A stretch of DNA of 56,482 nt, from NCBI RefSeq assembly GCF_000333395.1, contig NZ_BADA01000060.1, positions 1 through 56,482 on the forward strand. The letters are read 5' to 3'. Shown here piece by piece: positions 1 to 56,482 of this stretch. Origin of the DNA: Microbacterium sp. B19 (lineage in GTDB: Bacteria > Actinomycetota > Actinomycetes > Actinomycetales > Microbacteriaceae). How positions within the stretch are numbered: position 1 is the stretch's first letter; every line of letters starts with the position of its first letter. Under the pieces are notes generated by a model. That model was given only the letters and a program-made list of their open reading frames with translations, made no database searches and was not told the origin of the DNA. Made by a program: the position numbers and the translations under genes.

Positions 1-374
1 TCCCCGACGGGTACGCTCTGCGGCTCTCCCTCCCGTGGATCCGCTCGCTCCCCCTCGCCGGTCTCGTCGAGCCCGCGGTGCGGATCGACGGTCGTCCCCT
101 GCCCGCGACGGTCCAGCTCGGCGACCGCCGCGTCGACCCCGCCGCCCTCGAGTCCGAGACCCGGTGGTGGCACGTACAGGACCGCGTCGCCCTGCACGTG
201 ACGGATGCCGCGAGTCCTGGCATCCACGAGGTGTCGGTGTCTTTCCGTCTCGAGGTGCCGTACCTCGACGGCGGACCCGACGGGCCCCTCGCCCTTCCCT
301 TCTTCTTCACCCGTGCGCTGGACACCGAGACCCCGACGACGGGCGTCTCGCGCGACGTCGGGAGCGTCGCGTGA
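1..374 (+). CDS. C-glycoside deglycosidase beta-subunit-like (DUF6379), 5' truncated
   Basis: The open frame begins at base 3 and runs into the window from the left, so the N-terminus is missing. It starts PDGYALRLSLPWIRSLPLAG, the same opening as the other DUF6379 proteins here ([19 protein letters not shown] in the fusion at 21741). DUF6379 is the small beta-sandwich beta subunit of the two-component enzymes that break the C-C bond of 3-oxo-C-glycosides. The C-terminal part (VPYLDGGPDGPLALPFFF) is more divergent than the other copies. The stop overlaps the GTG start of the next gene (GTGA at 371-374), so it is translationally coupled to an alpha-type TIM barrel, as expected for an alpha/beta pair. 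Confidence 0.75.
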   Translation, partial: PDGYALRLSLPWIRSLPLAGLVEPAVRIDGRPLPATVQLGDRRVDPAALESETRWWHVQDRVALHVTDAASPGIHEVSVSFRLEVPYLDGGPDGPLALPFFFTRALDTETPTTGVSRDVGSVA

Positions 375-1384
375 GCGCGCTGCCCGCGGGCTGGACGCTG
401 TCGGCGAGCGCGTTCAACCTCACGCCCGAGGTCGTGCGCGCCGAGCGCACGGCGCCCGACCTCGCCCTGACGCTCGTCGAACGCGGCCTCGCCTCCGCGA
501 TCGAGGTGGAGCTCGGGCAGCTGTGGCGCGGCTATCCGGCGGCCACGCTCGCCGAGGCCCGCGCCCTGCGCGACCGCCTCGACGCCGCCGGCGGACGCGT
601 GAGCATCGTCGGCGTGAGCATCGACGAGTGGGACGGGCGTCACCGCCGCACCGACGACGAGCGCCTGGCGTTCCTCGAACCGCAGCTGCGCACCTCCGCC
701 GCGCTCGGCGCGCAGGGCGTGCGTCTCCCCCTCGGCCAGGCGGGCGCGCTCCTCGAGCGCGCGTTGCCGCTGCTCGAGGAGCACGACCTCGTGCTGTACG
801 AGGAGGCTCAGGGCCACGGGACTCCCGCCGCGGTACCCGAGGCGTACGCGCGGATCGCGGCGATCGACAGCCAGCGCGTCCGGCTGCTGCTGGACATCAG
901 CATGCTCATGCCGGCGCTCCCCGTGTCCTACCTCGACGCCCTCTCTCGCGGTGGCGTGGACCCGGCTCTCGTGGCGCGCCTGCGCGACCACTGGCGTGAG
1001 CCCGAGACCCACGGCGCCGTCATCGACCACCTGCGGTCGGGGCGCGTCCCGGGGCCGGTGCACACGTTGTACATGAACCTGCTCGTCCGCTTCGGGCGCT
1101 CGGACATCGCCGATGTGGCATCCGTCCTGCCCCTGCTCGGCGGGGTCCACCTGAAGTTCTGGGATCTCGACGACGCCGACGATCGAATTTCCGACCCGAT
1201 CCGCGACGTGGGCACCGCCCTCGCCGCGACGGGCTTCACCGGCACGCTCTGCAGCGAGTGGGGCGGCCAGGAGTGGCTCGACGACGACCCGTGGGAGACG
1301 ACCTCGCGTCATCTCTCGCTGGCCGCCGGTCTCCTCTCCGACCGTCACCCCTCCGAAACGCTGCAGAAAGCGAGCACGCCATGA
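371..1384 (+). CDS. C-glycoside deglycosidase alpha-type TIM barrel
   Basis: 337 residues, GTG start coupled to the upstream beta-subunit stop. A xylose-isomerase-like TIM barrel. Candidate metal ligands are present in the family order: Glu in LYEEAQGH, Asp in LLLDISM, His in VHLKFWD, Glu in CSEWGGQEW. Together with the preceding DUF6379 gene it forms an alpha/beta deglycosidase-like pair. It is shorter and more divergent than the alpha proteins at 8784 and 9838, so the substrate may differ, and an ordinary sugar isomerase/epimerase role is possible. The stop overlaps the next ATG (ATGA). Confidence 0.72.
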   Translation: MSALPAGWTLSASAFNLTPEVVRAERTAPDLALTLVERGLASAIEVELGQLWRGYPAATLAEARALRDRLDAAGGRVSIVGVSIDEWDGRHRRTDDERLAFLEPQLRTSAALGAQGVRLPLGQAGALLERALPLLEEHDLVLYEEAQGHGTPAAVPEAYARIAAIDSQRVRLLLDISMLMPALPVSYLDALSRGGVDPALVARLRDHWREPETHGAVIDHLRSGRVPGPVHTLYMNLLVRFGRSDIADVASVLPLLGGVHLKFWDLDDADDRISDPIRDVGTALAATGFTGTLCSEWGGQEWLDDDPWETTSRHLSLAAGLLSDRHPSETLQKASTP

Positions 1385-2337
1385 CCGATCGACCCATCAA
1401 GTGGAGCTATATGGACCACTGGCGGGCCCAAGGACCCGCCGGACCCTACGACCAATGGCAGTCGCGCCTCGCGATGAAGCGCTTCCTGCAGCAGGTCGCG
1501 GCGGTCGGGTTCGACGCGATCGACACGTTCGACTTCCGGATCTGGCAGATCTTCGAGCAGTACGGGTCGGTGGCCAACTACCAGGAGTTCGTGCAGGAGC
1601 AGGGCCTCGAGCGGATCGTCAACACGTTCCACGGCGTCTACTACTCCCCCGACCGCTACGCGCCCGAGGTGCCCGCGACGCACGCCACGATCCTCGAGGA
1701 CTTCCAGCGGACGCTGGACATGTGGTCCGGCATCCAGCTCGACAACATCATCGTGATGCCCGGGTCGCGCTACTTCGACGAGGCCGGCGTGCCCGACGAC
1801 GGCCTCAAGCACGCGGCCGACATCTGGGGCAAGGTCGGCGAGCTGACGCAGCAGTACGGCGTCAACCTCACCTGCCACCACGAGTTCTACGCCGGCATCC
1901 GCACGCGCGACCAGATCGACCGCTTCTACTCGTACGCCGACCCGCGCTACGTGAAGTTCTTCGTCGACACCGCGCAGCACTGCATCGCCGACGTCGACCC
2001 GGTCGCCGTGTACGAGAAGCACCACGAGCGCGTGACCGGCTTCCACTTCAAGGACACCCGCCACAAGGACGTCAACGACGACTATCGGATGTTCCCGGAT
2101 GCCGAGGTCTCGGCGAAGACGACCGAGAAATGGTTCTACGAGATGGGCACCGATGAAGGGCTCGTCGACTTCGAGGCGATGATGCGCTCGGTGCGCGACA
2201 ACGGGTACACCGGCTGGATCAGCGTCGAGCACGACAAGGCCGACAAGCTCGGCGGCGACTACGCCGAGAGCACCGCGATCTCGCGCTGGTACGCCAAGAA
2301 CGTGCTGGACGGCATCTACAACGAGAAGGTGGCGTGA
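1381..2337 (+). CDS. Sugar phosphate isomerase/epimerase-like TIM barrel
   Basis: 318 residues from ATG 1381, which overlaps the preceding stop; longer upstream frames would only read through the previous gene. Xylose isomerase-like TIM barrel (AP endonuclease family 2 fold). The metal-site pattern is intact: Glu in HHEFYAG, Asp in FVDTAQH, His in FHFKDTRH, Glu in SVEHDKA. Family members isomerise or epimerise keto-sugars or inososes. It probably acts on the 3-keto sugar released by deglycosylation (inference from its place in the operon). Sequence and architecture resemble the next gene, so the two may be an old tandem duplication. Confidence 0.75.
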   Translation: MTDRPIKWSYMDHWRAQGPAGPYDQWQSRLAMKRFLQQVAAVGFDAIDTFDFRIWQIFEQYGSVANYQEFVQEQGLERIVNTFHGVYYSPDRYAPEVPATHATILEDFQRTLDMWSGIQLDNIIVMPGSRYFDEAGVPDDGLKHAADIWGKVGELTQQYGVNLTCHHEFYAGIRTRDQIDRFYSYADPRYVKFFVDTAQHCIADVDPVAVYEKHHERVTGFHFKDTRHKDVNDDYRMFPDAEVSAKTTEKWFYEMGTDEGLVDFEAMMRSVRDNGYTGWISVEHDKADKLGGDYAESTAISRWYAKNVLDGIYNEKVA

Positions 2338-3308
2338 TGAGCGACGTGCGCTGGGCCTACGCCGTCAACCAGTGGGACACGAACATCGACTCGTTCGTGC
2401 GCAAGCGCGAGCACGAGCGCGCGTTCAAGACCGTGTCGATCAGCGGCTTCTCGGGCGTGGAGCTCACCGCCGTGAGCTTCGGCGCGTGGGAGCCGCTCGG
2501 GACGCCGCAGCAGATCGCCGACCTCTACGGCTCCCTCGAGGGGTTCCGCGAGGTGCTGTCCGCGTGCGCGCTCGAGGCCGTGAGCAGCTACGTGTACGAC
2601 CCCTCCGTGGGCTTCGAGGTCGAGATGGGGCGCGGCCCCGACCCGCTGAACCCGGAGTCGGTGGATCAGATCGTGCGCACCGCCCGGTGGTTCGCAGATG
2701 CCCTGCGCCGCCTCGGCGGCAGTGTGCTGGTGGTGCGTGCTGCGCCGTCGGCGTGGCAGACGGGCCCGCTCTCCGACGAGCAGATCGGCGTGCTCGCCGA
2801 CCTGTGGAACACGGTCGGCTCGGCCGTCGCCGCGGACGGCATCGCCCTCGGCCTGCACGTGGACTTCCTCTCCGCGCTGCGTCTGGAGGATGGCATCCAT
2901 CGTCTGCTCGCCGCCACGGATCCCGCGAAAGTCGGGCTCGCGATCGACACCGCGGAGTACGCGATCGCCGGGATCGACCCGGTCGCGCTGTACCGGCGGT
3001 ACGCGGACCGCGTCGTGCACGTGCAGCTGAAGGACGCCCGCGAGACCGTGGACGACGCCGAGGCGTCGACGCCGCACGCGGAGCAGTTCATCCGCACGGA
3101 GGGCGGTGCGCGCAAGATCCTGCGCTGGTTCTACGAGCCGAGCGACGAGCGCGCGCTGGTCGACTTCGAGGGCTTCGTCAGGGCGCTGGCCGAGCACGGC
3201 TACCGGGGCTGGATCGTCGTCGAGTCCGACCAGAGCCCCCACCCCGCCGAGAGCACGATGGTCGCGGGATGGTACGTGCAGAAGGTGCTGCAGCCGCTGC
3301 TGGGCTGA
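2337..3308 (+). CDS. Sugar phosphate isomerase/epimerase-like TIM barrel
   Basis: 323 residues from ATG 2337, whose A is the last base of the previous stop; an in-frame GTG at 2334 would add one residue. Same fold as the upstream neighbour and sharing its C-terminal pattern (KILRWFYEPSDERALVDFEG against EKWFYEMGTDEGLVDFEA). The first metal-ligand segment reads GLHVDF rather than the usual HHEF, so the first Glu is replaced by Asp. The remaining ligands are recognisable: Asp in AIDTAEYA, His in VHVQLKDA, Glu in VVESDQ. Last gene of the plus-strand operon, followed by an inverted repeat and a convergent oxidoreductase. Confidence 0.72.
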   Translation: MSDVRWAYAVNQWDTNIDSFVRKREHERAFKTVSISGFSGVELTAVSFGAWEPLGTPQQIADLYGSLEGFREVLSACALEAVSSYVYDPSVGFEVEMGRGPDPLNPESVDQIVRTARWFADALRRLGGSVLVVRAAPSAWQTGPLSDEQIGVLADLWNTVGSAVAADGIALGLHVDFLSALRLEDGIHRLLAATDPAKVGLAIDTAEYAIAGIDPVALYRRYADRVVHVQLKDARETVDDAEASTPHAEQFIRTEGGARKILRWFYEPSDERALVDFEGFVRALAEHGYRGWIVVESDQSPHPAESTMVAGWYVQKVLQPLLG

Positions 3309-3321
3309 GGTTCCGTCCTTC

Positions 3322-3385
3322 GCGTGAGTCGCCAGGATTTGTCGCCTCGGCATGCCGGAAAGCGACAAATCTTGGCGACTCACGC
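3322..3385. repeat. Long intergenic palindrome, copy 1 (family shared with 54877-54940)
   Basis: Two 24-bp arms (3322-3345 and 3362-3385) that are reverse complements with one mismatch: GCGTGAGTCGCCAG..TTTGTCGC against GCGACAAA..TTGGCGACTCACGC. The 16-bp centre is unrelated to copy 2. It sits between convergent genes and could fold as a bidirectional transcript end, although no T-run follows. A second copy with nearly identical arms lies 51.5 kb away, so it is a dispersed element rather than a one-off terminator. Confidence 0.85.
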
Positions 3386-3400
3386 CCTATGGCACCGCGC

Positions 3401-4387
3401 TCAGCGGGGCGACAACCCGGCGGCGCGGTAGATCGCGTCGACCGTGCGCATCGTGCCGACGGCACGGCGCGCGTCCAGGATGCTGGGAGCGCCGGTGGTC
3501 AGCGCGCCGCGCAGGTGCTCCAGCTGCCGGGCGTAGCTGTTCTCGGCGGGGTCGACCGCGACCTCGCGGAGCACCGCGCCCTCGGGCGAGGTCACGGACA
3601 GCGTCGCGCCCCACTGCGGCACGATCACGCTCGTCGCCCGGAGCGACGCGGCGCTCCCGAAGACGCGCACCTCCATCGCGCCGGTGTCGTCGCCGAGGAA
3701 CGACGCCCGGACCGCGGCCGGGATGCCGGCCGGGAGCCGCAATTCGGCGTCGGTCTGCAGGTCGATGCGGGGGTCGGTGTCGTACGTCCGCGCCGACGCC
3801 GAGACCACCTCGGGCTCGCCCCACGCCGCCCGGAGCAGATCGACCGCGTAGCAGCCGACGTCCATCACGGCTCCTCCGGCGAGGTCGCCGTCGAGGCGGA
3901 TGTTGCCGGGCTTCACGACGAAGTGCGGGATGCTGAAGTCCACTTCGACCCGCTGCACGTCACCGAGGACCCCCGACGCGATCGTGGCGAGGAGGTCCGC
4001 GATGAACGGGTGCAGGCGGTAGTGGAAGCCGACGAACGCGCGTCGGCCACTGGCATCCGCCGTGTCCGCGATGGCTGCGGCGGTCGTGCCGTTCGCCGAC
4101 AGGGGCTTCTCGCACAGAACGTGCTTCCCCGCCTCGAGGGCACGCGTCGCCCACTCGGCGTGGACGATCGGCGGCAGCGCGAGGTAGACGAGCTCGACAC
4201 GCGGATCGGACAGCACCGCGTCGTAGTCGCCCCACGCGGGGAGGTCGAGCCGGTCGGCGAAGACGCGCGCCCGCTCCGGATCCCGCGCCCCGATGGCCAC
4301 GACCTCGACGCCGTCGATCGTCCGCGACGGTTCGACCATCGCGCGTTCCGCGATGCCGCCGGCTCCCAGGATGCCGATCCCGATCAC
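3401..4387 (-). CDS. Gfo/Idh/MocA family NAD(P)-dependent oxidoreductase
   Basis: 328 residues. N-terminal Rossmann fold begins GIGILGAGGIAERAM (GxGGxA type). The family hallmark EKP is in [15 protein letters not shown], near residue 100, followed by the C-terminal alpha/beta substrate domain (DVGCYAVDLLRAAWG). Members oxidise or reduce sugar hydroxyls. DgpA-type members make the 3-keto C-glycoside that the deglycosidase cleaves, while others reduce keto-sugars. Here it is the last gene of a long minus-strand operon and may process the released 3-keto sugar or its product. Exact substrate unknown. Confidence 0.85.
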   Translation of the reverse strand: MIGIGILGAGGIAERAMVEPSRTIDGVEVVAIGARDPERARVFADRLDLPAWGDYDAVLSDPRVELVYLALPPIVHAEWATRALEAGKHVLCEKPLSANGTTAAAIADTADASGRRAFVGFHYRLHPFIADLLATIASGVLGDVQRVEVDFSIPHFVVKPGNIRLDGDLAGGAVMDVGCYAVDLLRAAWGEPEVVSASARTYDTDPRIDLQTDAELRLPAGIPAAVRASFLGDDTGAMEVRVFGSAASLRATSVIVPQWGATLSVTSPEGAVLREVAVDPAENSYARQLEHLRGALTTGAPSILDARRAVGTMRTVDAIYRAAGLSPR

Positions 4388-4402
4388 GCCCGCACCACCG
4401 AG

Positions 4403-4461
4403 AAACGCGATTCCTCACGAGACACGGCGAGACGCACAGTGTCTCGCAACGAATGGCGTTT
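4403..4461. repeat. Imperfect 23-bp inverted repeat between operon genes
   Basis: Arms 4403-4425 and 4439-4461 match at 19 of 23 positions when one is reverse complemented, with a perfect inner stem CGAGACAC/GTGTCTCG and a 13-base loop. It lies in the gap between the ThuA-like gene (ends 4482) and the oxidoreductase (starts 4387), both on the minus strand. A transcript would fold here into a long hairpin that could attenuate or process the mRNA. No T-run is visible. Its sequence is unrelated to the 3322 palindrome family. Confidence 0.7.
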
Positions 4462-4481
4462 ATCGCCCGACACGGACCGCC

Positions 4482-5345
4482 TCACCCCTCGCCGTTGTAG
4501 TACGGCCAGGGGTTGATGCGGCGGTCGCCGCGGCGGTCGGGGCCCGTGAGCGTGACCTCGCCGGTCGCGGCCCACTCGACACCGCGCGGGAACATCCGGA
4601 TGAACTCGATGCGCCGGAACGTGTCGATGTCGTGCCCGATCGTGATCGTGAACGACCGGCCCGCGCCGTACTCGTTGATCCACGCGAGCGGCTGGTCGGT
4701 GTTGATGCCCGGCAGCGCCGCGATGCCCTCCGGCGGGATGTCGACGGGGTAATGCGACATCGGCCACACCGGCGCCTTCTCGTACGCCTCGAGGTCGTCG
4801 AACGTCGTCAGCAGCACCTGGGCGCCCTCGTACATCTGCACGCCGACGAGGATGTCGTCACCGGTCACGGTCCACGTCTCGTTGATGCCCTCGGTGATGG
4901 GATGCCGGGGCTCGGCCGTCCGCAGGAGCGCCTCGCCCCACGGACGTGGGCGCAGTCCCGTCTCCCACGCGCTGAGCTTGGCTCCGCGCATGACGTTGTA
5001 CTCCTCGGGGTAGCCCCAACGGTCCTCCTGGGCGGCGGAGCCGTGGAACCACACGATGCCCTTGCCTTCGTCGTGCACGAAGCGGAGGATCGCGGCATCC
5101 GTCTCCGCCCCGAAGCCGGTCGCGATGTCGTGGTAGCCGTCTCGGCCCTCGAACACGACGATCAGCACGTCGTACTTGTCGATGACGCTCGCCGGCAACC
5201 CGCGCGGGTCCTCGACGACGCGGACTCTGAAGCGCCCGGTGTCCTCCAGGAGCGTCGTGATCCACTGATTGTGCAGGCGGAAGCTGCGGTGGGCGTTGTC
5301 GTGCTCGGTGGTCATGTGCCCCGAGAGGATCAGAGCGTTCAGCAC
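4482..5345 (-). CDS. ThuA-like domain protein
   Basis: 287 residues. ThuA/type-1 glutamine amidotransferase-like fold: N-terminal NALILSGHMTTEHDNAH, central DVLIVVFEGRDGYHDI and GKGIVWFHGSAA, and C-terminal GAGRSFTITIGHDIDTFR. ThuA proteins accompany Gfo/Idh/MocA oxidoreductases and TIM-barrel isomerases in sugar 3-keto pathways; the ThuA/ThuB pair is implicated in 3-keto-disaccharide metabolism. It starts one base from the 3' end of the upstream TIM-barrel gene, so it is part of the same operon. The catalytic role of the family is not firmly established; 3-keto-glucoside processing is the plausible function here. Confidence 0.8.
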   Translation of the reverse strand: MLNALILSGHMTTEHDNAHRSFRLHNQWITTLLEDTGRFRVRVVEDPRGLPASVIDKYDVLIVVFEGRDGYHDIATGFGAETDAAILRFVHDEGKGIVWFHGSAAQEDRWGYPEEYNVMRGAKLSAWETGLRPRPWGEALLRTAEPRHPITEGINETWTVTGDDILVGVQMYEGAQVLLTTFDDLEAYEKAPVWPMSHYPVDIPPEGIAALPGINTDQPLAWINEYGAGRSFTITIGHDIDTFRRIEFIRMFPRGVEWAATGEVTLTGPDRRGDRRINPWPYYNGEG

Positions 5346-5346
5346 G

Positions 5347-6351
5347 TCAGTCCTTGCGCGAGAACGCGGCGTCGAAGAGCTGGTGCGGCGGCGTGATCTC
5401 GGCGAGCTTGCGGACGAAGGCGAGGGCCTCGGGGCCGCCGACGAGCCGGTCCATGCCGGCGTCCTCCCACTCCACGCTCGTGGGGCCGTCGTAGCCGATC
5501 GCGTTGAGCGCGCGGAACAGCGGTTCCCACGGCACGGCGCCGTGCCCGGTCGAGACGAACGTCCACCCGCGGCGCGGGTTGTCCCACGACAGGTGCGACC
5601 CGAGCACGCCGTTGCGGCCGTCGAGGCTGGTCACCGACTCCTTGCAGTGCACGTGGAGAATGTGCTCCGCAAAATCCAGGACGAACGCGACCGAGTCCAG
5701 CTGCTGCCACACGAAGTGCGACGGGTCGAAGTTGAAGCCGAAGCTCTTCCGGTGGCCGATGGCCTCCAGGGTCTTCTTCGCCGTCCAGTAGTCGTACGCG
5801 ATCTCGGACGGGTGCACCTCCAGGGCGAAGCGGACCCCGACCTCCTCGAACACGTCGAGGATCGGGTTCCACCGGTCGGCGAAGTCGCGGTAGCCGGCCT
5901 CGATCATCGCCTCGGAGGCCGGCGGGAACATCGCGACGTACTTCCAAATCGACGACCCTGTGAACCCGGTCACCGTCTTCACCCCGAGTTTCGCGGCGAA
6001 GCGCGCCGTGTTCTTGAGGTCTTCCGCGGCGCGCTGCCGGACGCCCTCGGCATCCCCGTCGCCCCACACCCGGGCGGGCACGATGTCGTGGTGCCGCTCG
6101 TCGATCGGGTCATCGCACACGGCCTGGCCGACGAGGTGGTTCGCGATGGTCCAGACCTTCAGGCCGTTGCGCTCGAGGATGTCGAGACGCGACTGCACGT
6201 ACTCGGCGTCGTCCCAGCGCGAGACGTCGATGTGGTCGCCCCAGCAGGCGATCTCGAGGCCGTCGTAGCCCCACTCGCCCGCGAGACGCGCGACCTCTTC
6301 GAAGGGCAGGTCGGCCCACTGGCCGGTGAACAGGGTGATCGGGCGTGCCAT
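5347..6351 (-). CDS. Sugar phosphate isomerase/epimerase-like TIM barrel (YcjR/IolE-like)
   Basis: 334 residues from ATG 6351; the frame continues upstream but only across the neighbouring gene. N-terminus [20 protein letters not shown] and [16 protein letters not shown] are typical of the group that includes YcjR-type 3-keto-glucoside epimerases. Metal ligands: Glu in LEVHPSEI, Asp in NFDPSHF, His in LHVHCKES, Glu in [11 protein letters not shown]. The pairing with a Gfo/Idh/MocA gene immediately upstream (6363) and a ThuA-like gene downstream recalls known 3-keto-sugar operons. Predicted cytoplasmic enzyme acting on a 3-keto or 4-keto sugar; substrate not determined. Confidence 0.82.
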
Positions 6352-6362
6352 GACGAAACCTT

Positions 6363-7553
6363 TCAGGAGACCGGAACGGGGGATGCCACGCTCGTCCACG
6401 CGGCGGCCGCGGCGGAGCTGCGCTCGACCGCGTCGAGGACCCGCTGCACCGAGAGGCCCTCGGCGAACGACGGGTGCGGGTCGGTCCCGCCGTCGATCGC
6501 GGCGACGAGGTCGACGACCTGGTGGGTGAAGCCGTGCTCGTAGCCGAGCATGTGACCGGCGGGCCACCACGCCGCGACGTACGGATGCACGGGTTCGGTG
6601 ACGAGGATCTGTGTGAAGCCCTGGCACCCCTCGGGGGCCGTGCGGTCGTAGAACCGCAGGCTGTTGAGGTCCTCGAGGTCGAAGGCGAGCGCCCCGCGGT
6701 CGCCCGAGACCTCGATGGTGAGGGCGTTCTTGCGGCCGGTCGCGAAGCGCGTCGCCTCGAACGACGCCAGCGCGCCGTTCGACAGGCGCCCGGTGAAGAT
6801 CGCGGCGTCGTCCACCGTGACCTCGCCGACGCCCTCGCCGGCCGAGCCCGACAGCCCCGACCCGGCGGCCTGCAGCGGACGCTGCTTCACGATCGTCTCG
6901 AGCGTCCCGGTGACGCTGTCGACGCCGAGGCCCGTGACGAACTGGGTCATGTCGATGATGTGCGCACCGATGTCGCCGAGCGCCCCCGAACCGGCGTGCT
7001 CCTTCTGCAGGCGCCAGGCGAGCGGCATCCCGGGGTCGACGAGCCAGTCCTGCCGGTACGCCGCGCGCACCTGCTGCACCGTGCCCACGGCCCCCTCGGC
7101 GATCATGTCGCGCAGCAGCGTCACCGCCGGCACGCGACGGTACGTGAATCCGACCATCGACCGGATGCCACGCGCCCGCGCCCGCTCCGCCGCCTCGGCC
7201 ATCGCCTCGGCCTCGGCCACGGTGTTCGCCAGCGGCTTCTCGCACAGCACGTGCTTGCCGGCCTCGAGCGCCGCGATCGCGATCTCGGCGTGCGAGTCGC
7301 CCGGCGTCACGATGTCGACGATGTCGATGTCGGAGCGTTCGATCACCTCGCGCCAATCGGTGGCCGATTCCGCCCAGCCCCATTTCGCGGCGGCGGATGC
7401 CACGGCATCCGCGTTCCGACCGACGACCACCGTCATCTCGACCGGGCGCGCCAGATCGAACACATGCGGCGCCTGCCGCCACCCGACGGAGTGCGCGGCC
7501 CCCATGAAGCCGTAGCCGATCATCGCCACGCGCAGGGGCTGGGCGGAGGTCAT
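6363..7553 (-). CDS. Gfo/Idh/MocA family oxidoreductase
   Basis: 396 residues. ATG 7553 overlaps the stop of the upstream DUF6379 gene, which decides the start. Rossmann motif in [14 protein letters not shown], family EKP motif in [15 protein letters not shown] near residue 105, and a C-terminal domain containing [13 protein letters not shown]. Direct coupling to a deglycosidase beta gene suggests it forms or removes the 3-keto group on the glycoside, as DgpA does in the puerarin pathway (family knowledge; assignment inferred). It is longer than the relative at 3401 and clearly not a recent duplicate of it. Confidence 0.86.
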
Positions 7554-7966
7554 GCCAGCACCAACTCGCGCTCGACCGGCACGCGGTTCGTGACGTACCG
7601 GCCGGGTCCGCCGTCGACGCCCGGCATGATCTGCATGTAGAGCAGACGCATCGTCAGGACGACCTCGACGGTGATCTTCTCTCCCGCCGCGGGCGGCGTG
7701 TCGAGGTGGATCAGCACGTCGGGGCGGTCGGCGACGAACCACAGGGTGTCGGACTGCTCCGGCAGCTCCTCGACGCGGTACTCACGGCCCTCGAGCGAGA
7801 ACCGGAGGTCCTCGGTCGGGACCGCGACACCGTTCACCGAGGCGGCGACGCCGTCGACGGCCGACAGCCAGAGGCTCCGGTACCACGGCAGCTGCACCGA
7901 GACGGCGAGCCCGTCGTCGGTACGACGGACGTCCTTCTCGGCGAAGAGCGAGTTGTGGGTGGCCAC
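7550..7966 (-). CDS. C-glycoside deglycosidase beta subunit (DUF6379)
   Basis: 138 residues from GTG 7966. Typical small beta protein: [18 protein letters not shown] near the N-terminus, [17 protein letters not shown] in the middle, and [19 protein letters not shown] near the end. This closely matches the N-terminal domain of the fusion at 21741 ([20 protein letters not shown]). The beta subunit stabilises the alpha subunit and helps close the active site in characterised CarBC/DgpBC-type enzymes. The likely alpha partner is at 8784, separated from it only by the NTF2-like gene. It overlaps the downstream oxidoreductase by 4 bp. Confidence 0.85.
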
Positions 7967-7974
7967 GGGGACTC

Positions 7975-8757
7975 CTAGGCGAAGGTGTCGACGAAGTGCT
8001 CGTGCGCGACCGGGGGCACGGGCTCGAGCTTCTGCGTCGTCTCGGGGCTGTACGGGTGGTTCTTCGACGGCACCGGCTCGTCGGCCGGGGGCATGAAGAC
8101 CGGCTTGCCGTCGTCGCCGAAGTACATCAGGTCGAGGTCGAACGCGCCCTGGTTCTTCAGGCCGAAGCTGACCCAGTTCTCCTCGAAGGGGGCACGGGCG
8201 AGCTCGTAGCAGCGGAACTTCCAGAACTTCCACTCGCCGTCCTGCTTGAGGAAGTCGATGGCGTACTTGCACCACACCCAGTGCGCCCAGACCTTCTTGC
8301 CGAGCACCTCGTCGGGCGAGTACATGTCGGGGAACTCCTCGGCGACCTTGGGGTCGGTCAGGCCCGACTCGGTGCCGGCCATGAGCCAGACGCCCTTGGC
8401 CGTCTTGCCGTCGGCGGCGACCTCGATCACGGGGGTGTTGGTGGTGTGGAGGATGAGCTTGCCCTCGGGGTGGGGGCGCCCGCGGTGGTAGTCGGTCACG
8501 CTCTGCCACGTCGTGTACTGACCGGCGTTGGTGTACCGCGCGCGGATGCCCTCGGTGCCCTCCTTCACCCACATCGGGATGATCTGCTCGTCCTCGAACG
8601 CGTTGTGCAGGAACATGTAGCGGTTGAACAGGTTCTCGACCTGTCCGCGGTCCTCGGCGCGCTGCGCGAGGGACTGGGCGGCCTCGACCTGCTCGCGCAG
8701 GCGCGCGATCTCGGCGACGAGGTCCGAGATGGATGCCTCGGTGGTGGTGTTCGACAC
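7975..8757 (-). CDS. NTF2/SnoaL-like fold protein between alpha and beta genes
   Basis: 260 residues from GTG 8757. An N-terminal helix with coiled-coil character (SDLVAEIARLREQVEAAQS) is followed by QVENLFNRYMFLHNAFED, a SnoaL-like NTF2 fold opening. The aromatic-rich core includes WVWCKYAIDFLKQDGEWKF. Such proteins act as small-ligand hydratases, cyclases or isomerases, or as scaffolds. It lies exactly between a deglycosidase alpha gene and a beta gene on the same strand with short gaps (8 and 26 bp), so it is probably made with them. A role in aglycone handling is inference; no catalytic residues can be assigned with confidence. Confidence 0.72.
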   Translation of the reverse strand: MSNTTTEASISDLVAEIARLREQVEAAQSLAQRAEDRGQVENLFNRYMFLHNAFEDEQIIPMWVKEGTEGIRARYTNAGQYTTWQSVTDYHRGRPHPEGKLILHTTNTPVIEVAADGKTAKGVWLMAGTESGLTDPKVAEEFPDMYSPDEVLGKKVWAHWVWCKYAIDFLKQDGEWKFWKFRCYELARAPFEENWVSFGLKNQGAFDLDLMYFGDDGKPVFMPPADEPVPSKNHPYSPETTQKLEPVPPVAHEHFVDTFA

Positions 8758-8783
8758 GGGTACTCCTTCGTTGGTGATGGGTG

Positions 8784-9818
8784 TCAGGCCGGCTGGCGCG
8801 CGGCGACGGTTTCTTCGATGGCGGTGCGCATGAGGGCGTGCTGCTTCTTGACGAGGTCGATCGGGTCGCTCTCGCCGAGGTCGCTGAAGGCGTGGCCCTC
8901 CCACTCGCTGGAGAGGTAGCCCTGGTATCCGCCCTCGACGAATTGCTTCACGATGCGCGGAATGTCCATGGCGGGCTCCTGGCCGTCGGCCCCGATGTCG
9001 TAGAACTTCGCGTGGACGTGGAAGATCTGCGGCATGATGTCGAGCCACTCCTCCGGCGCCACCAGCCCGTGCATGTTGAACGCGAGGCGCGTGAACGGCC
9101 CGAAACGCAGCGGGTCGACACCCTCTCCCGAGAGGTAGTCCTCGAACTTCTGGTTGCGCACGTGCATGGGGGTCGGCTCGTGCCAGATCTCGTCCATAAC
9201 GGGGAAGTGCTTCTCGTCCATGCCCATCTGGCCGAGCGTGCGCAGCAGCGTCGGGGAGAGGGAGTGCATGGTCGAGGAGAAGTCGGCGGTGAAGCCGAGG
9301 CGGTCGCTGCCGAGCTCCTCGTACACCTCGCGGATCTCGAGCACCTTCGGGTCGTTCGGGCCGGAGGGCGCGTGGATCTCGTAGCCCAGCTTCTGGTCGT
9401 ACTTCTCGGCGAGGGGCAGCAGGCGGCGGAGCAGTTCCTTGCCGGCCGAACGGATGACGACTCGCTTGAAGCCGAGCGTGTGCGCCGACTTCAGCTGGCG
9501 TGCGAAGAAGTCGTGCTCCTCGTCGGGCGTCATGTCGCGGTCCTTGCGGCGCCCCATGTCGAGGTTGGTGCCGACCGCGCTGGCCTCGAGGCCGTACTTC
9601 TCCAGCGAGTCGAACCACAGCTTCACGAAGTCGTCGTCCACGTCGGGGTACGACCGCAGCAGCTGCGCGAAGTTGAACTCCACGCCCGGGCCGATGCCCT
9701 GGTCGTGCACCTCGCGGATCAGCGTCTCGGGGGTGTACAGCCCCGCGGCGAACTCGCTCGTCATCGAGTAGAGGGTGGTCCCGAGCTGGATGCCGGTCCC
9801 GGCGATGCCGTCCGTCAT
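8784..9818 (-). CDS. C-glycoside deglycosidase alpha subunit (TIM barrel)
   Basis: 344 residues. Opens QLGTTLYSMTSEFAAGLYT and contains NLDMGRRKDRDMTPDEE, as in the TIM domain of the fusion at 21741. Metal ligands expected for the family: Glu in LGYEIHAPSG, Asp in FTADFSSTMH, His in FHVHAKFYDIG, Glu in YLSSEWEGHAF. In CarBC/DgpBC-like enzymes a divalent metal and a nearby His support beta-elimination of the aglycone from the 3-keto glycoside. The matching beta subunit is probably the one at 7550. ATG 9818 is the only start consistent with the neighbouring gene boundary. Confidence 0.86.
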   Translation of the reverse strand: MTDGIAGTGIQLGTTLYSMTSEFAAGLYTPETLIREVHDQGIGPGVEFNFAQLLRSYPDVDDDFVKLWFDSLEKYGLEASAVGTNLDMGRRKDRDMTPDEEHDFFARQLKSAHTLGFKRVVIRSAGKELLRRLLPLAEKYDQKLGYEIHAPSGPNDPKVLEIREVYEELGSDRLGFTADFSSTMHSLSPTLLRTLGQMGMDEKHFPVMDEIWHEPTPMHVRNQKFEDYLSGEGVDPLRFGPFTRLAFNMHGLVAPEEWLDIMPQIFHVHAKFYDIGADGQEPAMDIPRIVKQFVEGGYQGYLSSEWEGHAFSDLGESDPIDLVKKQHALMRTAIEETVAARQPA

Positions 9819-9837
9819 GGCGGTGTCCTTTCGGGGG

Positions 9838-10941
9838 TCAGGCGCGCACGGCGTGCGACAGGTGGGCGTCGATGGCGCGCCGGGCCTCGGCGGCATCCGT
9901 GATCATCCGGGAGCCGGCGGCCTCGGCGGCCGTGCGCTGGATCGCCTGCTCGGCGCGGATGATCTCGAACGGGCTCTGCCAGTGGTTCCAGTGCCAGCCC
10001 TCGTACTCGCTCGAGACCGCGCCGCTGTAGCCGTTGTCGACGAGCAGCGTGATGAGGTCGGCGACGGGGACCGAGGGTTCCTGGCCGTTCTCGTCGATGC
10101 CGAAGAACTTGCCGTGCACGTGACGCACCCACGGCATGATCTCGAGCCAGTCGTCGACCCGCGCCGGGCCGAAGAGGCCCGTGCCGTTGATGCCGAGATC
10201 GATCCCGAGGTCGGGACGGCCGAACTGGTGCGAGAGGCCGATGAACCGGCCGAACCGCTGGCCGTGGTCGGCCTGGTCGGCGGGCGGGCCCTGCTCGTAG
10301 TACTCGTCCCACAGGGCGACGACGGCGGCGAGCAGCTCCTCCGACGCGCCGCGGCGTCGGTACGCCTCGAGGAGCGAAGGCGCGAAGCCGGTGACCGTGG
10401 CGCCCCAGTCCATCGTGAAGCCGAGGAACGGCGACCCGACCTGCTCGTAGCGGTCGCGGAGCGCGAGGATCCGCGGGTGCGAGGCGTACTGGTCGGCGTG
10501 GACCTCGAGCGCCAGGGTCACGCCGTACTCCTCGGCGATGGGCGCGAGAGCCTCCATCGAGTCCGGCGTGAGCGAGATCTGCACGCGGGCGATCGGGAAA
10601 CCGAGCTTCGCCGCCGCCGCGATCTGGCGGCGCATGTAGGCGATGAGCTCGTCCTGGTCCATGAGCTTGTCCGGCCGCAGACCGATGTCGGCGTTGACCG
10701 CGAGCGAGGTGCGGACCAGGCCGACCTCGTCGATCAGGTCGGAGAAGCGTCCGGCGAAGTGGTCGTCGATCTCGGGGAAGCCGCGGAAGCTGGAGAACCC
10801 GATGATCTCGAGGCCCGGCCCGAAGCCCTCGGCCGCGGTCTTGCGGATGAGCTGGTCGAGGTCGTACTCACGCCCGTGGAACGCGCGGGTGAAGCTGTAC
10901 AGCGTGACGCCCTGGATGGGCGTGCCCTTCGCCGCGGTCAT
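9838..10941 (-). CDS. C-glycoside deglycosidase alpha subunit (TIM barrel), second type
   Basis: 367 residues; ATG 10941 overlaps the stop of the beta gene at 10938, the classical coupled beta-alpha arrangement. Opens QGVTLYSFTRAFHGREYDL. Candidate ligands: Glu in LALEVHADQY, Asp in FTMDWGATV, His in RHVHGKFFGID, Glu in VSSEYEGWHW. It is divergent from the alpha protein at 8784, with a different segment after the third ligand and a C-terminal extension ending in SHAVRA, so it probably takes a different aglycone. Two dissimilar alpha genes in tandem within one operon is unusual. Confidence 0.85.
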   Translation of the reverse strand: MTAAKGTPIQGVTLYSFTRAFHGREYDLDQLIRKTAAEGFGPGLEIIGFSSFRGFPEIDDHFAGRFSDLIDEVGLVRTSLAVNADIGLRPDKLMDQDELIAYMRRQIAAAAKLGFPIARVQISLTPDSMEALAPIAEEYGVTLALEVHADQYASHPRILALRDRYEQVGSPFLGFTMDWGATVTGFAPSLLEAYRRRGASEELLAAVVALWDEYYEQGPPADQADHGQRFGRFIGLSHQFGRPDLGIDLGINGTGLFGPARVDDWLEIMPWVRHVHGKFFGIDENGQEPSVPVADLITLLVDNGYSGAVSSEYEGWHWNHWQSPFEIIRAEQAIQRTAAEAAGSRMITDAAEARRAIDAHLSHAVRA

Positions 10942-11345
10942 GCGAGCGCCTCCTCGGCCTGACGGACCGTCATCGTCTTGGTGTCGTGCTCCTCGATGTG
11001 GAGCACCTGGTCGTCGGCGATGATGATGTACGGGATGTAGAGCTCGAGGTCGACGCGGACCTCGTGCTCGCCGGCGTCCACCTCCAGGTCGCCCGAGAGC
11101 ACGGCGGAGTCGGTGGGGAACCACCACTGCTCGGTGTTCGTCTTCATCTCGGCGAACGTGAACTCCGCGCCGTTCATCTGCCAGCGCAGCGTCTCGGCCG
11201 GAGCCTCGGCGCCGTCGATCGTGAGCTTCGCGGCGGAGATGCAGGATGCCGGGAGCGCGCGGTACCAGGGAAGGCGGACTTCGACGGCCGCCCGTCCGTC
11301 GCGGACGCTCAGCGTGCCCTGTTCGATGATGCGATCCGGGATCAC
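10938..11345 (-). CDS. C-glycoside deglycosidase beta subunit (DUF6379), second type
   Basis: 135 residues from GTG 11345, with a strong ribosome site GAGGAGG about 5 bases upstream that fixes the start. Contains AVEVRLPWYRALPASCISAA at the N-terminus and VDLELYIPYIIIADDQVLHI in place of the GVDGGPG loop of the 7550 and 21741 proteins. It is translationally coupled to the alpha gene at 9838. It is the first gene of the minus-strand set that continues to 3401, downstream of the 86-bp gap carrying a CATAAG element. Confidence 0.83.
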   Translation of the reverse strand: MIPDRIIEQGTLSVRDGRAAVEVRLPWYRALPASCISAAKLTIDGAEAPAETLRWQMNGAEFTFAEMKTNTEQWWFPTDSAVLSGDLEVDAGEHEVRVDLELYIPYIIIADDQVLHIEEHDTKTMTVRQAEEALA

Positions 11346-11403
11346 CGCGACCTCCTCGTCGGTGCGGCCGAAGCCGCAGACCTCTTTGTCTTGATTTCTA
11401 CAG

Positions 11404-11428
11404 TCTAATGTCGGTTTCCTGCATAAGC
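11404..11428. promoter_or_regulatory. Candidate operator: TCTAATG-N11-CATAAGC
   Basis: An imperfect inverted repeat TCTAATG (11404-11410) and CATAAGC (11422-11428) with an 11-bp spacer. It lies in the only substantial gap (86 bp) between the oxidase gene and the beta/alpha gene set. The same half-sites and the same spacer form the perfect repeat at 24568-24594, and CATAAG recurs at 17077 and 17099. Probably the binding site of a pathway regulator; which one is unknown. Confidence 0.45.
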
Positions 11429-11434
11429 AAGGAA

Positions 11435-12949
11435 TCAGACGAGGGATGCCACGATCGCGCGCGCCCCGCGGACCGCCAGCGCCACGGACGTCAACGTCGG
11501 ATTGCACGCCGTCGCGGTGGGGATGACGCCGTTCCCGGCGACGAACAGACCCGGGACGCCCCAGACCTGGCTGTCGACGTCGCACACGCTCGTCCCGTCG
11601 TCCTCGGTCCCCATGCGCGTGGTGCCCTGGTAGTGCAGCGACGAGCCGAGCGGCAGGGTGAAGGGCCGGTCGCCGACCGGGTCGCCGACCGCCTCGGCCA
11701 GACGCGTGATCTCCGCGCGGGCGCGTTCGATCACCTCGTGGTCGCGATCGGTGAGGACGTAGTGGATGCGGGGAGCCGGCATCCCGTACCCGTCCACGTG
11801 CGCGTCGTCGAACTCGACCCGGTCGTCGGCCCGCAGGTCCTTCGCGCAGAAGAGGCCGAGACCGACGATCGACCCGGGGACGACCGGGTCGTCCTCGGCG
11901 AGCGCGATCGGCGAGGCGTCGAGCTGCATGATCTGGCCGTGGAACGGCACGGCGTCGGTGAAGGGCACCCAGCTGACGCCGCTGTACTCGGCGAGCCCCG
12001 TCGTCGGGGAGTCGTCCCCGAGCGGGGCGACGTCGCGCAGGCGCGAGGCGTAGACGACCTGGGACTGGTCGTTGAGATAGCGCCCGAGGGCGGCCGGGCG
12101 GACGCCCGACGCCCACAGCAGCTGGGGGGTGCGCAGTGCGTCGGCGGCGACGACGACCGCCCGCGCGGCGATCTCGTGTTCCTCGCCCGACCGGAGGTCG
12201 CGCACGACCACCCCCGCGGCGCGGCCGTCGGCGAGCACCACCGAGGTCACGAGCGACTCGTCGAGGAGCGTGAAGGCCGGGTTCGCCCGCGTTACGTCCC
12301 CCAGGACGACGTCCGAGCCCGACCACACGAGACGGCCGTCGTCGCGCCGGTGCACGGCGAGTGGCATCCGCTGCACCTTCGTCGCCTCGGTACGGCCGGC
12401 GTCGACCGCGGCCGCGAGACGCTCGCGCACGATCTCCCCGAACGGGGCGGAATCGAAGGCGTTCCGCGTGACTCCGAGGAGACGCTCCGCCTCGACGAGG
12501 AGCTCGTCCATGTCGGGGAGGAACGCGATGCGCTCGCTCTCGTTCGGCCACGGGCACGCGCCGGTCCAGTGGGCGGCCATGCCGCCGACGTTGCTCGACA
12601 TCGCCGCGACCGGCAGGCCGTCCTCGCCCTCGAAGACGTAACCGTCGTCGAGCAGGAACGTTCCGGGACGCGCCCCGCGCACCCCGGCCTTGGCGGCACC
12701 GGGGCTGGCGACCTTCTCGCCGCGCTCCCCCGGGCCCTCGGACGCCACCTGCGCGCGCGTGCGCTCGGCCGGCTCGGCGATGTTCTTGACGTGCGCGCCG
12801 GGCGGGTCGGACACGGTCGGGCCCACCTCGAACATCGCGACGGTCAGGCCGGGTGCGCGCTCCGAGAGCACGCGGGCGTACGCGGCGCCCGTCGGGCCGC
12901 TACCGACGATCGCGACGTCGACCGATTCCGGGTACTCGCGCGCGCTCAT
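11435..12949 (-). CDS. GMC-family FAD oxidase/dehydrogenase, CarA-like sugar 3-oxidase
   Basis: 504 residues. FAD-binding Rossmann motif DVAIVGSGPTGAAYARV at residues about 10-26. C-terminal GMC active-site region has His in SSLHYQGTTRMG and Asn in ATACNPTLTSVAL, matching the His/Asn pair of pyranose oxidases. CarA-type enzymes from Microbacterium oxidise C3 of the sugar in C-glycosides such as carminate, giving the substrate for CarBC (family knowledge). Position between importer genes and deglycosidase genes supports that role. ATG 12949 overlaps the upstream Hyi stop by 4 bp. Alternative: a generic pyranose dehydrogenase. Confidence 0.85.
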   Translation of the reverse strand: MSAREYPESVDVAIVGSGPTGAAYARVLSERAPGLTVAMFEVGPTVSDPPGAHVKNIAEPAERTRAQVASEGPGERGEKVASPGAAKAGVRGARPGTFLLDDGYVFEGEDGLPVAAMSSNVGGMAAHWTGACPWPNESERIAFLPDMDELLVEAERLLGVTRNAFDSAPFGEIVRERLAAAVDAGRTEATKVQRMPLAVHRRDDGRLVWSGSDVVLGDVTRANPAFTLLDESLVTSVVLADGRAAGVVVRDLRSGEEHEIAARAVVVAADALRTPQLLWASGVRPAALGRYLNDQSQVVYASRLRDVAPLGDDSPTTGLAEYSGVSWVPFTDAVPFHGQIMQLDASPIALAEDDPVVPGSIVGLGLFCAKDLRADDRVEFDDAHVDGYGMPAPRIHYVLTDRDHEVIERARAEITRLAEAVGDPVGDRPFTLPLGSSLHYQGTTRMGTEDDGTSVCDVDSQVWGVPGLFVAGNGVIPTATACNPTLTSVALAVRGARAIVASLV

Positions 12950-13740
12950 GCCGTCCGCCCCAGCTCGACGATGTGGGCGACGGATGCCGCGGACTCGGTG
13001 GTCGGGTAGTACTCCAGGCCGATCGGCCCGTCGTAGCCGCTCGCGCGCAGGAGGCGGAAACGCTCGGCCCAGTCGAGGTCGCCCGTCCCCGGCTCCCCGC
13101 GCCCGGGGGCGTCGGCGAGCTGCACGTACTTGACGAGGTCGCCCGCGTTCGCGAGCTCCGCCTCCATGTCCTCGCCCTCGACGGCCGAGTGGTAGATGTC
13201 GTAGAGCACGCCGAACTGCGGCGAGTCGACGCCGCGCGCGACATAGACGGCCTCCGACGTCCGGTCGAGCAGCGACCCCGGGTGGTCCACGCGGACGTTC
13301 ACGGGCTCGAGCACGAGCGTCACGCCCGAGCCGTCGATCTGCGCGACGGCCTTCCGGTAGATCTCGATCAGCTTGTCGAGCTGCACCTGGCGCTTCCAGC
13401 CGCCGAAGCCCGTGCCGCTGCCGACGACGATGCGCGGGCAGCCCAGGTCCTGGGCGATCGCGACACCCTCGTCGAGCTTGCGGTAGAACTCCGAGTGGTC
13501 CCACGGCGGGATCATGAACTGGGTCCGCGGCTCGGCGAGCTGCGCGGTGAGCTGCGTACCGGTCTCCTCCAGCGCGGCTTTGAGGGCCGGGAGGTCCTTC
13601 GGGGTCGCGGGCGCGTCGACGCCGGTCGGCCCCCAGAACTCGACGGCGTCGAAGCCGGCGGCGGCCGCCGCGCGCACGCGGTCGTGGTAGTCGCCGGCCT
13701 CGGTGAAGAGCAGTTCGATGTTCGGAGCGAGCTGGTACAT
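12946..13740 (-). CDS. hyi: Hydroxypyruvate isomerase-like TIM barrel (Hyi/OtnI family)
   Basis: 264 residues, the usual length for Hyi. Starts APNIELLFTEAGDYHDRV. The conserved Hyi segment YVQLADAPGRGEPGTGDLDW uses Gln as the third metal ligand instead of His, as in characterised Hyi. The other ligands are Glu in LVLEPVNVR, Asp in LYDIYHSAVEG and Glu in GLEYYPTTES. The family interconverts hydroxypyruvate and tartronate semialdehyde or 2-keto sugar acids. In this operon it may act on another keto-sugar; its genuine substrate is uncertain. ATG 13740 preceded by GGACCC-type spacer. Confidence 0.78.
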   Translation of the reverse strand: MYQLAPNIELLFTEAGDYHDRVRAAAAAGFDAVEFWGPTGVDAPATPKDLPALKAALEETGTQLTAQLAEPRTQFMIPPWDHSEFYRKLDEGVAIAQDLGCPRIVVGSGTGFGGWKRQVQLDKLIEIYRKAVAQIDGSGVTLVLEPVNVRVDHPGSLLDRTSEAVYVARGVDSPQFGVLYDIYHSAVEGEDMEAELANAGDLVKYVQLADAPGRGEPGTGDLDWAERFRLLRASGYDGPIGLEYYPTTESAASVAHIVELGRTA

Positions 13741-13775
13741 GGGGGTCCTTTCGTTGTGCGGGCGCGACGACCGAC

Positions 13776-13798
13776 GGATGCCAGGGGTCCTGGCATCC
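13776..13798. terminator. Perfect hairpin between importer and catabolic genes
   Basis: A 10-bp perfect stem (GGATGCCAGG / CCTGGCATCC) with a 3-base loop sits 13 bases past the permease stop and 35 bases before the Hyi start. No T-tract follows, so a complete rho-independent terminator is unlikely. It may instead protect the 3' end of the importer message or reduce read-through. Each arm contains GGATGCC, the heptamer enriched in the native flanks. Confidence 0.6.
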
Positions 13799-13811
13799 AT
13801 CGGGGTGCGCC

Positions 13812-14648
13812 CTAGCCCTTGAGGCCGCCGGCGAAGCCCTGGATGAAGCGCTTCTGCGCGAAGAGGTAGAAGGCGAGGATCGGCACCATCGAGACGATGA
13901 CGATCGCGAAGATCTGGTTCCAGGCCGACACCAGCGAGCCGATGTAGTAGTACATGGCGACCGGAAGGGTCTGGTTGGCGGAGCCGCCGAGGAAGATCAG
14001 CGACGTGAAGAAGTCGTTCCACACGATGAGGCCCGCGAGGATCGCGACCGTGCCGGTGGCCGGCGACATGAGCGGCAGGACGATCCGGAAGAAGATCTGC
14101 GTGCGGTTCGCCCCATCGATGGTGGCCGCCTCTTCGTATTCGGTGCCGAGCCCGCGGAAGAATCCGGCGTAGAGGAAGATCGCCAGCGGGAGCAGCATCC
14201 CCGTGTAGAGGATGATCATGCCCCAGGCCGAGCCGGTGAGTCCGAGCGAGCGGGCTCCGATGTAGAGCGGCACGGTGCCCAGCTGCGTGGGCAGCACGAT
14301 CGCGACGAGGAACAGGTAGTAGACGGCGCGGCTCCAGCGGCGGGTGCTGCGGGCGATGACGTATCCGGTCAGCGACCCGAGGAGCACCATCAGGACGATG
14401 CTGCCGGCGGTGATCACGATGCTGTTGACGAGACCCATCACGACGTTGGAATTGCCGGTGGCCGTGAGGACCTTGATGAAGTTGCCGAAGTCGGGGGCGG
14501 CCGGGGGCGCCAGGGTCGACGACGTGATGACCTCGCGGTCGGACTTCAGCGCCGTCGTGATGAGGAAGTAGAACGGCAGGAGGAACACCAGCGCGAGGAG
14601 CCAGAAGCCGAACTCGCGGAGCGCGGTGAGCTTGGTGTAGCGGAACAT
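13812..14648 (-). CDS. Carbohydrate ABC transporter permease (MalG type)
   Basis: 278 residues with about six membrane segments, beginning FGFWLLALVFLLPFYFLITT. The EAA loop reads EYEEAATIDGANRTQIFFRI, which contacts the ATPase. Family CUT1 permeases import oligosaccharides and glycosides. Encoded directly downstream of the partner permease (2-bp gap). No ATPase gene accompanies it, so a shared MsiK-like ATPase encoded elsewhere is presumably used, as is common in actinobacteria. Confidence 0.93.
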   Translation of the reverse strand: MFRYTKLTALREFGFWLLALVFLLPFYFLITTALKSDREVITSSTLAPPAAPDFGNFIKVLTATGNSNVVMGLVNSIVITAGSIVLMVLLGSLTGYVIARSTRRWSRAVYYLFLVAIVLPTQLGTVPLYIGARSLGLTGSAWGMIILYTGMLLPLAIFLYAGFFRGLGTEYEEAATIDGANRTQIFFRIVLPLMSPATGTVAILAGLIVWNDFFTSLIFLGGSANQTLPVAMYYYIGSLVSAWNQIFAIVIVSMVPILAFYLFAQKRFIQGFAGGLKG

Positions 14649-14649
14649 G

Positions 14650-15618
14650 TCAGGACTCCTCGGAACGACCGGCGGTCACGCGCTGCTGCACGACGGCGAA
14701 GACCAGGATGATGAGCGTCAGCAGCAGCGCGAGCGCTGCGCCGTAGCCGAAGTTGCCGAGGGCGAACGACTGCTTGTACACCTGCGTCGCCAGCGTCTCG
14801 GTGGCCGCGGCGGGACCGCCGCCGGTCAGGGCCATGATCTGGTCGAAGACGCGCAGGCCGTTGACGAGGCCGAGGGTCGTGGCGATCGCGACGGCGGGGC
14901 GGATGGACGGCAGGGTCACGTGCCAGAAGCGCTGCCAGAGGTTGGCGCCGTCGATGGCCGCGGCCTCTTCGATCTCGACCGGCACCGCGGCCAGGCCCGC
15001 CATGTAGATGACCATCGCGAAGCCGATGTTCTGCCACACCAGCACGATCAGCACGGTCCAGATCGCCCACGTCGGGTCGGCGACCCACGCGCGGGCCACG
15101 TTGCCGAGGCCCATCCCGCGCAGCGCGATGTTGAGCGGACCGTTGTAGTCGAAGATGAACTTCCAGATGTACGAGGTCGCCAGGGGGCTGAGCACCACCG
15201 GCATGAAGAAGAGGGTCCGCAGCACGTAGCGGGATTTGAGACCGCGGTTCAGGCCGAGCGCGAAGGCCAGGCCCAGGATGTTGCTGAGGATCACGGAGCC
15301 GAAGGCGAGGAACAGCGTGTTCCCCAGGGCGCCGAGCTTGGTGGGGTCCTGGAAGATCTTGACGAAGTTGTCGAGGCCGATCAGCTGGAAGGCGCCGATG
15401 CCGGTCCAGTTCGTGAAGGCGAAGAAGCCGCCGACGCTCGTGGCGACGTAGTGGATGCCGATGACGAAGAGGATGCCGGGGAGGGCCCACCACCAGTGGC
15501 CGAACTTCAGCAGTCCGGGGCGTCGCGGAGCCGGCGCGCGGCGCCGTCCCCGGCGCGGCAGCACCACGCGTTCGGTCTCGGTCCGAGCAGCCTCGCTCGG
15601 TCGAAGGGTTGTGCTCAT
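14650..15618 (-). CDS. Carbohydrate ABC transporter permease (MalF type)
   Basis: 322 residues with a basic, proline-rich cytoplasmic N-terminus (RRGRRRAPAPRRPGLLKFG) followed by membrane segments starting WWALPGILFVIGIHYVA. EAA loop reads VEIEEAAAIDGANLWQRFWH. Pairs with the MalG-type gene to form the membrane channel of a CUT1 importer. ATG 15618 has a GAGGACGTC-type upstream spacer and lies 74 bp after the binding-protein gene on the same strand, consistent with one importer operon. Confidence 0.93.
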   Translation of the reverse strand: MSTTLRPSEAARTETERVVLPRRGRRRAPAPRRPGLLKFGHWWWALPGILFVIGIHYVATSVGGFFAFTNWTGIGAFQLIGLDNFVKIFQDPTKLGALGNTLFLAFGSVILSNILGLAFALGLNRGLKSRYVLRTLFFMPVVLSPLATSYIWKFIFDYNGPLNIALRGMGLGNVARAWVADPTWAIWTVLIVLVWQNIGFAMVIYMAGLAAVPVEIEEAAAIDGANLWQRFWHVTLPSIRPAVAIATTLGLVNGLRVFDQIMALTGGGPAAATETLATQVYKQSFALGNFGYGAALALLLTLIILVFAVVQQRVTAGRSEES

Positions 15619-15692
15619 GACGTCCTCGTCTCCGTGGGGAAGGGTGCGGCTCCGCCGCCCGGGTACTCACAGGTCCCGGGCGGCGGAGGAGG

Positions 15693-16985
15693 TCAGTTGC
15701 CCCAGGCGGCGTCCATGCTCTGGAGCACCTGGTCGATGGTCGTCTGACCGGTGAGCAGTCCCTGGCCGCCGGTCTGCAGCGCCTCGTAGACCGAGGGGTT
15801 GGGCCAGATGTTGTTCGGCAGCGGCGTGTACTGCTTGTTCTTCAGCAGGTCGGCCACGGGGGCGTAGATGGTGCCGCTGAGGTCGAGCTTGTCGAAGGCC
15901 GACACCGGCAGCTCGCCGGAGAGCTCGTAGTAGCGCTGCTGCTGCTCGGGCTCGGCCATCCAGGCGAGGAAGTCTTCCGCGGCCTGCTTGTTCTTCGCCT
16001 TGGCGTTGATCGACAGGGTGTAGTTCGAGCTGCCGAGGACCATGGGCTTGCCGCTCTTGGCCGGGAAGGGCTCGACGGCGAACTCGGCCTCCGGCGGCGC
16101 CGCCTTGGAGATCTCGACCGCGGCACCGGACGGGATGAAGCTGCCGACCGAGGTGCCCTGCGCGAGGCCGTTGGTGATGGCGTCGAAGCCACCGCCCTCG
16201 GCACCGGGCTGGAAGCAGCCGGCGTCCTTGAGGTCGACGAAGGTCTGGAGGGTGTCCTTCCAGCCCTGGCTGCCGGCGAAGGTCACCTTGCCGTCGGCGC
16301 GCTGCTGGTTCCAGTCGGGCGTGGACGAGTAGACACGGGTCGCCGAGATGCCCTGGATGGTGAGACCCACGTTGGGGCCGGCGGCGCCGGCGAGAGCGAG
16401 GAGCGAGGCACCCTGACCCTGCATCGACGAGCACGCCGCGGTGAACTCGCTCATCGTGGTCGGGAAGTCGGTGAGGCCCTTCATCTTGGCGGTGCCGAGG
16501 CTCGCGACGATGGCGCCGATCGTGAAGTCGAGGGGCTGGCCGTAGATCTTGCCGTCGACGGTGTAGACCGACTCGCTGCCCGGGATGATGAGGTTCTTCG
16601 CGGTGTCGCCGAGCGGCTCGAGGAAGCCGGCCTCCGCGAGCGGGAGGATGCTGCGGGCGTCGCCCGAGCCGGGCGTGGTCTGGATGACGTCCGAGGCGTT
16701 GCCGGCCTGCAGCTGCGTGCGGATCGTCTCGCCGTACTTGTCGTTCGGCGTGGGGTTCGTGGTGATCGTGACGCCCTCGTGCGACTGCTGGTATTCGTTG
16801 GCCAGCGTCTGGTACGGGCTCTCGAGGTTGTTCGAGGTGGCGAACGTGAAGGTGAAGGACTTCCCGTCTCCCGAGCCGGCGTCCCCACCGCCGGAGCCGG
16901 AGCATCCGGCGAGGACCAGGGCGGCGGTTGCGGGGAGAGCGAGGAGACTTACGAGCCGCGTGACGCGACGGCGGGGTTGAGTCAT
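15693..16985 (-). CDS. Extracellular sugar-binding lipoprotein of ABC importer
   Basis: 430 residues from ATG 16985. Signal peptide: basic TQPRRRVTRLVSLLALPAT, hydrophobic stretch, then lipobox LVLAGCSG with Cys near residue 29, so it is anchored to the outer face of the membrane. A Ser/Gly-rich linker precedes the bilobal solute-binding domain (family 1), including FTFATSNNLESPYQTLANEY and NIWPNPSVYEAL. It delivers the substrate to the two permeases encoded downstream. Promoter region upstream carries two CATAAG elements and is shared with the divergent LysR gene. Substrate predicted to be a glycoside by context only. Confidence 0.92.
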   Translation of the reverse strand: MTQPRRRVTRLVSLLALPATAALVLAGCSGSGGGDAGSGDGKSFTFTFATSNNLESPYQTLANEYQQSHEGVTITTNPTPNDKYGETIRTQLQAGNASDVIQTTPGSGDARSILPLAEAGFLEPLGDTAKNLIIPGSESVYTVDGKIYGQPLDFTIGAIVASLGTAKMKGLTDFPTTMSEFTAACSSMQGQGASLLALAGAAGPNVGLTIQGISATRVYSSTPDWNQQRADGKVTFAGSQGWKDTLQTFVDLKDAGCFQPGAEGGGFDAITNGLAQGTSVGSFIPSGAAVEISKAAPPEAEFAVEPFPAKSGKPMVLGSSNYTLSINAKAKNKQAAEDFLAWMAEPEQQQRYYELSGELPVSAFDKLDLSGTIYAPVADLLKNKQYTPLPNNIWPNPSVYEALQTGGQGLLTGQTTIDQVLQSMDAAWGN

Positions 16986-17073
16986 GGCCAGCCTTTCTGA
17001 CGACGTTGTCGGCGGCCCCTTCGGTGGAGCGCCTGTGCTGTGTTCCTCAGTATTAGACGGATGCGCCGAAAAA

Positions 17074-17104
17074 GCACATAAGTCTTGCGGATAGAGCACA
17101 TAAG
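17074..17104. promoter_or_regulatory. Two direct GCACATAAG repeats, 22 bp apart
   Basis: GCACATAAG occurs at 17074-17082 and 17096-17104, two helical turns apart, in the 221-bp gap between the divergent importer and LysR genes. The second copy is part of a looser inverted repeat GTCTTGCG..CATAAGAC. CATAAG also occurs at 11422 and as a perfect inverted repeat at 24568-24594. These are candidate operator half-sites of one pathway regulator, possibly the adjacent LysR or an unlinked LacI-type protein. Confidence 0.5.
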
Positions 17105-17206
17105 ACCCGCCGGAGCGTTGGCATCCATCCCCACGATGCCACTCGTGCGGCGCATAGACACGGTGGATACACTGGCGGGACGCATATCCGAGCGAAGGAT
17201 CACATC

Positions 17207-18148
17207 GTGGTGACCGATCATGCGACGCTGTCGCGACTCGACCTCAATCTGCTCATCGCGCTCGACGCCCTGCTGACCGAGCGCAGCGTCACGCGAGCAG
17301 CCGACCGCCTCCACCTGAGCCAACCGGCGCTGAGCGCCTCGCTCGCGCGGCTGCGGGTCCACTTCAACGACCAGATCCTCGCCCGCCGCGGCAACACGTA
17401 CGAACTCACCCCGTTCGCCGTGCGCCTGACCGACCACACCACGACGGCGCTCGAAGCCGCACGGCGCGTGTTCGAGAGCCAGGCGTCCTGGTCGCCCGCG
17501 GAATCGACGCGCGAGTTCTCGATCTACGGCTCGGACTACGGCTTCGTCACCGTCGGCACGATCGTGTCGCGCCTCGCCGCCGAGCGCGCGCCCGGGGTGC
17601 GGTTCCGCTACATGCTGCACAACCCCGGCATCGTGGAGGACGCCGCGACGCGACTGCGCTCGGCGGACGCGATGGTGATCCCCCACGGCCCGGTGTCGGA
17701 GCTGCCCTACCTCGACCTGTGGCAGGACGACTGGTACGCGGTCGTGTCCGACGACAACACCGAGGTCGGCGCGGAACTCACCATGAAGAACCTCGCGGAC
17801 CTCCCCTGGGTGCTGACCTTCCAGTCGCGCTCCGCGTTCACGTCCGCGGCGCGCCAGATCCAGCAGCTCGGCGTGGAGCCGCACATCGAGGTGGTCCTGG
17901 AGAGCTTCCTCTCGGTCGGACACTTCGTCAGCGGCACCCGCCGCGTCGGCCTCGTGCAGTCGGCCCTCGCGCCGCATCTCCTGCGCATCGGCGGCATCCG
18001 TGTCGTTCCGCTCCCGTTCGTGGCGACGCCCCTGGTGAGCGCGCTGTGGTGGCATCCATCCCACACGCGGGATCCCGAGCACGAATGGATGCGAGGGCTC
18101 TTCGCCGAGGCCGGCCGACTCATCGCCGCGGGGCACACGCCGCAGTGA
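17207..18148 (+). CDS. LysR-family transcriptional regulator
   Basis: 313 residues from GTG 17207, with GAAGGA 7 bases upstream. N-terminal winged helix-turn-helix: RLDLNLLIALDALLTERSVTR then AADRLHLSQPALSASLARLR, typical of LysR residues 8-65. C-terminal effector-binding domain follows (EFSIYGSDYGFVTVGTIVSR), resembling the NodD/NahR-like branch, which often responds to aromatic or flavonoid ligands (family knowledge). Divergent from the importer operon, so it most likely controls that operon and itself. An aromatic aglycone or glycoside would be a sensible inducer, but this is inference. Confidence 0.92.
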   Translation: MVTDHATLSRLDLNLLIALDALLTERSVTRAADRLHLSQPALSASLARLRVHFNDQILARRGNTYELTPFAVRLTDHTTTALEAARRVFESQASWSPAESTREFSIYGSDYGFVTVGTIVSRLAAERAPGVRFRYMLHNPGIVEDAATRLRSADAMVIPHGPVSELPYLDLWQDDWYAVVSDDNTEVGAELTMKNLADLPWVLTFQSRSAFTSAARQIQQLGVEPHIEVVLESFLSVGHFVSGTRRVGLVQSALAPHLLRIGGIRVVPLPFVATPLVSALWWHPSHTRDPEHEWMRGLFAEAGRLIAAGHTPQ

Positions 18149-18325
18149 CACCGGCGGCGCATCAGGGACGGTGATGGACCGCATCGGGAAGCCACCGCCC
18201 CCATCGGTCGCCGTTCGCCGGGGGTCGTGGCTACTCTCGAAATCCGAACCATCGTCCTGATTCGGTAATCGCGCCCCGGCGAGCACCGCGTCGACGCCCG
18301 ATGTCTGCTCAGAGAGGAGCACGCC

Positions 18326-19489
18326 ATGGCACACCCCTTGAGGATCCTGATCGTCGGCGCCGGGATCGGAGGCCTGAGCACGGCCTCGGCCCTCGCCCGG
18401 ATCGGCGCGAAGGTCGACGTCATCGACGACAAACCCGAGATCAGCGTCGCCGGCGTCGGGTTCGGCCTGCGCATCAACGGCCTGCGCGCGGTACGGGACA
18501 TCGGTCTCCTGGAGGACGTCCTCGAGATCGGCCACCCGGCCCCCGGGATCGACAACTACGACGCCGACGGCAACCTCCTCAGCACCATGAGCTACGGGAC
18601 ACGGGACGAGGGGCTCCCCGGCTGCGTGACGATGTCGCGGATCGCCTTCCTCGAGCTCGCCGCGAAGCACGCCCTCGCCAACGGGTGCACGTTCCGGATG
18701 AGCACGACCGTCGCCGACATCGCCCAGGATGCCGACAAGGCCACGGTCACGTTCAGCTCGGGCGACCGCGCCGACTACGACCTCGTGCTCGGCTTCGACG
18801 GGCTCCACTCGCAGATCCGTCGCGAGTACTTCGGCGAGAAGTACGCTCCCCGCCCGGTCGGCGGGGTGGCGTGGCGCGCGGGACTCCCGAACCGCCGCAA
18901 GATCATGCAGCCGATCATCTGCCAGGGCTACGGCGGCAAGATCATGCTCACGCCCCTGTCGGAAGACCTCATGTACATGGTGCTGACCGTGGCGGAGGAG
19001 GGGCGCCCGCGCTACGACGCGAGCAAGATGGCCGAGATCATGCACGACCGCGCGGCCGACCTGACCCGCGGGTCGGAGTTCCTGTCCGACGCGCTCGAAG
19101 ACGTCCGGCACGCCGAGAACGTGGCCTACACGCCCTACTCGACCGTGTGGGTGCCGTACCCGTGGTTCCGCGGGCGCGTGATGATCCTCGGCGACGCGGC
19201 GCACACGATGACCCCGTACCTCGGGTCCGGGGCGGCGATGAGCATCGAGGACGGGGTCGTGCTCGCGCAGGAACTCGCGAAGGACCAGTCCCTGCTCGAC
19301 GCGCAGCTCAACTTCATGAAGCGCCGCCTTCCGCGCGTGCGCGCGGTGCACGAGCGGTCGATCGAGTCGATGCTCGAGGAGTTCGACTCCGTCACCGAGG
19401 AGACCTACCGCGCGCGCATCGAGCACCTCCGCCACGACGAGCCCATCGCCAACGAGTACGCGAACCGCCTCCTGCGGATGCCCTACTGA
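18326..19489 (+). CDS. Class A FAD-dependent aromatic monooxygenase-like
   Basis: 387 residues; ATG preceded by AGAGAGGAG. Motifs of group A flavoprotein monooxygenases in order: N-terminal GxGxxG in LIVGAGIGGLSTASALAR, the DG motif in VLGFDGLHSQIRREY, and the GD motif in MILGDAAHTMTPYLGSGAAM. These enzymes use NAD(P)H and oxygen to hydroxylate aromatic rings. Its position in a C-glycoside locus suggests hydroxylation of the released aglycone; substrate unknown. The GH39-like gene follows after 20 bp on the same strand. Alternative: a kynurenine/salicylate-hydroxylase-like enzyme of unrelated purpose. Confidence 0.85.
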   Translation: MAHPLRILIVGAGIGGLSTASALARIGAKVDVIDDKPEISVAGVGFGLRINGLRAVRDIGLLEDVLEIGHPAPGIDNYDADGNLLSTMSYGTRDEGLPGCVTMSRIAFLELAAKHALANGCTFRMSTTVADIAQDADKATVTFSSGDRADYDLVLGFDGLHSQIRREYFGEKYAPRPVGGVAWRAGLPNRRKIMQPIICQGYGGKIMLTPLSEDLMYMVLTVAEEGRPRYDASKMAEIMHDRAADLTRGSEFLSDALEDVRHAENVAYTPYSTVWVPYPWFRGRVMILGDAAHTMTPYLGSGAAMSIEDGVVLAQELAKDQSLLDAQLNFMKRRLPRVRAVHERSIESMLEEFDSVTEETYRARIEHLRHDEPIANEYANRLLRMPY

Positions 19490-19509
19490 GACCCTCCGAG
19501 GAGACGCAC

Positions 19510-20946
19510 GTGTCGCACACCCCCACCCGCACCCTCGTCGTGGATGCCGCCCGCGAGAGCGCCTTCCGGCCACTGAACGGCGTCGGCGGTGTCCCCGGCC
19601 CCGCCGAGGGATACCCCGAATTCCCCGACATGACGCCCCTGTGGCGCGAGGCCGGGGTGACGGTCGTCCGCTCGTTCGACTGGGTCTCGCGCCTGGACAC
19701 CCGCGACAACCCGACGAGCCTGTTCCCCGACTGGAGCGCCGATCCCGACGACCCGGCGAGCTACAACTTCACCGCGAGCGACCAGTGGGTGGACGCGGTG
19801 CACGCGATCGGCGCCGAGGTCATGTTCACGGTGGCCAGCTCCATCCCGAAGAACAAGCTCCCGGCCGAGGACGTCGAGCTCTACGGACGGGTCGTCGAGC
19901 ACATCGTCCGCCACTACTCCCAGGGGTGGGCCGGCGGGCCCGCGAAGCCCATCCGCATCTACGAGTTCGGCGACCAGCCCGACTTCGGACCTCTGCACTT
20001 CGCGGGGCAGCCCGAGGAGTTCTACGCGATGTACCGCGCGTTCTGCGAGGCGGTCTTCCGAGTGGATGCCACCCTGACGGTCGGCGGCCCCTCCCTCGCC
20101 TTCGCGCTCGAAGCCGACGCGCCCTACCGCGAGGGCTTCCTGGAGTTCGTGCGCGAGAACGACCTCCCCCTCCACTTCTTCTCGTTCCTGTGGTTCACCG
20201 ACGGCAGCCGCGATCCGCTGGACTACCGCTACGTGTCCCAGCAGCTGCGGGAGGTGCTCGACCGGCACGGGTTCACCGACACCGACCTGGCGCTCTCGTA
20301 CTGGAACTACCTCGCGGTTCCCAGCAGCTCCGCACCGGCCGCCGAGAAGGGCGCGTTCCAGGCCGCGACGGCGATCTACCTGCAGGACACGGTGATCGAC
20401 CACGCGTTCTTCTTCCGCGCCGACAGCGGACGCGACCCGCACTACGGCTTCGTCGACCCGGGCGGGGTCGGCGACGTCGACGGCAACCCGGATGAGCGTT
20501 CCCACGCGCTGGCCCTGGCCGGACGCGCCCTGACCGGGCGACGTCTCGCCGCCTCGGGCGGGGACGAGTCGGGCCTGGCGGTGGCCGCCGGCCGCGACGG
20601 AGACACCGTGCGGGTCCTGGTGGCGAACTACGTCGCCCCCGACAGTGCGCTCGCGCCGCGCGAGGAGGACCGCTTCACGTTCCGCATCCCGATCGGCGAG
20701 CAGCGGATCGAGCTGGGGCTGACCCTGCCCCCACAGCGTCGGGAGCTGGCATCTGCGGGGGTGGAGTCCGTGCGCATCGAGGTCCACAACCTTCCCTGGA
20801 CGGATGCCACGGTGCACGCGACCATCACGTCGCTGGACGGCGTAGCCCACGGCCCGCAGCCGGTGACGGTGTCCGACACGGGCGCGCTCCAGCTGGACGT
20901 TCCCCTGCCGCCGCAGTCCGCGATCCTCGTGGAACTGACGGCCTGA
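19510..20946 (+). CDS. GH39-like protein lacking both catalytic glutamates
   Basis: 478 residues from GTG 19510. The N-terminus FRPLNGVGGVPGPAEGYPEF, barrel strands and C-terminal beta-sandwich (LRDGDTVRVLVANY-type segment followed by VRIEVHNLPWT) resemble GH39 beta-xylosidases. The acid/base motif WNEPN is replaced by GDQPD (residues about 154-158, Glu to Gln), and the nucleophile motif TEW by SYW near residue 264 (Glu to Tyr). No signal peptide is visible. It may bind or process an intact or keto-glycoside without retaining-glycosidase chemistry. The alignment is by eye, so the family call is moderate. Confidence 0.6.
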   Translation: MSHTPTRTLVVDAARESAFRPLNGVGGVPGPAEGYPEFPDMTPLWREAGVTVVRSFDWVSRLDTRDNPTSLFPDWSADPDDPASYNFTASDQWVDAVHAIGAEVMFTVASSIPKNKLPAEDVELYGRVVEHIVRHYSQGWAGGPAKPIRIYEFGDQPDFGPLHFAGQPEEFYAMYRAFCEAVFRVDATLTVGGPSLAFALEADAPYREGFLEFVRENDLPLHFFSFLWFTDGSRDPLDYRYVSQQLREVLDRHGFTDTDLALSYWNYLAVPSSSAPAAEKGAFQAATAIYLQDTVIDHAFFFRADSGRDPHYGFVDPGGVGDVDGNPDERSHALALAGRALTGRRLAASGGDESGLAVAAGRDGDTVRVLVANYVAPDSALAPREEDRFTFRIPIGEQRIELGLTLPPQRRELASAGVESVRIEVHNLPWTDATVHATITSLDGVAHGPQPVTVSDTGALQLDVPLPPQSAILVELTA

Positions 20947-20960
20947 GGACGGGAGTTCCC

Positions 20961-21593
20961 GTGCGCGGTGTATCCGAGCCCAAGCAGCAGCGCAGCCGCG
21001 ACTCCTTCGCGAAGGTGCGGGCCGCGGTCCTCGAGCTCCTGCACGAGCGCGGGACCGGTCAGTTCTCGCTCGCCGAGGTCAGCGCACGGGCCGAGGTGTC
21101 CATCGGGTCGATCTACGGCCGGGTGTCCAGCAAGGCGGGGCTGCTGAGGCTCATCCAGAGCCAGGAGTTCGACCGCCTCGACGGCGAGACCGCGGAGCGC
21201 GTCGGCGCGGCCGGCGTGGGGGCCGCGAGCTTCGCGGCGGCGACGTCCGCGATCGTCACCGCCTACGCGGCGATCCTGCGCGAGAACCGCGACCTGCTGT
21301 CGCCGTTCTTCCTGCTGGGCGTGGAGGATGCCGAGATCCTCGAGCGCGGGCGCGTGTCCGGTGATGCCGGGCAGGGGGTGTTCATCCGCGCCCTACTGGC
21401 GGCCGCCGAGGAGCATCGCGTCGAGCTGGCACCGGACAGGGCCCACTGGGCGTTCGAGATCTTCTACAGCCTGTGCGTGCGCTACCTCGGCCTCGGCGTG
21501 ACCGCGACGGCGAGCCCGCACGACACCTACGCCTGGCCCGACCTCCTCGACCGGCTGTCACGCACGGTCTACCTCACGGTGTCGGCGGACTAA
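20961..21593 (+). CDS. TetR-family transcriptional regulator
   Basis: 210 residues from GTG 20961. N-terminal helix-turn-helix SLAEVSARAEVSIGSIYGRVSS with the usual glycine-serine turn, followed by an all-helical ligand domain. It is 14 bp downstream of the GH39-like gene and in the same orientation as the monooxygenase, so it probably forms a three-gene unit and represses it. No clear palindrome of TetR type was identified next to it. Ligand unknown. Confidence 0.85.
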   Translation: MRGVSEPKQQRSRDSFAKVRAAVLELLHERGTGQFSLAEVSARAEVSIGSIYGRVSSKAGLLRLIQSQEFDRLDGETAERVGAAGVGAASFAAATSAIVTAYAAILRENRDLLSPFFLLGVEDAEILERGRVSGDAGQGVFIRALLAAAEEHRVELAPDRAHWAFEIFYSLCVRYLGLGVTATASPHDTYAWPDLLDRLSRTVYLTVSAD

Positions 21594-21740
21594 AGCGGGG
21601 CAAGGACCGTCCTGTCACCGGACGATTCGAGTCCGCTGGCGGAGCGATAGGGACCACGACCAAGACCCCTTCTTTCCGCCAAATGCACCAATCTCAGCCT
21701 CCGATTAGCACGTTTAGAGGATTCTTGAGGGGCTGACCGG

Positions 21741-23216
21741 TCAGACTGCCGGCACCGCCCGCATCGAGGCGCGGATGAGGTCGTGCTGGCGCCGCACGAG
21801 CAGCAGCGGGTCGACCTCGCCGAGTTCGGCGAACGCGTGGCCCTCCCACTCGCTCGACCAGAAGCCGCGGTACCCGCCCTCGACGAACACGCGCACGAGT
21901 TCGGGGTAGTCGATCGCCGGCTCCTGGCCGTCGTCGTCGATGTCGTAGAACTTGGCGTGCACGTGAAGGATCTGCGGCATGATGTCGGCCCACTCGCGCG
22001 GGTCGACGCGGCCGTGCATGTTGAACGCGAGGTGCGCGAACGCGCCGAGGCGCCCCGGGTCGAAGTCCCGGCCGCGGAGGTAGCCGAGGAACTCCTGCTG
22101 ACGCGCTTGCATGGTGGCATCCGTCGCCCAGATCTCCTGGAGACGCGCGACCGCGTCGTCGTCGAGGCCCGCGCGGCGGACGGCCCGCAGCAGGGTCGGC
22201 GACATCGCGTGCATGGTCGAGGAGAAGTCGGCGACGAATCCCAGCAGCGGCGAGTCGAGCTCGGCGTACGTCTCGCGCACGCGCAGGATCGGATCGGCGT
22301 TAGGGCCCATCGGCGCGTGGATCTCGTACGCCAGCTTCAGCTCGAGGTCCTCCGCGATCGGCAGCAGCCGGCGCAGCAGGTCGGGTTTGGCCGACTGGAT
22401 GCGCACGAGCGGGAATCCGAGCTTCTTCGCCCCCTCGAACATGAGGGTCGAGAAGGCGAACTCCTCGTCCGGCGTCATGTCGCGATCGCGCCGGCGCCCC
22501 ATGTCGAGGTTGGCCCCGAACGAGCTCGCGACGAACCCGTGCCGGTCGAACGCCGCGCGCCACGTGCGCACGAAGTCGTCGCCGACGACCGGATAGGTCG
22601 GGACCATCTGGGATGCCACGATCTCGATGCCCGGTCCGATCCCGAGCTCCGCGACCCGGTCGAGCAGGCCGTCGAAGTCGTACCATCCGGCGCGGAACTC
22701 CGCACTGGCGGAGTACAGCGTCAGCCCCAGCTGGAACGGGTCGTCGTCGGTCGCGGGGGGCGCGGGCGCCACCTCGTGCACGAGCGCCGGGGGCGTGGCA
22801 TCCGCGTCGACGACCGTCAGCGTCTTCACGTCGTGGACCACGTTCGGGACGTACATCCCGGGTCCGCCGTCGACCCCGGGCGCGATCTGCATGTACGGCA
22901 GGCGCAGCTCGCCGTGCAGCACGACCTCGTGCGTCTCGCCGAGGGCGACGGGCTCGGCGAGACGGGCCACCAGCGTCGGGTGCTGCTGCAGGAACCACAG
23001 CGTCTCGCTCTGCTCGGGCAGCTCGTCGAGCCGGTAGCGGCGGTCGCCGAGTTCGAACTGGAGGTCGTTGGCATCCACTCGCTCCCCGTCGACGGAGAGG
23101 TCGAGCGACGTGACCGACGACAGCCACAGGCTGCGGTACCAGGGGATCGTCAGCCGCAGCGCGAGACCGTCCGGGTGGGGACGGAGGCTGTCGTCGTGGA
23201 TCAGTCCGTTCGGCAC
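21741..23216 (-). CDS. Fused C-glycoside deglycosidase: beta (DUF6379) plus alpha (TIM barrel)
   Basis: 491 residues in a single frame. Residues about 10-130 are a complete beta domain ([52 protein letters not shown]). A Pro/Ala/Asp-rich linker spans about 136-160. Residues 161-491 are an alpha TIM barrel (LGLTLYSASAEFRAGW, NLDMGRRRDRDMTPDEE). Ligand positions are all present: Glu in LAYEIHAPMG, Asp in FVADFSSTMH, His in LHVHAKFYDID, Glu in WSSEWEGHAFAE. Characterised enzymes use two polypeptides, so this is a natural one-chain version. It is closest to the 7550 and 8784 pair in the same locus. Confidence 0.88.
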   Translation of the reverse strand: MPNGLIHDDSLRPHPDGLALRLTIPWYRSLWLSSVTSLDLSVDGERVDANDLQFELGDRRYRLDELPEQSETLWFLQQHPTLVARLAEPVALGETHEVVLHGELRLPYMQIAPGVDGGPGMYVPNVVHDVKTLTVVDADATPPALVHEVAPAPPATDDDPFQLGLTLYSASAEFRAGWYDFDGLLDRVAELGIGPGIEIVASQMVPTYPVVGDDFVRTWRAAFDRHGFVASSFGANLDMGRRRDRDMTPDEEFAFSTLMFEGAKKLGFPLVRIQSAKPDLLRRLLPIAEDLELKLAYEIHAPMGPNADPILRVRETYAELDSPLLGFVADFSSTMHAMSPTLLRAVRRAGLDDDAVARLQEIWATDATMQARQQEFLGYLRGRDFDPGRLGAFAHLAFNMHGRVDPREWADIMPQILHVHAKFYDIDDDGQEPAIDYPELVRVFVEGGYRGFWSSEWEGHAFAELGEVDPLLLVRRQHDLIRASMRAVPAV

Positions 23217-23226
23217 GGCGGCCGCC

Positions 23227-24528
23227 TCAGAGCCGGTCGGCGATCTGGCGGATGAGCGAGTGCTGGCGGCGCACCTGCTCGATCGAGCGCCACGGCTCGC
23301 GCTCGCCCTCGTACTCGCTGGAGAGGTAGCCGGTGTACCCGGCGTCCTTCAGCGCGCGGAGCACGGGTTCCCACGGGATCTGCTTGTCGTCGAGCTCTTC
23401 GTCGATGTCGTGGAACTTCGCCTGGATGAACACCACGTTGTCGATCACGTCGAACACGTCGTTCGGGTCGACATGGATGCCATCGAGGAACGCCGGGCGC
23501 TGGCCGGGCAGCTCGCCGGGCTTGAGCGGGATCGGGCGGTCCTGGAAGATCCCGGTGTCCAGCAGCAGCCCGAAGTGCTTCGTGCCGGTGCGGCGGATGA
23601 GAGCGATGTAGTCCTCGACCACCTCGTGCTTGATGGGCGTCGGCGAGTGGATCTCGGGGCAGATGATGACGTCGAGTTCTTCCGCGAGCGGGAGCGATGC
23701 CTCGACGGCCTCGGTCCAGATCGGGTGCGGGACGAGGTCGCTCGACACGACACCGATCTTCGGCCGCACGAACCGGAAGCCCAGGCGCTTCGCGAGGCGC
23801 AGGTCGCGCTGCAGGGCGGCGGCGCCCTCCTCCACGGTCATGTCGCGGCCGTTCGGGCCGCTGGAGTGCAGGCGCGTGTCGATCCAGGAGCCGTAGTTCG
23901 TCGGCTCGAGGCCGTACTTCTGCAGCAGCGCGAACCACTGCTCGACCCACTCGTCGGAGGGGTTCGGGTAGTTCGGGATGTGCGCCTCGCCGAGGATCTC
24001 GAGGCCGGTCGCGCCGATGTCGGCGATCGAGGCCATCGCGGTCTCGAGGTCCATGACCGTGCCGAAGTCGCTCATGTAGCTGTACAGCGAGACGCCATAC
24101 TGGAAGGGAGCGCCGGATGCCTCGGGCGCGAGCGTGACGTGCTTGGTCACGCGGTACGTGCTGGGCTGGTGCTCCTGAGGGATGTACGACATCCGCAGCC
24201 GCAGTTCGATCGACAGCTCGTGCACGCCGTCGGGCAGACCGCCCGGGAGCGGCACGGTCACGATCGCCGCGTCCTCGAGCGGCCAGCGCACGCCGTCGCC
24301 GTCCCATAGCTCGGCGAGCGTGTACTGCTTCCCCTGCAGCGTCCACAGCGGCACGTCGGGCGCGACGTCGACGAGCCCGGGGATGCTCACACCGATGCCG
24401 TCGATGAGGGAGGCGGCCATGCCGCGGTACGACGGCATCCGGACGCGGAACTGGAAGCCGGTGATCTCACCGCCCTCGCGGACGTTGCGGAATCCGACGG
24501 ACTGGATGAGGTCTCTTTCGAGAAGCAT
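23227..24528 (-). CDS. Second fused deglycosidase-like protein: DUF6379-like plus TIM barrel
   Basis: 433 residues, first gene of the two-gene minus-strand unit; ATG 24528. Residues about 15-130 form a divergent beta domain (FQFRVRMPSYRGMAASLIDG, YTLAELWDGDG, LRMSYIPQEHQPSTYRVTK). Residues 140-433 are a TIM barrel (YGVSLYSYMSDFGTVMDLE, SWIDTRL). Ligand-like residues: Glu in IICPEIHSPTP, Asp in LLLDTGIFQ, His in QAKFHDIDEE displaced from the usual HVHAK, and Glu in YLSSEYEGERE. The usual His motif reads FIQAKFHD, so the third ligand may be Gln. Likely different substrate or activity from the 21741 protein. Confidence 0.8.
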   Translation of the reverse strand: MLLERDLIQSVGFRNVREGGEITGFQFRVRMPSYRGMAASLIDGIGVSIPGLVDVAPDVPLWTLQGKQYTLAELWDGDGVRWPLEDAAIVTVPLPGGLPDGVHELSIELRLRMSYIPQEHQPSTYRVTKHVTLAPEASGAPFQYGVSLYSYMSDFGTVMDLETAMASIADIGATGLEILGEAHIPNYPNPSDEWVEQWFALLQKYGLEPTNYGSWIDTRLHSSGPNGRDMTVEEGAAALQRDLRLAKRLGFRFVRPKIGVVSSDLVPHPIWTEAVEASLPLAEELDVIICPEIHSPTPIKHEVVEDYIALIRRTGTKHFGLLLDTGIFQDRPIPLKPGELPGQRPAFLDGIHVDPNDVFDVIDNVVFIQAKFHDIDEELDDKQIPWEPVLRALKDAGYTGYLSSEYEGEREPWRSIEQVRRQHSLIRQIADRL

Positions 24529-24567
24529 CGTCGCTCACTCTCTCTGGGGTTCGCCTTCGACGCTACC

Positions 24568-24594
24568 CGCTTATGCCGCTTTCAGACATAAGCG
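24568..24594. promoter_or_regulatory. Perfect inverted repeat CGCTTATG-N11-CATAAGCG
   Basis: Arms 24568-24575 and 24587-24594 are exact reverse complements with an 11-bp spacer. The site is about 40 bp upstream of the start at 24528, where an operator would overlap the promoter of the two fusion genes. The half-site CATAAG and spacer match the element at 11404-11428, and CATAAG is repeated at 17077 and 17099. This is the strongest copy of the proposed pathway operator. Confidence 0.6.
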
Positions 24595-24952
24595 TTTCTG
24601 ATCCCCCGCATCACCGTCGCGCACCCCGCGCTGGAGCCTTCGCCGCACCCGATGATGTCCCAGGATGTGCAACCGGGGCGCGCTCAGGCCGCACGAAGTG
24701 GGACGCGTGCATTGCGTGAATGGATGGCTCGTGGCCGAAGCGATCCATTGGGAGTGTGAGGAGGTTCTCTGTGATCGATGCACGCTGGCGTTTCATGAAC
24801 TGTGGATCACACGATGGTGGATCAGTCGTCCCGCAGCCGACGCCTACACCGCCCCAGCGGCATCGGCCGGGGTAACCGGAAACTGCGCATCGTCAGGATC
24901 CTCGAGTTGTGCCCGCCATCGCAGTTGGCTACATAGGTAGTATTCTTCATAT
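24595..24952. other. Gene-free gap at the left edge of the island
   Basis: About 360 bp between the operator of the fusion genes and the PadR gene. Short frames exist on both strands but none has a convincing composition or ribosome site. The sequence near 24930-24950 (TAGTATTCTTCAT) is AT-rich against the background and probably carries the PadR promoter. No tRNA, integrase or clear repeat was found. Confidence 0.5.
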
Positions 24953-25270
24953 GTGCGACACACGGATGCGTTAGTAAAGGTAGCCCGCGCGCTGTGCGCG
25001 GATCCCCGGGGAAAGCACTGGGGCTACCCCCTGACCAAGACCACGGGGCTCCGCTCTGGCGCGCTCTACCCGATCCTGAACCGAATGATGGCTGAGGGCT
25101 GGCTGGAGGACGGGTGGGAGGATATTGACCCGGCTGCAGCCAGACGTCCGCCACGGCGGTACTACGAGATCACCCCCGATGGCCTTCGAGAGCTTGGCGC
25201 CGTTGTTCGCCGCGCGGATCTCGAGGAAGCCCGCGGTCGCAGTCGAGCGGGCAGGGCGGCGCTTGCGTGA
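24953..25270 (+). CDS. PadR-family transcriptional regulator
   Basis: 105 residues from GTG 24953. Winged helix pattern of small PadR proteins: ALVKVARALCADP, GLRSGALYPILNRMMAEGWL and the wing RYYEITPDGLRELGAVV. It has little or no C-terminal dimerisation extension, as in PadR-s2 proteins. The start is preceded by an AT-rich stretch without a clear ribosome site, so it may be leaderless. It overlaps the next gene by 4 bp, the usual arrangement of PadR with the membrane protein it regulates. Confidence 0.88.
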   Translation: MRHTDALVKVARALCADPRGKHWGYPLTKTTGLRSGALYPILNRMMAEGWLEDGWEDIDPAAARRPPRRYYEITPDGLRELGAVVRRADLEEARGRSRAGRAALA

Positions 25271-25806
25271 ACGAGATTCTTACCGCCGCTGTGGCGCTGC
25301 CGACCTTGGGTGTCGCCGTGCTCGTGTGGGGTTTTGCGCCGGGACTAGTCAATCGGCTTATGGCTCGTATCTACCCGACTACGGATCCACGACGACGCGA
25401 AATGATCGCAGAGTTGTACACCGTTCCGCGCTGGGAACAGCCCTTCTGGGTAGCGCAACAGGCGGAGCGGGCTCTCTTTGAGGGCATTCCCGCGCGAGCA
25501 CGTGATCGACGTGGTCGGGTCTACGAGCCGGGCGGTCGATGGGTCATTGCGTTCTTCGCGAGGAGCGTCGACGGGCGAGAAGCCTTCGCCGCTAGGAGCG
25601 ACGAAGGGGAAGAAGTTTTCGTCGAGCTGGGTGAAGGGACGGTTCGCTGGGTCCGATTCAAACGCCGGAGTGATGGCGGGGTTCGAGTGATCTACACGAC
25701 GACCGATGGTTTGACGTTCGAGGTCGAGACGACTGCCGAGACGGCGAAACAGATCGTATGGAGTGCCAGAATGGCTCGCGTTCGCGGGTGGTGGAAGCGC
25801 CGATAA
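25267..25806 (+). CDS. Membrane-anchored protein of unknown function, PadR partner
   Basis: 179 residues from GTG 25267, overlapping the PadR stop (GTGA). One N-terminal membrane segment (LTAAVALPTLGVAVLVWGFA), then a charged region RRREMIAELYTVPRWEQPFW and a soluble part with beta-rich character (YTTTDGLTFEVETTAET). Similar PadR-linked proteins occur in actinobacterial accessory regions. I do not recognise a catalytic motif. It may anchor a signalling or stress response at the membrane; this is inference from topology and operon structure. Confidence 0.65.
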   Translation: MNEILTAAVALPTLGVAVLVWGFAPGLVNRLMARIYPTTDPRRREMIAELYTVPRWEQPFWVAQQAERALFEGIPARARDRRGRVYEPGGRWVIAFFARSVDGREAFAARSDEGEEVFVELGEGTVRWVRFKRRSDGGVRVIYTTTDGLTFEVETTAETAKQIVWSARMARVRGWWKRR

Positions 25807-25812
25807 TGGATC

Positions 25813-26655
25813 TTATGTCAGTTTAGACAGGCCGCCAGCGCGACATAGCTCGATGATTGCTACTGAAAGGTGCACTACTCGTTCCGCCTCCGGTTGCGTC
25901 GGTGCGCGGCGATCCACCCCGCCTCCGTGACGATCGGGATTCGGCCAGATAAGACGGAGCATCGCTTCGAGCGTCTTGCCATCGTCGACCTTTTCGCTCG
26001 AGGTCGACGGGGTCAGCTTCCACTTGTGAGACGCCGGGCCGCCTAGCTCGCCAGCCACGCCGCCTAGGTTCGCCTTGGGCTTGTTTGGCAGCACCATTGG
26101 GATGAGAAGCTCCTCGACAGCCTTGATTGCATGATCCCACGCGTCGGACGGGTCTGGATGGCGACCAAATGCAGCTGACCACGCATCCGCGAGTTCACCC
26201 GAAACTACGTCCTCGGAAGTGATCGCGGATTCGTAGGCCCCGGCCGCAGCGTCGTTCACACGCCTCTGGAGCGCCGTGCCGTCAGCGGAGACCGTCCACG
26301 CTGACGCGCCCATTTCTAAGAGTTGCCGCAGGTCTTGGGCATTAGCTCTGCGCCCGCGCAGGTATAGCGTGGCGTCCAAGACATCCAAGAACAGGTCCGA
26401 ATTTCGCTGAATGGCGTCAGTGATTTGAGTACTTATCCCGCCAATGGCGCTTGTGGCCGCGACGGGTATCCGAGTGTTTGTAGCCAGCCGCCGTAGAAAT
26501 TCTTGGTCCACTCCCCCTTGTGATGACGGTCGGTGCCAGCCGAACTCTGTTCGCAGCCATTCCGTCAGTGGGTACGCGAGGTAGTCGGGTATTCCTTCGA
26601 CCAGTGCCTCAGCAGATGCGCGTCCTCTTCGTACTGACAGCCGCTCCCATGCCAT
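25813..26655 (-). CDS. Hypothetical protein, helical, accessory
   Basis: 280 residues from ATG 26655 (AWERLSVRRGRASAEALVEG); the frame is open further upstream but there composition is poor. Helix-rich throughout, with YLAYPLTEWLRTEFGW near residue 30 and a conserved-looking C-terminal segment PMVLPNKPKANLGGVAGELG and AMLRLIWPNPDRHGGG. The layout recalls C-terminal domains found in phage-exclusion or abortive-infection proteins, but I cannot name a family. Convergent with the PadR pair, 6 bp from its end. Confidence 0.55.
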   Translation of the reverse strand: MAWERLSVRRGRASAEALVEGIPDYLAYPLTEWLRTEFGWHRPSSQGGVDQEFLRRLATNTRIPVAATSAIGGISTQITDAIQRNSDLFLDVLDATLYLRGRRANAQDLRQLLEMGASAWTVSADGTALQRRVNDAAAGAYESAITSEDVVSGELADAWSAAFGRHPDPSDAWDHAIKAVEELLIPMVLPNKPKANLGGVAGELGGPASHKWKLTPSTSSEKVDDGKTLEAMLRLIWPNPDRHGGGVDRRAPTQPEAERVVHLSVAIIELCRAGGLSKLT

Positions 26656-26713
26656 GTGACTCAGGGTATCGGAGCAATACGACGACGACGGGAAGGTACC
26701 GATACTCACCGCT

Positions 26714-27004
26714 TTGTCACCAGCTGCCACCGCGGCGGGCGTCGATTCGCGACTCGAAGCCGCACGCACCAACGAGCACGCCGCGATCGCCCGTCATGCA
26801 CGCCTCAGAGCGAACCCCGTACCCGGCGGGAGACCCGTCCCGCCGACCGGCGGCACCGCCGAGCAGGTGGAGCGTAAGGACCGCGTGTACGCGGCTCAGC
26901 GCGCAGGACAGGCCGCGCGACAGGAATCCGCTGCTTACCGCGCCGCCCGCGAGCGGCAGCACACCTCGCCGACACACGACACGTCCCCGACGCTCGAAAG
27001 ATAG
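26714..27004 (+). CDS. Small Ala/Arg-rich hypothetical protein or gene fragment
   Basis: 96 residues at most. The segment RLEAARTNEHAAIARHARLR and the later AAQRAGQAARQESAAYRAAR have helical coiled-coil character seen at the C-terminal ends of actinobacterial mobilisation and plasmid proteins, but there is no diagnostic motif. No ribosome site is evident before the start. The region from 26656 to 27510 otherwise shows no gene I can support. Treat as a possible remnant. Confidence 0.25.
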   Translation: MSPAATAAGVDSRLEAARTNEHAAIARHARLRANPVPGGRPVPPTGGTAEQVERKDRVYAAQRAGQAARQESAAYRAARERQHTSPTHDTSPTLER

Positions 27005-27428
27005 AGGTGGCCGGGCGTGTGACTTCCTGCTGTGGCAGTCGGCTCATTGCGAGGTCTACTTCATCCGTTCGCGCTGAGATGGGGTAGTTCGCTCGCTGGG
27101 CGCAATATGTGCAGCCGATGATCGACGACAACCGGCAGCAGGCGGATCGGCGAGCACCTCTACGCCCGCAGCGGAGCTCGCTCTTGCGGTCGACGGCCAG
27201 AATCCCGGCTACCTGCCCGATACGTGGGACTTCCCACTACGCGTCCTTGCCAGCTTCCTGGCGCCGCGGTCAGCTGATCTGGGGTCTACTCCGCGCCCTA
27301 CCAGCGGAAAGCCTGCACGCGTCGAGGCTCGCGGGCGGGCCGCGAGCGTTAACGCACCCGTCACATTCTCGGGCGTGTTGTCGGTCCCGCAGTCGCAGGG
27401 TCGTGGCTACGGTTCTATACAAGGCGAT

Positions 27429-27462
27429 GGCCCGCCCCGGTCGTAGGACACCGGGACGGGCC
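27429..27462. other. Strong hairpin upstream of a small membrane-peptide frame
   Basis: Arms GGCCCGCCCCGGT (27429-27441) and ACCGGGACGGGCC (27450-27462) pair at 12 of 13 positions around an 8-base loop. No T-run follows, so it is not a standard terminator. It lies 48 bp before a short frame encoding a basic N-terminus and one hydrophobic helix, so it could be a leader structure. Confidence 0.5.
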
Positions 27463-27510
27463 GTGAATCGCTCAACCGCAACCGTCAAATCACAGAAGGT
27501 CGAATTCAAG

Positions 27511-27648
27511 ATGAGCGTACAACCCAAGAAGAACCGTCGTGCTAACCGCGCGCGTGTCACGTCCATTGTCATCCGCTTGCTCGTCCGCGTTGACGTCGCC
27601 GTCTGCCTCGCCGTGTTGCTGGGCGTGGCAGTCGTCATGCCTCGGTGA
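27511..27648 (+). CDS. Possible 45-residue single-span membrane peptide
   Basis: ATG 27511 is preceded by AGAAGG about 13 bases upstream. The product starts MSVQPKKNRRANRARV (strongly basic) and continues with a hydrophobic helix LVRVDVAVCLAVLLGVAVVM. The topology is that of small toxic or regulatory membrane peptides. There is no homologue I recognise, and a chance frame cannot be excluded in this decayed region. Confidence 0.3.
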   Translation: MSVQPKKNRRANRARVTSIVIRLLVRVDVAVCLAVLLGVAVVMPR

Positions 27649-27670
27649 GGCAGGCCAGCCTTCCCGGGCC

Positions 27671-27841
27671 GTGTCTGAAGCTGCGACCGCCGGCCAAGCC
27701 GAGGCAGATCGTCGCCACGAGGCGCGTTCCGCGTTCCTCGCAACGCTGTCCTCAAACCCAGAGCGACGCGCCGAGGCTGCAGAACGTGTCTTCCGCGCGG
27801 AGCGCGAAATTCATGGAGCGTCGGCGGCCGCCTCCCGCTGA
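27671..27841 (+). CDS. Short Ala/Glu/Arg-rich frame, probable remnant
   Basis: 56 residues from GTG 27671: helical composition with SNPERRAEAAERVFRAEREI. Resembles in style the fragment at 26714. No ribosome site. It could be a decayed C-terminus of a mobilisation-type gene. The stretch 27842-27970 holds nothing I can support. Confidence 0.2.
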   Translation: MSEAATAGQAEADRRHEARSAFLATLSSNPERRAEAAERVFRAEREIHGASAAASR

Positions 27842-27970
27842 TGCGCGGATCGGAGGCGGGCGACGCACGACCCACCCCCGCATCTCATCGCGATGCCTGC
27901 AGTCTGACGACGAGCGATACGATCAGGCCGGGGGGCGGAGTGAGGGTCTGGGTGCTGATCAATCGGACGA

Positions 27971-28618
27971 TCAAGCCCTTTGTGCCACAGGATCCCCGCC
28001 TGATCTAACGAACGACGAGGTACCTGTCGTCAGTGAGTCGGTGTCCTGCGCAGCATCGTGCTTCGCCAGTGCCCGCGACACGGACGATTTCCCCACGCCG
28101 AGAACGTTCGCGATCTGCACCAAGCTCAACTTCTGTTCGTCACGCATCCGCACCGCGGCCGCGACGCGCTCGGGCGTCATCACGGAGGGTCGACCTCCCA
28201 CGCGCCCCTGAGCGCGAGCATGCGCGAGCCCACGCTTCGTGTTGTCGCGTATGGTGTCGACGCGCAGCTGCGCGAATACCGCGACGATCCCGAACAACGC
28301 CCGACCCATCGGTGTCGTCGTGTCGATATCCGGCTCGGTGAGACTCCGGATGTTCACACCTCGCTCGTGGAGGTCGGTGATCGTCTCGATAGCCATCTTC
28401 TCGCTGCCCGCCAGCCGGTCCAGCCGGCGGACCAACAGGGTGTCGCCAGGGCGGAGATAGTCCAGGCATGCGAGCCACTGTGGGCGGTCCTTGACCCGGC
28501 TGGACTCGCCGTGGTCGACGAACACACGGCCCGCGCCCGCCGCGCGCAGCTCAGCCTCCTGAGCGGCCGGGTTCTGGTCGTGACGCGACACCCGGGCATA
28601 CCCCACAACGTTGCTCAT
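27971..28618 (-). CDS. Serine recombinase (resolvase/invertase family)
   Basis: 215 residues. Catalytic Ser in VVGYARVSRHDQNPAAQ (residue 11), followed by LVRRLDRLAGSEKMAIETI, the active-site Arg region of small serine recombinases. C-terminal helix-turn-helix: MTPERVAAAVRMRDEQKLSLV then IANVLGVGKSSVSRALAKH. Small family members synapse two sites, cut both strands and rotate, using crossover sites of 12-2-12 bp. ATG 28618 overlaps the stop of the zeta-type toxin gene by 4 bp, so the recombinase is co-expressed with the toxin-antitoxin pair. Confidence 0.93.
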   Translation of the reverse strand: MSNVVGYARVSRHDQNPAAQEAELRAAGAGRVFVDHGESSRVKDRPQWLACLDYLRPGDTLLVRRLDRLAGSEKMAIETITDLHERGVNIRSLTEPDIDTTTPMGRALFGIVAVFAQLRVDTIRDNTKRGLAHARAQGRVGGRPSVMTPERVAAAVRMRDEQKLSLVQIANVLGVGKSSVSRALAKHDAAQDTDSLTTGTSSFVRSGGDPVAQRA

Positions 28619-29787
28619 CGCCCCACCCCTCGATCGTTGCCGTACCGTGCGCCCGGCAAGTACGGGTCGCTCCTCCGCGCCGCCGGCCCGCCTGCAGGCG
28701 GAGTGCCGCGCGTGGCATCCGGCGACGACAGCGGCGGCCGGATGTCGGGTGCGGCGAGCCCGGTTTGCGCGCGCCGCACGGCCTCGAAACCGTCGAGACG
28801 ATCAGCGCTCGTCGACGGCGTACCGCGATCGCCGACGCCAGCATCCAGAACCTCCGCGGCGGCGTGCAGCGCCTTCAGCGCCTCACGCTGCGCTCGCTCG
28901 TCACCGGGGAACGCGACCTGTACGACGTCGCCGGCGTCCTCGAGCGCGAGGCGGCGTGCGACCCGCACCAGGTCGGGATCACTCCGCCGCAGCCGCGCCG
29001 TCTCGCGCACCGCCTCACCGGTGTAGCCGATCCAGTCGCGGGCTTGTGCAGCGGTGAGCGAGCGCACGTCGCGCGCCTGATCCACCGCGGCCGCGACCTG
29101 CCCCCCCCCCCCCCCCCCCAGGTCCGCTCCCCCCGCGGCCGCGTGCGCGTCGAGAAACACACGCCCGGGGCGATCCTGCACCACGACCCGATCGACTACC
29201 CCTGCAGCCACGAGCTCGCGGACCGTGCCCCGCACGTTCGCCGAGGCCTCGTCGTGCGCAGCGCCAGGGGTCCACCGGCCCGTGCCGTAGTCCTTGACCT
29301 GCTCCACGTAGCGGGCCACGGTGCCCGCGCGTGAGACGGCCAATGGAACGGCCACCACACGCAACTCCGTCTCAAACCCTGCCTCGCGGAACGCCTCGAA
29401 CTCTCCCCGCAACATCGACTCGTTGCGCAGCGTCGTCTCCACGATCGCGCTCACGCCGACACCGCGCAGATACTCCGTCGACATCCCGACCCACGCGCCC
29501 GCGGCCGCCGCTGTGACTTCCGGCATCCGGAACGGGTCGAGGTTCATCGTCTGCTCGTACTCGGGATGGAACCGGCGTAGATCGTCGCCGTTCACCACAA
29601 CCGCTCCGGGAAGGGCGCTCTGCATCGCTGCGAGCACTCCGCCCTTTCCGGCGCCGGGCTGTCCTCCCACCGAGACAAACCGAGGGCGCCCGATAATGGC
29701 CCCCTCACGCTGGGGTTCGAGGTAGACGGGAACGATCGTGCGATCGAACCGTCGACGCAGCTGATCCGGGGTCAGCTGCTCGCTCAC
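28615..29787 (-). CDS. Zeta-type toxin (UDP-sugar kinase-like P-loop toxin)
   Basis: 390 residues from GTG 29787. Walker A in RFVSVGGQPGAGKGG at residues about 37-50, followed by VVVNGDDLRRFHPEYEQ, where the Asp is the likely catalytic base, and ETTLRNESMLRGEFEAFREA. Zeta toxins phosphorylate UDP-N-acetyl sugars and block wall synthesis (family knowledge). A run of 19 G on the coding strand encodes six glycines near residues 224-229, between the kinase core and a Pro/Arg-rich tail. The small partner at 29784 overlaps it by 4 bp upstream, and the recombinase overlaps downstream. Confidence 0.85.
   Translation of the reverse strand: MSEQLTPDQLRRRFDRTIVPVYLEPQREGAIIGRPRFVSVGGQPGAGKGGVLAAMQSALPGAVVVNGDDLRRFHPEYEQTMNLDPFRMPEVTAAAAGAWVGMSTEYLRGVGVSAIVETTLRNESMLRGEFEAFREAGFETELRVVAVPLAVSRAGTVARYVEQVKDYGTGRWTPGAAHDEASANVRGTVRELVAAGVVDRVVVQDRPGRVFLDAHAAAGGADLGGGGGGQVAAAVDQARDVRSLTAAQARDWIGYTGEAVRETARLRRSDPDLVRVARRLALEDAGDVVQVAFPGDERAQREALKALHAAAEVLDAGVGDRGTPSTSADRLDGFEAVRRAQTGLAAPDIRPPLSSPDATRGTPPAGGPAARRSDPYLPGARYGNDRGVGR
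29101..29119. repeat. 19-base homopolymer (C on plus strand) inside toxin gene
   Basis: An uninterrupted C19 on the plus strand (G19 in the coding sense). Such a run is prone to slipped-strand length change; a change not divisible by three would shift the toxin frame after its kinase core and disturb coupling to the recombinase gene. It is flanked by GACCT and AGGTC, a short inverted repeat. Sequencing or assembly error in the tract length is a real alternative. Confidence 0.8.
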
Positions 29788-30053
29788 GCAGCCATGACCG
29801 GCGCGTGAGCCGGCATCGTCGCCCACAGCTCGCGCAGCTCGGCACGCTTCGCCTCGATCGCGTCCGCGTCATTGGGGTCGACCAGGCGCACCTGGCGCTG
29901 CATCTCGATGTGCGCGTACGTCCAGTGTCGACCTGCCGCCTCACTCGGGGCCTGATCGACCCAGGAGACATACCGGCCACCGATCCGGGTGGCCAGCTCG
30001 AGCAGGGCGTCATACGCCATCGGGTTCAAGACTCGTCCCGTGGTGTCGGACAT
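29784..30053 (-). CDS. Zeta-partner antitoxin (small acidic protein)
   Basis: 89 residues: MSDTTGRVLNPMAYDALLEL, then RYVSWVDQAPSEAAGRHWTY and an acidic helix DPNDADAIEAKRAELRELW. The size, the position immediately upstream and the 4-bp overlap with the zeta-type toxin gene make it the antitoxin. Its sequence differs from the classical epsilon family. It is the first gene of the antitoxin-toxin-recombinase operon. Upstream lie several CGTTTCGGGAC-type half-sites that could be operator or recombination sites. Confidence 0.75.
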   Translation of the reverse strand: MSDTTGRVLNPMAYDALLELATRIGGRYVSWVDQAPSEAAGRHWTYAHIEMQRQVRLVDPNDADAIEAKRAELRELWATMPAHAPVMAA

Positions 30054-30096
30054 CGCGACTCCCTCTCCTCGGCCTTCTTTCAGTCTACCCGACTTC

Positions 30097-30224
30097 CCAA
30101 AAACGATACAGGTCGCGTTTCGGGACAGAACCGTTTCGGGACAGACTTCCGACAGAACCTATCGGCGTGTCGGCCTCGTCGACGGACCCACGTGAGCCGT
30201 CCCAGAAACGATCAGATTTTCGAG
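30097..30224. repeat. Array of half-sites upstream of the antitoxin-toxin-recombinase operon
   Basis: Within 130 bp: CCCAAAAACGAT at 30097-30108, two direct copies of CGTTTCGGGACAGA at 30118-30131 and 30134-30147 (16-bp period), and GTCCCAGAAACG-AT-CAGATTTTCGAG at 30199-30224. The left half of the last element matches the left half of the site at 33137 (GACCCGGAAACG) at 9 of 12 positions. This may be the recombinase accessory/crossover region, an antitoxin operator, or both. Confidence 0.5.
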
Positions 30225-30649
30225 ACTAGTGCGGCCACGTGTGATCTGGATCAGCGACCGCATCGCGGCCGTGCTCGCTGCTGAACAGGCACAAACCCGT
30301 CTTCCTCATGCTGCGCGCGAGATTTTCTCGTATTCACTTTGCCTTCTCGAGGCAGAAAGGTCGTGGCTCGCGGCGCGAGTGGGGGACGGATGACTGAGTC
30401 CACGTCAAGCGCTGGTGGCGGAACTGCTGGCGCGACAAGCATCGCTGGGGTGGACACCTCGGGTGGGGTGCACTGCGAGACCACAGCTCTTGGTGTCCTT
30501 CTCGCCCACGGCGGGTTCCATCTCTCAGAGGTGATCGTTTTCGGATGAGTGCGGATTTCTACGGCGTCTCGGCGCAAGGCAGGCCCGCGAACTCGTGCGA
30601 CGGCCGATTTCCGCCAGCGTTCGGAGCCAGTAGAGCCAATCATGGCTTT
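30225..30649. other. Gap with no supported gene
   Basis: About 425 bp before the EamA gene. Short frames are present but none has family-like sequence. A half-site CGTTTTCGGATG (30537-30548) next to an AT dinucleotide resembles the right half of the island palindromes at 8 of 12 positions, so the left edge of the EamA unit may be a decayed site. Confidence 0.4.
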
Positions 30650-31615
30650 GTGATTACGAGGGCTTCCGCTACCGGACTATCGCCAACGACCTTGCTGCAG
30701 TACGTGATGCTGGCCTTGGTATGGGGGTCGAGCTTCTTCTTCGTCAGCGTCGGCCTTCGGGGCCTTTCGCCGACACAGGTCGTGCTCGCACGGCTAGGAC
30801 TGGGCGCGGTCGCCCTAGTCGTGATCAGTTTGATGACCCGTCAGCGACCGCCCCGAGCGCTGAGCAGCTGGGCGCACCTTTTTGTTGTCGCGATGATGCT
30901 GTGTGTCGTCCCGTTTCTGCTGTTCGCCTGGGCGCAGCAACACGTTCCGTCGAGTCTTGCGAGCATCATCAACGCGACGACGCCGCTCATGACAATGGTC
31001 GTCGCATTGCTTGCGTTGCCCGCTGAACGACCCGACCGATGGAAGCTCGGTGGTCTTGGTGTCGGCTTTGTCGGAGTCTTGCTGGTGCTCGACCCGTTCA
31101 CGGGTTTGGAGGTCGGCACGGACGTGTTCGGCTACCTCGCCTGTTTGGGCGCAACGCTCAGCTACGGCGTCGCGTTCGTTTACATGCGCCGATTCGTATC
31201 CCCGCGAGGCTACACAGCGATTCCCGTTGCCACCGCGCAGGTCGGTATGGCTGCCGTCGTCATGCTCATCATCAGCCCTTGGATCGCGAGTCAGCCCGTC
31301 GCCATCACCCCCGCAATTGTCATGTCGATGCTTGCGCTGGGAGTGCTGGGCACTGGTTTGGCCTACGTCTGGAACGCAAACGTCGTGAGCCGCTGGGGGG
31401 CCACGGTCGCCTCAACGGTCACCTACCTCACACCCGTAGTGGGGATCACACTCGGCGTTATCGCGCTTGGCGAAAGACTCTCCTGGTACCAGCCCCTCGG
31501 CGCGCTCGTCATCGTCGGGGGGATCCTCGTCAGCCAACGACGTATCCCGCGACTGCACCGCATCACGACCCGCACAACGGCGTCACCTTCGCCTGAGGAC
31601 GACTATCAGATTTAG
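30650..31615 (+). CDS. EamA/DMT-family transporter
   Basis: 321 residues from GTG 30650. The frame can be extended to ATG 30545, but the extra 35 residues are polar and unlike the family. Ten hydrophobic segments in two EamA halves, the first starting YVMLALVWGSSFFFVSVGLR and the second YLACLGATLSYGVAFVYMRR, ending GALVIVGGILVSQRRIPR. Members export metabolites such as amino acids or nucleosides across the plasma membrane. It stands alone between degenerate island palindromes (30523 and 31779), like a one-gene cassette. Substrate not predictable. Confidence 0.85.
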   Translation: MITRASATGLSPTTLLQYVMLALVWGSSFFFVSVGLRGLSPTQVVLARLGLGAVALVVISLMTRQRPPRALSSWAHLFVVAMMLCVVPFLLFAWAQQHVPSSLASIINATTPLMTMVVALLALPAERPDRWKLGGLGVGFVGVLLVLDPFTGLEVGTDVFGYLACLGATLSYGVAFVYMRRFVSPRGYTAIPVATAQVGMAAVVMLIISPWIASQPVAITPAIVMSMLALGVLGTGLAYVWNANVVSRWGATVASTVTYLTPVVGITLGVIALGERLSWYQPLGALVIVGGILVSQRRIPRLHRITTRTTASPSPEDDYQI

Positions 31616-31778
31616 CACATGCGGCCAGCACCGGTGAGGGTCGAGCCGTCTTCACCGACGCTCCGAGTGCCCAAAAGCAGGGCAACCGAGGACGACCCAC
31701 CCAGCGGCCAAGAACGTCCACCGAAAGGGGCGTTCCGCATAGCGTTTCTGGCCGACGCGATTGCAACCTGAACGCCCC

Positions 31779-31804
31779 CGTCCCGAAATAATCGGTTCCG
31801 CACG
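31779..31804. repeat. Degenerate 26-bp island palindrome downstream of EamA
   Basis: CGTCCCGAAATA-AT-CGGTTCCGCACG. The right half matches the perfect site's CGGTTTCGCACC at 10 of 12 positions; the left half is of the second type (GTCCCGAAA). It lies between the EamA gene and the lipocalin/MarR unit. Confidence 0.5.
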
Positions 31805-31911
31805 AGACTTCGAGTTCCGTTCAGGGCGCCAGCATGCCGTCCCGATCTGGGTCGAAGACAAACCCAGCCGCGTCGTCGTTGTCAGTACCAGCGTGGAGTG
31901 CGTGAGGGAAC

Positions 31912-32031
31912 GAGCGGTCCCTTCGCGAGGCTGTTGCCGCCCGGGTTCAGGCCGCACTCCTCAACCACGCGCGACACGAAGCCGCATCAAAACGCCGCCA
32001 AAGAACGCCAAACCTCACAAACAAGGCTTGA
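31912..32031 (+). pseudogene. Possible 3' end of a decayed gene
   Basis: A short frame without a start codon reads ERSLREAVAARVQAALLNHA then RHEAASKRRQ and ends at TGA 32029-32031. Its amphipathic composition is protein-like and its upstream frame is closed by a stop, as expected of a truncated remnant. The remaining 31616-32081 interval holds no other gene I can support apart from the palindrome at 31779. Confidence 0.2.
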
Positions 32032-32081
32032 CGACCCGCCCCACAGCGATGCGGCTGCGCGCGTCGATATGACCGCGCTCG

Positions 32082-32534
32082 TCATGTCGTCGATTGGCTA
32101 CTAGCTCCGCGGAGCTCCGTGCGGGTATACCGACCACTCAGCATCGGTGCAAGCTCCGCATCAACGGGGACCGCGGTCGCCATCTCGCAGACAAGCTGTT
32201 CGCCCTCGCAATGCAAGCGCATTACTGTACGCCCGCGCGGGCTGCGGCGATCGAGGTGGAGGGTGGCGCCTTCCCAGTGCGCAGCGCCGGGCTGCTGAGG
32301 CTCGAAGCCGTAGGAATCGAACCACCACCAGCCGGTCTCGGTCGCGACGCCGTGGCCGGTCACGGTAACAGCGCCAGCCCGCGTCTCTTCGTAGTCAATG
32401 AGCAGCACGCCCGCCGCGAAGGCGATCCGGAACTTGCCGACAGCCTCACCCGCGGGCGTCCACGCCGTAGCCTCAAGGCGTTCGTCGCCGATCCACTGCC
32501 CCAGCAACTCAATTCGTTTGTCATCACCAATCAT
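32082..32534 (-). CDS. DUF1579-like lipocalin-fold protein
   Basis: 150 residues from ATG 32534. The opening LLGQWIGDERLEATAWTPAG, alternating beta-strands (GVLLIDYEETRAGAVTVTGH) and final YTRTELRG are typical of DUF1579/fatty-acid-binding-like beta barrels. Divergent from a MarR gene with only 7 bp between start codons, so the regulator probably represses both. Function not known for the family; small hydrophobic ligand binding is plausible. Confidence 0.65.
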   Translation of the reverse strand: MIGDDKRIELLGQWIGDERLEATAWTPAGEAVGKFRIAFAAGVLLIDYEETRAGAVTVTGHGVATETGWWWFDSYGFEPQQPGAAHWEGATLHLDRRSPRGRTVMRLHCEGEQLVCEMATAVPVDAELAPMLSGRYTRTELRGASSQSTT

Positions 32535-32537
32535 TGG
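32527..32537. promoter_or_regulatory. MarR operator candidate CCAATcATTGG
   Basis: An 11-bp perfect palindrome covering the start codon of the lipocalin-like gene and adjacent to the MarR start. MarR proteins commonly bind short palindromes in their divergent promoter. Position and symmetry fit autoregulation and repression of the neighbour. Confidence 0.45.
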
Positions 32538-32541
32538 TGCA

Positions 32542-33012
32542 ATGTATCATATTGGCGTGCGCCGTCTACTTCGCCCTCCGGGCCCGCTGACCGCCATGCC
32601 GACGTATGTGCTCTCGCTTCTCGGTCGCGATGCCCGAGCGGGCATGTTGGAGGCACTGCCAGCCGGAATGCGCCTGGGCCACCTCGCAGTCCTGGGCGCG
32701 CTTGCCGATCGCGACAGCAGCTCGCAACGCGAGCTCGGGGCACTGTTAGCCCTCCACCCAACCGATCTCGTCGCCATCATCGACGATCTCGTTGATCGAT
32801 CGTTGGCTGAACGCGAAGTGGACCCCGCTGACCGACGCCGACGCCTGGTGCGGATCACCCCGACCGGCCAAGAGCTGGTTGCAGAATGCACGACAAAAAG
32901 TGTTGAAGTGGTCGAACAGCTATTAGCAGGTCTACCTCGTCCCGACCAAGCCACCGTCATGCGACTCCTCACCGAGGCAATCGAGCGTCGCTCGGGACAG
33001 GCTCAACCGTAG
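32542..33012 (+). CDS. MarR-family transcriptional regulator
   Basis: 156 residues from ATG 32542. Winged helix core: LGHLAVLGALADRDSSSQRE, LGALLALHPTDLVAIIDDLV and the wing EREVDPADRRRRLVRITPTG, as in MarR/OhrR-type regulators. The start codon is close to that of the divergent lipocalin-like gene. It probably senses a small aromatic or oxidant ligand. No cysteine is evident at the OhrR position. Confidence 0.9.
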   Translation: MYHIGVRRLLRPPGPLTAMPTYVLSLLGRDARAGMLEALPAGMRLGHLAVLGALADRDSSSQRELGALLALHPTDLVAIIDDLVDRSLAEREVDPADRRRRLVRITPTGQELVAECTTKSVEVVEQLLAGLPRPDQATVMRLLTEAIERRSGQAQP

Positions 33013-33136
33013 GTCAGCCGATGCGCTGGCATCAAGCATCCCGAAATGATCGTGCACCGAAACTCAGGCCCGAAACTTTCGGTCGCCAAAGCCTCCGGGA
33101 GTTTCGGCATTGAGTACCGGGCGACTCCCCATCACC

Positions 33137-33162
33137 GACCCGGAAACGATCGGTTTCGCACC
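33137..33162. repeat. Island palindrome A
   Basis: GACCCGGAAACG-AT-CGGTTTCGCACC. The right half is identical to the perfect copy (33920); the left half is of the second type also seen at 30199. Further partial half-sites (CCGAAATGATCG near 33042, CCCGAAACTTTCGG near 33073) lie just upstream. It separates the MarR unit from the LysE unit. Confidence 0.7.
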
Positions 33163-33225
33163 CCTCGGGTGATCTGGCGCCACGTCGGGTCGCGTCCCGG
33201 CGCTCTGCGGCCCTAACGTGCTGCC

Positions 33226-33870
33226 ATGTCTCCTGTTCAGTTCCTCGGTGTGGCGGCTGCGACGGTGCTGCTCATATTGGCGCCCGGTCCCAGCGTGGTG
33301 TTCATAGTCGGGCAGGCTTTGGCGAGAGGGCGTGCGGCGGCCTTGCTCAGCGCGGCGGGAAACGCGATCGGCGCGTTGATTGCTGGTTTGCTGATCGCGC
33401 TTGGACTGGGCGTTCTGATCACCCAGTCCGCGCTTGTCGTCGAGGTCATGCGATACGTGGGCGCCGGCGTCTTGATTGCACTCGGAGCGGTAGCTATCGC
33501 GACGGCGGGTCGAAGCGATGACGCGAAATCTGCGCCGTTGCCAGCAGCGGCAGCCAACCGCTCCGGCATTAAGTCGTTCGGCGCCGCGCTGATCGTGGGG
33601 CTGACCAACCCGAAGGTGTACATCATCTTCGCCGCGCTGCTTCCGTCCTTCGTTGATGCGTCGTCGTCGGTGCCCGCGCCGGTGCAGATCGCCTTACTGG
33701 CGATGGTCCCCGTCGCGCTAGGCCTGATAACGGATGCCGCGTGGGCGTTGGGCGCAAGCTGGGCTCGATCCTCAATCGTCAACGCGCCTTCTCGCATGAG
33801 GCTCTTCAAGCGCATCGGGGGTGGGTGCCTGGTTGCAGTCGGTGGCTATACGGCCCTGCACCGCGGCTAA
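33226..33870 (+). CDS. LysE-family translocator
   Basis: 214 residues with about six membrane segments, starting FLGVAAATVLLILAPGPSVV. The APGPs signature is characteristic of RhtB/LysE exporters. Later segments include GALIAGLLIALGLGVLITQ and NPKVYIIFAALLPSFVD. Probably an amino acid or metabolite exporter of the plasma membrane. It is the only gene between palindromes A (33137) and B (33920). Confidence 0.9.
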   Translation: MSPVQFLGVAAATVLLILAPGPSVVFIVGQALARGRAAALLSAAGNAIGALIAGLLIALGLGVLITQSALVVEVMRYVGAGVLIALGAVAIATAGRSDDAKSAPLPAAAANRSGIKSFGAALIVGLTNPKVYIIFAALLPSFVDASSSVPAPVQIALLAMVPVALGLITDAAWALGASWARSSIVNAPSRMRLFKRIGGGCLVAVGGYTALHRG

Positions 33871-33919
33871 TCACCCCATGAGGGGAACTGGCGGACGGAC
33901 GGCCACAGGAGCCTACGTC

Positions 33920-33945
33920 GGTGCGAAACCGATCGGTTTCGCACC
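33920..33945. repeat. Island palindrome B (perfect 26-bp copy)
   Basis: GGTGCGAAACCG-AT-CGGTTTCGCACC: a perfect 26-bp palindrome of two 12-bp halves around a central AT. This 12-2-12 architecture is that of small serine-recombinase crossover sites. It lies between the LysE gene and the Imm5-like gene. Confidence 0.9.
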
Positions 33946-33967
33946 ACTTCCATGCCAGCATTGGCGG

Positions 33968-34510
33968 ATGCTCTCACCGCAAGCGCTCAGCGAGACAGAT
34001 CGACGGTTGGTTGCAAGCTGTGCGGCGGATTGCGCCGAGCGGGTGCTTACCCTCTTTGAGAATGAAGCTCCGGACGATGACCGTCCCCGTGATGCAATCG
34101 CTCGCGCGCGTGCGTATGGGGCTGGTGAGCTGAGTACCGCGGACGAGATTCGGCGTCGCTTCGTCGCCGGCCGCGCGGCGAAGTCGGTGACGACGCCGGC
34201 CGCGATCGCCGCAGCTCGCTCCGCCGCCCAAGCATCCGGTGTCGCGCATATGGGTGCACACGCCTTCGGTGCCGCCGCTTATGCCGTGAAGGCTGTGGCG
34301 GCGGACCGGCCAGCGGAGCGCGAGTCTGAGGTGGCCTGGCAGGTGGAGCACATGACAGAGGAAGTCCGTCGAGCCCTCTCCCTCCTGCCGCCTGTAGGCG
34401 AGGATGCTGCGGGACCACTCGTCGCTGGTGGACTACTCGCCCGCGGCGTCCTGGGTGAAGCAAATCCGAGAGCTGCAGGACCAGATCCGAGGAACGCGCT
34501 AAGACCCTGA
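33968..34510 (+). CDS. Imm5-like putative immunity protein
   Basis: 180 residues from ATG 33968; upstream extension would run through palindrome B. Alpha-helical protein opening RRLVASCAADCAERVLTLFE and PDDDRPRDAIARARAYGAGE, with AAARSAAQASGVAHMGAHAFGAA. This is the recognisable Imm5-like family (also annotated putative immunity protein) found in actinobacteria. It ends close to palindrome C and is the sole gene between B and C. No toxin gene is beside it, so it would be an orphan immunity gene if the family name reflects its function. Confidence 0.75.
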   Translation: MLSPQALSETDRRLVASCAADCAERVLTLFENEAPDDDRPRDAIARARAYGAGELSTADEIRRRFVAGRAAKSVTTPAAIAAARSAAQASGVAHMGAHAFGAAAYAVKAVAADRPAERESEVAWQVEHMTEEVRRALSLLPPVGEDAAGPLVAGGLLARGVLGEANPRAAGPDPRNALRP

Positions 34511-34512
34511 CC

Positions 34513-34538
34513 GGCGCGAAACCGATCGGTTTCGCACC
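34513..34538. repeat. Island palindrome C
   Basis: GGCGCGAAACCG-AT-CGGTTTCGCACC, one mismatch from perfect. Located 2 bp after the Imm5-like gene and upstream of the transposase remnant. Confidence 0.88.
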
Positions 34539-34689
34539 ACCCCATTCGATCGAAGTCGGCGCGCGAGCCCGGCGCGCGCTCTGCAGACCAACGTCTTTCG
34601 ACACCGAGGACACCAGGATGCACCCGGGCCGGAGGCTGTGAACTCCTCCGGCCCGCCCGAAATGGGGTCTGCTCAGTACGTGTTGTGTT

Positions 34690-35048
34690 GCGGCCGCGTT
34701 CCCCGCGACGGGAAGGGCCGCCCCCGCACCCGCCCCGACCGGGTGCTCGCCGACAAGGGGTACCCCTCAAGGGCGAACCGCGCCTGGCTCCGCGACCGGA
34801 GGATCGCGGCGACCATCCCCGAGCGGGACGACCAGATCGCGCACCGCCGCAAGAAGCCGGGCCGGCCGATCGCTTTCGGCGACAAGCAGAAGGAACGCTA
34901 CAAGGGACGCAACGTCGTAGAACGCTGCTTCAACCGTCTCAAGCAGTGGCGCGGCATCGCGATGCGCTCGGACAAACTCGCCCGCAACTACCGAGCCGCC
35001 GTCAGCCTCGCCGCGGCGCTGATCTGGATCAAGACCGATCTCCGCTGA
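34690..35048 (+). pseudogene. IS5-family transposase, C-terminal remnant
   Basis: About 120 residues. RPRTRPDRVLADKGYPSRAN, IPERDDQIAHRRKKPGRP and YKGRNVVERCFNRLKQWRGI are the conserved C-terminal DDE region of IS5/IS1182-like actinobacterial transposases, with the final catalytic Glu in NVVERCFN. The N-terminal half with the first catalytic residues is absent and no start fits, so it is a truncated, inactive copy. Terminal inverted repeats of an intact element were not found. Confidence 0.85.
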
Positions 35049-35358
35049 GCGCTTCGCGCTCCTGCAGCGTGCGCTCAAGCTGTCCCACCGTCGGCGCACC
35101 CGCAAAGCCGCGCTCGGTCAGATAGACCCTGCACGCCAAGTCGGCAGTGTTCCCCTGGGACGGGAACAAGTCCTGACCGTCCAGAAGAATCGTGGGCGAG
35201 CCCGCGAAACCAGAGCTCACCGCCTCAGCCTCGGTGCGGATCAACACGAACTCCACCGGAACATCGCCCCGTCCGATCGAGTCGAGCACCAGCCGTACTC
35301 GATCGCCCGCCTCCTGCCAATTCGGGCAATCCTCGATATGCAGCACCTGGATCTTCAC
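35029..35358 (-). CDS. Thioredoxin-like protein, mercury-resistance-associated type
   Basis: 109 residues from GTG 35358. Opens KIQVLHIEDCPNWQEAGDRV, the DCPNW signature of small thioredoxin-like proteins often found near mer genes, and continues FAGSPTILLDGQDLF (cis-Pro region). Only a single cysteine is in the N-terminal motif, so it is not a classical CxxC oxidoreductase. Its 3' end overlaps the transposase remnant by 20 bp. No merA/merB is present in the window, so it may be a leftover of a resistance operon. Confidence 0.7.
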   Translation of the reverse strand: MKIQVLHIEDCPNWQEAGDRVRLVLDSIGRGDVPVEFVLIRTEAEAVSSGFAGSPTILLDGQDLFPSQGNTADLACRVYLTERGFAGAPTVGQLERTLQEREALSGDRS

Positions 35359-35409
35359 ACGCCCATTCTCCCGCGCAACTCGCGGCGGCTGGCCACCCCG
35401 CACCTTCTT

Positions 35410-35493
35410 TATCCGCTTGCTCTTGTCGAAGATGAACCACACCCCCGGCTCAGGGGAGCGCTGTAGCTGCGACATGGGCGACCACACTTGCAC
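35410..35493 (-). pseudogene. Truncated copy of the gene at 47749
   Basis: 28 residues beginning VQVWSPMSQLQRSPEPGVW and continuing FIFDKSKRI match the N-terminus of the protein at 47749 (VQAWSPMSQLQRSPEQGVW, YLFDTSKRI). After this the similarity ends and the sequence runs into the thioredoxin-like gene. It follows the small gene at 35523 exactly as in the intact pair at 47464-48018, but on the opposite strand. Confidence 0.75.
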
Positions 35494-35522
35494 CAAGCGC
35501 TGCCCCTACGCCTCCGTGACGG

Positions 35523-35783
35523 TCACGAACCGTTGATCCCGCCACCGGGCACGCCCGCCGAGATGATGACGCGGTGCAGCCGCTCCGTGGCCGTTCTGAG
35601 CGACGTCGCCCAGCCGAGCAGTTCACCGCCGACTACCTCGACCCGGTAGCGCGGCCCGTCGTCGGTGCGGCGCAGCTCGATCGTGCCAGCCACCTTGTCG
35701 CGGGCGTCGAGCATCACCCAGTGAGCGGGTGATGTCTCGCGCGCGAGGAGCTGGGGATGCCAGCGGGGGCTGTCGTCACGCAT
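35523..35783 (-). CDS. Small protein, copy 1 of a duplicated SOS-box-linked gene
   Basis: 86 residues from ATG 35783. RDDSPRWHPQLLARETSPAH, GTIELRRTDDGPRYRVEVVG and ERLHRVIISAGVPGGGI align almost without gaps to the protein at 47464. It is a compact alpha/beta protein of unknown function. A LexA-like box (35794-35809) ends 11 bp upstream of the start. The second gene of the pair is truncated here (35410). Confidence 0.7.
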   Translation of the reverse strand: MRDDSPRWHPQLLARETSPAHWVMLDARDKVAGTIELRRTDDGPRYRVEVVGGELLGWATSLRTATERLHRVIISAGVPGGGINGS

Positions 35784-35793
35784 GGCGCCAGTA

Positions 35794-35809
35794 TCGAATA
35801 TGTGTTCGA
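35794..35809. promoter_or_regulatory. LexA/SOS-box-like element TCGAAT-ATGT-GTTCGA
   Basis: One mismatch from the actinobacterial LexA consensus TCGAAC-N4-GTTCGA. It lies 11 bp from the start of the small gene at 35523, overlapping where its promoter must be. A related box precedes the second copy of the gene (47437-47452). Confidence 0.6.
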
Positions 35810-35942
35810 TTGGTTGCAAGTCGTCGCACGGCGCGGACAGGCCGGCGCGAGTCGCGTGGGGGACGCGGGGGTAGCGCCGACCGGGCTTTCCCGACCCTAC
35901 GCGGACGCGGTGATGAGTTTTGCGCCAAGTAAAGCCGGGGTG

Positions 35943-35985
35943 TTGACATCCGCGACTCCACTGGGAATATACCCCCCAGGGGTAT
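35943..35985 (+). promoter_or_regulatory. Copper promoter with CsoR-type operator
   Basis: A near-consensus promoter TTGACA (35943-35948), 17-bp spacer, AATATA (35966-35971). The -10 box is overlapped by the inverted repeat ATACCCC-ccA-GGGGTAT (35969-35985), the form of CsoR operators. Copper binding to CsoR would release it and switch on copB. No csoR gene is in the window, so regulation would be by a distant or chromosomal CsoR. Confidence 0.78.
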
Positions 35986-36065
35986 TGTCTTACTTAGGAA
36001 TCGAACGGTTCTCGTGCGCTGAACACGTGCGCCTGCGGGGAGTTAGCAATGCCGGGAGGCCTCTG

Positions 36066-38180
36066 ATGAGCAATCACGACCACGACCACGGTGGCCTCGG
36101 GCATGCGTCGGCGGGTGAGCGATCGTCCACGGGGGCGCACGATGTTTCCGACGTCGCGCCCGCAGGAGCAATGTCCACTCATGGACACGCGGACCACGGC
36201 GGTCATGCGGGCCACGGCGATCACGTCGGCAAGTTCCGCCGACTGTTCTGGATCATGCTGATCCTTGCCGTACCCGTCGTTGGTTTCTCGATGATGTTCT
36301 CGATGCTGGTGGGGTACTCACTCCCTGACGCGGCGTGGGTGGGCTGGGTTTCCCCGGTCTTGGGAACCGTGATGTACGCGTGGGGTGGGGCACCATTCCT
36401 TACCGGGGCTGTGAGCGAGATCCGTGCCCGCAGGCCCGGGATGATGCTACTGATCGCCCTCGCCATCACCGTGGCATTTCTCGCGTCATGGCACGCGAGC
36501 CTGGGCCTGGTCGATCACCAGCTCGACTTCTGGTGGGAGCTGGCGCTGCTGATCGTGATCATGCTGCTCGGGCACTGGATCGAGATGCGCTCCCTCGCCC
36601 AGACCACCTCCGCACTGGATTCGCTGGCGGCGCTGTTACCGGATGAGGCCGAGAAGATTGACGGGGACACCACGGTTACCGTCGCCCCCTCCGACCTCCG
36701 GGTAGGGGACACCGTCATCGTCCGCCCTGGTGGTCGTGTGCCCGCAGATGGTCGAATCGTGCAGGGCTCAGCCAGCATGGACGAGTCAATGATTACCGGG
36801 GAATCTCGCCCTGTCCGTCGAGGCGACGGTGACCAGGTGGTCGCCGGGACGGTAGCCACCGACTCCGGCGTCCGCGTCCAGGTCACCGCCGTGGGCGAGG
36901 ACACCGCTCTCGCCGGCATCCAAAAGCTCGTCACCGACGCACAGAATTCTTCGTCCCGCGCGCAGCGTCTCGCTGACCGAGCGGCCGCATGGTTGTTCTG
37001 GTTCGCGTTGGGCGCCGCGGTGGTCACGGCCGTGGTGTGGGCCTTGGTGGGCTCACCCGATGACGCGGTGATCCGCACAATCACCGTTCTCGTGATCGCC
37101 TGCCCCCACGCCCTGGGGTTGGCAATCCCGCTGGTGGTGTCGATCGCGACCGAGCGCGCTGCCCGCGCAGGTGTCCTGGTGAAAGACCGTCTCGCGCTGG
37201 AAAGCATGCGAACGGTCAACACGGTGCTGTTCGATAAGACCGGCACCCTTACCATGGGCGCGCCCGCCGTCACCGCTATCGAGCCGGCCGGCTCGATCCA
37301 GGCGGACGAGCTGCTGGCTTTGGCTGCCGCGGCGGAGACGGATTCGGAGCACCCGCTGGCCCGCGCGATCGTCACCGCCGCGAAGGCCAAGAACCTCACC
37401 GTCCCGGCCGCGAATGATTTTGAATCCTCTCCCGCGGTGGGTGTGCGCGCCGAGGTGGACGGGCGAGTCGTGCAGGTGGGCGGCCCCTCTTTGCTCGAGC
37501 GGGAGAATGGTCGCGAGCTCGCCGTCGCAGACGATTGGCGGGGTGAAGGCGCGATCATCCTGCACGTGCTCGTCGACGGGTCTGTCGCTGGCGCCCTCCG
37601 CCTCGCAGACGAAATTCGTCCCGAGTCCCGCGCCACGGTGACCGCTCTGCATGAGCGGGGCGTGCAGGTGGTGATGATCACCGGCGACGCCGAGGCGGTG
37701 GCTGCGTCGGTGGCGGCGGACCTGGGAATCGATCGGTTCTTCGCCGGGGTGCGCCCCGAGGACAAGGCCTCCAAGGTCAAGGAACTGCAGAACGAGGGCC
37801 GCCGGGTGGCGATGGTCGGTGACGGCGTGAACGATGCCCCCGCTCTCGCGCAAGCCGATGTCGGTATCGCCATCGGCGCCGGAACGGATGTAGCGATTGC
37901 CTCCGCGGGTGTGATCCTCGCCAGCGACGACCCCCGGTCGGTGCTCTCGGTTATCGAGCTCTCCAAGGCGAGCTACCGGAAGATGAAGCAGAACCTCTGG
38001 TGGGCTGCCGGGTACAACCTCCTCTCCGTGCCGCTGGCCGCCGGCGTGCTCGCCCCCATCGGTTTCGTGCTGCCGATGTCCGTGGGAGCGCTGCTGATGT
38101 CCTTGTCGACCATCGTGGTTGCCCTGAATGCGCAGCTGCTACGCCGGCTGAATCTCAGCCCCGAGTCCATCGTCAAGTGA
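36066..38180 (+). CDS. copB: Copper-exporting P1B-type ATPase, CopB-like
   Basis: 704 residues from ATG 36066. His-rich N-terminus (NHDHDHGGLGHASAGE, THGHADHGGHAGHGDH) binds metal. The membrane motif CPHALG near residue 345 is that of CopB-type (P1B-3) copper/silver pumps rather than CopA (CPC). Phosphorylation site DKTGTLT, actuator TGES, nucleotide-binding HP in SEHPLARAI and hinge GDGVNDAPAL are all present. Expels copper across the plasma membrane. First gene of the copper set and preceded by a CsoR-type promoter. Confidence 0.95.
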   Translation: MSNHDHDHGGLGHASAGERSSTGAHDVSDVAPAGAMSTHGHADHGGHAGHGDHVGKFRRLFWIMLILAVPVVGFSMMFSMLVGYSLPDAAWVGWVSPVLGTVMYAWGGAPFLTGAVSEIRARRPGMMLLIALAITVAFLASWHASLGLVDHQLDFWWELALLIVIMLLGHWIEMRSLAQTTSALDSLAALLPDEAEKIDGDTTVTVAPSDLRVGDTVIVRPGGRVPADGRIVQGSASMDESMITGESRPVRRGDGDQVVAGTVATDSGVRVQVTAVGEDTALAGIQKLVTDAQNSSSRAQRLADRAAAWLFWFALGAAVVTAVVWALVGSPDDAVIRTITVLVIACPHALGLAIPLVVSIATERAARAGVLVKDRLALESMRTVNTVLFDKTGTLTMGAPAVTAIEPAGSIQADELLALAAAAETDSEHPLARAIVTAAKAKNLTVPAANDFESSPAVGVRAEVDGRVVQVGGPSLLERENGRELAVADDWRGEGAIILHVLVDGSVAGALRLADEIRPESRATVTALHERGVQVVMITGDAEAVAASVAADLGIDRFFAGVRPEDKASKVKELQNEGRRVAMVGDGVNDAPALAQADVGIAIGAGTDVAIASAGVILASDDPRSVLSVIELSKASYRKMKQNLWWAAGYNLLSVPLAAGVLAPIGFVLPMSVGALLMSLSTIVVALNAQLLRRLNLSPESIVK

Positions 38181-38229
38181 TCCCACCCCTGCCGGGGGGT
38201 CGATAACCTGACTTGAACGGGAGGTGAGC

Positions 38230-38688
38230 ATGTCTCTGATCAAGGTCGCGCAGCAGGTCCGTGGACCGCGCACGCTCACCCGCAACCTCCTGCTGCTAGT
38301 CGTCGTGACCGCAGCGATCATCGTCGGCCTTCTGGCGATGCACTCCCTCAACACCCACGGCACCACCACCGGACACGCCAGCGCAGCCACCGCGTCCAGC
38401 GTCGCAACCGATGCCTCTAGTCACCACGACGCGCCCGCCGCGGCGAACCCCGCAGGGGCAGCCGCTGACGCCTCGGGGTGTGCGGATTGCGGCGACGATC
38501 ACGCGATGGCGTGGATGGCCTGTGTTCTAGCGCTCCTGGTCAGCGTGATCTTGCTCGCCCACGTGCGCATCGGGTGGCGCACCGCCGCTCGAGACGGTGT
38601 ACTCCGTGCGGTGCGAGCCCGATGGCCCGCGTCCGCCCATACCGTCCTACCGCCCTCTCTCACTGTTCTCTGCATCAGTCGCACGTGA
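38230..38688 (+). CDS. Small two-span membrane protein (DUF6153-like) of copper locus
   Basis: 152 residues from ATG 38230 with GGGAGG just upstream. Membrane segments LLLLVVVTAAIIVGLLAM and MACVLALLVSVILLAHV flank a His/Cys-containing loop (SSHHDAPAAA, GCADCGDDHAMAW). Resembles DUF6153 proteins that sit beside DUF305 genes in actinobacterial copper loci. The extracytoplasmic Cys/His residues suggest metal contact. Function otherwise unknown. Confidence 0.7.
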   Translation: MSLIKVAQQVRGPRTLTRNLLLLVVVTAAIIVGLLAMHSLNTHGTTTGHASAATASSVATDASSHHDAPAAANPAGAAADASGCADCGDDHAMAWMACVLALLVSVILLAHVRIGWRTAARDGVLRAVRARWPASAHTVLPPSLTVLCISRT

Positions 38689-38776
38689 TGACGCGTCCGC
38701 CCGCCTCGCACACGGGCAACGCATCTTCGGCTCGGCAATCGTCGCGCCGCATCACCGACTTGGAGAGAACATCACC

Positions 38777-39379
38777 ATGAAGACCCGTACCGCGGCGACC
38801 GCCGCGCTCACCCTCGCTACCGCGCTCATCCTTGCTGGCTGCGCCGTTGGCACCACCTCCGGCGGCAGTATGCCGGGGATGGACCACGGCAGCAGCAGCA
38901 GTGCTACTCCTGCGCAGTCCGCCGACGCCAACGAGGCCGACGTCATGTTCGCCAGCATGATGATCGAGCACCACACACAAGCGATCGAGATGTCCGACAC
39001 CCTCCTGTCGAAAGACGGCATCGATGAGCGTGTGACCGCTCTGGCGGAGCAGATCAAAGCCGCGCAGGAACCCGAGATCGCGCAGATGGAAGGCTGGCTG
39101 GAGGACTGGGGTGCCGGCTCCTCCGACATGGGCAGCATGGATCACGGGAGCGGCATGATGAGCGAAGACGACATGCAATCGCTCGAGCAGGCCACCGGGA
39201 CCGACGCCGCCCGACTGTTTCTCCAGCAGATGATCGAGCACCACCGCGGTGCCATCGACATGGCCCAGGAAGAAGCCACCAACGGCCAGAACAGCGACGC
39301 CGTCGCCCTCGCCAACACCATCATCGAGGCGCAGACCTCCGAAATCTCCACGATGGAGGAGCTCCTGGCAACTCTCTGA
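38777..39379 (+). CDS. DUF305 lipoprotein, copper-locus associated
   Basis: 200 residues from ATG 38777. Lipobox LILAGCAVG near residue 22 follows a short signal peptide. Two DUF305 ferritin-like repeats, each with the MMIEHHTQAIEMS or QMIEHHRGAIDMA motif, and Met-rich stretches (GSMPGMDHGS, MGSMDHGSGMM) suited to binding Cu(I). Probably an extracytoplasmic copper chaperone or buffer working with CopB. Common neighbour in copper resistance clusters. Confidence 0.9.
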   Translation: MKTRTAATAALTLATALILAGCAVGTTSGGSMPGMDHGSSSSATPAQSADANEADVMFASMMIEHHTQAIEMSDTLLSKDGIDERVTALAEQIKAAQEPEIAQMEGWLEDWGAGSSDMGSMDHGSGMMSEDDMQSLEQATGTDAARLFLQQMIEHHRGAIDMAQEEATNGQNSDAVALANTIIEAQTSEISTMEELLATL

Positions 39380-39445
39380 TCACGCCCGGGGTGGGGCGCG
39401 GAAAGCCGCCGCGCTCCACCCCTTGGTCAGACGAAACGCACACCC

Positions 39446-40312
39446 ATGCACCACCACCCGACTTCCACCGCGCCCTCCTACCGCACCCGGGCGCTCTTCC
39501 TCCTCGCACTGATCGGCGCTGCCGTTCTCGCTCTCGCGGGCTGTACCGCCACCCCGCCACTGACGGGGGAGGCCCACCCCGAACTGCCGCTCACGCACGT
39601 GCACGGCATCGTCGAAGACCCCGCCAGCGACGGGTTTCTCCTGGGAACGCACGAGGGGATCTTCACCGTCACCCGCGACGGGGAGCTCGGCGCCCGTCTC
39701 GCGGACACGGACTTCGACGCCATGGGCCTCACGGTCGTTGACGACACCCTCGTCGTTTCCGGACACCCCGGCCGAAGCACACCACCCGAACTCGGTTCAC
39801 CCCACCTCGGCATCATCCGCAGCTCCGACAACGGCCAGACCTGGCAACCCACCGCCTACACCGGCGAGAAAGACTTCCACTCCCTCGCCGCGGGCGCAGA
39901 TGGAACGCTTTATGGTGTGGCCACAGACGCCAATGAAGTGCTCACCAGCATGGATCGAGGCGTCACGTGGCAGCCCACCGGGGCACCCGTCTACGCCATG
40001 TCACTGGCGGTTGACGCCGCAGGACGAGTGATCGCATCTACCCCACAGGGCCTGCTCGTCAGTTCCAACCGGGGCACAACATTCAGCGCTTGGCCAGATG
40101 CACCTCGCCTCGCCGGACTCAGCGCATCCCCCGACCACTCCCGAGTGGTCGGGGTCGGCGCCAAAGGAAAAGTCTGGACAACCACCTCGGGGGCTCAGAA
40201 CTGGATCGAAGTAGGAGCCATTCACGGTATCGCCCAAGCCGTCACCATCACGAACAGCGGCGACATCCTCGTCGTTGACGACAGCGGCCTCACCCTCATC
40301 CCCAGCGAGTAG
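39446..40312 (+). CDS. BNR/F510_1955-type beta-propeller lipoprotein
   Basis: 288 residues. Signal peptide with lipobox LALAGCTA near residue 33. The remainder has repeated propeller-like blades, including IIRSSDNGQTWQPTAYTGE, VLTSMDRGVTWQPTGAP and LLVSSNRGTTFSAWPD (Asp-box SxDxGxTW motifs). This corresponds to the F510_1955 family, frequently encoded next to DUF305 genes. Despite the glycosylhydrolase name, no catalytic residues can be assigned. Located outside the membrane, function in the copper set unknown. Confidence 0.82.
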   Translation: MHHHPTSTAPSYRTRALFLLALIGAAVLALAGCTATPPLTGEAHPELPLTHVHGIVEDPASDGFLLGTHEGIFTVTRDGELGARLADTDFDAMGLTVVDDTLVVSGHPGRSTPPELGSPHLGIIRSSDNGQTWQPTAYTGEKDFHSLAAGADGTLYGVATDANEVLTSMDRGVTWQPTGAPVYAMSLAVDAAGRVIASTPQGLLVSSNRGTTFSAWPDAPRLAGLSASPDHSRVVGVGAKGKVWTTTSGAQNWIEVGAIHGIAQAVTITNSGDILVVDDSGLTLIPSE

Positions 40313-40432
40313 CCAACGGTTAGCGGGGGGCGGGCGTGCCTGCGGACGCCGCTGTCAACCCGCGCCTTCTGGCCGTGTTCGCGTACGCGACCTGCTGCTC
40401 TCACGCTGAACCCGACAACAGAAAGCCTTTCT

Positions 40433-41419
40433 ATGACGTTCTCAATTGATACCCGCTCTACGGCGGTCCTCACCCGAAAACAAGCCCGCCATGCACGGCT
40501 TCATCCCGCCAGCGAAAGCGCACACCCCGCGCTCGTTCTTCCGCCCAAACCCCCGCAACGACTGCGCTCGCGCACCAGACCTGTCGCCGCGCCGGTCCCA
40601 GCCGATGAATTCGCGGCAGCTCTTTCGATGTTTCCCCTGCTTCTAGTCAGCCCCAACGCTTCGCCCGCACTCGCAGAACCGAGACGAACCCCGCCAGCTC
40701 GGCGGGATACCCCGAGACGCATGCGCACAGCTGCATGGTCCGCCGGGGTTGTTGGGATCGTTGGTCTCTTGTCGGTGGCGATGACCACACCCGCTGAGGC
40801 GCTGCCACATACCCACGAAGACTCAGTCACAGCCCCGGCAAACGGTTCGACTTTGCCGCCGAACAATGTCCAGGCCTACGCTGCCCCCGCCGGCACACTC
40901 GTCACCGACCTGGCCCGAGACTCGACGTATGGGGTCGGAACCCTCGTCGACCTCGCAAGTGCGACCAGCATTTCCAACTTTTCCGACACCGTTTTCACCA
41001 ATGACACCGGCTGCGCCGTGCAATGGCCCTACCCCGCCGGGGTTCCCATCACCTACGGCTTTGGTATGCGGGATGGACGCATGCATGAAGGAACTGATTT
41101 CGTCCCCGGTAGGAGTGCGCAAATTCAAGCCGTCGCAGACGGTGTGGTCCGCGTTGCCACTGACAACGGCGGCGCGTTCGGCGTCACCATCGTCATCGAC
41201 CACTTCATCGACGGAGCTCTCGTCTCCACCCGCTACGCGCACATGGAATACAACTCACGTCAGGTCGAGGTGGGCGACACCGTGCAGGTTGGCCAGTACA
41301 TAGGCCGTACCGGAAACACGGGACGGTCCTTCGGCGACCATCTGCATTTTGAGATTCTGCAGAATGGGTCCCAGGCTGTCGACCCATTGCCCTGGCTACG
41401 CATGCACGCCACTTGCTGA
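40433..41419 (+). CDS. M23-family (LytM-type) metallopeptidase
   Basis: 328 residues. A long cytoplasmic N-terminus precedes a membrane/signal segment (TAAWSAGVVGIVGLLSVAMT, residues about 100-120) and AEALPHTHED. LytM domain at the C-terminus: zinc ligands in GRMHEGTDFVPG and GDHLHFEILQNG, with TRYAHMEYNS and VGQYIGRTGNTGRS between. Such enzymes cut peptidoglycan cross-links. The last cargo gene before palindrome D. Weak ribosome site at ATG 40433; ATG 40448 is in another frame. Confidence 0.88.
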   Translation: MTFSIDTRSTAVLTRKQARHARLHPASESAHPALVLPPKPPQRLRSRTRPVAAPVPADEFAAALSMFPLLLVSPNASPALAEPRRTPPARRDTPRRMRTAAWSAGVVGIVGLLSVAMTTPAEALPHTHEDSVTAPANGSTLPPNNVQAYAAPAGTLVTDLARDSTYGVGTLVDLASATSISNFSDTVFTNDTGCAVQWPYPAGVPITYGFGMRDGRMHEGTDFVPGRSAQIQAVADGVVRVATDNGGAFGVTIVIDHFIDGALVSTRYAHMEYNSRQVEVGDTVQVGQYIGRTGNTGRSFGDHLHFEILQNGSQAVDPLPWLRMHATC

Positions 41420-41523
41420 CCGTCGTACAGGAGGCGCGCGTTTGCGCGTGCCTCTCCAAGCCGGACGGACGGAGAACGAGCCAATGACGTGTATCGACGG
41501 ACACGCTGTAGTCACTCGAGGTG

Positions 41524-41549
41524 GTGCAAAATCGATCGGTTCTGCACCA
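41524..41549. repeat. Island palindrome D
   Basis: GGTGCAAAATCG-AT-CGGTTCTGCACC. Same 12-2-12 layout and outer bases as the perfect copy, with four substitutions. Lies 7 bp from the stop of the DsbA gene and bounds the DsbA-CDF-ArsR unit on the left. Confidence 0.82.
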
Positions 41550-41556
41550 CATTCGC

Positions 41557-42201
41557 TTAGAGGCTGAGGGCGGATTGAATAGCCGTTTCGAGGTCGTTCC
41601 ATCGTTCGATGACGAGTGGTTGCCCGTTCACGAAGAACGTGGGGGTACTGCCGACTCCAAGTGCGCGTCCTTCATTGAAGTCCGCGCGCACGCGCCGTTC
41701 GGTGTCGGGGTCGGCCACGCTGGCGTCGTAGGCGGTCATGTCGAGCTCAAGCTCGACGGCATAGCTGCGGAACACGTCTGCTTTGGAGTCCTGTGCCTCG
41801 CCCCACTCAGCCTGTGTCTCGAAGAGCCGTTGATACATCTCCTCGAACCGGCCCTGTTGCGCAGCGGCTTCGGCGGCAACCGCGGAGTGGGTGGAGTTGA
41901 GGTGACCCGGCAAGGGAAAATAGCGCACGACATAGGTGATCTGACCGGCGTACTTCCGTCGCAGTTCCTCCACGACCGGGTAGTAGGCGCCGCACGCTTC
42001 GCACTCGAAGTCCAGGAACTCCACAACGGTCACCGCGTCGGCCCCGGCGTTATCGAGTACGTGCGAGTCGGCGCGCACAACTGCGGCGGCCGCAGGATCA
42101 GGCGCTTGTGCCCGGTTGACGAGGAACGCGACCAGCCCGACGACAACGACGACGACGAGGGTGGCGGCCGTGACGAGCAGGGGTTTGGTCTTAGCTTTCA
42201 C
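41557..42201 (-). CDS. Membrane-anchored DsbA-family thiol oxidoreductase
   Basis: 214 residues. N-terminal anchor LLVTAATLVVVVVVGLVAFL, then thioredoxin fold with active site DFECEACGAYYP (CxxC), near residue 70, and cis-Pro region GSTPTFFVNGQPL. Acts outside the membrane in disulfide formation or protein folding. Third gene of an ArsR-CDF-DsbA unit with a 2-bp gap, suggesting a function in metal stress. Confidence 0.9.
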   Translation of the reverse strand: MKAKTKPLLVTAATLVVVVVVGLVAFLVNRAQAPDPAAAAVVRADSHVLDNAGADAVTVVEFLDFECEACGAYYPVVEELRRKYAGQITYVVRYFPLPGHLNSTHSAVAAEAAAQQGRFEEMYQRLFETQAEWGEAQDSKADVFRSYAVELELDMTAYDASVADPDTERRVRADFNEGRALGVGSTPTFFVNGQPLVIERWNDLETAIQSALSL

Positions 42202-42203
42202 TG

Positions 42204-42884
42204 TCAGTGCTGGTGGTCGTGATGGTCGTCGTCGTGCTCCTCCTCGAGGAGCATCCCCACGGAGGTGGCGCAGGCGTCACCGCGCCACGCCTCGATGCCC
42301 TCTCGGATTGCGAAGCCTGCGATGACGAGGCCGGCGATCGCGTCGGCCCACCACCAGCCGAATAGGCTGTTGACGATGAGGCCGATGAGAACCGCGGCGG
42401 ACAGGTACGTGCAGATGAGGGTCTGCTTGGAGTCGGCCACAGCGGTAGCTGATCCCAGCTCGCGGCCCGCGCGGCGCTCCGCCAGCGAGAGGAACGGCAT
42501 GATGACGACGCTGAGCGCGGTGAGCACAATTCCGACCGTGGAGTGCTGCACGTCGACCTGGCCCACGAGCGCGAGCACCGACGTTGCCGTGACGTACGCG
42601 GCGAGGGCGAAGAACGCCACGGCGATGACGCGGAGCGTGCCCTTTTCCCACCGCTCGGGGTCGCGGCGAGTGAACTGCCAGGCGACAGCGGCCGCAGAAA
42701 GAACCTCGATGGTGGAGTCCAGCCCGAAGCCGATCAGCGCCGCGGAGGAGGCGACGGTTCCGGCGGTGATCGCGACGATGGCCTCGATGAGGTTGTAGGC
42801 GATCGTCGCGGTGACGATCCACTTGATGCGTCGCTGGAGAGTGTGTCGGCGGTCGTCTGTGGGGCGAGGGGTGGTGGTGGTCAT
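42204..42884 (-). CDS. Cation diffusion facilitator (CDF) transporter
   Basis: 226 residues, shorter than many CDF proteins because there is no C-terminal cytoplasmic domain. Membrane segments include IVTATIAYNLIEAIVAITAG and ALIGFGLDSTIEVLSAAAVA with the HxxxD-like metal-site position replaced by GLDST, then ATAVADSKQTLICTYLSAAV. His-rich tail HDDDHHDHQH. Exports divalent metal (zinc, cobalt or similar). Its start overlaps the ArsR stop by 4 bp. Confidence 0.88.
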   Translation of the reverse strand: MTTTTPRPTDDRRHTLQRRIKWIVTATIAYNLIEAIVAITAGTVASSAALIGFGLDSTIEVLSAAAVAWQFTRRDPERWEKGTLRVIAVAFFALAAYVTATSVLALVGQVDVQHSTVGIVLTALSVVIMPFLSLAERRAGRELGSATAVADSKQTLICTYLSAAVLIGLIVNSLFGWWWADAIAGLVIAGFAIREGIEAWRGDACATSVGMLLEEEHDDDHHDHQH

Positions 42885-43225
42885 GCGCAGGTGCAGCTTT
42901 CTCCGGCGCAGCAGCCCGGTTCGACGTAGAGGACGACGCGCAGCAGCTCATCGAGGGCGGGTGCGAGGTGGGAGTCAGCGAGGCGGTACCAGGTGCGTCG
43001 ACCATCCGGCACGGCTACCACCAGTCCGCACCCTCGAAGGCACGCGAGCTGGTTCGACATGACCTGCCGCGAGACGCCGAGCGCGTCGGCCAGGTCGGAC
43101 GGGTACGCCGGGGCCTCTCGCAGCGCGAGCAGCACGCCGGCTCGGGTCGGGTCGGAGAGCGCGTGACCGAGGCGGGACAGCGCTGCGGTGTGCGTCACCG
43201 AAGCCGTGAGGGTCGCGGGGGGCAT
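42881..43225 (-). CDS. ArsR/SmtB-family metal-responsive repressor
   Basis: 114 residues from ATG 43225. Winged helix HALSDPTRAGVLLALREAPA then PSDLADALGVSRQVMSNQLA and GLVVAVPDGRRTWYRLAD. C-terminal YVEPGCCAGESCTCA holds four cysteines that can form a metal site, as in CmtR-like sensors. First gene of the unit, so it represses CDF and DsbA genes and itself. An imperfect palindrome (43245-43258) lies just upstream of its start. Confidence 0.92.
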   Translation of the reverse strand: MPPATLTASVTHTAALSRLGHALSDPTRAGVLLALREAPAYPSDLADALGVSRQVMSNQLACLRGCGLVVAVPDGRRTWYRLADSHLAPALDELLRVVLYVEPGCCAGESCTCA

Positions 43226-43244
43226 GCAGAGATAGTACACGTTT

Positions 43245-43258
43245 TGCTGAATTAAGCA
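43245..43258. promoter_or_regulatory. ArsR operator candidate TGCTGAATTAAGCA
   Basis: A 14-bp sequence, 12 of 14 positions palindromic, centred on AATT, located 20-33 bp upstream of the ArsR start. Flanking AGTACAC (43234-43240) and GTGTACT (43263-43269) form a second, outer inverted repeat around it. Placement fits autorepression. Confidence 0.5.
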
Positions 43259-43278
43259 TGCGGTGTACTTTTTTCGAT

Positions 43279-43304
43279 GATGCGAAACCGATCGGTTTCG
43301 CACC
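43279..43304. repeat. Island palindrome E
   Basis: GATGCGAAACCG-AT-CGGTTTCGCACC, one mismatch from perfect. Bounds the DsbA-CDF-ArsR unit on the right and the B3/B4-LysE unit on the left (2 bp from its last stop). Confidence 0.88.
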
Positions 43305-43306
43305 GT

Positions 43307-43945
43307 TTACCAGTGCCTCGCAAGAGCGTCGGCCAGGTCGCTTCGGAGCGCGTCGACGTCGACGTCGCCGGTGTCGTGCATGGCCTCAGAGACGATCAGG
43401 ACGCTCGCTGTATCGGGCCGGATCGCGGACAGAGCGCTTTGCCGATTCACCCAGCGCCGAGCATGCGCGTTGCCGGCGTCATCGCGGAAGATCACCTCGC
43501 CCGGGTCGGGTGTCTCGGTGGCTCCGCCGAAGGTGAGGTAGGTCTCGGTGCCTGTCGCGTGCATCACGACGAGGTCGCCGGATACGCGGGCGAGGTCAAA
43601 CACGGCGATGGGAATCGCATAGGCCACGGACACGGCGTTGCAGAGGTCCACCAGCGGGTGAATCGAGGGCAGCTCGCCGTCCTTCTTGAAGCGGCGCAGC
43701 AGGGCCTCCGACGCGCACCGGTACTGGGTGGGTTTGAGCCCCATTTGACTGTACGCACGTCGCCACCCGCCGATTTCGGGTAGCTCACTCTCGGACCGGT
43801 CAAGCAGACGCGCGACCGCTCGTTGGAGGAAAGGGGCGGCGGTGTCCGTGACGTCGGGTGTCGCCGTCACACCGTCGAGAATCAGCGTCGCAACGGCTAG
43901 CTGGGGGAACTCGGCGCGCAGCGCCGGATCGTGTGAGAAGCGCAT
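43307..43945 (-). CDS. B3/B4 (tRNA synthetase editing-like) domain protein
   Basis: 212 residues. The B3/4 fold of the phenylalanyl-tRNA synthetase beta subunit is recognisable: ELPEIGGWRRAYSQMGLKPT, ALLRRFKKDGELPSIHPLVD, LCNAVSVAYAIPIAVFDL and GEVIFRDDAGNAHARRWVNR. Stand-alone B3/4 proteins are common and thought to edit or bind amino acids or aminoacyl-tRNA; activity is not well defined. Encoded 6 bp after the LysE gene in the same unit, between palindromes E and F, pointing to amino-acid-related function. Confidence 0.85.
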   Translation of the reverse strand: MRFSHDPALRAEFPQLAVATLILDGVTATPDVTDTAAPFLQRAVARLLDRSESELPEIGGWRRAYSQMGLKPTQYRCASEALLRRFKKDGELPSIHPLVDLCNAVSVAYAIPIAVFDLARVSGDLVVMHATGTETYLTFGGATETPDPGEVIFRDDAGNAHARRWVNRQSALSAIRPDTASVLIVSEAMHDTGDVDVDALRSDLADALARHW

Positions 43946-43951
43946 CGGCGG

Positions 43952-44563
43952 TCACCGTGTTTCGAGAGCAAGTCTGCCGGCGAGCAGGACGTAGGTGGCG
44001 GCGAAGGTGCGGCGCAGCCACGCCATGACCTTGGGGCGTGTGATGACCTGGTTACGCATGGTGGCGGCGAAGACGCCGTACAGCGCGAACACGACGAACG
44101 TCAGCGCCATGAAGACGAGGCTGAGCCAGACCATGTGCCAGGTGCCGTTGGCCTCACCCGCGGGAACGAACTGGGGGAGGAAGGCGAAGAAGAAGATCGT
44201 CAGCTTCGGGTTGAGCAGGTTGATGAGGATCGCCGTGCGGATCACGCGCCAGAACGTCACGGGAGCCGCGCTCGCGTCGACGTCGATCATCGACTTGTCG
44301 CGGAAGGTCTGCCAGGCGAGGTAGAGCAGGTAGGCGACGCCGAGCCATTTGATCGTCTGGAAAGCGATCGCGGAGGCGTTCAAGATCGCGGCGAGCCCGG
44401 TGATCGCGGCGACCATGTGCGGGATGACGCCGAGGGTGCATCCGAAGGCGGCAATGATGCCGGCCTTCGTGCCACGGGACAGGCCCGCGGCGATCGAGTA
44501 GACGGCACCGGTGCCGGGGGTGGCGACCACCACGAGGGTGGTCAGCAGGAATGCAATGCTCAT
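43952..44563 (-). CDS. LysE-family translocator, second
   Basis: 203 residues from ATG 44563 with GGAGGAACG upstream. Six membrane segments beginning IAFLLTTLVVVATPGTGAVY (the TPGTG signature in place of PGP) and NLLNPKLTIFFFAFLPQFV. Exports amino acids or similar. Not a close copy of the LysE protein at 33226. First gene of the E-F cassette. Confidence 0.9.
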   Translation of the reverse strand: MSIAFLLTTLVVVATPGTGAVYSIAAGLSRGTKAGIIAAFGCTLGVIPHMVAAITGLAAILNASAIAFQTIKWLGVAYLLYLAWQTFRDKSMIDVDASAAPVTFWRVIRTAILINLLNPKLTIFFFAFLPQFVPAGEANGTWHMVWLSLVFMALTFVVFALYGVFAATMRNQVITRPKVMAWLRRTFAATYVLLAGRLALETR

Positions 44564-44650
44564 CGTCGTTCCTCCGAGAGTCGTTGCTTCCGCACAGTAC
44601 CGCGTCCAGAGGCCGGCCCACGGCCGTCCGGTCGAGATGCTCTCCCGAGT

Positions 44651-44676
44651 GGTGCGAAACCGATCGATTTCGCGCC
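44651..44676. repeat. Island palindrome F
   Basis: GGTGCGAAACCG-AT-CGATTTCGCGCC, left half perfect and right half with two substitutions. It lies 87 bp upstream of the LysE start and closes the B3/B4-LysE unit on the right. Confidence 0.85.
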
Positions 44677-44779
44677 GCCGAACCGAAGGCGCCAGATCGG
44701 TCTCAGCGTCGCCCAACATCGCCAAGTTCGCCACGCCGTGGCTCCTGAGAGATCGAGAACACGCCAGCGTGAGGTAAAG

Positions 44780-45060
44780 TCTTCCTACTTGACCGGATAG
44801 AGTCCGGAAGAGAAGCAACCGGCTAGAGGCTGGAAGCGAGTACTCGACCGGATAGAGTCCGGAAGAGGAGCAACACCACACGCAACCAGCGAAACGCTGG
44901 AAGCAGTGACAACGAGCGTGGGCGCGATGCCCGCGCGTCATGATCTGCGGCGCGATGCCGGGATGATGACACCATTGCCGAATCGGCGGGATCCGATCGG
45001 GCAACGCGGAAGGCGCCGGGAGCGCCGAACGCAACCGGCGAGCACAGCGGCCGTTTAGGA
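44780..45060 (+). ncRNA. Candidate structured RNA with four uniform hairpins
   Basis: No protein-like frame crosses this stretch. It contains four 15-nt hairpins, each with a 5-bp stem and 5-base loop: CCGGA-TAGAG-TCCGG at 44793, CCGGC-TAGAG-GCTGG at 44819, a repeat of the first at 44848, and CCAGC-GAAAC-GCTGG at 44886. Each is followed by AAG. Further GC-rich stems follow (GGGCGCGATGCCC, GGCGCCGGGAGCGCC). TAAAGT at 44775 may be a -10 box; strand is assigned from this only. I cannot match it to a named RNA family with certainty; the raiA-type actinobacterial RNA is one class to compare. Confidence 0.55.
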
Positions 45061-45192
45061 ATCTACGTGTCCCCAGGAGGACATCGCGTAGTCCGAGACC
45101 CCTGGCTCTCATGCCGGCTCTACAGACATCAATCATTGCGGAACGTCTACCATCAGCGCCCTGTCCTGGCAGGGTGCAGGTTGGGAGACGCG

Positions 45193-45357
45193 ATGCTTGA
45201 CATTGCCTTGTTCCTTGCGAACATCCCCCCGGTCGCAGTCGTCCTCGGCGCGCTCGGTCTGCCGATCGTTTACGTGGCGGCATTCAACACAGGTCCCGTT
45301 GGCAAGACAGCTCGGGAGGTGTTGGCAATGTTTCTTCCCCGGGAGCCCCCGAAGTAG
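45193..45357 (+). CDS. Small membrane protein upstream of TIR gene
   Basis: 54 residues from ATG 45193, with GGGAG 7 bases upstream. Starts MLDIALFLANIPPVAVVLGA and continues LGLPIVYVAAFNTG, a single hydrophobic span, then TAREVLAMFLPREPPK. No recognised family. It lies 52 bp before the TIR gene on the same strand, so the two may be co-expressed. Confidence 0.5.
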   Translation: MLDIALFLANIPPVAVVLGALGLPIVYVAAFNTGPVGKTAREVLAMFLPREPPK

Positions 45358-45408
45358 AACTTAGGTCTGATGGTTGGGGCGCCGGGGTCGACCGGATACC
45401 GTTTCACG

Positions 45409-46884
45409 ATGACCACCAAGCACGTGTTCCTTTCGTACATCCGAGAGGACAGCGCTCAAGTCGACAAGCTGCAGAGAGTGCTCGAAGCGGCAGACTTTTC
45501 TGTGTGGCGTGACACCGCCAACCTGTGGCCTGGGGACGACTGGCAGCAGAAGATTCGCCAGGCGATCCAGGGCGGCACGCTCGTCTTCCTCGCTTGCTTC
45601 TCGAGCGCACTAAAGGCCCGCGACACCTCGTACCAGTTCGCCGAGCTGATGCTCGCCGCCGACGAATATCGACTGCGTCCGCTCGACACGAGCTGGTTGA
45701 TGACAATCAGATTCGACGAATGCGAGATCCCGTCTGTCGATCTCGGGGGTGGCCGGTTCCTAGACCGAACGATCCACCGACTCGACCTCTTCGGGGAACA
45801 CGAGTCGGCGCAGCAGGCCCGCCTCATTACCGCTCTCCATCGAGTCATGCAGACAAGCCCTGGATCACCCTCGGGCAATGTACTGGCCGCGGTTGCCGCA
45901 TCGAAACGAGCCGACACGAGCCTCGACCACTTGCGCGACCTGATTCGTAATCCAAATCTGGTCATGAACTACGACGCGTACCTGAGCTCTTTGCGTCGCC
46001 CAGCGCTCCGTGATCTGGCTGACCGGGAAAGGTTCCCGATCAGCGGCCCCAGCGGTCAGATCGATGCCGAGATCGCGAAGGCGTGGCTCGCCCGGATTCT
46101 CGACTACGAGGACATCGTGGTCGATCTCCTCGAGCCTCTGAAGCTGATCGGAGAGTACGGCCAGACTCAGCATCACGATGAGCTCACCAGAACCATGAGA
46201 GCCTTCGCGCAGGAATGCACTCAGTCAGCAGGTCTCGACCTGTTCCGATCTGCCCACCAGTATCCGGCTCTGCTCCTGAGCTACGTGCTGGGCCTCGCGG
46301 CAGTCAGCAAGAGCAACTACGGCATGCTCCGCGCCGGAGTCGCTGATGTCGTCGTGAGGACGCTCAACTCTCAAGCCCCGTTCATCCTGATGTCTGGAGC
46401 GGGCCGCATACCAGGGAACTGGAATTGGCTAGGTTCACTGCTCTGCAAGCGGGATGAGAACATCCCCGTCGATGATGGCCTGATCGGCTCGCTCGCATCT
46501 GGCCGCATCGGCGCGCGGTACACCCCGATATCGGACCACCTGTACACCCTCTTAGCTCCCTTGTTCGCCGATCAGTTCGTCAGCGACGAGGACTACGCCG
46601 ATGCGTACGACCGGGTCGAAATACTGCTGGACGCGATTGCCGCCGACGCGAAGCAACAGAGCGGAAGCTATGTCAGCGCCCGCGGCGGATACGGCCGCTA
46701 TACCTGGCGCCACGAGCACGCCGAGATTCCACCGGAAAGACGCATGCTCGACGAGGCGCAGGCAGCCGGGGCCGGCTGGACCCCACTGCTAGGCGGTCTC
46801 TTTGGCGGCGACACCAACCGCGCCGTCGCCGCGCTCACGGTGGTTGTAGAAAATGCGCGGAGTCTTTCCTTCGGTCGGCATTGA
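45409..46884 (+). CDS. TIR-domain protein, candidate defence effector
   Basis: 491 residues from ATG 45409; an in-frame ATG at 45370 would add 13 residues without TIR similarity. N-terminal TIR domain, residues 3-145: HVFLSYIREDSAQVDKLQRV, LWPGDDWQQKIRQAI and FLACFSSALKARDTSYQFAE, the last with the position of the NADase catalytic Glu (YQFAELML). The remaining 340 residues are helical and unrecognised, perhaps a sensor region. Bacterial TIR proteins often deplete NAD+ upon phage infection; no other defence gene of a known system is present. Confidence 0.85.
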   Translation: MTTKHVFLSYIREDSAQVDKLQRVLEAADFSVWRDTANLWPGDDWQQKIRQAIQGGTLVFLACFSSALKARDTSYQFAELMLAADEYRLRPLDTSWLMTIRFDECEIPSVDLGGGRFLDRTIHRLDLFGEHESAQQARLITALHRVMQTSPGSPSGNVLAAVAASKRADTSLDHLRDLIRNPNLVMNYDAYLSSLRRPALRDLADRERFPISGPSGQIDAEIAKAWLARILDYEDIVVDLLEPLKLIGEYGQTQHHDELTRTMRAFAQECTQSAGLDLFRSAHQYPALLLSYVLGLAAVSKSNYGMLRAGVADVVVRTLNSQAPFILMSGAGRIPGNWNWLGSLLCKRDENIPVDDGLIGSLASGRIGARYTPISDHLYTLLAPLFADQFVSDEDYADAYDRVEILLDAIAADAKQQSGSYVSARGGYGRYTWRHEHAEIPPERRMLDEAQAAGAGWTPLLGGLFGGDTNRAVAALTVVVENARSLSFGRH

Positions 46885-46997
46885 CGCAGAGACAACCCCC
46901 GTCCGCAGGCGCGAGGACGATCGCACTCATTGTGCGCCCGCGCCGGCTCCTCACCCCTACGGTGGGCGTATGGACCAATTCGCGCTCGACATCGTGA

Positions 46998-47378
46998 GTG
47001 GGATTGCAGTGCCGGCGGCCGCGATTCGTTCGTGAGCGCGGGCCTCATGGTCACACGCACGTACCGCCGTCCCCCACCTGGCTCGAGGCGCAGCACGCGC
47101 CGCTCTGGCAGCGACCGGTGTCTGTCCGCGTGATCGCCTCAGACCAGCGGATCGCCATGCACGCGGGAAAAAAGTGGCTCAGCTTCCCGTATGCAGCCAT
47201 GACGGCGATCTATCCCGAAGTCGGTGAAGCCACCCTCGTGTGCGAGTTCGCGCCCACTCCCCCACTGCTGCTGCGTGGTGCTGCGATACCCACAGTCGCG
47301 CTCCTCACCGTCCAACAGACCGGGGGCGTCGACGCCGTCCGCACGCATCACGCGCTCGGCGTCCTCGTCGACGAGTAG
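46998..47378 (+). CDS. Hypothetical protein, possibly N-terminally degraded
   Basis: 126 residues at most from GTG 46998; the convincing part begins near WLEAQHAPLWQRPVSVRVIA and continues with beta-rich KWLSFPYAAMTAIYPEVGEA, LVCEFAPTPPLLLRGAAIPT. The pattern is like a small PH-type or immunoglobulin-like domain. The first 25 residues are low quality, so the true start may be lost. No family recognised. It precedes the LexA-boxed small genes by 85 bp. Confidence 0.5.
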   Translation: MGLQCRRPRFVRERGPHGHTHVPPSPTWLEAQHAPLWQRPVSVRVIASDQRIAMHAGKKWLSFPYAAMTAIYPEVGEATLVCEFAPTPPLLLRGAAIPTVALLTVQQTGGVDAVRTHHALGVLVDE

Positions 47379-47436
47379 GACACGCGCGCGGGCCTGCCGG
47401 CGGGCTGCCAGCCCTGCTTCCCACGACTTGCATGCA

Positions 47437-47452
47437 TAGAACAAATATTCGA
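47437..47452. promoter_or_regulatory. LexA-box-like element TAGAAC-AAAT-ATTCGA
   Basis: Second copy of the element upstream of the duplicated small gene, 11 bp before ATG 47464, the same spacing as at 35794. Two or three mismatches from the LexA consensus, so weaker than copy 1. Confidence 0.4.
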
Positions 47453-47463
47453 TACTGACGGAC

Positions 47464-47739
47464 ATGCGTGAGGACGGTCCCCGCTGGCACCCCCAGCTGC
47501 TCGCGCGCGAGAATCCCCCGGCGCACTGGGTCATGCTCGGCGCTCGAAACGAGGTCGCCGGAACGATCGAGCTGCGTCGCACCGACGATGGGCCCCGGTA
47601 CCGGGTTGAGCACGGCGGTCAGCTCATCGGGTGGGCGACATCGTTGAAGGTCGCGGCAGAGCGACTACACCGGGCGATCATCTCGGCGCCCGTGCCGGGC
47701 GGTGGGATCAAACGGCTCGTGACCCGGGCCGCGCGCTAG
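47464..47739 (+). CDS. Small protein, copy 2 of the duplicated SOS-box-linked gene
   Basis: 91 residues. REDGPRWHPQLLARENPPAH, GTIELRRTDDGPRYRVEHGG and ERLHRAIISAPVPGGGIKR are nearly identical to the protein at 35523, which is encoded on the other strand 11.7 kb away. Followed directly by the second gene of the pair. Function unknown; the family is small and typical of actinobacterial accessory DNA. Confidence 0.7.
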   Translation: MREDGPRWHPQLLARENPPAHWVMLGARNEVAGTIELRRTDDGPRYRVEHGGQLIGWATSLKVAAERLHRAIISAPVPGGGIKRLVTRAAR

Positions 47740-47748
47740 GTGCCGGTG

Positions 47749-48018
47749 ATGGTGCAGGCGTGGTCGCCTATGTCGCAGCTGCAGCGCTCTCCTGAGCAGG
47801 GGGTCTGGTATCTGTTCGACACGAGTAAGCGCATCGCGATCATCCGCCTCGTCGAGGTGCGTGGCCGCAAGCTCCTCCGCTCCGTGACGTTCGATCACGA
47901 CCCGGCAGCGCGGCAACTCATCGGATACTTCCCCGAGGACGCGATGAAGCTGGCGGTGGAATGCACCTGGTCGGAGTACGTGAGGCAAACCGGCCCGTCC
48001 AGGAGCAACCGCAAGTGA
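47749..48018 (+). CDS. Small protein, second member of the duplicated pair (intact copy)
   Basis: 89 residues from ATG 47749 (GTG 47740 is 9 bases earlier, right after the preceding stop). VQAWSPMSQLQRSPEQGVW then YLFDTSKRIAIIRLVEVRGR, RSVTFDHDPAARQLIGYF and CTWSEYVRQTGPSRSN. Compact beta-rich protein, no recognised family. The N-terminal third is duplicated and truncated at 35410. Translationally linked to the gene at 47464. Confidence 0.65.
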   Translation: MVQAWSPMSQLQRSPEQGVWYLFDTSKRIAIIRLVEVRGRKLLRSVTFDHDPAARQLIGYFPEDAMKLAVECTWSEYVRQTGPSRSNRK

Positions 48019-48180
48019 CGCCGGTTAGAGGCGACTTCTGGTTGGGTCAGCCGGGGCGCTTTCCTGTGCACCCGCACCAGATGGGGCGACCAACGACTCG
48101 TGGTCAGGGCCGCGAGATTGAGGCAGGGCGATGAGGCAAATCTGACCGTCCCTTACCGCAGCGCTCCCCCGAGCATGCTG

Positions 48181-56067: not shown

Positions 56068-56482
56068 GCAGGCCGCCCAGGCGCTCGACGGTGTCGGACG
56101 CTTCGGATCGCCCGACGAAGGCGAGGTCCCGGATGCCATGCTCCCCCGCCAGGTGTTCCGCGAGCGCGCGCATGCCCGCGGCGTTGTCCACGCGGACGCG
56201 GTGATGCTGGTCACCGTCCGGCGCGGCGCTGAAGAGCACGATCGGGATCGTCGGGGCGTACCGGGCCAGGGCGGGAGCCGTCTGCGGCGAGGGGAAGATC
56301 GCCAGCCCGTCGACGCGACCCGCGGTGTCGGCGACCGAGACGTCGGTGCCGGCCCCGCTGCTGAGCATCACGGGGCGCCCGAGCGCCCAGCACTCCAGTT
56401 CGAATCCGCGCTGCACCTCGTCGACGTACAGCGGGAACGCCCGCGGGTCGGAGAGCACGTCGTCGTCCGTCTGGTTCCACGG
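56068..56482 (-). pseudogene. LacI-family regulator, ligand-binding domain fragment
   Basis: A minus-strand frame open at the window edge reads VLSDPRAFPLYVDEVQRGFE, GRVDGLAIFPSPQTAPALAR, NAAGMRALAEHLAGEHGIRD and LAFVGRSEASDTVERLGGLR. These are the periplasmic-binding-protein-like core segments of LacI/GalR regulators. The N-terminal DNA-binding region lies beyond the window. After GGLR, at about 56,068, the frame runs into pobA antisense, so the C-terminal third is missing. Both convergent genes stop at the same point. Confidence 0.82.

Follow-up and report, generated by a model that had tools for sequence, protein, structure and literature searches.

Two adjacent genes of Microbacterium sp. 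B19 very probably encode two different single-chain C-glycoside deglycosidases (CGDs), each with its β domain first, that are fed by an oxidase and cleave 3-oxo-C-glycosides. One of them, P2, is a member of a type already solved from Microbacterium testaceum and is not new. The other, P1, represents a distinct AgCGD2-type fusion that is widely conserved and looks undescribed. Cleavage of the aryl C-glycosidic bond is rare chemistry, useful for plant and drug glycosides, and an enzyme made as a single chain makes balanced co-expression of two subunits unnecessary. Lying on the AgCGD2 branch with complete ligands in the alignment, P1 would be a ready candidate.

Two neighboring genes each join a β domain to a TIM barrel

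P1 and P2 are adjacent minus-strand genes, 10 nt apart, in the window, the whole 56,482-nt stretch that we analyzed (Table 1). In both proteins, the open reading frames and Pfam place a β domain (PF19906) and then a TIM-barrel α domain in one continuous frame, as the initial annotation had described using DUF6379, a name given to the β subunit in some PDB entries. The separate α and β polypeptides that are the hallmark of two-chain CGDs such as AgCGD2, EuCGD, and PuCGD were found in neither case. The CGDB domain (cut-off 27.6 bits) scored 51.6 bits in P1 (residues 16-108) and 109.9 bits in P2 (residues 3-115), while AP_endonuc_2 scored 72.5 bits in P2 (residues 167-415) and 29.4 bits in P1 (residues 186-469), slightly below its cut-off of 31.1. 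Since the third-position GC of both frames is 0.94-0.95 and the frames are kept in homologues, they are not chance frames.

The Pro/Ala/Asp-rich linker noted earlier in the first protein was also found, and in the full P1 copies measurable by sequence anchors (76 of 78), these three residues make up a mean of 63% of the linker region (range 36-86%). In the P2 model, only about 9 residues separate the last β-domain strand from the first barrel strand. As the alignment of the P2 α domain with the lid-bearing α chain of Deinococcus aerius CGD skips ~57 residues of the latter, the P2 α domain probably has no lid.

Table 1. CGD genes, their domains, and the associated oxidase gene in the window
Feature	Coordinates	Strand	Basis
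Third-type β gene, cut by the left window edge; GTGA stop/start overlap at 371-374	3..374	+	Frames
Third-type α gene, here separate from its β gene; some other genomes have the two fused	371..1384	+	Sequence
Separate β gene b1, with P1-type βs in the tree; taken as AgCGD2-type β	7550..7966	-	Pfam, β tree
Separate α gene a1, 81% identical to AgCGD2 α (7dnm_A)	8784..9818	-	Pfam, α tree
Separate α gene a2, TIM barrel	9838..10941	-	Pfam
Separate β gene b2; stop overlaps the α start by ATGA (10938-10941)	10938..11345	-	Pfam
GMC oxidoreductase; probably a C-glycoside 3-oxidase that provides the 3-oxo substrate	11435..12949	-	Sequence match
P1, 491 aa, GTG start, probable single-chain CGD of the lid-bearing AgCGD2 type	21741..23216	-	ORF, Pfam, PDB sequence match, homologues
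P1 α domain, residues 162-491, TIM barrel, gap-free alignment to AgCGD2 α	21744..22733	-	Alignment, fold match
P1 linker, residues 135-161, Pro/Ala/Asp 17/27	22734..22814	-	Sequence, model
P1 β domain, residues 1-134, CGDB PF19906	22815..23216	-	Pfam; best solved match by sequence 7dnm_B
P2, probable single-chain CGD, 433 aa, ATG start, 415/433 identical to PDB 8QRZ	23227..24528	-	ORF, Pfam, PDB match
P2 α domain, residues 143-433, EuCGD-like	23230..24102	-	Alignment, fold match
P2 Q369 codon (FIQAKFHD), at the AgCGD2 His269 position	23422..23424	-	Alignment
P2 short linker, residues 134-142	24103..24129	-	Model
P2 β domain, residues 1-133	24130..24528	-	Pfam, model

P2 belongs to the solved M. 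testaceum type

A single-chain enzyme, "Microbacterium testaceum C-glucosyl deglycosidase", was released on 2025-04-23 as PDB 8QRZ (X-ray) and 8UN2 (cryo-EM). P2 is 96% identical to it, with the same domain order, the same fusion point, and the same Gln at the third metal-ligand position, and its model fits 8QRZ over the whole chain (1.8 Å over 432 residues). The earlier statement that all known enzymes are assembled from two polypeptides is thus out of date, and we rejected the idea that the single-chain form of P2 was unknown. The expectation that the N-terminal domain packs as a β subunit is upheld for P2 by the same fit. No publication on 8QRZ or on CGD fusions was found in the literature searched.

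The two-chain EuCGD (DfgA-B, Eubacterium cellulosolvens, PDB 7BVS/7DRE) has an α chain 38-40% identical to that of P2 in one aligned stretch. It differs from P2 in its α4β4 assembly of two chains and in having His at the third ligand (PMC8563793). PuCGD (DgpB-C) and D. aerius CGD (8QVC/8UMC) share the α and β folds of both P1 and P2, but consist of two chains, with α identities of 24-31% to P1 and 25-33% to P2.

P1 represents a distinct AgCGD2-type fusion

P1 matched the α and β chains of AgCGD2 (AgCarB2-C2, Arthrobacter globiformis, PDB 7DNM/7DNN) with 430 and 89.9 bits, respectively. The α domains are 57-58% identical, and in the P1 model superpose with Z 43.8 (2.0 Å over 336 residues); the modeled β domain fits 7dnm_B at 1.8 Å. 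Unlike the heterodimeric AgCGD2, whose subunits are two polypeptides (PMC8563793), P1 is made as one chain. Both fusions are also present in A. globiformis NBRC 12137, ~8.4 kb from its AgCGD2 α gene.

P1 shares the single-chain β-α order of 8QRZ, but is only 22-26% identical to it and differs in its linker (27 versus 9 residues in the models), its lid-bearing type of α domain, and the His at its third ligand. Although each P1 domain separately matches AgCGD2, the predicted placement of the β domain relative to the barrel differs from that in 8QRZ: the whole-chain P1 model is 16-18 Å rmsd from 8QRZ. This model suggests that P1 and 8QRZ-type fusions may differ in how they cap the active site. 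Our search turned up no single-chain AgCGD2-type enzyme with a solved structure.

The fused frames are conserved

We kept the best 80 loci. P1 was full and unbroken in 78 of them, the other two being cut or frameshifted, and P2-type genes were fused in 68, with one P2-type copy elsewhere broken (G364). Among 398 genomes of the family, the P1 fusion was present in 20 (B19 included) and an intact P2 fusion in 14; in a phylum-wide survey, the CGDB domain occurred in 5 of 396 genomes. P1 was found across dozens of named Microbacteriaceae and Micrococcaceae, including the source species of AgCGD1/2 and MtCGD. A frame broken in related strains, which the initial annotation had named as grounds for abandoning the fusions, was therefore confined to these few copies. 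The assembly to which this contig belongs is a draft (576 contigs, 87% completeness), as would suit fused frames produced by sequencing or assembly; with the frames conserved across so many genomes, we rejected such an artifact as having a negligible probability.

P1 and P2 fusions are placed separately in trees

We built an α tree (323 rows thinned to 75, plus 4 PDB chains), before which two P1 rows were dropped, one frameshifted (L141) and one cut (L157), and a combined α+β tree (148 pairs thinned to 37 rows). A third-type fusion cut by its locus end (L088) fell below the length filter and is absent from the α tree. In the α tree, the P1 α domain grouped with AgCGD2 (support 100) and the P2-type fusions formed their own clade (99). 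In the α+β tree, the 18 P1 fusions were all recovered as a single clade (97/91) whose sister was the AgCGD2-type pairs; the split rows lay outside it. In both trees, P1 fell outside the fused clade of the P2 (8QRZ) type. As the P1 and P2 clades are separate and each has split relatives outside, we rejected a single shared fusion event.

Single-domain trees gave a looser picture. The P1 fusions formed one group in the α-only tree with a support of just 74, and in the β-only tree, three P1 β domains (Pseudoclavibacter, Demequina, and Curtobacterium) grouped with split AgCGD2-type βs (93), a grouping that would allow a split form derived from a fused one. The α tree contained six changes between fused and split forms, one of them artifactual (L090, cut by a contig end). 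The count from the β tree (15) was discarded because "split" labels within its P1 clade include loci cut at their 1.5-kb flanks. Since the roots are midpoints, the direction of each change, fusion or fission, is one that we infer.

Fused and split forms of P2-type enzymes are both present in related genomes, and both forms of the third CGD type occur across genomes. The occurrence of the two forms in one operon slot allows a clean test of the effect of fusion. It is possible, though we hold it only tentatively, that single-chain CGDs arose repeatedly (P1, P2, and the third type) with different packing, such that P1, with its linker of 27 residues, would cover its own barrel in the manner of the AgCGD2 heterodimer and the M. 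testaceum type, with about 9, would cover that of its neighbor in an oligomer (a domain swap), or the reverse. If so, the existence of P2-type and third-type enzymes in both forms would make the family a natural experiment for asking what drives heteromeric enzymes to fuse.

Gln at the third metal ligand marks a subfamily

The published metal-ligand set of AgCGD2 has five residues, E, D, H, K, and E (PMC8563793). In the alignment, P1 has all five (E298, D330, H420, K422, and E456) and both catalytic residues (the base H300 and E458), so that the first fusion is complete as proposed, although only four ligands had been counted. P1 retains the equivalents of AgCGD2 Y17, S124, E147, H149, D179, N248, M249, H269, K271, E305, and E307, and departs from it at the positions of Arg123, where it has Gln, and Pro241, where it has Ala and most orthologues have Ser. 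Its pocket resembles that of AgCGD2 (M400 and F393), suggesting that P1 may prefer C8. P2 has E292, D324, Q369, K371, and E405, with H294 as base. Thus, equivalents of AgCGD2 E147, H149, D179, K271, and E305 are present in both proteins, and the third-ligand His is found in P1 but not in P2.

Among the best 80 loci, all 78 full P1 copies kept the ligands and base, including the third-ligand His. For the P2 type, 67 of 68 fused copies had the same ligands and base except for Gln at the third position; the sequence of the other is cut before the last ligand. This Gln occurred in every intact fused P2-type copy read (14 and 68, overlapping sets), in 8 of 10 split P2-type α genes, and in 8QRZ. The altered motif reported for the second protein is therefore real, but the changed chemistry proposed from it is weakened: judged from this distribution, the Gln is a mark of the subfamily rather than an oddity of the P2 gene or of fusion, and Gln369, taken alone, is no sign of new chemistry. 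As split relatives carry it too, we rejected an origin of the Gln together with the fusion.

Proposed function and alternatives

The oxidase encoded in the same gene group (793 bits to 7qf8_A, 787 bits to 7dve_A) probably oxidizes the sugar at C3. By the mechanism in the literature on two-chain enzymes, the barrel would hold a divalent metal that, with a His base, would then drive cleavage of the linkage joining the 3-oxo-sugar to the aglycone, while the β domain would form part of the aglycone pocket and cap the substrate. In AgCGD2, the β N-terminus (Thr3) is near the substrate, because of which a β-α order would be favored. We infer the activity and substrates of P1 and P2, and the packing of the P1 β domain. 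Points against the CGD reading are the sub-threshold AP_endonuc_2 score of P1, the lack of the third-ligand His in P2, and the distance of the P1 model from 8QRZ.

Five CGD sets lie within the window, and for this reason their specificities have probably diverged. P1 or P2 could accordingly be enzymes that chiefly cleave 3-oxo-O-glycosides, or act on other 3-keto-sugars, by β-elimination, with C-glycosides as side substrates; LgdB1, whose barrel likewise belongs to PF01261, is a 3-keto-levoglucosan β-eliminase (PMC10066097). We consider this unlikely, as the near-identical relative of P2 was deposited as a C-glucosyl deglycosidase and P1 retains the aglycone contacts of AgCGD2 α. Less likely still is that the Gln of P2 and its relatives confers a different metal, or changed or lost activity. 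The H269A substitution greatly lowers the activity of PuCGD and MiCGD (PMC8563793), but P2 has all of the remaining ligands as well as the base, and its Gln is shared with the deposited CGD, with every fused relative read, and with 8 of 10 split ones.

It is very improbable that P1 and P2 are ordinary isomerases of sugars or sugar phosphates that carry an accessory domain. The molecule name of 8qrz_A in the PDB is "Sugar phosphate isomerase", and the TIM fold is common to epimerases (Z ~21-25). However, matches to CGDs are well above these (Z 31-50 for P2 and 31-44 for P1), the CGDB domain is present, and a 3-oxidase-like gene lies in the same gene group.

Two adjacent genes encode beta-alpha fusions of the CGD family

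The initial annotation of two adjacent in-frame beta-alpha fusions was confirmed, as P1 and P2 each carry an N-terminal PF19906 (CGDB) beta domain followed, in the same frame, by a xylose-isomerase-like TIM barrel. P1 lies 10 nt downstream of P2 on the minus strand. The linker is 27 residues in P1, with Pro, Ala or Asp at 17 of the 27 positions, and approximately 9 residues in P2. Assignment of both proteins to the C-glycoside deglycosidase (CGD) family is well supported.

Features of the contig discussed in the text
Feature	Position	Strand	Remarks
Third-type beta	3-374	+	split; left edge of window
Third-type alpha	371-1384	+	split; 4-nt stop/start overlap with beta
b1 (separate beta gene)	7550-7966		taken as AgCGD2-type
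SnoaL-like protein	7975-8783	-	
GMC oxidoreductase	11435-12949		793 bits to 7qf8_A, 787 to 7dve_A
P1	23216 to 21741	-	491 aa
P2	24528 to 23227	-	433 aa
Recombinase and zeta-toxin-like genes	27971-29826	-	
TIR-domain protein	45370-46884	+	504 aa (PF13676)

Compared with AgCGD2, the alpha half of P1 scored 430 bits to the alpha chain (7dnm_A) and the beta half scored 89.9 bits to the beta chain (7dnm_B). Whereas the AgCGD2 subunits are two separate polypeptides, P1 is one chain. A model of P1 (mean pLDDT 88.8, pTM 0.88) superposed on 7dnm_A at 2.0 Å over 336 residues and on 7dnm_B at 1.8 Å. Using the functional residues named by Mori et al. 2021 (PMC8563793), we found that P1 retains the metal ligands (E298, D330, H420, K422, E456), the base H300, E458, S275 (which contacts the sugar), Y168 and N399 (which contact the aglycone) and pocket residue M400, while Arg123 and Pro241 of AgCGD2 are replaced by Gln and Ala. 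By pairwise alignment, the ligand-plus-base set was identical in 78/78 full copies. Within the searches made, the proposal that the single-chain form is new holds for P1, as a separate single-chain variant.

This proposal fails for P2. Its best solved whole-chain matches were 8qrz_A and 8un2_A (the latter marked cryo-EM), both titled 'Microbacterium testaceum C-glucosyl deglycosidase (CGD), wild type' and released 2025-04-23. The 8QRZ sequence is identical to P2 at 415/433 residues and agrees at 433/433 with the P2-type protein encoded by M. testaceum NS220. An AlphaFold2 model of P2 made without templates (mean pLDDT 88.3, pTM 0.88) superposed on 8qrz_A at 1.8 Å over 432 residues. Thus, the single-chain form of the P2 type was already known, though our literature search did not find a publication describing 8QRZ or 8UN2. 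The altered third-ligand motif of P2 (FIQAKFHD) is real, with Q369 at the position of a His in EuCGD and AgCGD2. However, the suggestion of changed chemistry is unsupported beyond this Gln, which is also present in the solved 8QRZ protein.

Placement of the P1 beta domain

Although each domain of the P1 model superposed well on its own reference, the whole chain fitted 8QRZ at only 16.9 Å (400 residues, VIA-align) or 17.5 Å (Foldseek), so in this model the beta domain is placed differently relative to the barrel. This leaves two readings: one of the two fusions caps the active site of a neighbouring chain, or the beta domain is wrongly positioned in the P1 model. According to Mori et al. (PMC8563793), AgCGD2 is a heterodimer and EuCGD is alpha4-beta4. 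Because of these states of the two-chain relatives and the linker lengths (27 versus 9 residues), it is plausible that P1 caps its own barrel in cis while the M. testaceum type is domain-swapped.

Distribution of fused and split forms

In a survey of 398 Microbacteriaceae genomes, the window's own included, the CGDB domain occurred in 27. P1 matches were present in 25/398, 20 of them full length in one frame. P2 matches, also in 25/398, comprised 14 intact fusions, one frame-broken fusion (genome G364), nine split P2-type sets and one distant partial match (G232). In a tally of the survey tables, an intact P2-type fusion and a split P2-type set never occurred together in one genome. Alongside its broken fusion, G364 carries a split P2-type set (11 CGDB matches in all), as though a split enzyme had taken over from the fused form. 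The CGDB domain was found in 5/396 genomes sampled across the phylum, including that of the window, and in none of 14 control genomes.

We also scanned named genomes for P1 relatives. Among the best 80 of 232 loci, P1 was full and unbroken in 78, the exceptions being L140 (contig edge) and L141 (frameshift). The P2 type was fused in 68 of these 80, split in four, cut by a contig edge in one and absent from the fetched locus in seven; of the 68 fused loci, 63 have a distance of -8 to 87 nt between the P2-type stop and the P1 start. The 80 included M. trichothecenolyticum DSM 8608 (L129) and Arthrobacter globiformis NBRC 12137 (L127), where both fusions lie approximately 8.4 kb from the gene for AgCGD2 alpha. 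The L140 and L141 records are titled Fulvimarina (MAG) and Planococcus; their P1/P2 genes look actinobacterial, with main matches 81-85% identical to those of the window, and are probably assembly contamination.

Origins of the fusions

The ten split P2-type pairs read have the beta gene first and the alpha gene second, with an ATGA stop/start overlap in 9/10 (exception, L056). In five survey genomes (G226, G360, G103, G304 and G028), such a pair directly adjoins the P1 fusion, the slot held elsewhere by the P2 fusion. The third metal position is Gln in 8/10 split P2-type alphas; those of G171 and G045 read TTAKHD. The AgCGD2-type genes in the window and L097 run alpha then beta, opposite to the domain order of P1. 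Subunit genes lie side by side as far as investigated by Mori et al. (PMC8563793); in the window, a SnoaL-like protein gene separates the AgCGD2-type alpha gene from b1.

A tree built from 79 alpha domains placed P1 fusions and split AgCGD2-type rows in one group (support 100), within which support for the P1 fusions themselves was only 74. Another group (99) held 21 fused P2-type rows together with L090, which is truncated where its contig ends; EuCGD and the split P2-type rows fell outside this group. In the beta tree, P1 fusions were intermixed with AgCGD2-type betas. With alpha and beta combined, the 18 P1 fusions came together in a single clade (97/91). Its sister group was the split AgCGD2-type pairs, and two more split types fell outside. 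Separate P1 and P2 clades with split relatives outside are most simply read as two fusions, each from a split ancestor. The alpha tree needs at least six fused/split changes, one an artefact of L090, so fusion has probably happened, or was undone, several times.

The third CGD type occurs in both forms. Separate genes encode it in the window, in three Agromyces loci (L096, L122 and L139) and in several more genomes; a single chain is encoded in Agromyces L091, in G321, G028 and G103 and, as far as the locus reaches, in Agromyces L088. This part of the alpha tree is poorly resolved and does not separate fusion from fission. When aligned by eye, third-type alphas read E-A-Q or E-I-Q where other types read E-I-H (EEAQG versus EIHAP). 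Since Gln takes the place of the usual base His, the catalytic base may differ.

Gene surroundings

The gene group also holds a GMC oxidoreductase matching 7qf8_A, a glycoside 3-oxidase, and 7dve_A, MtCarA. Beside it are two more split alpha/beta sets, a pair of Gfo/Idh/MocA oxidoreductases, additional TIM-barrel proteins and an ABC-type solute-binding protein whose gene adjoins membrane-protein genes. This content fits glycoside uptake, C3 oxidation and cleavage by several deglycosidases of different type. A resolvase-type recombinase gene lies beside a zeta-toxin-like gene, possibly marking a mobile-element edge next to the glycoside gene group. Elsewhere in the window, the TIR-domain protein is possibly a defence gene.
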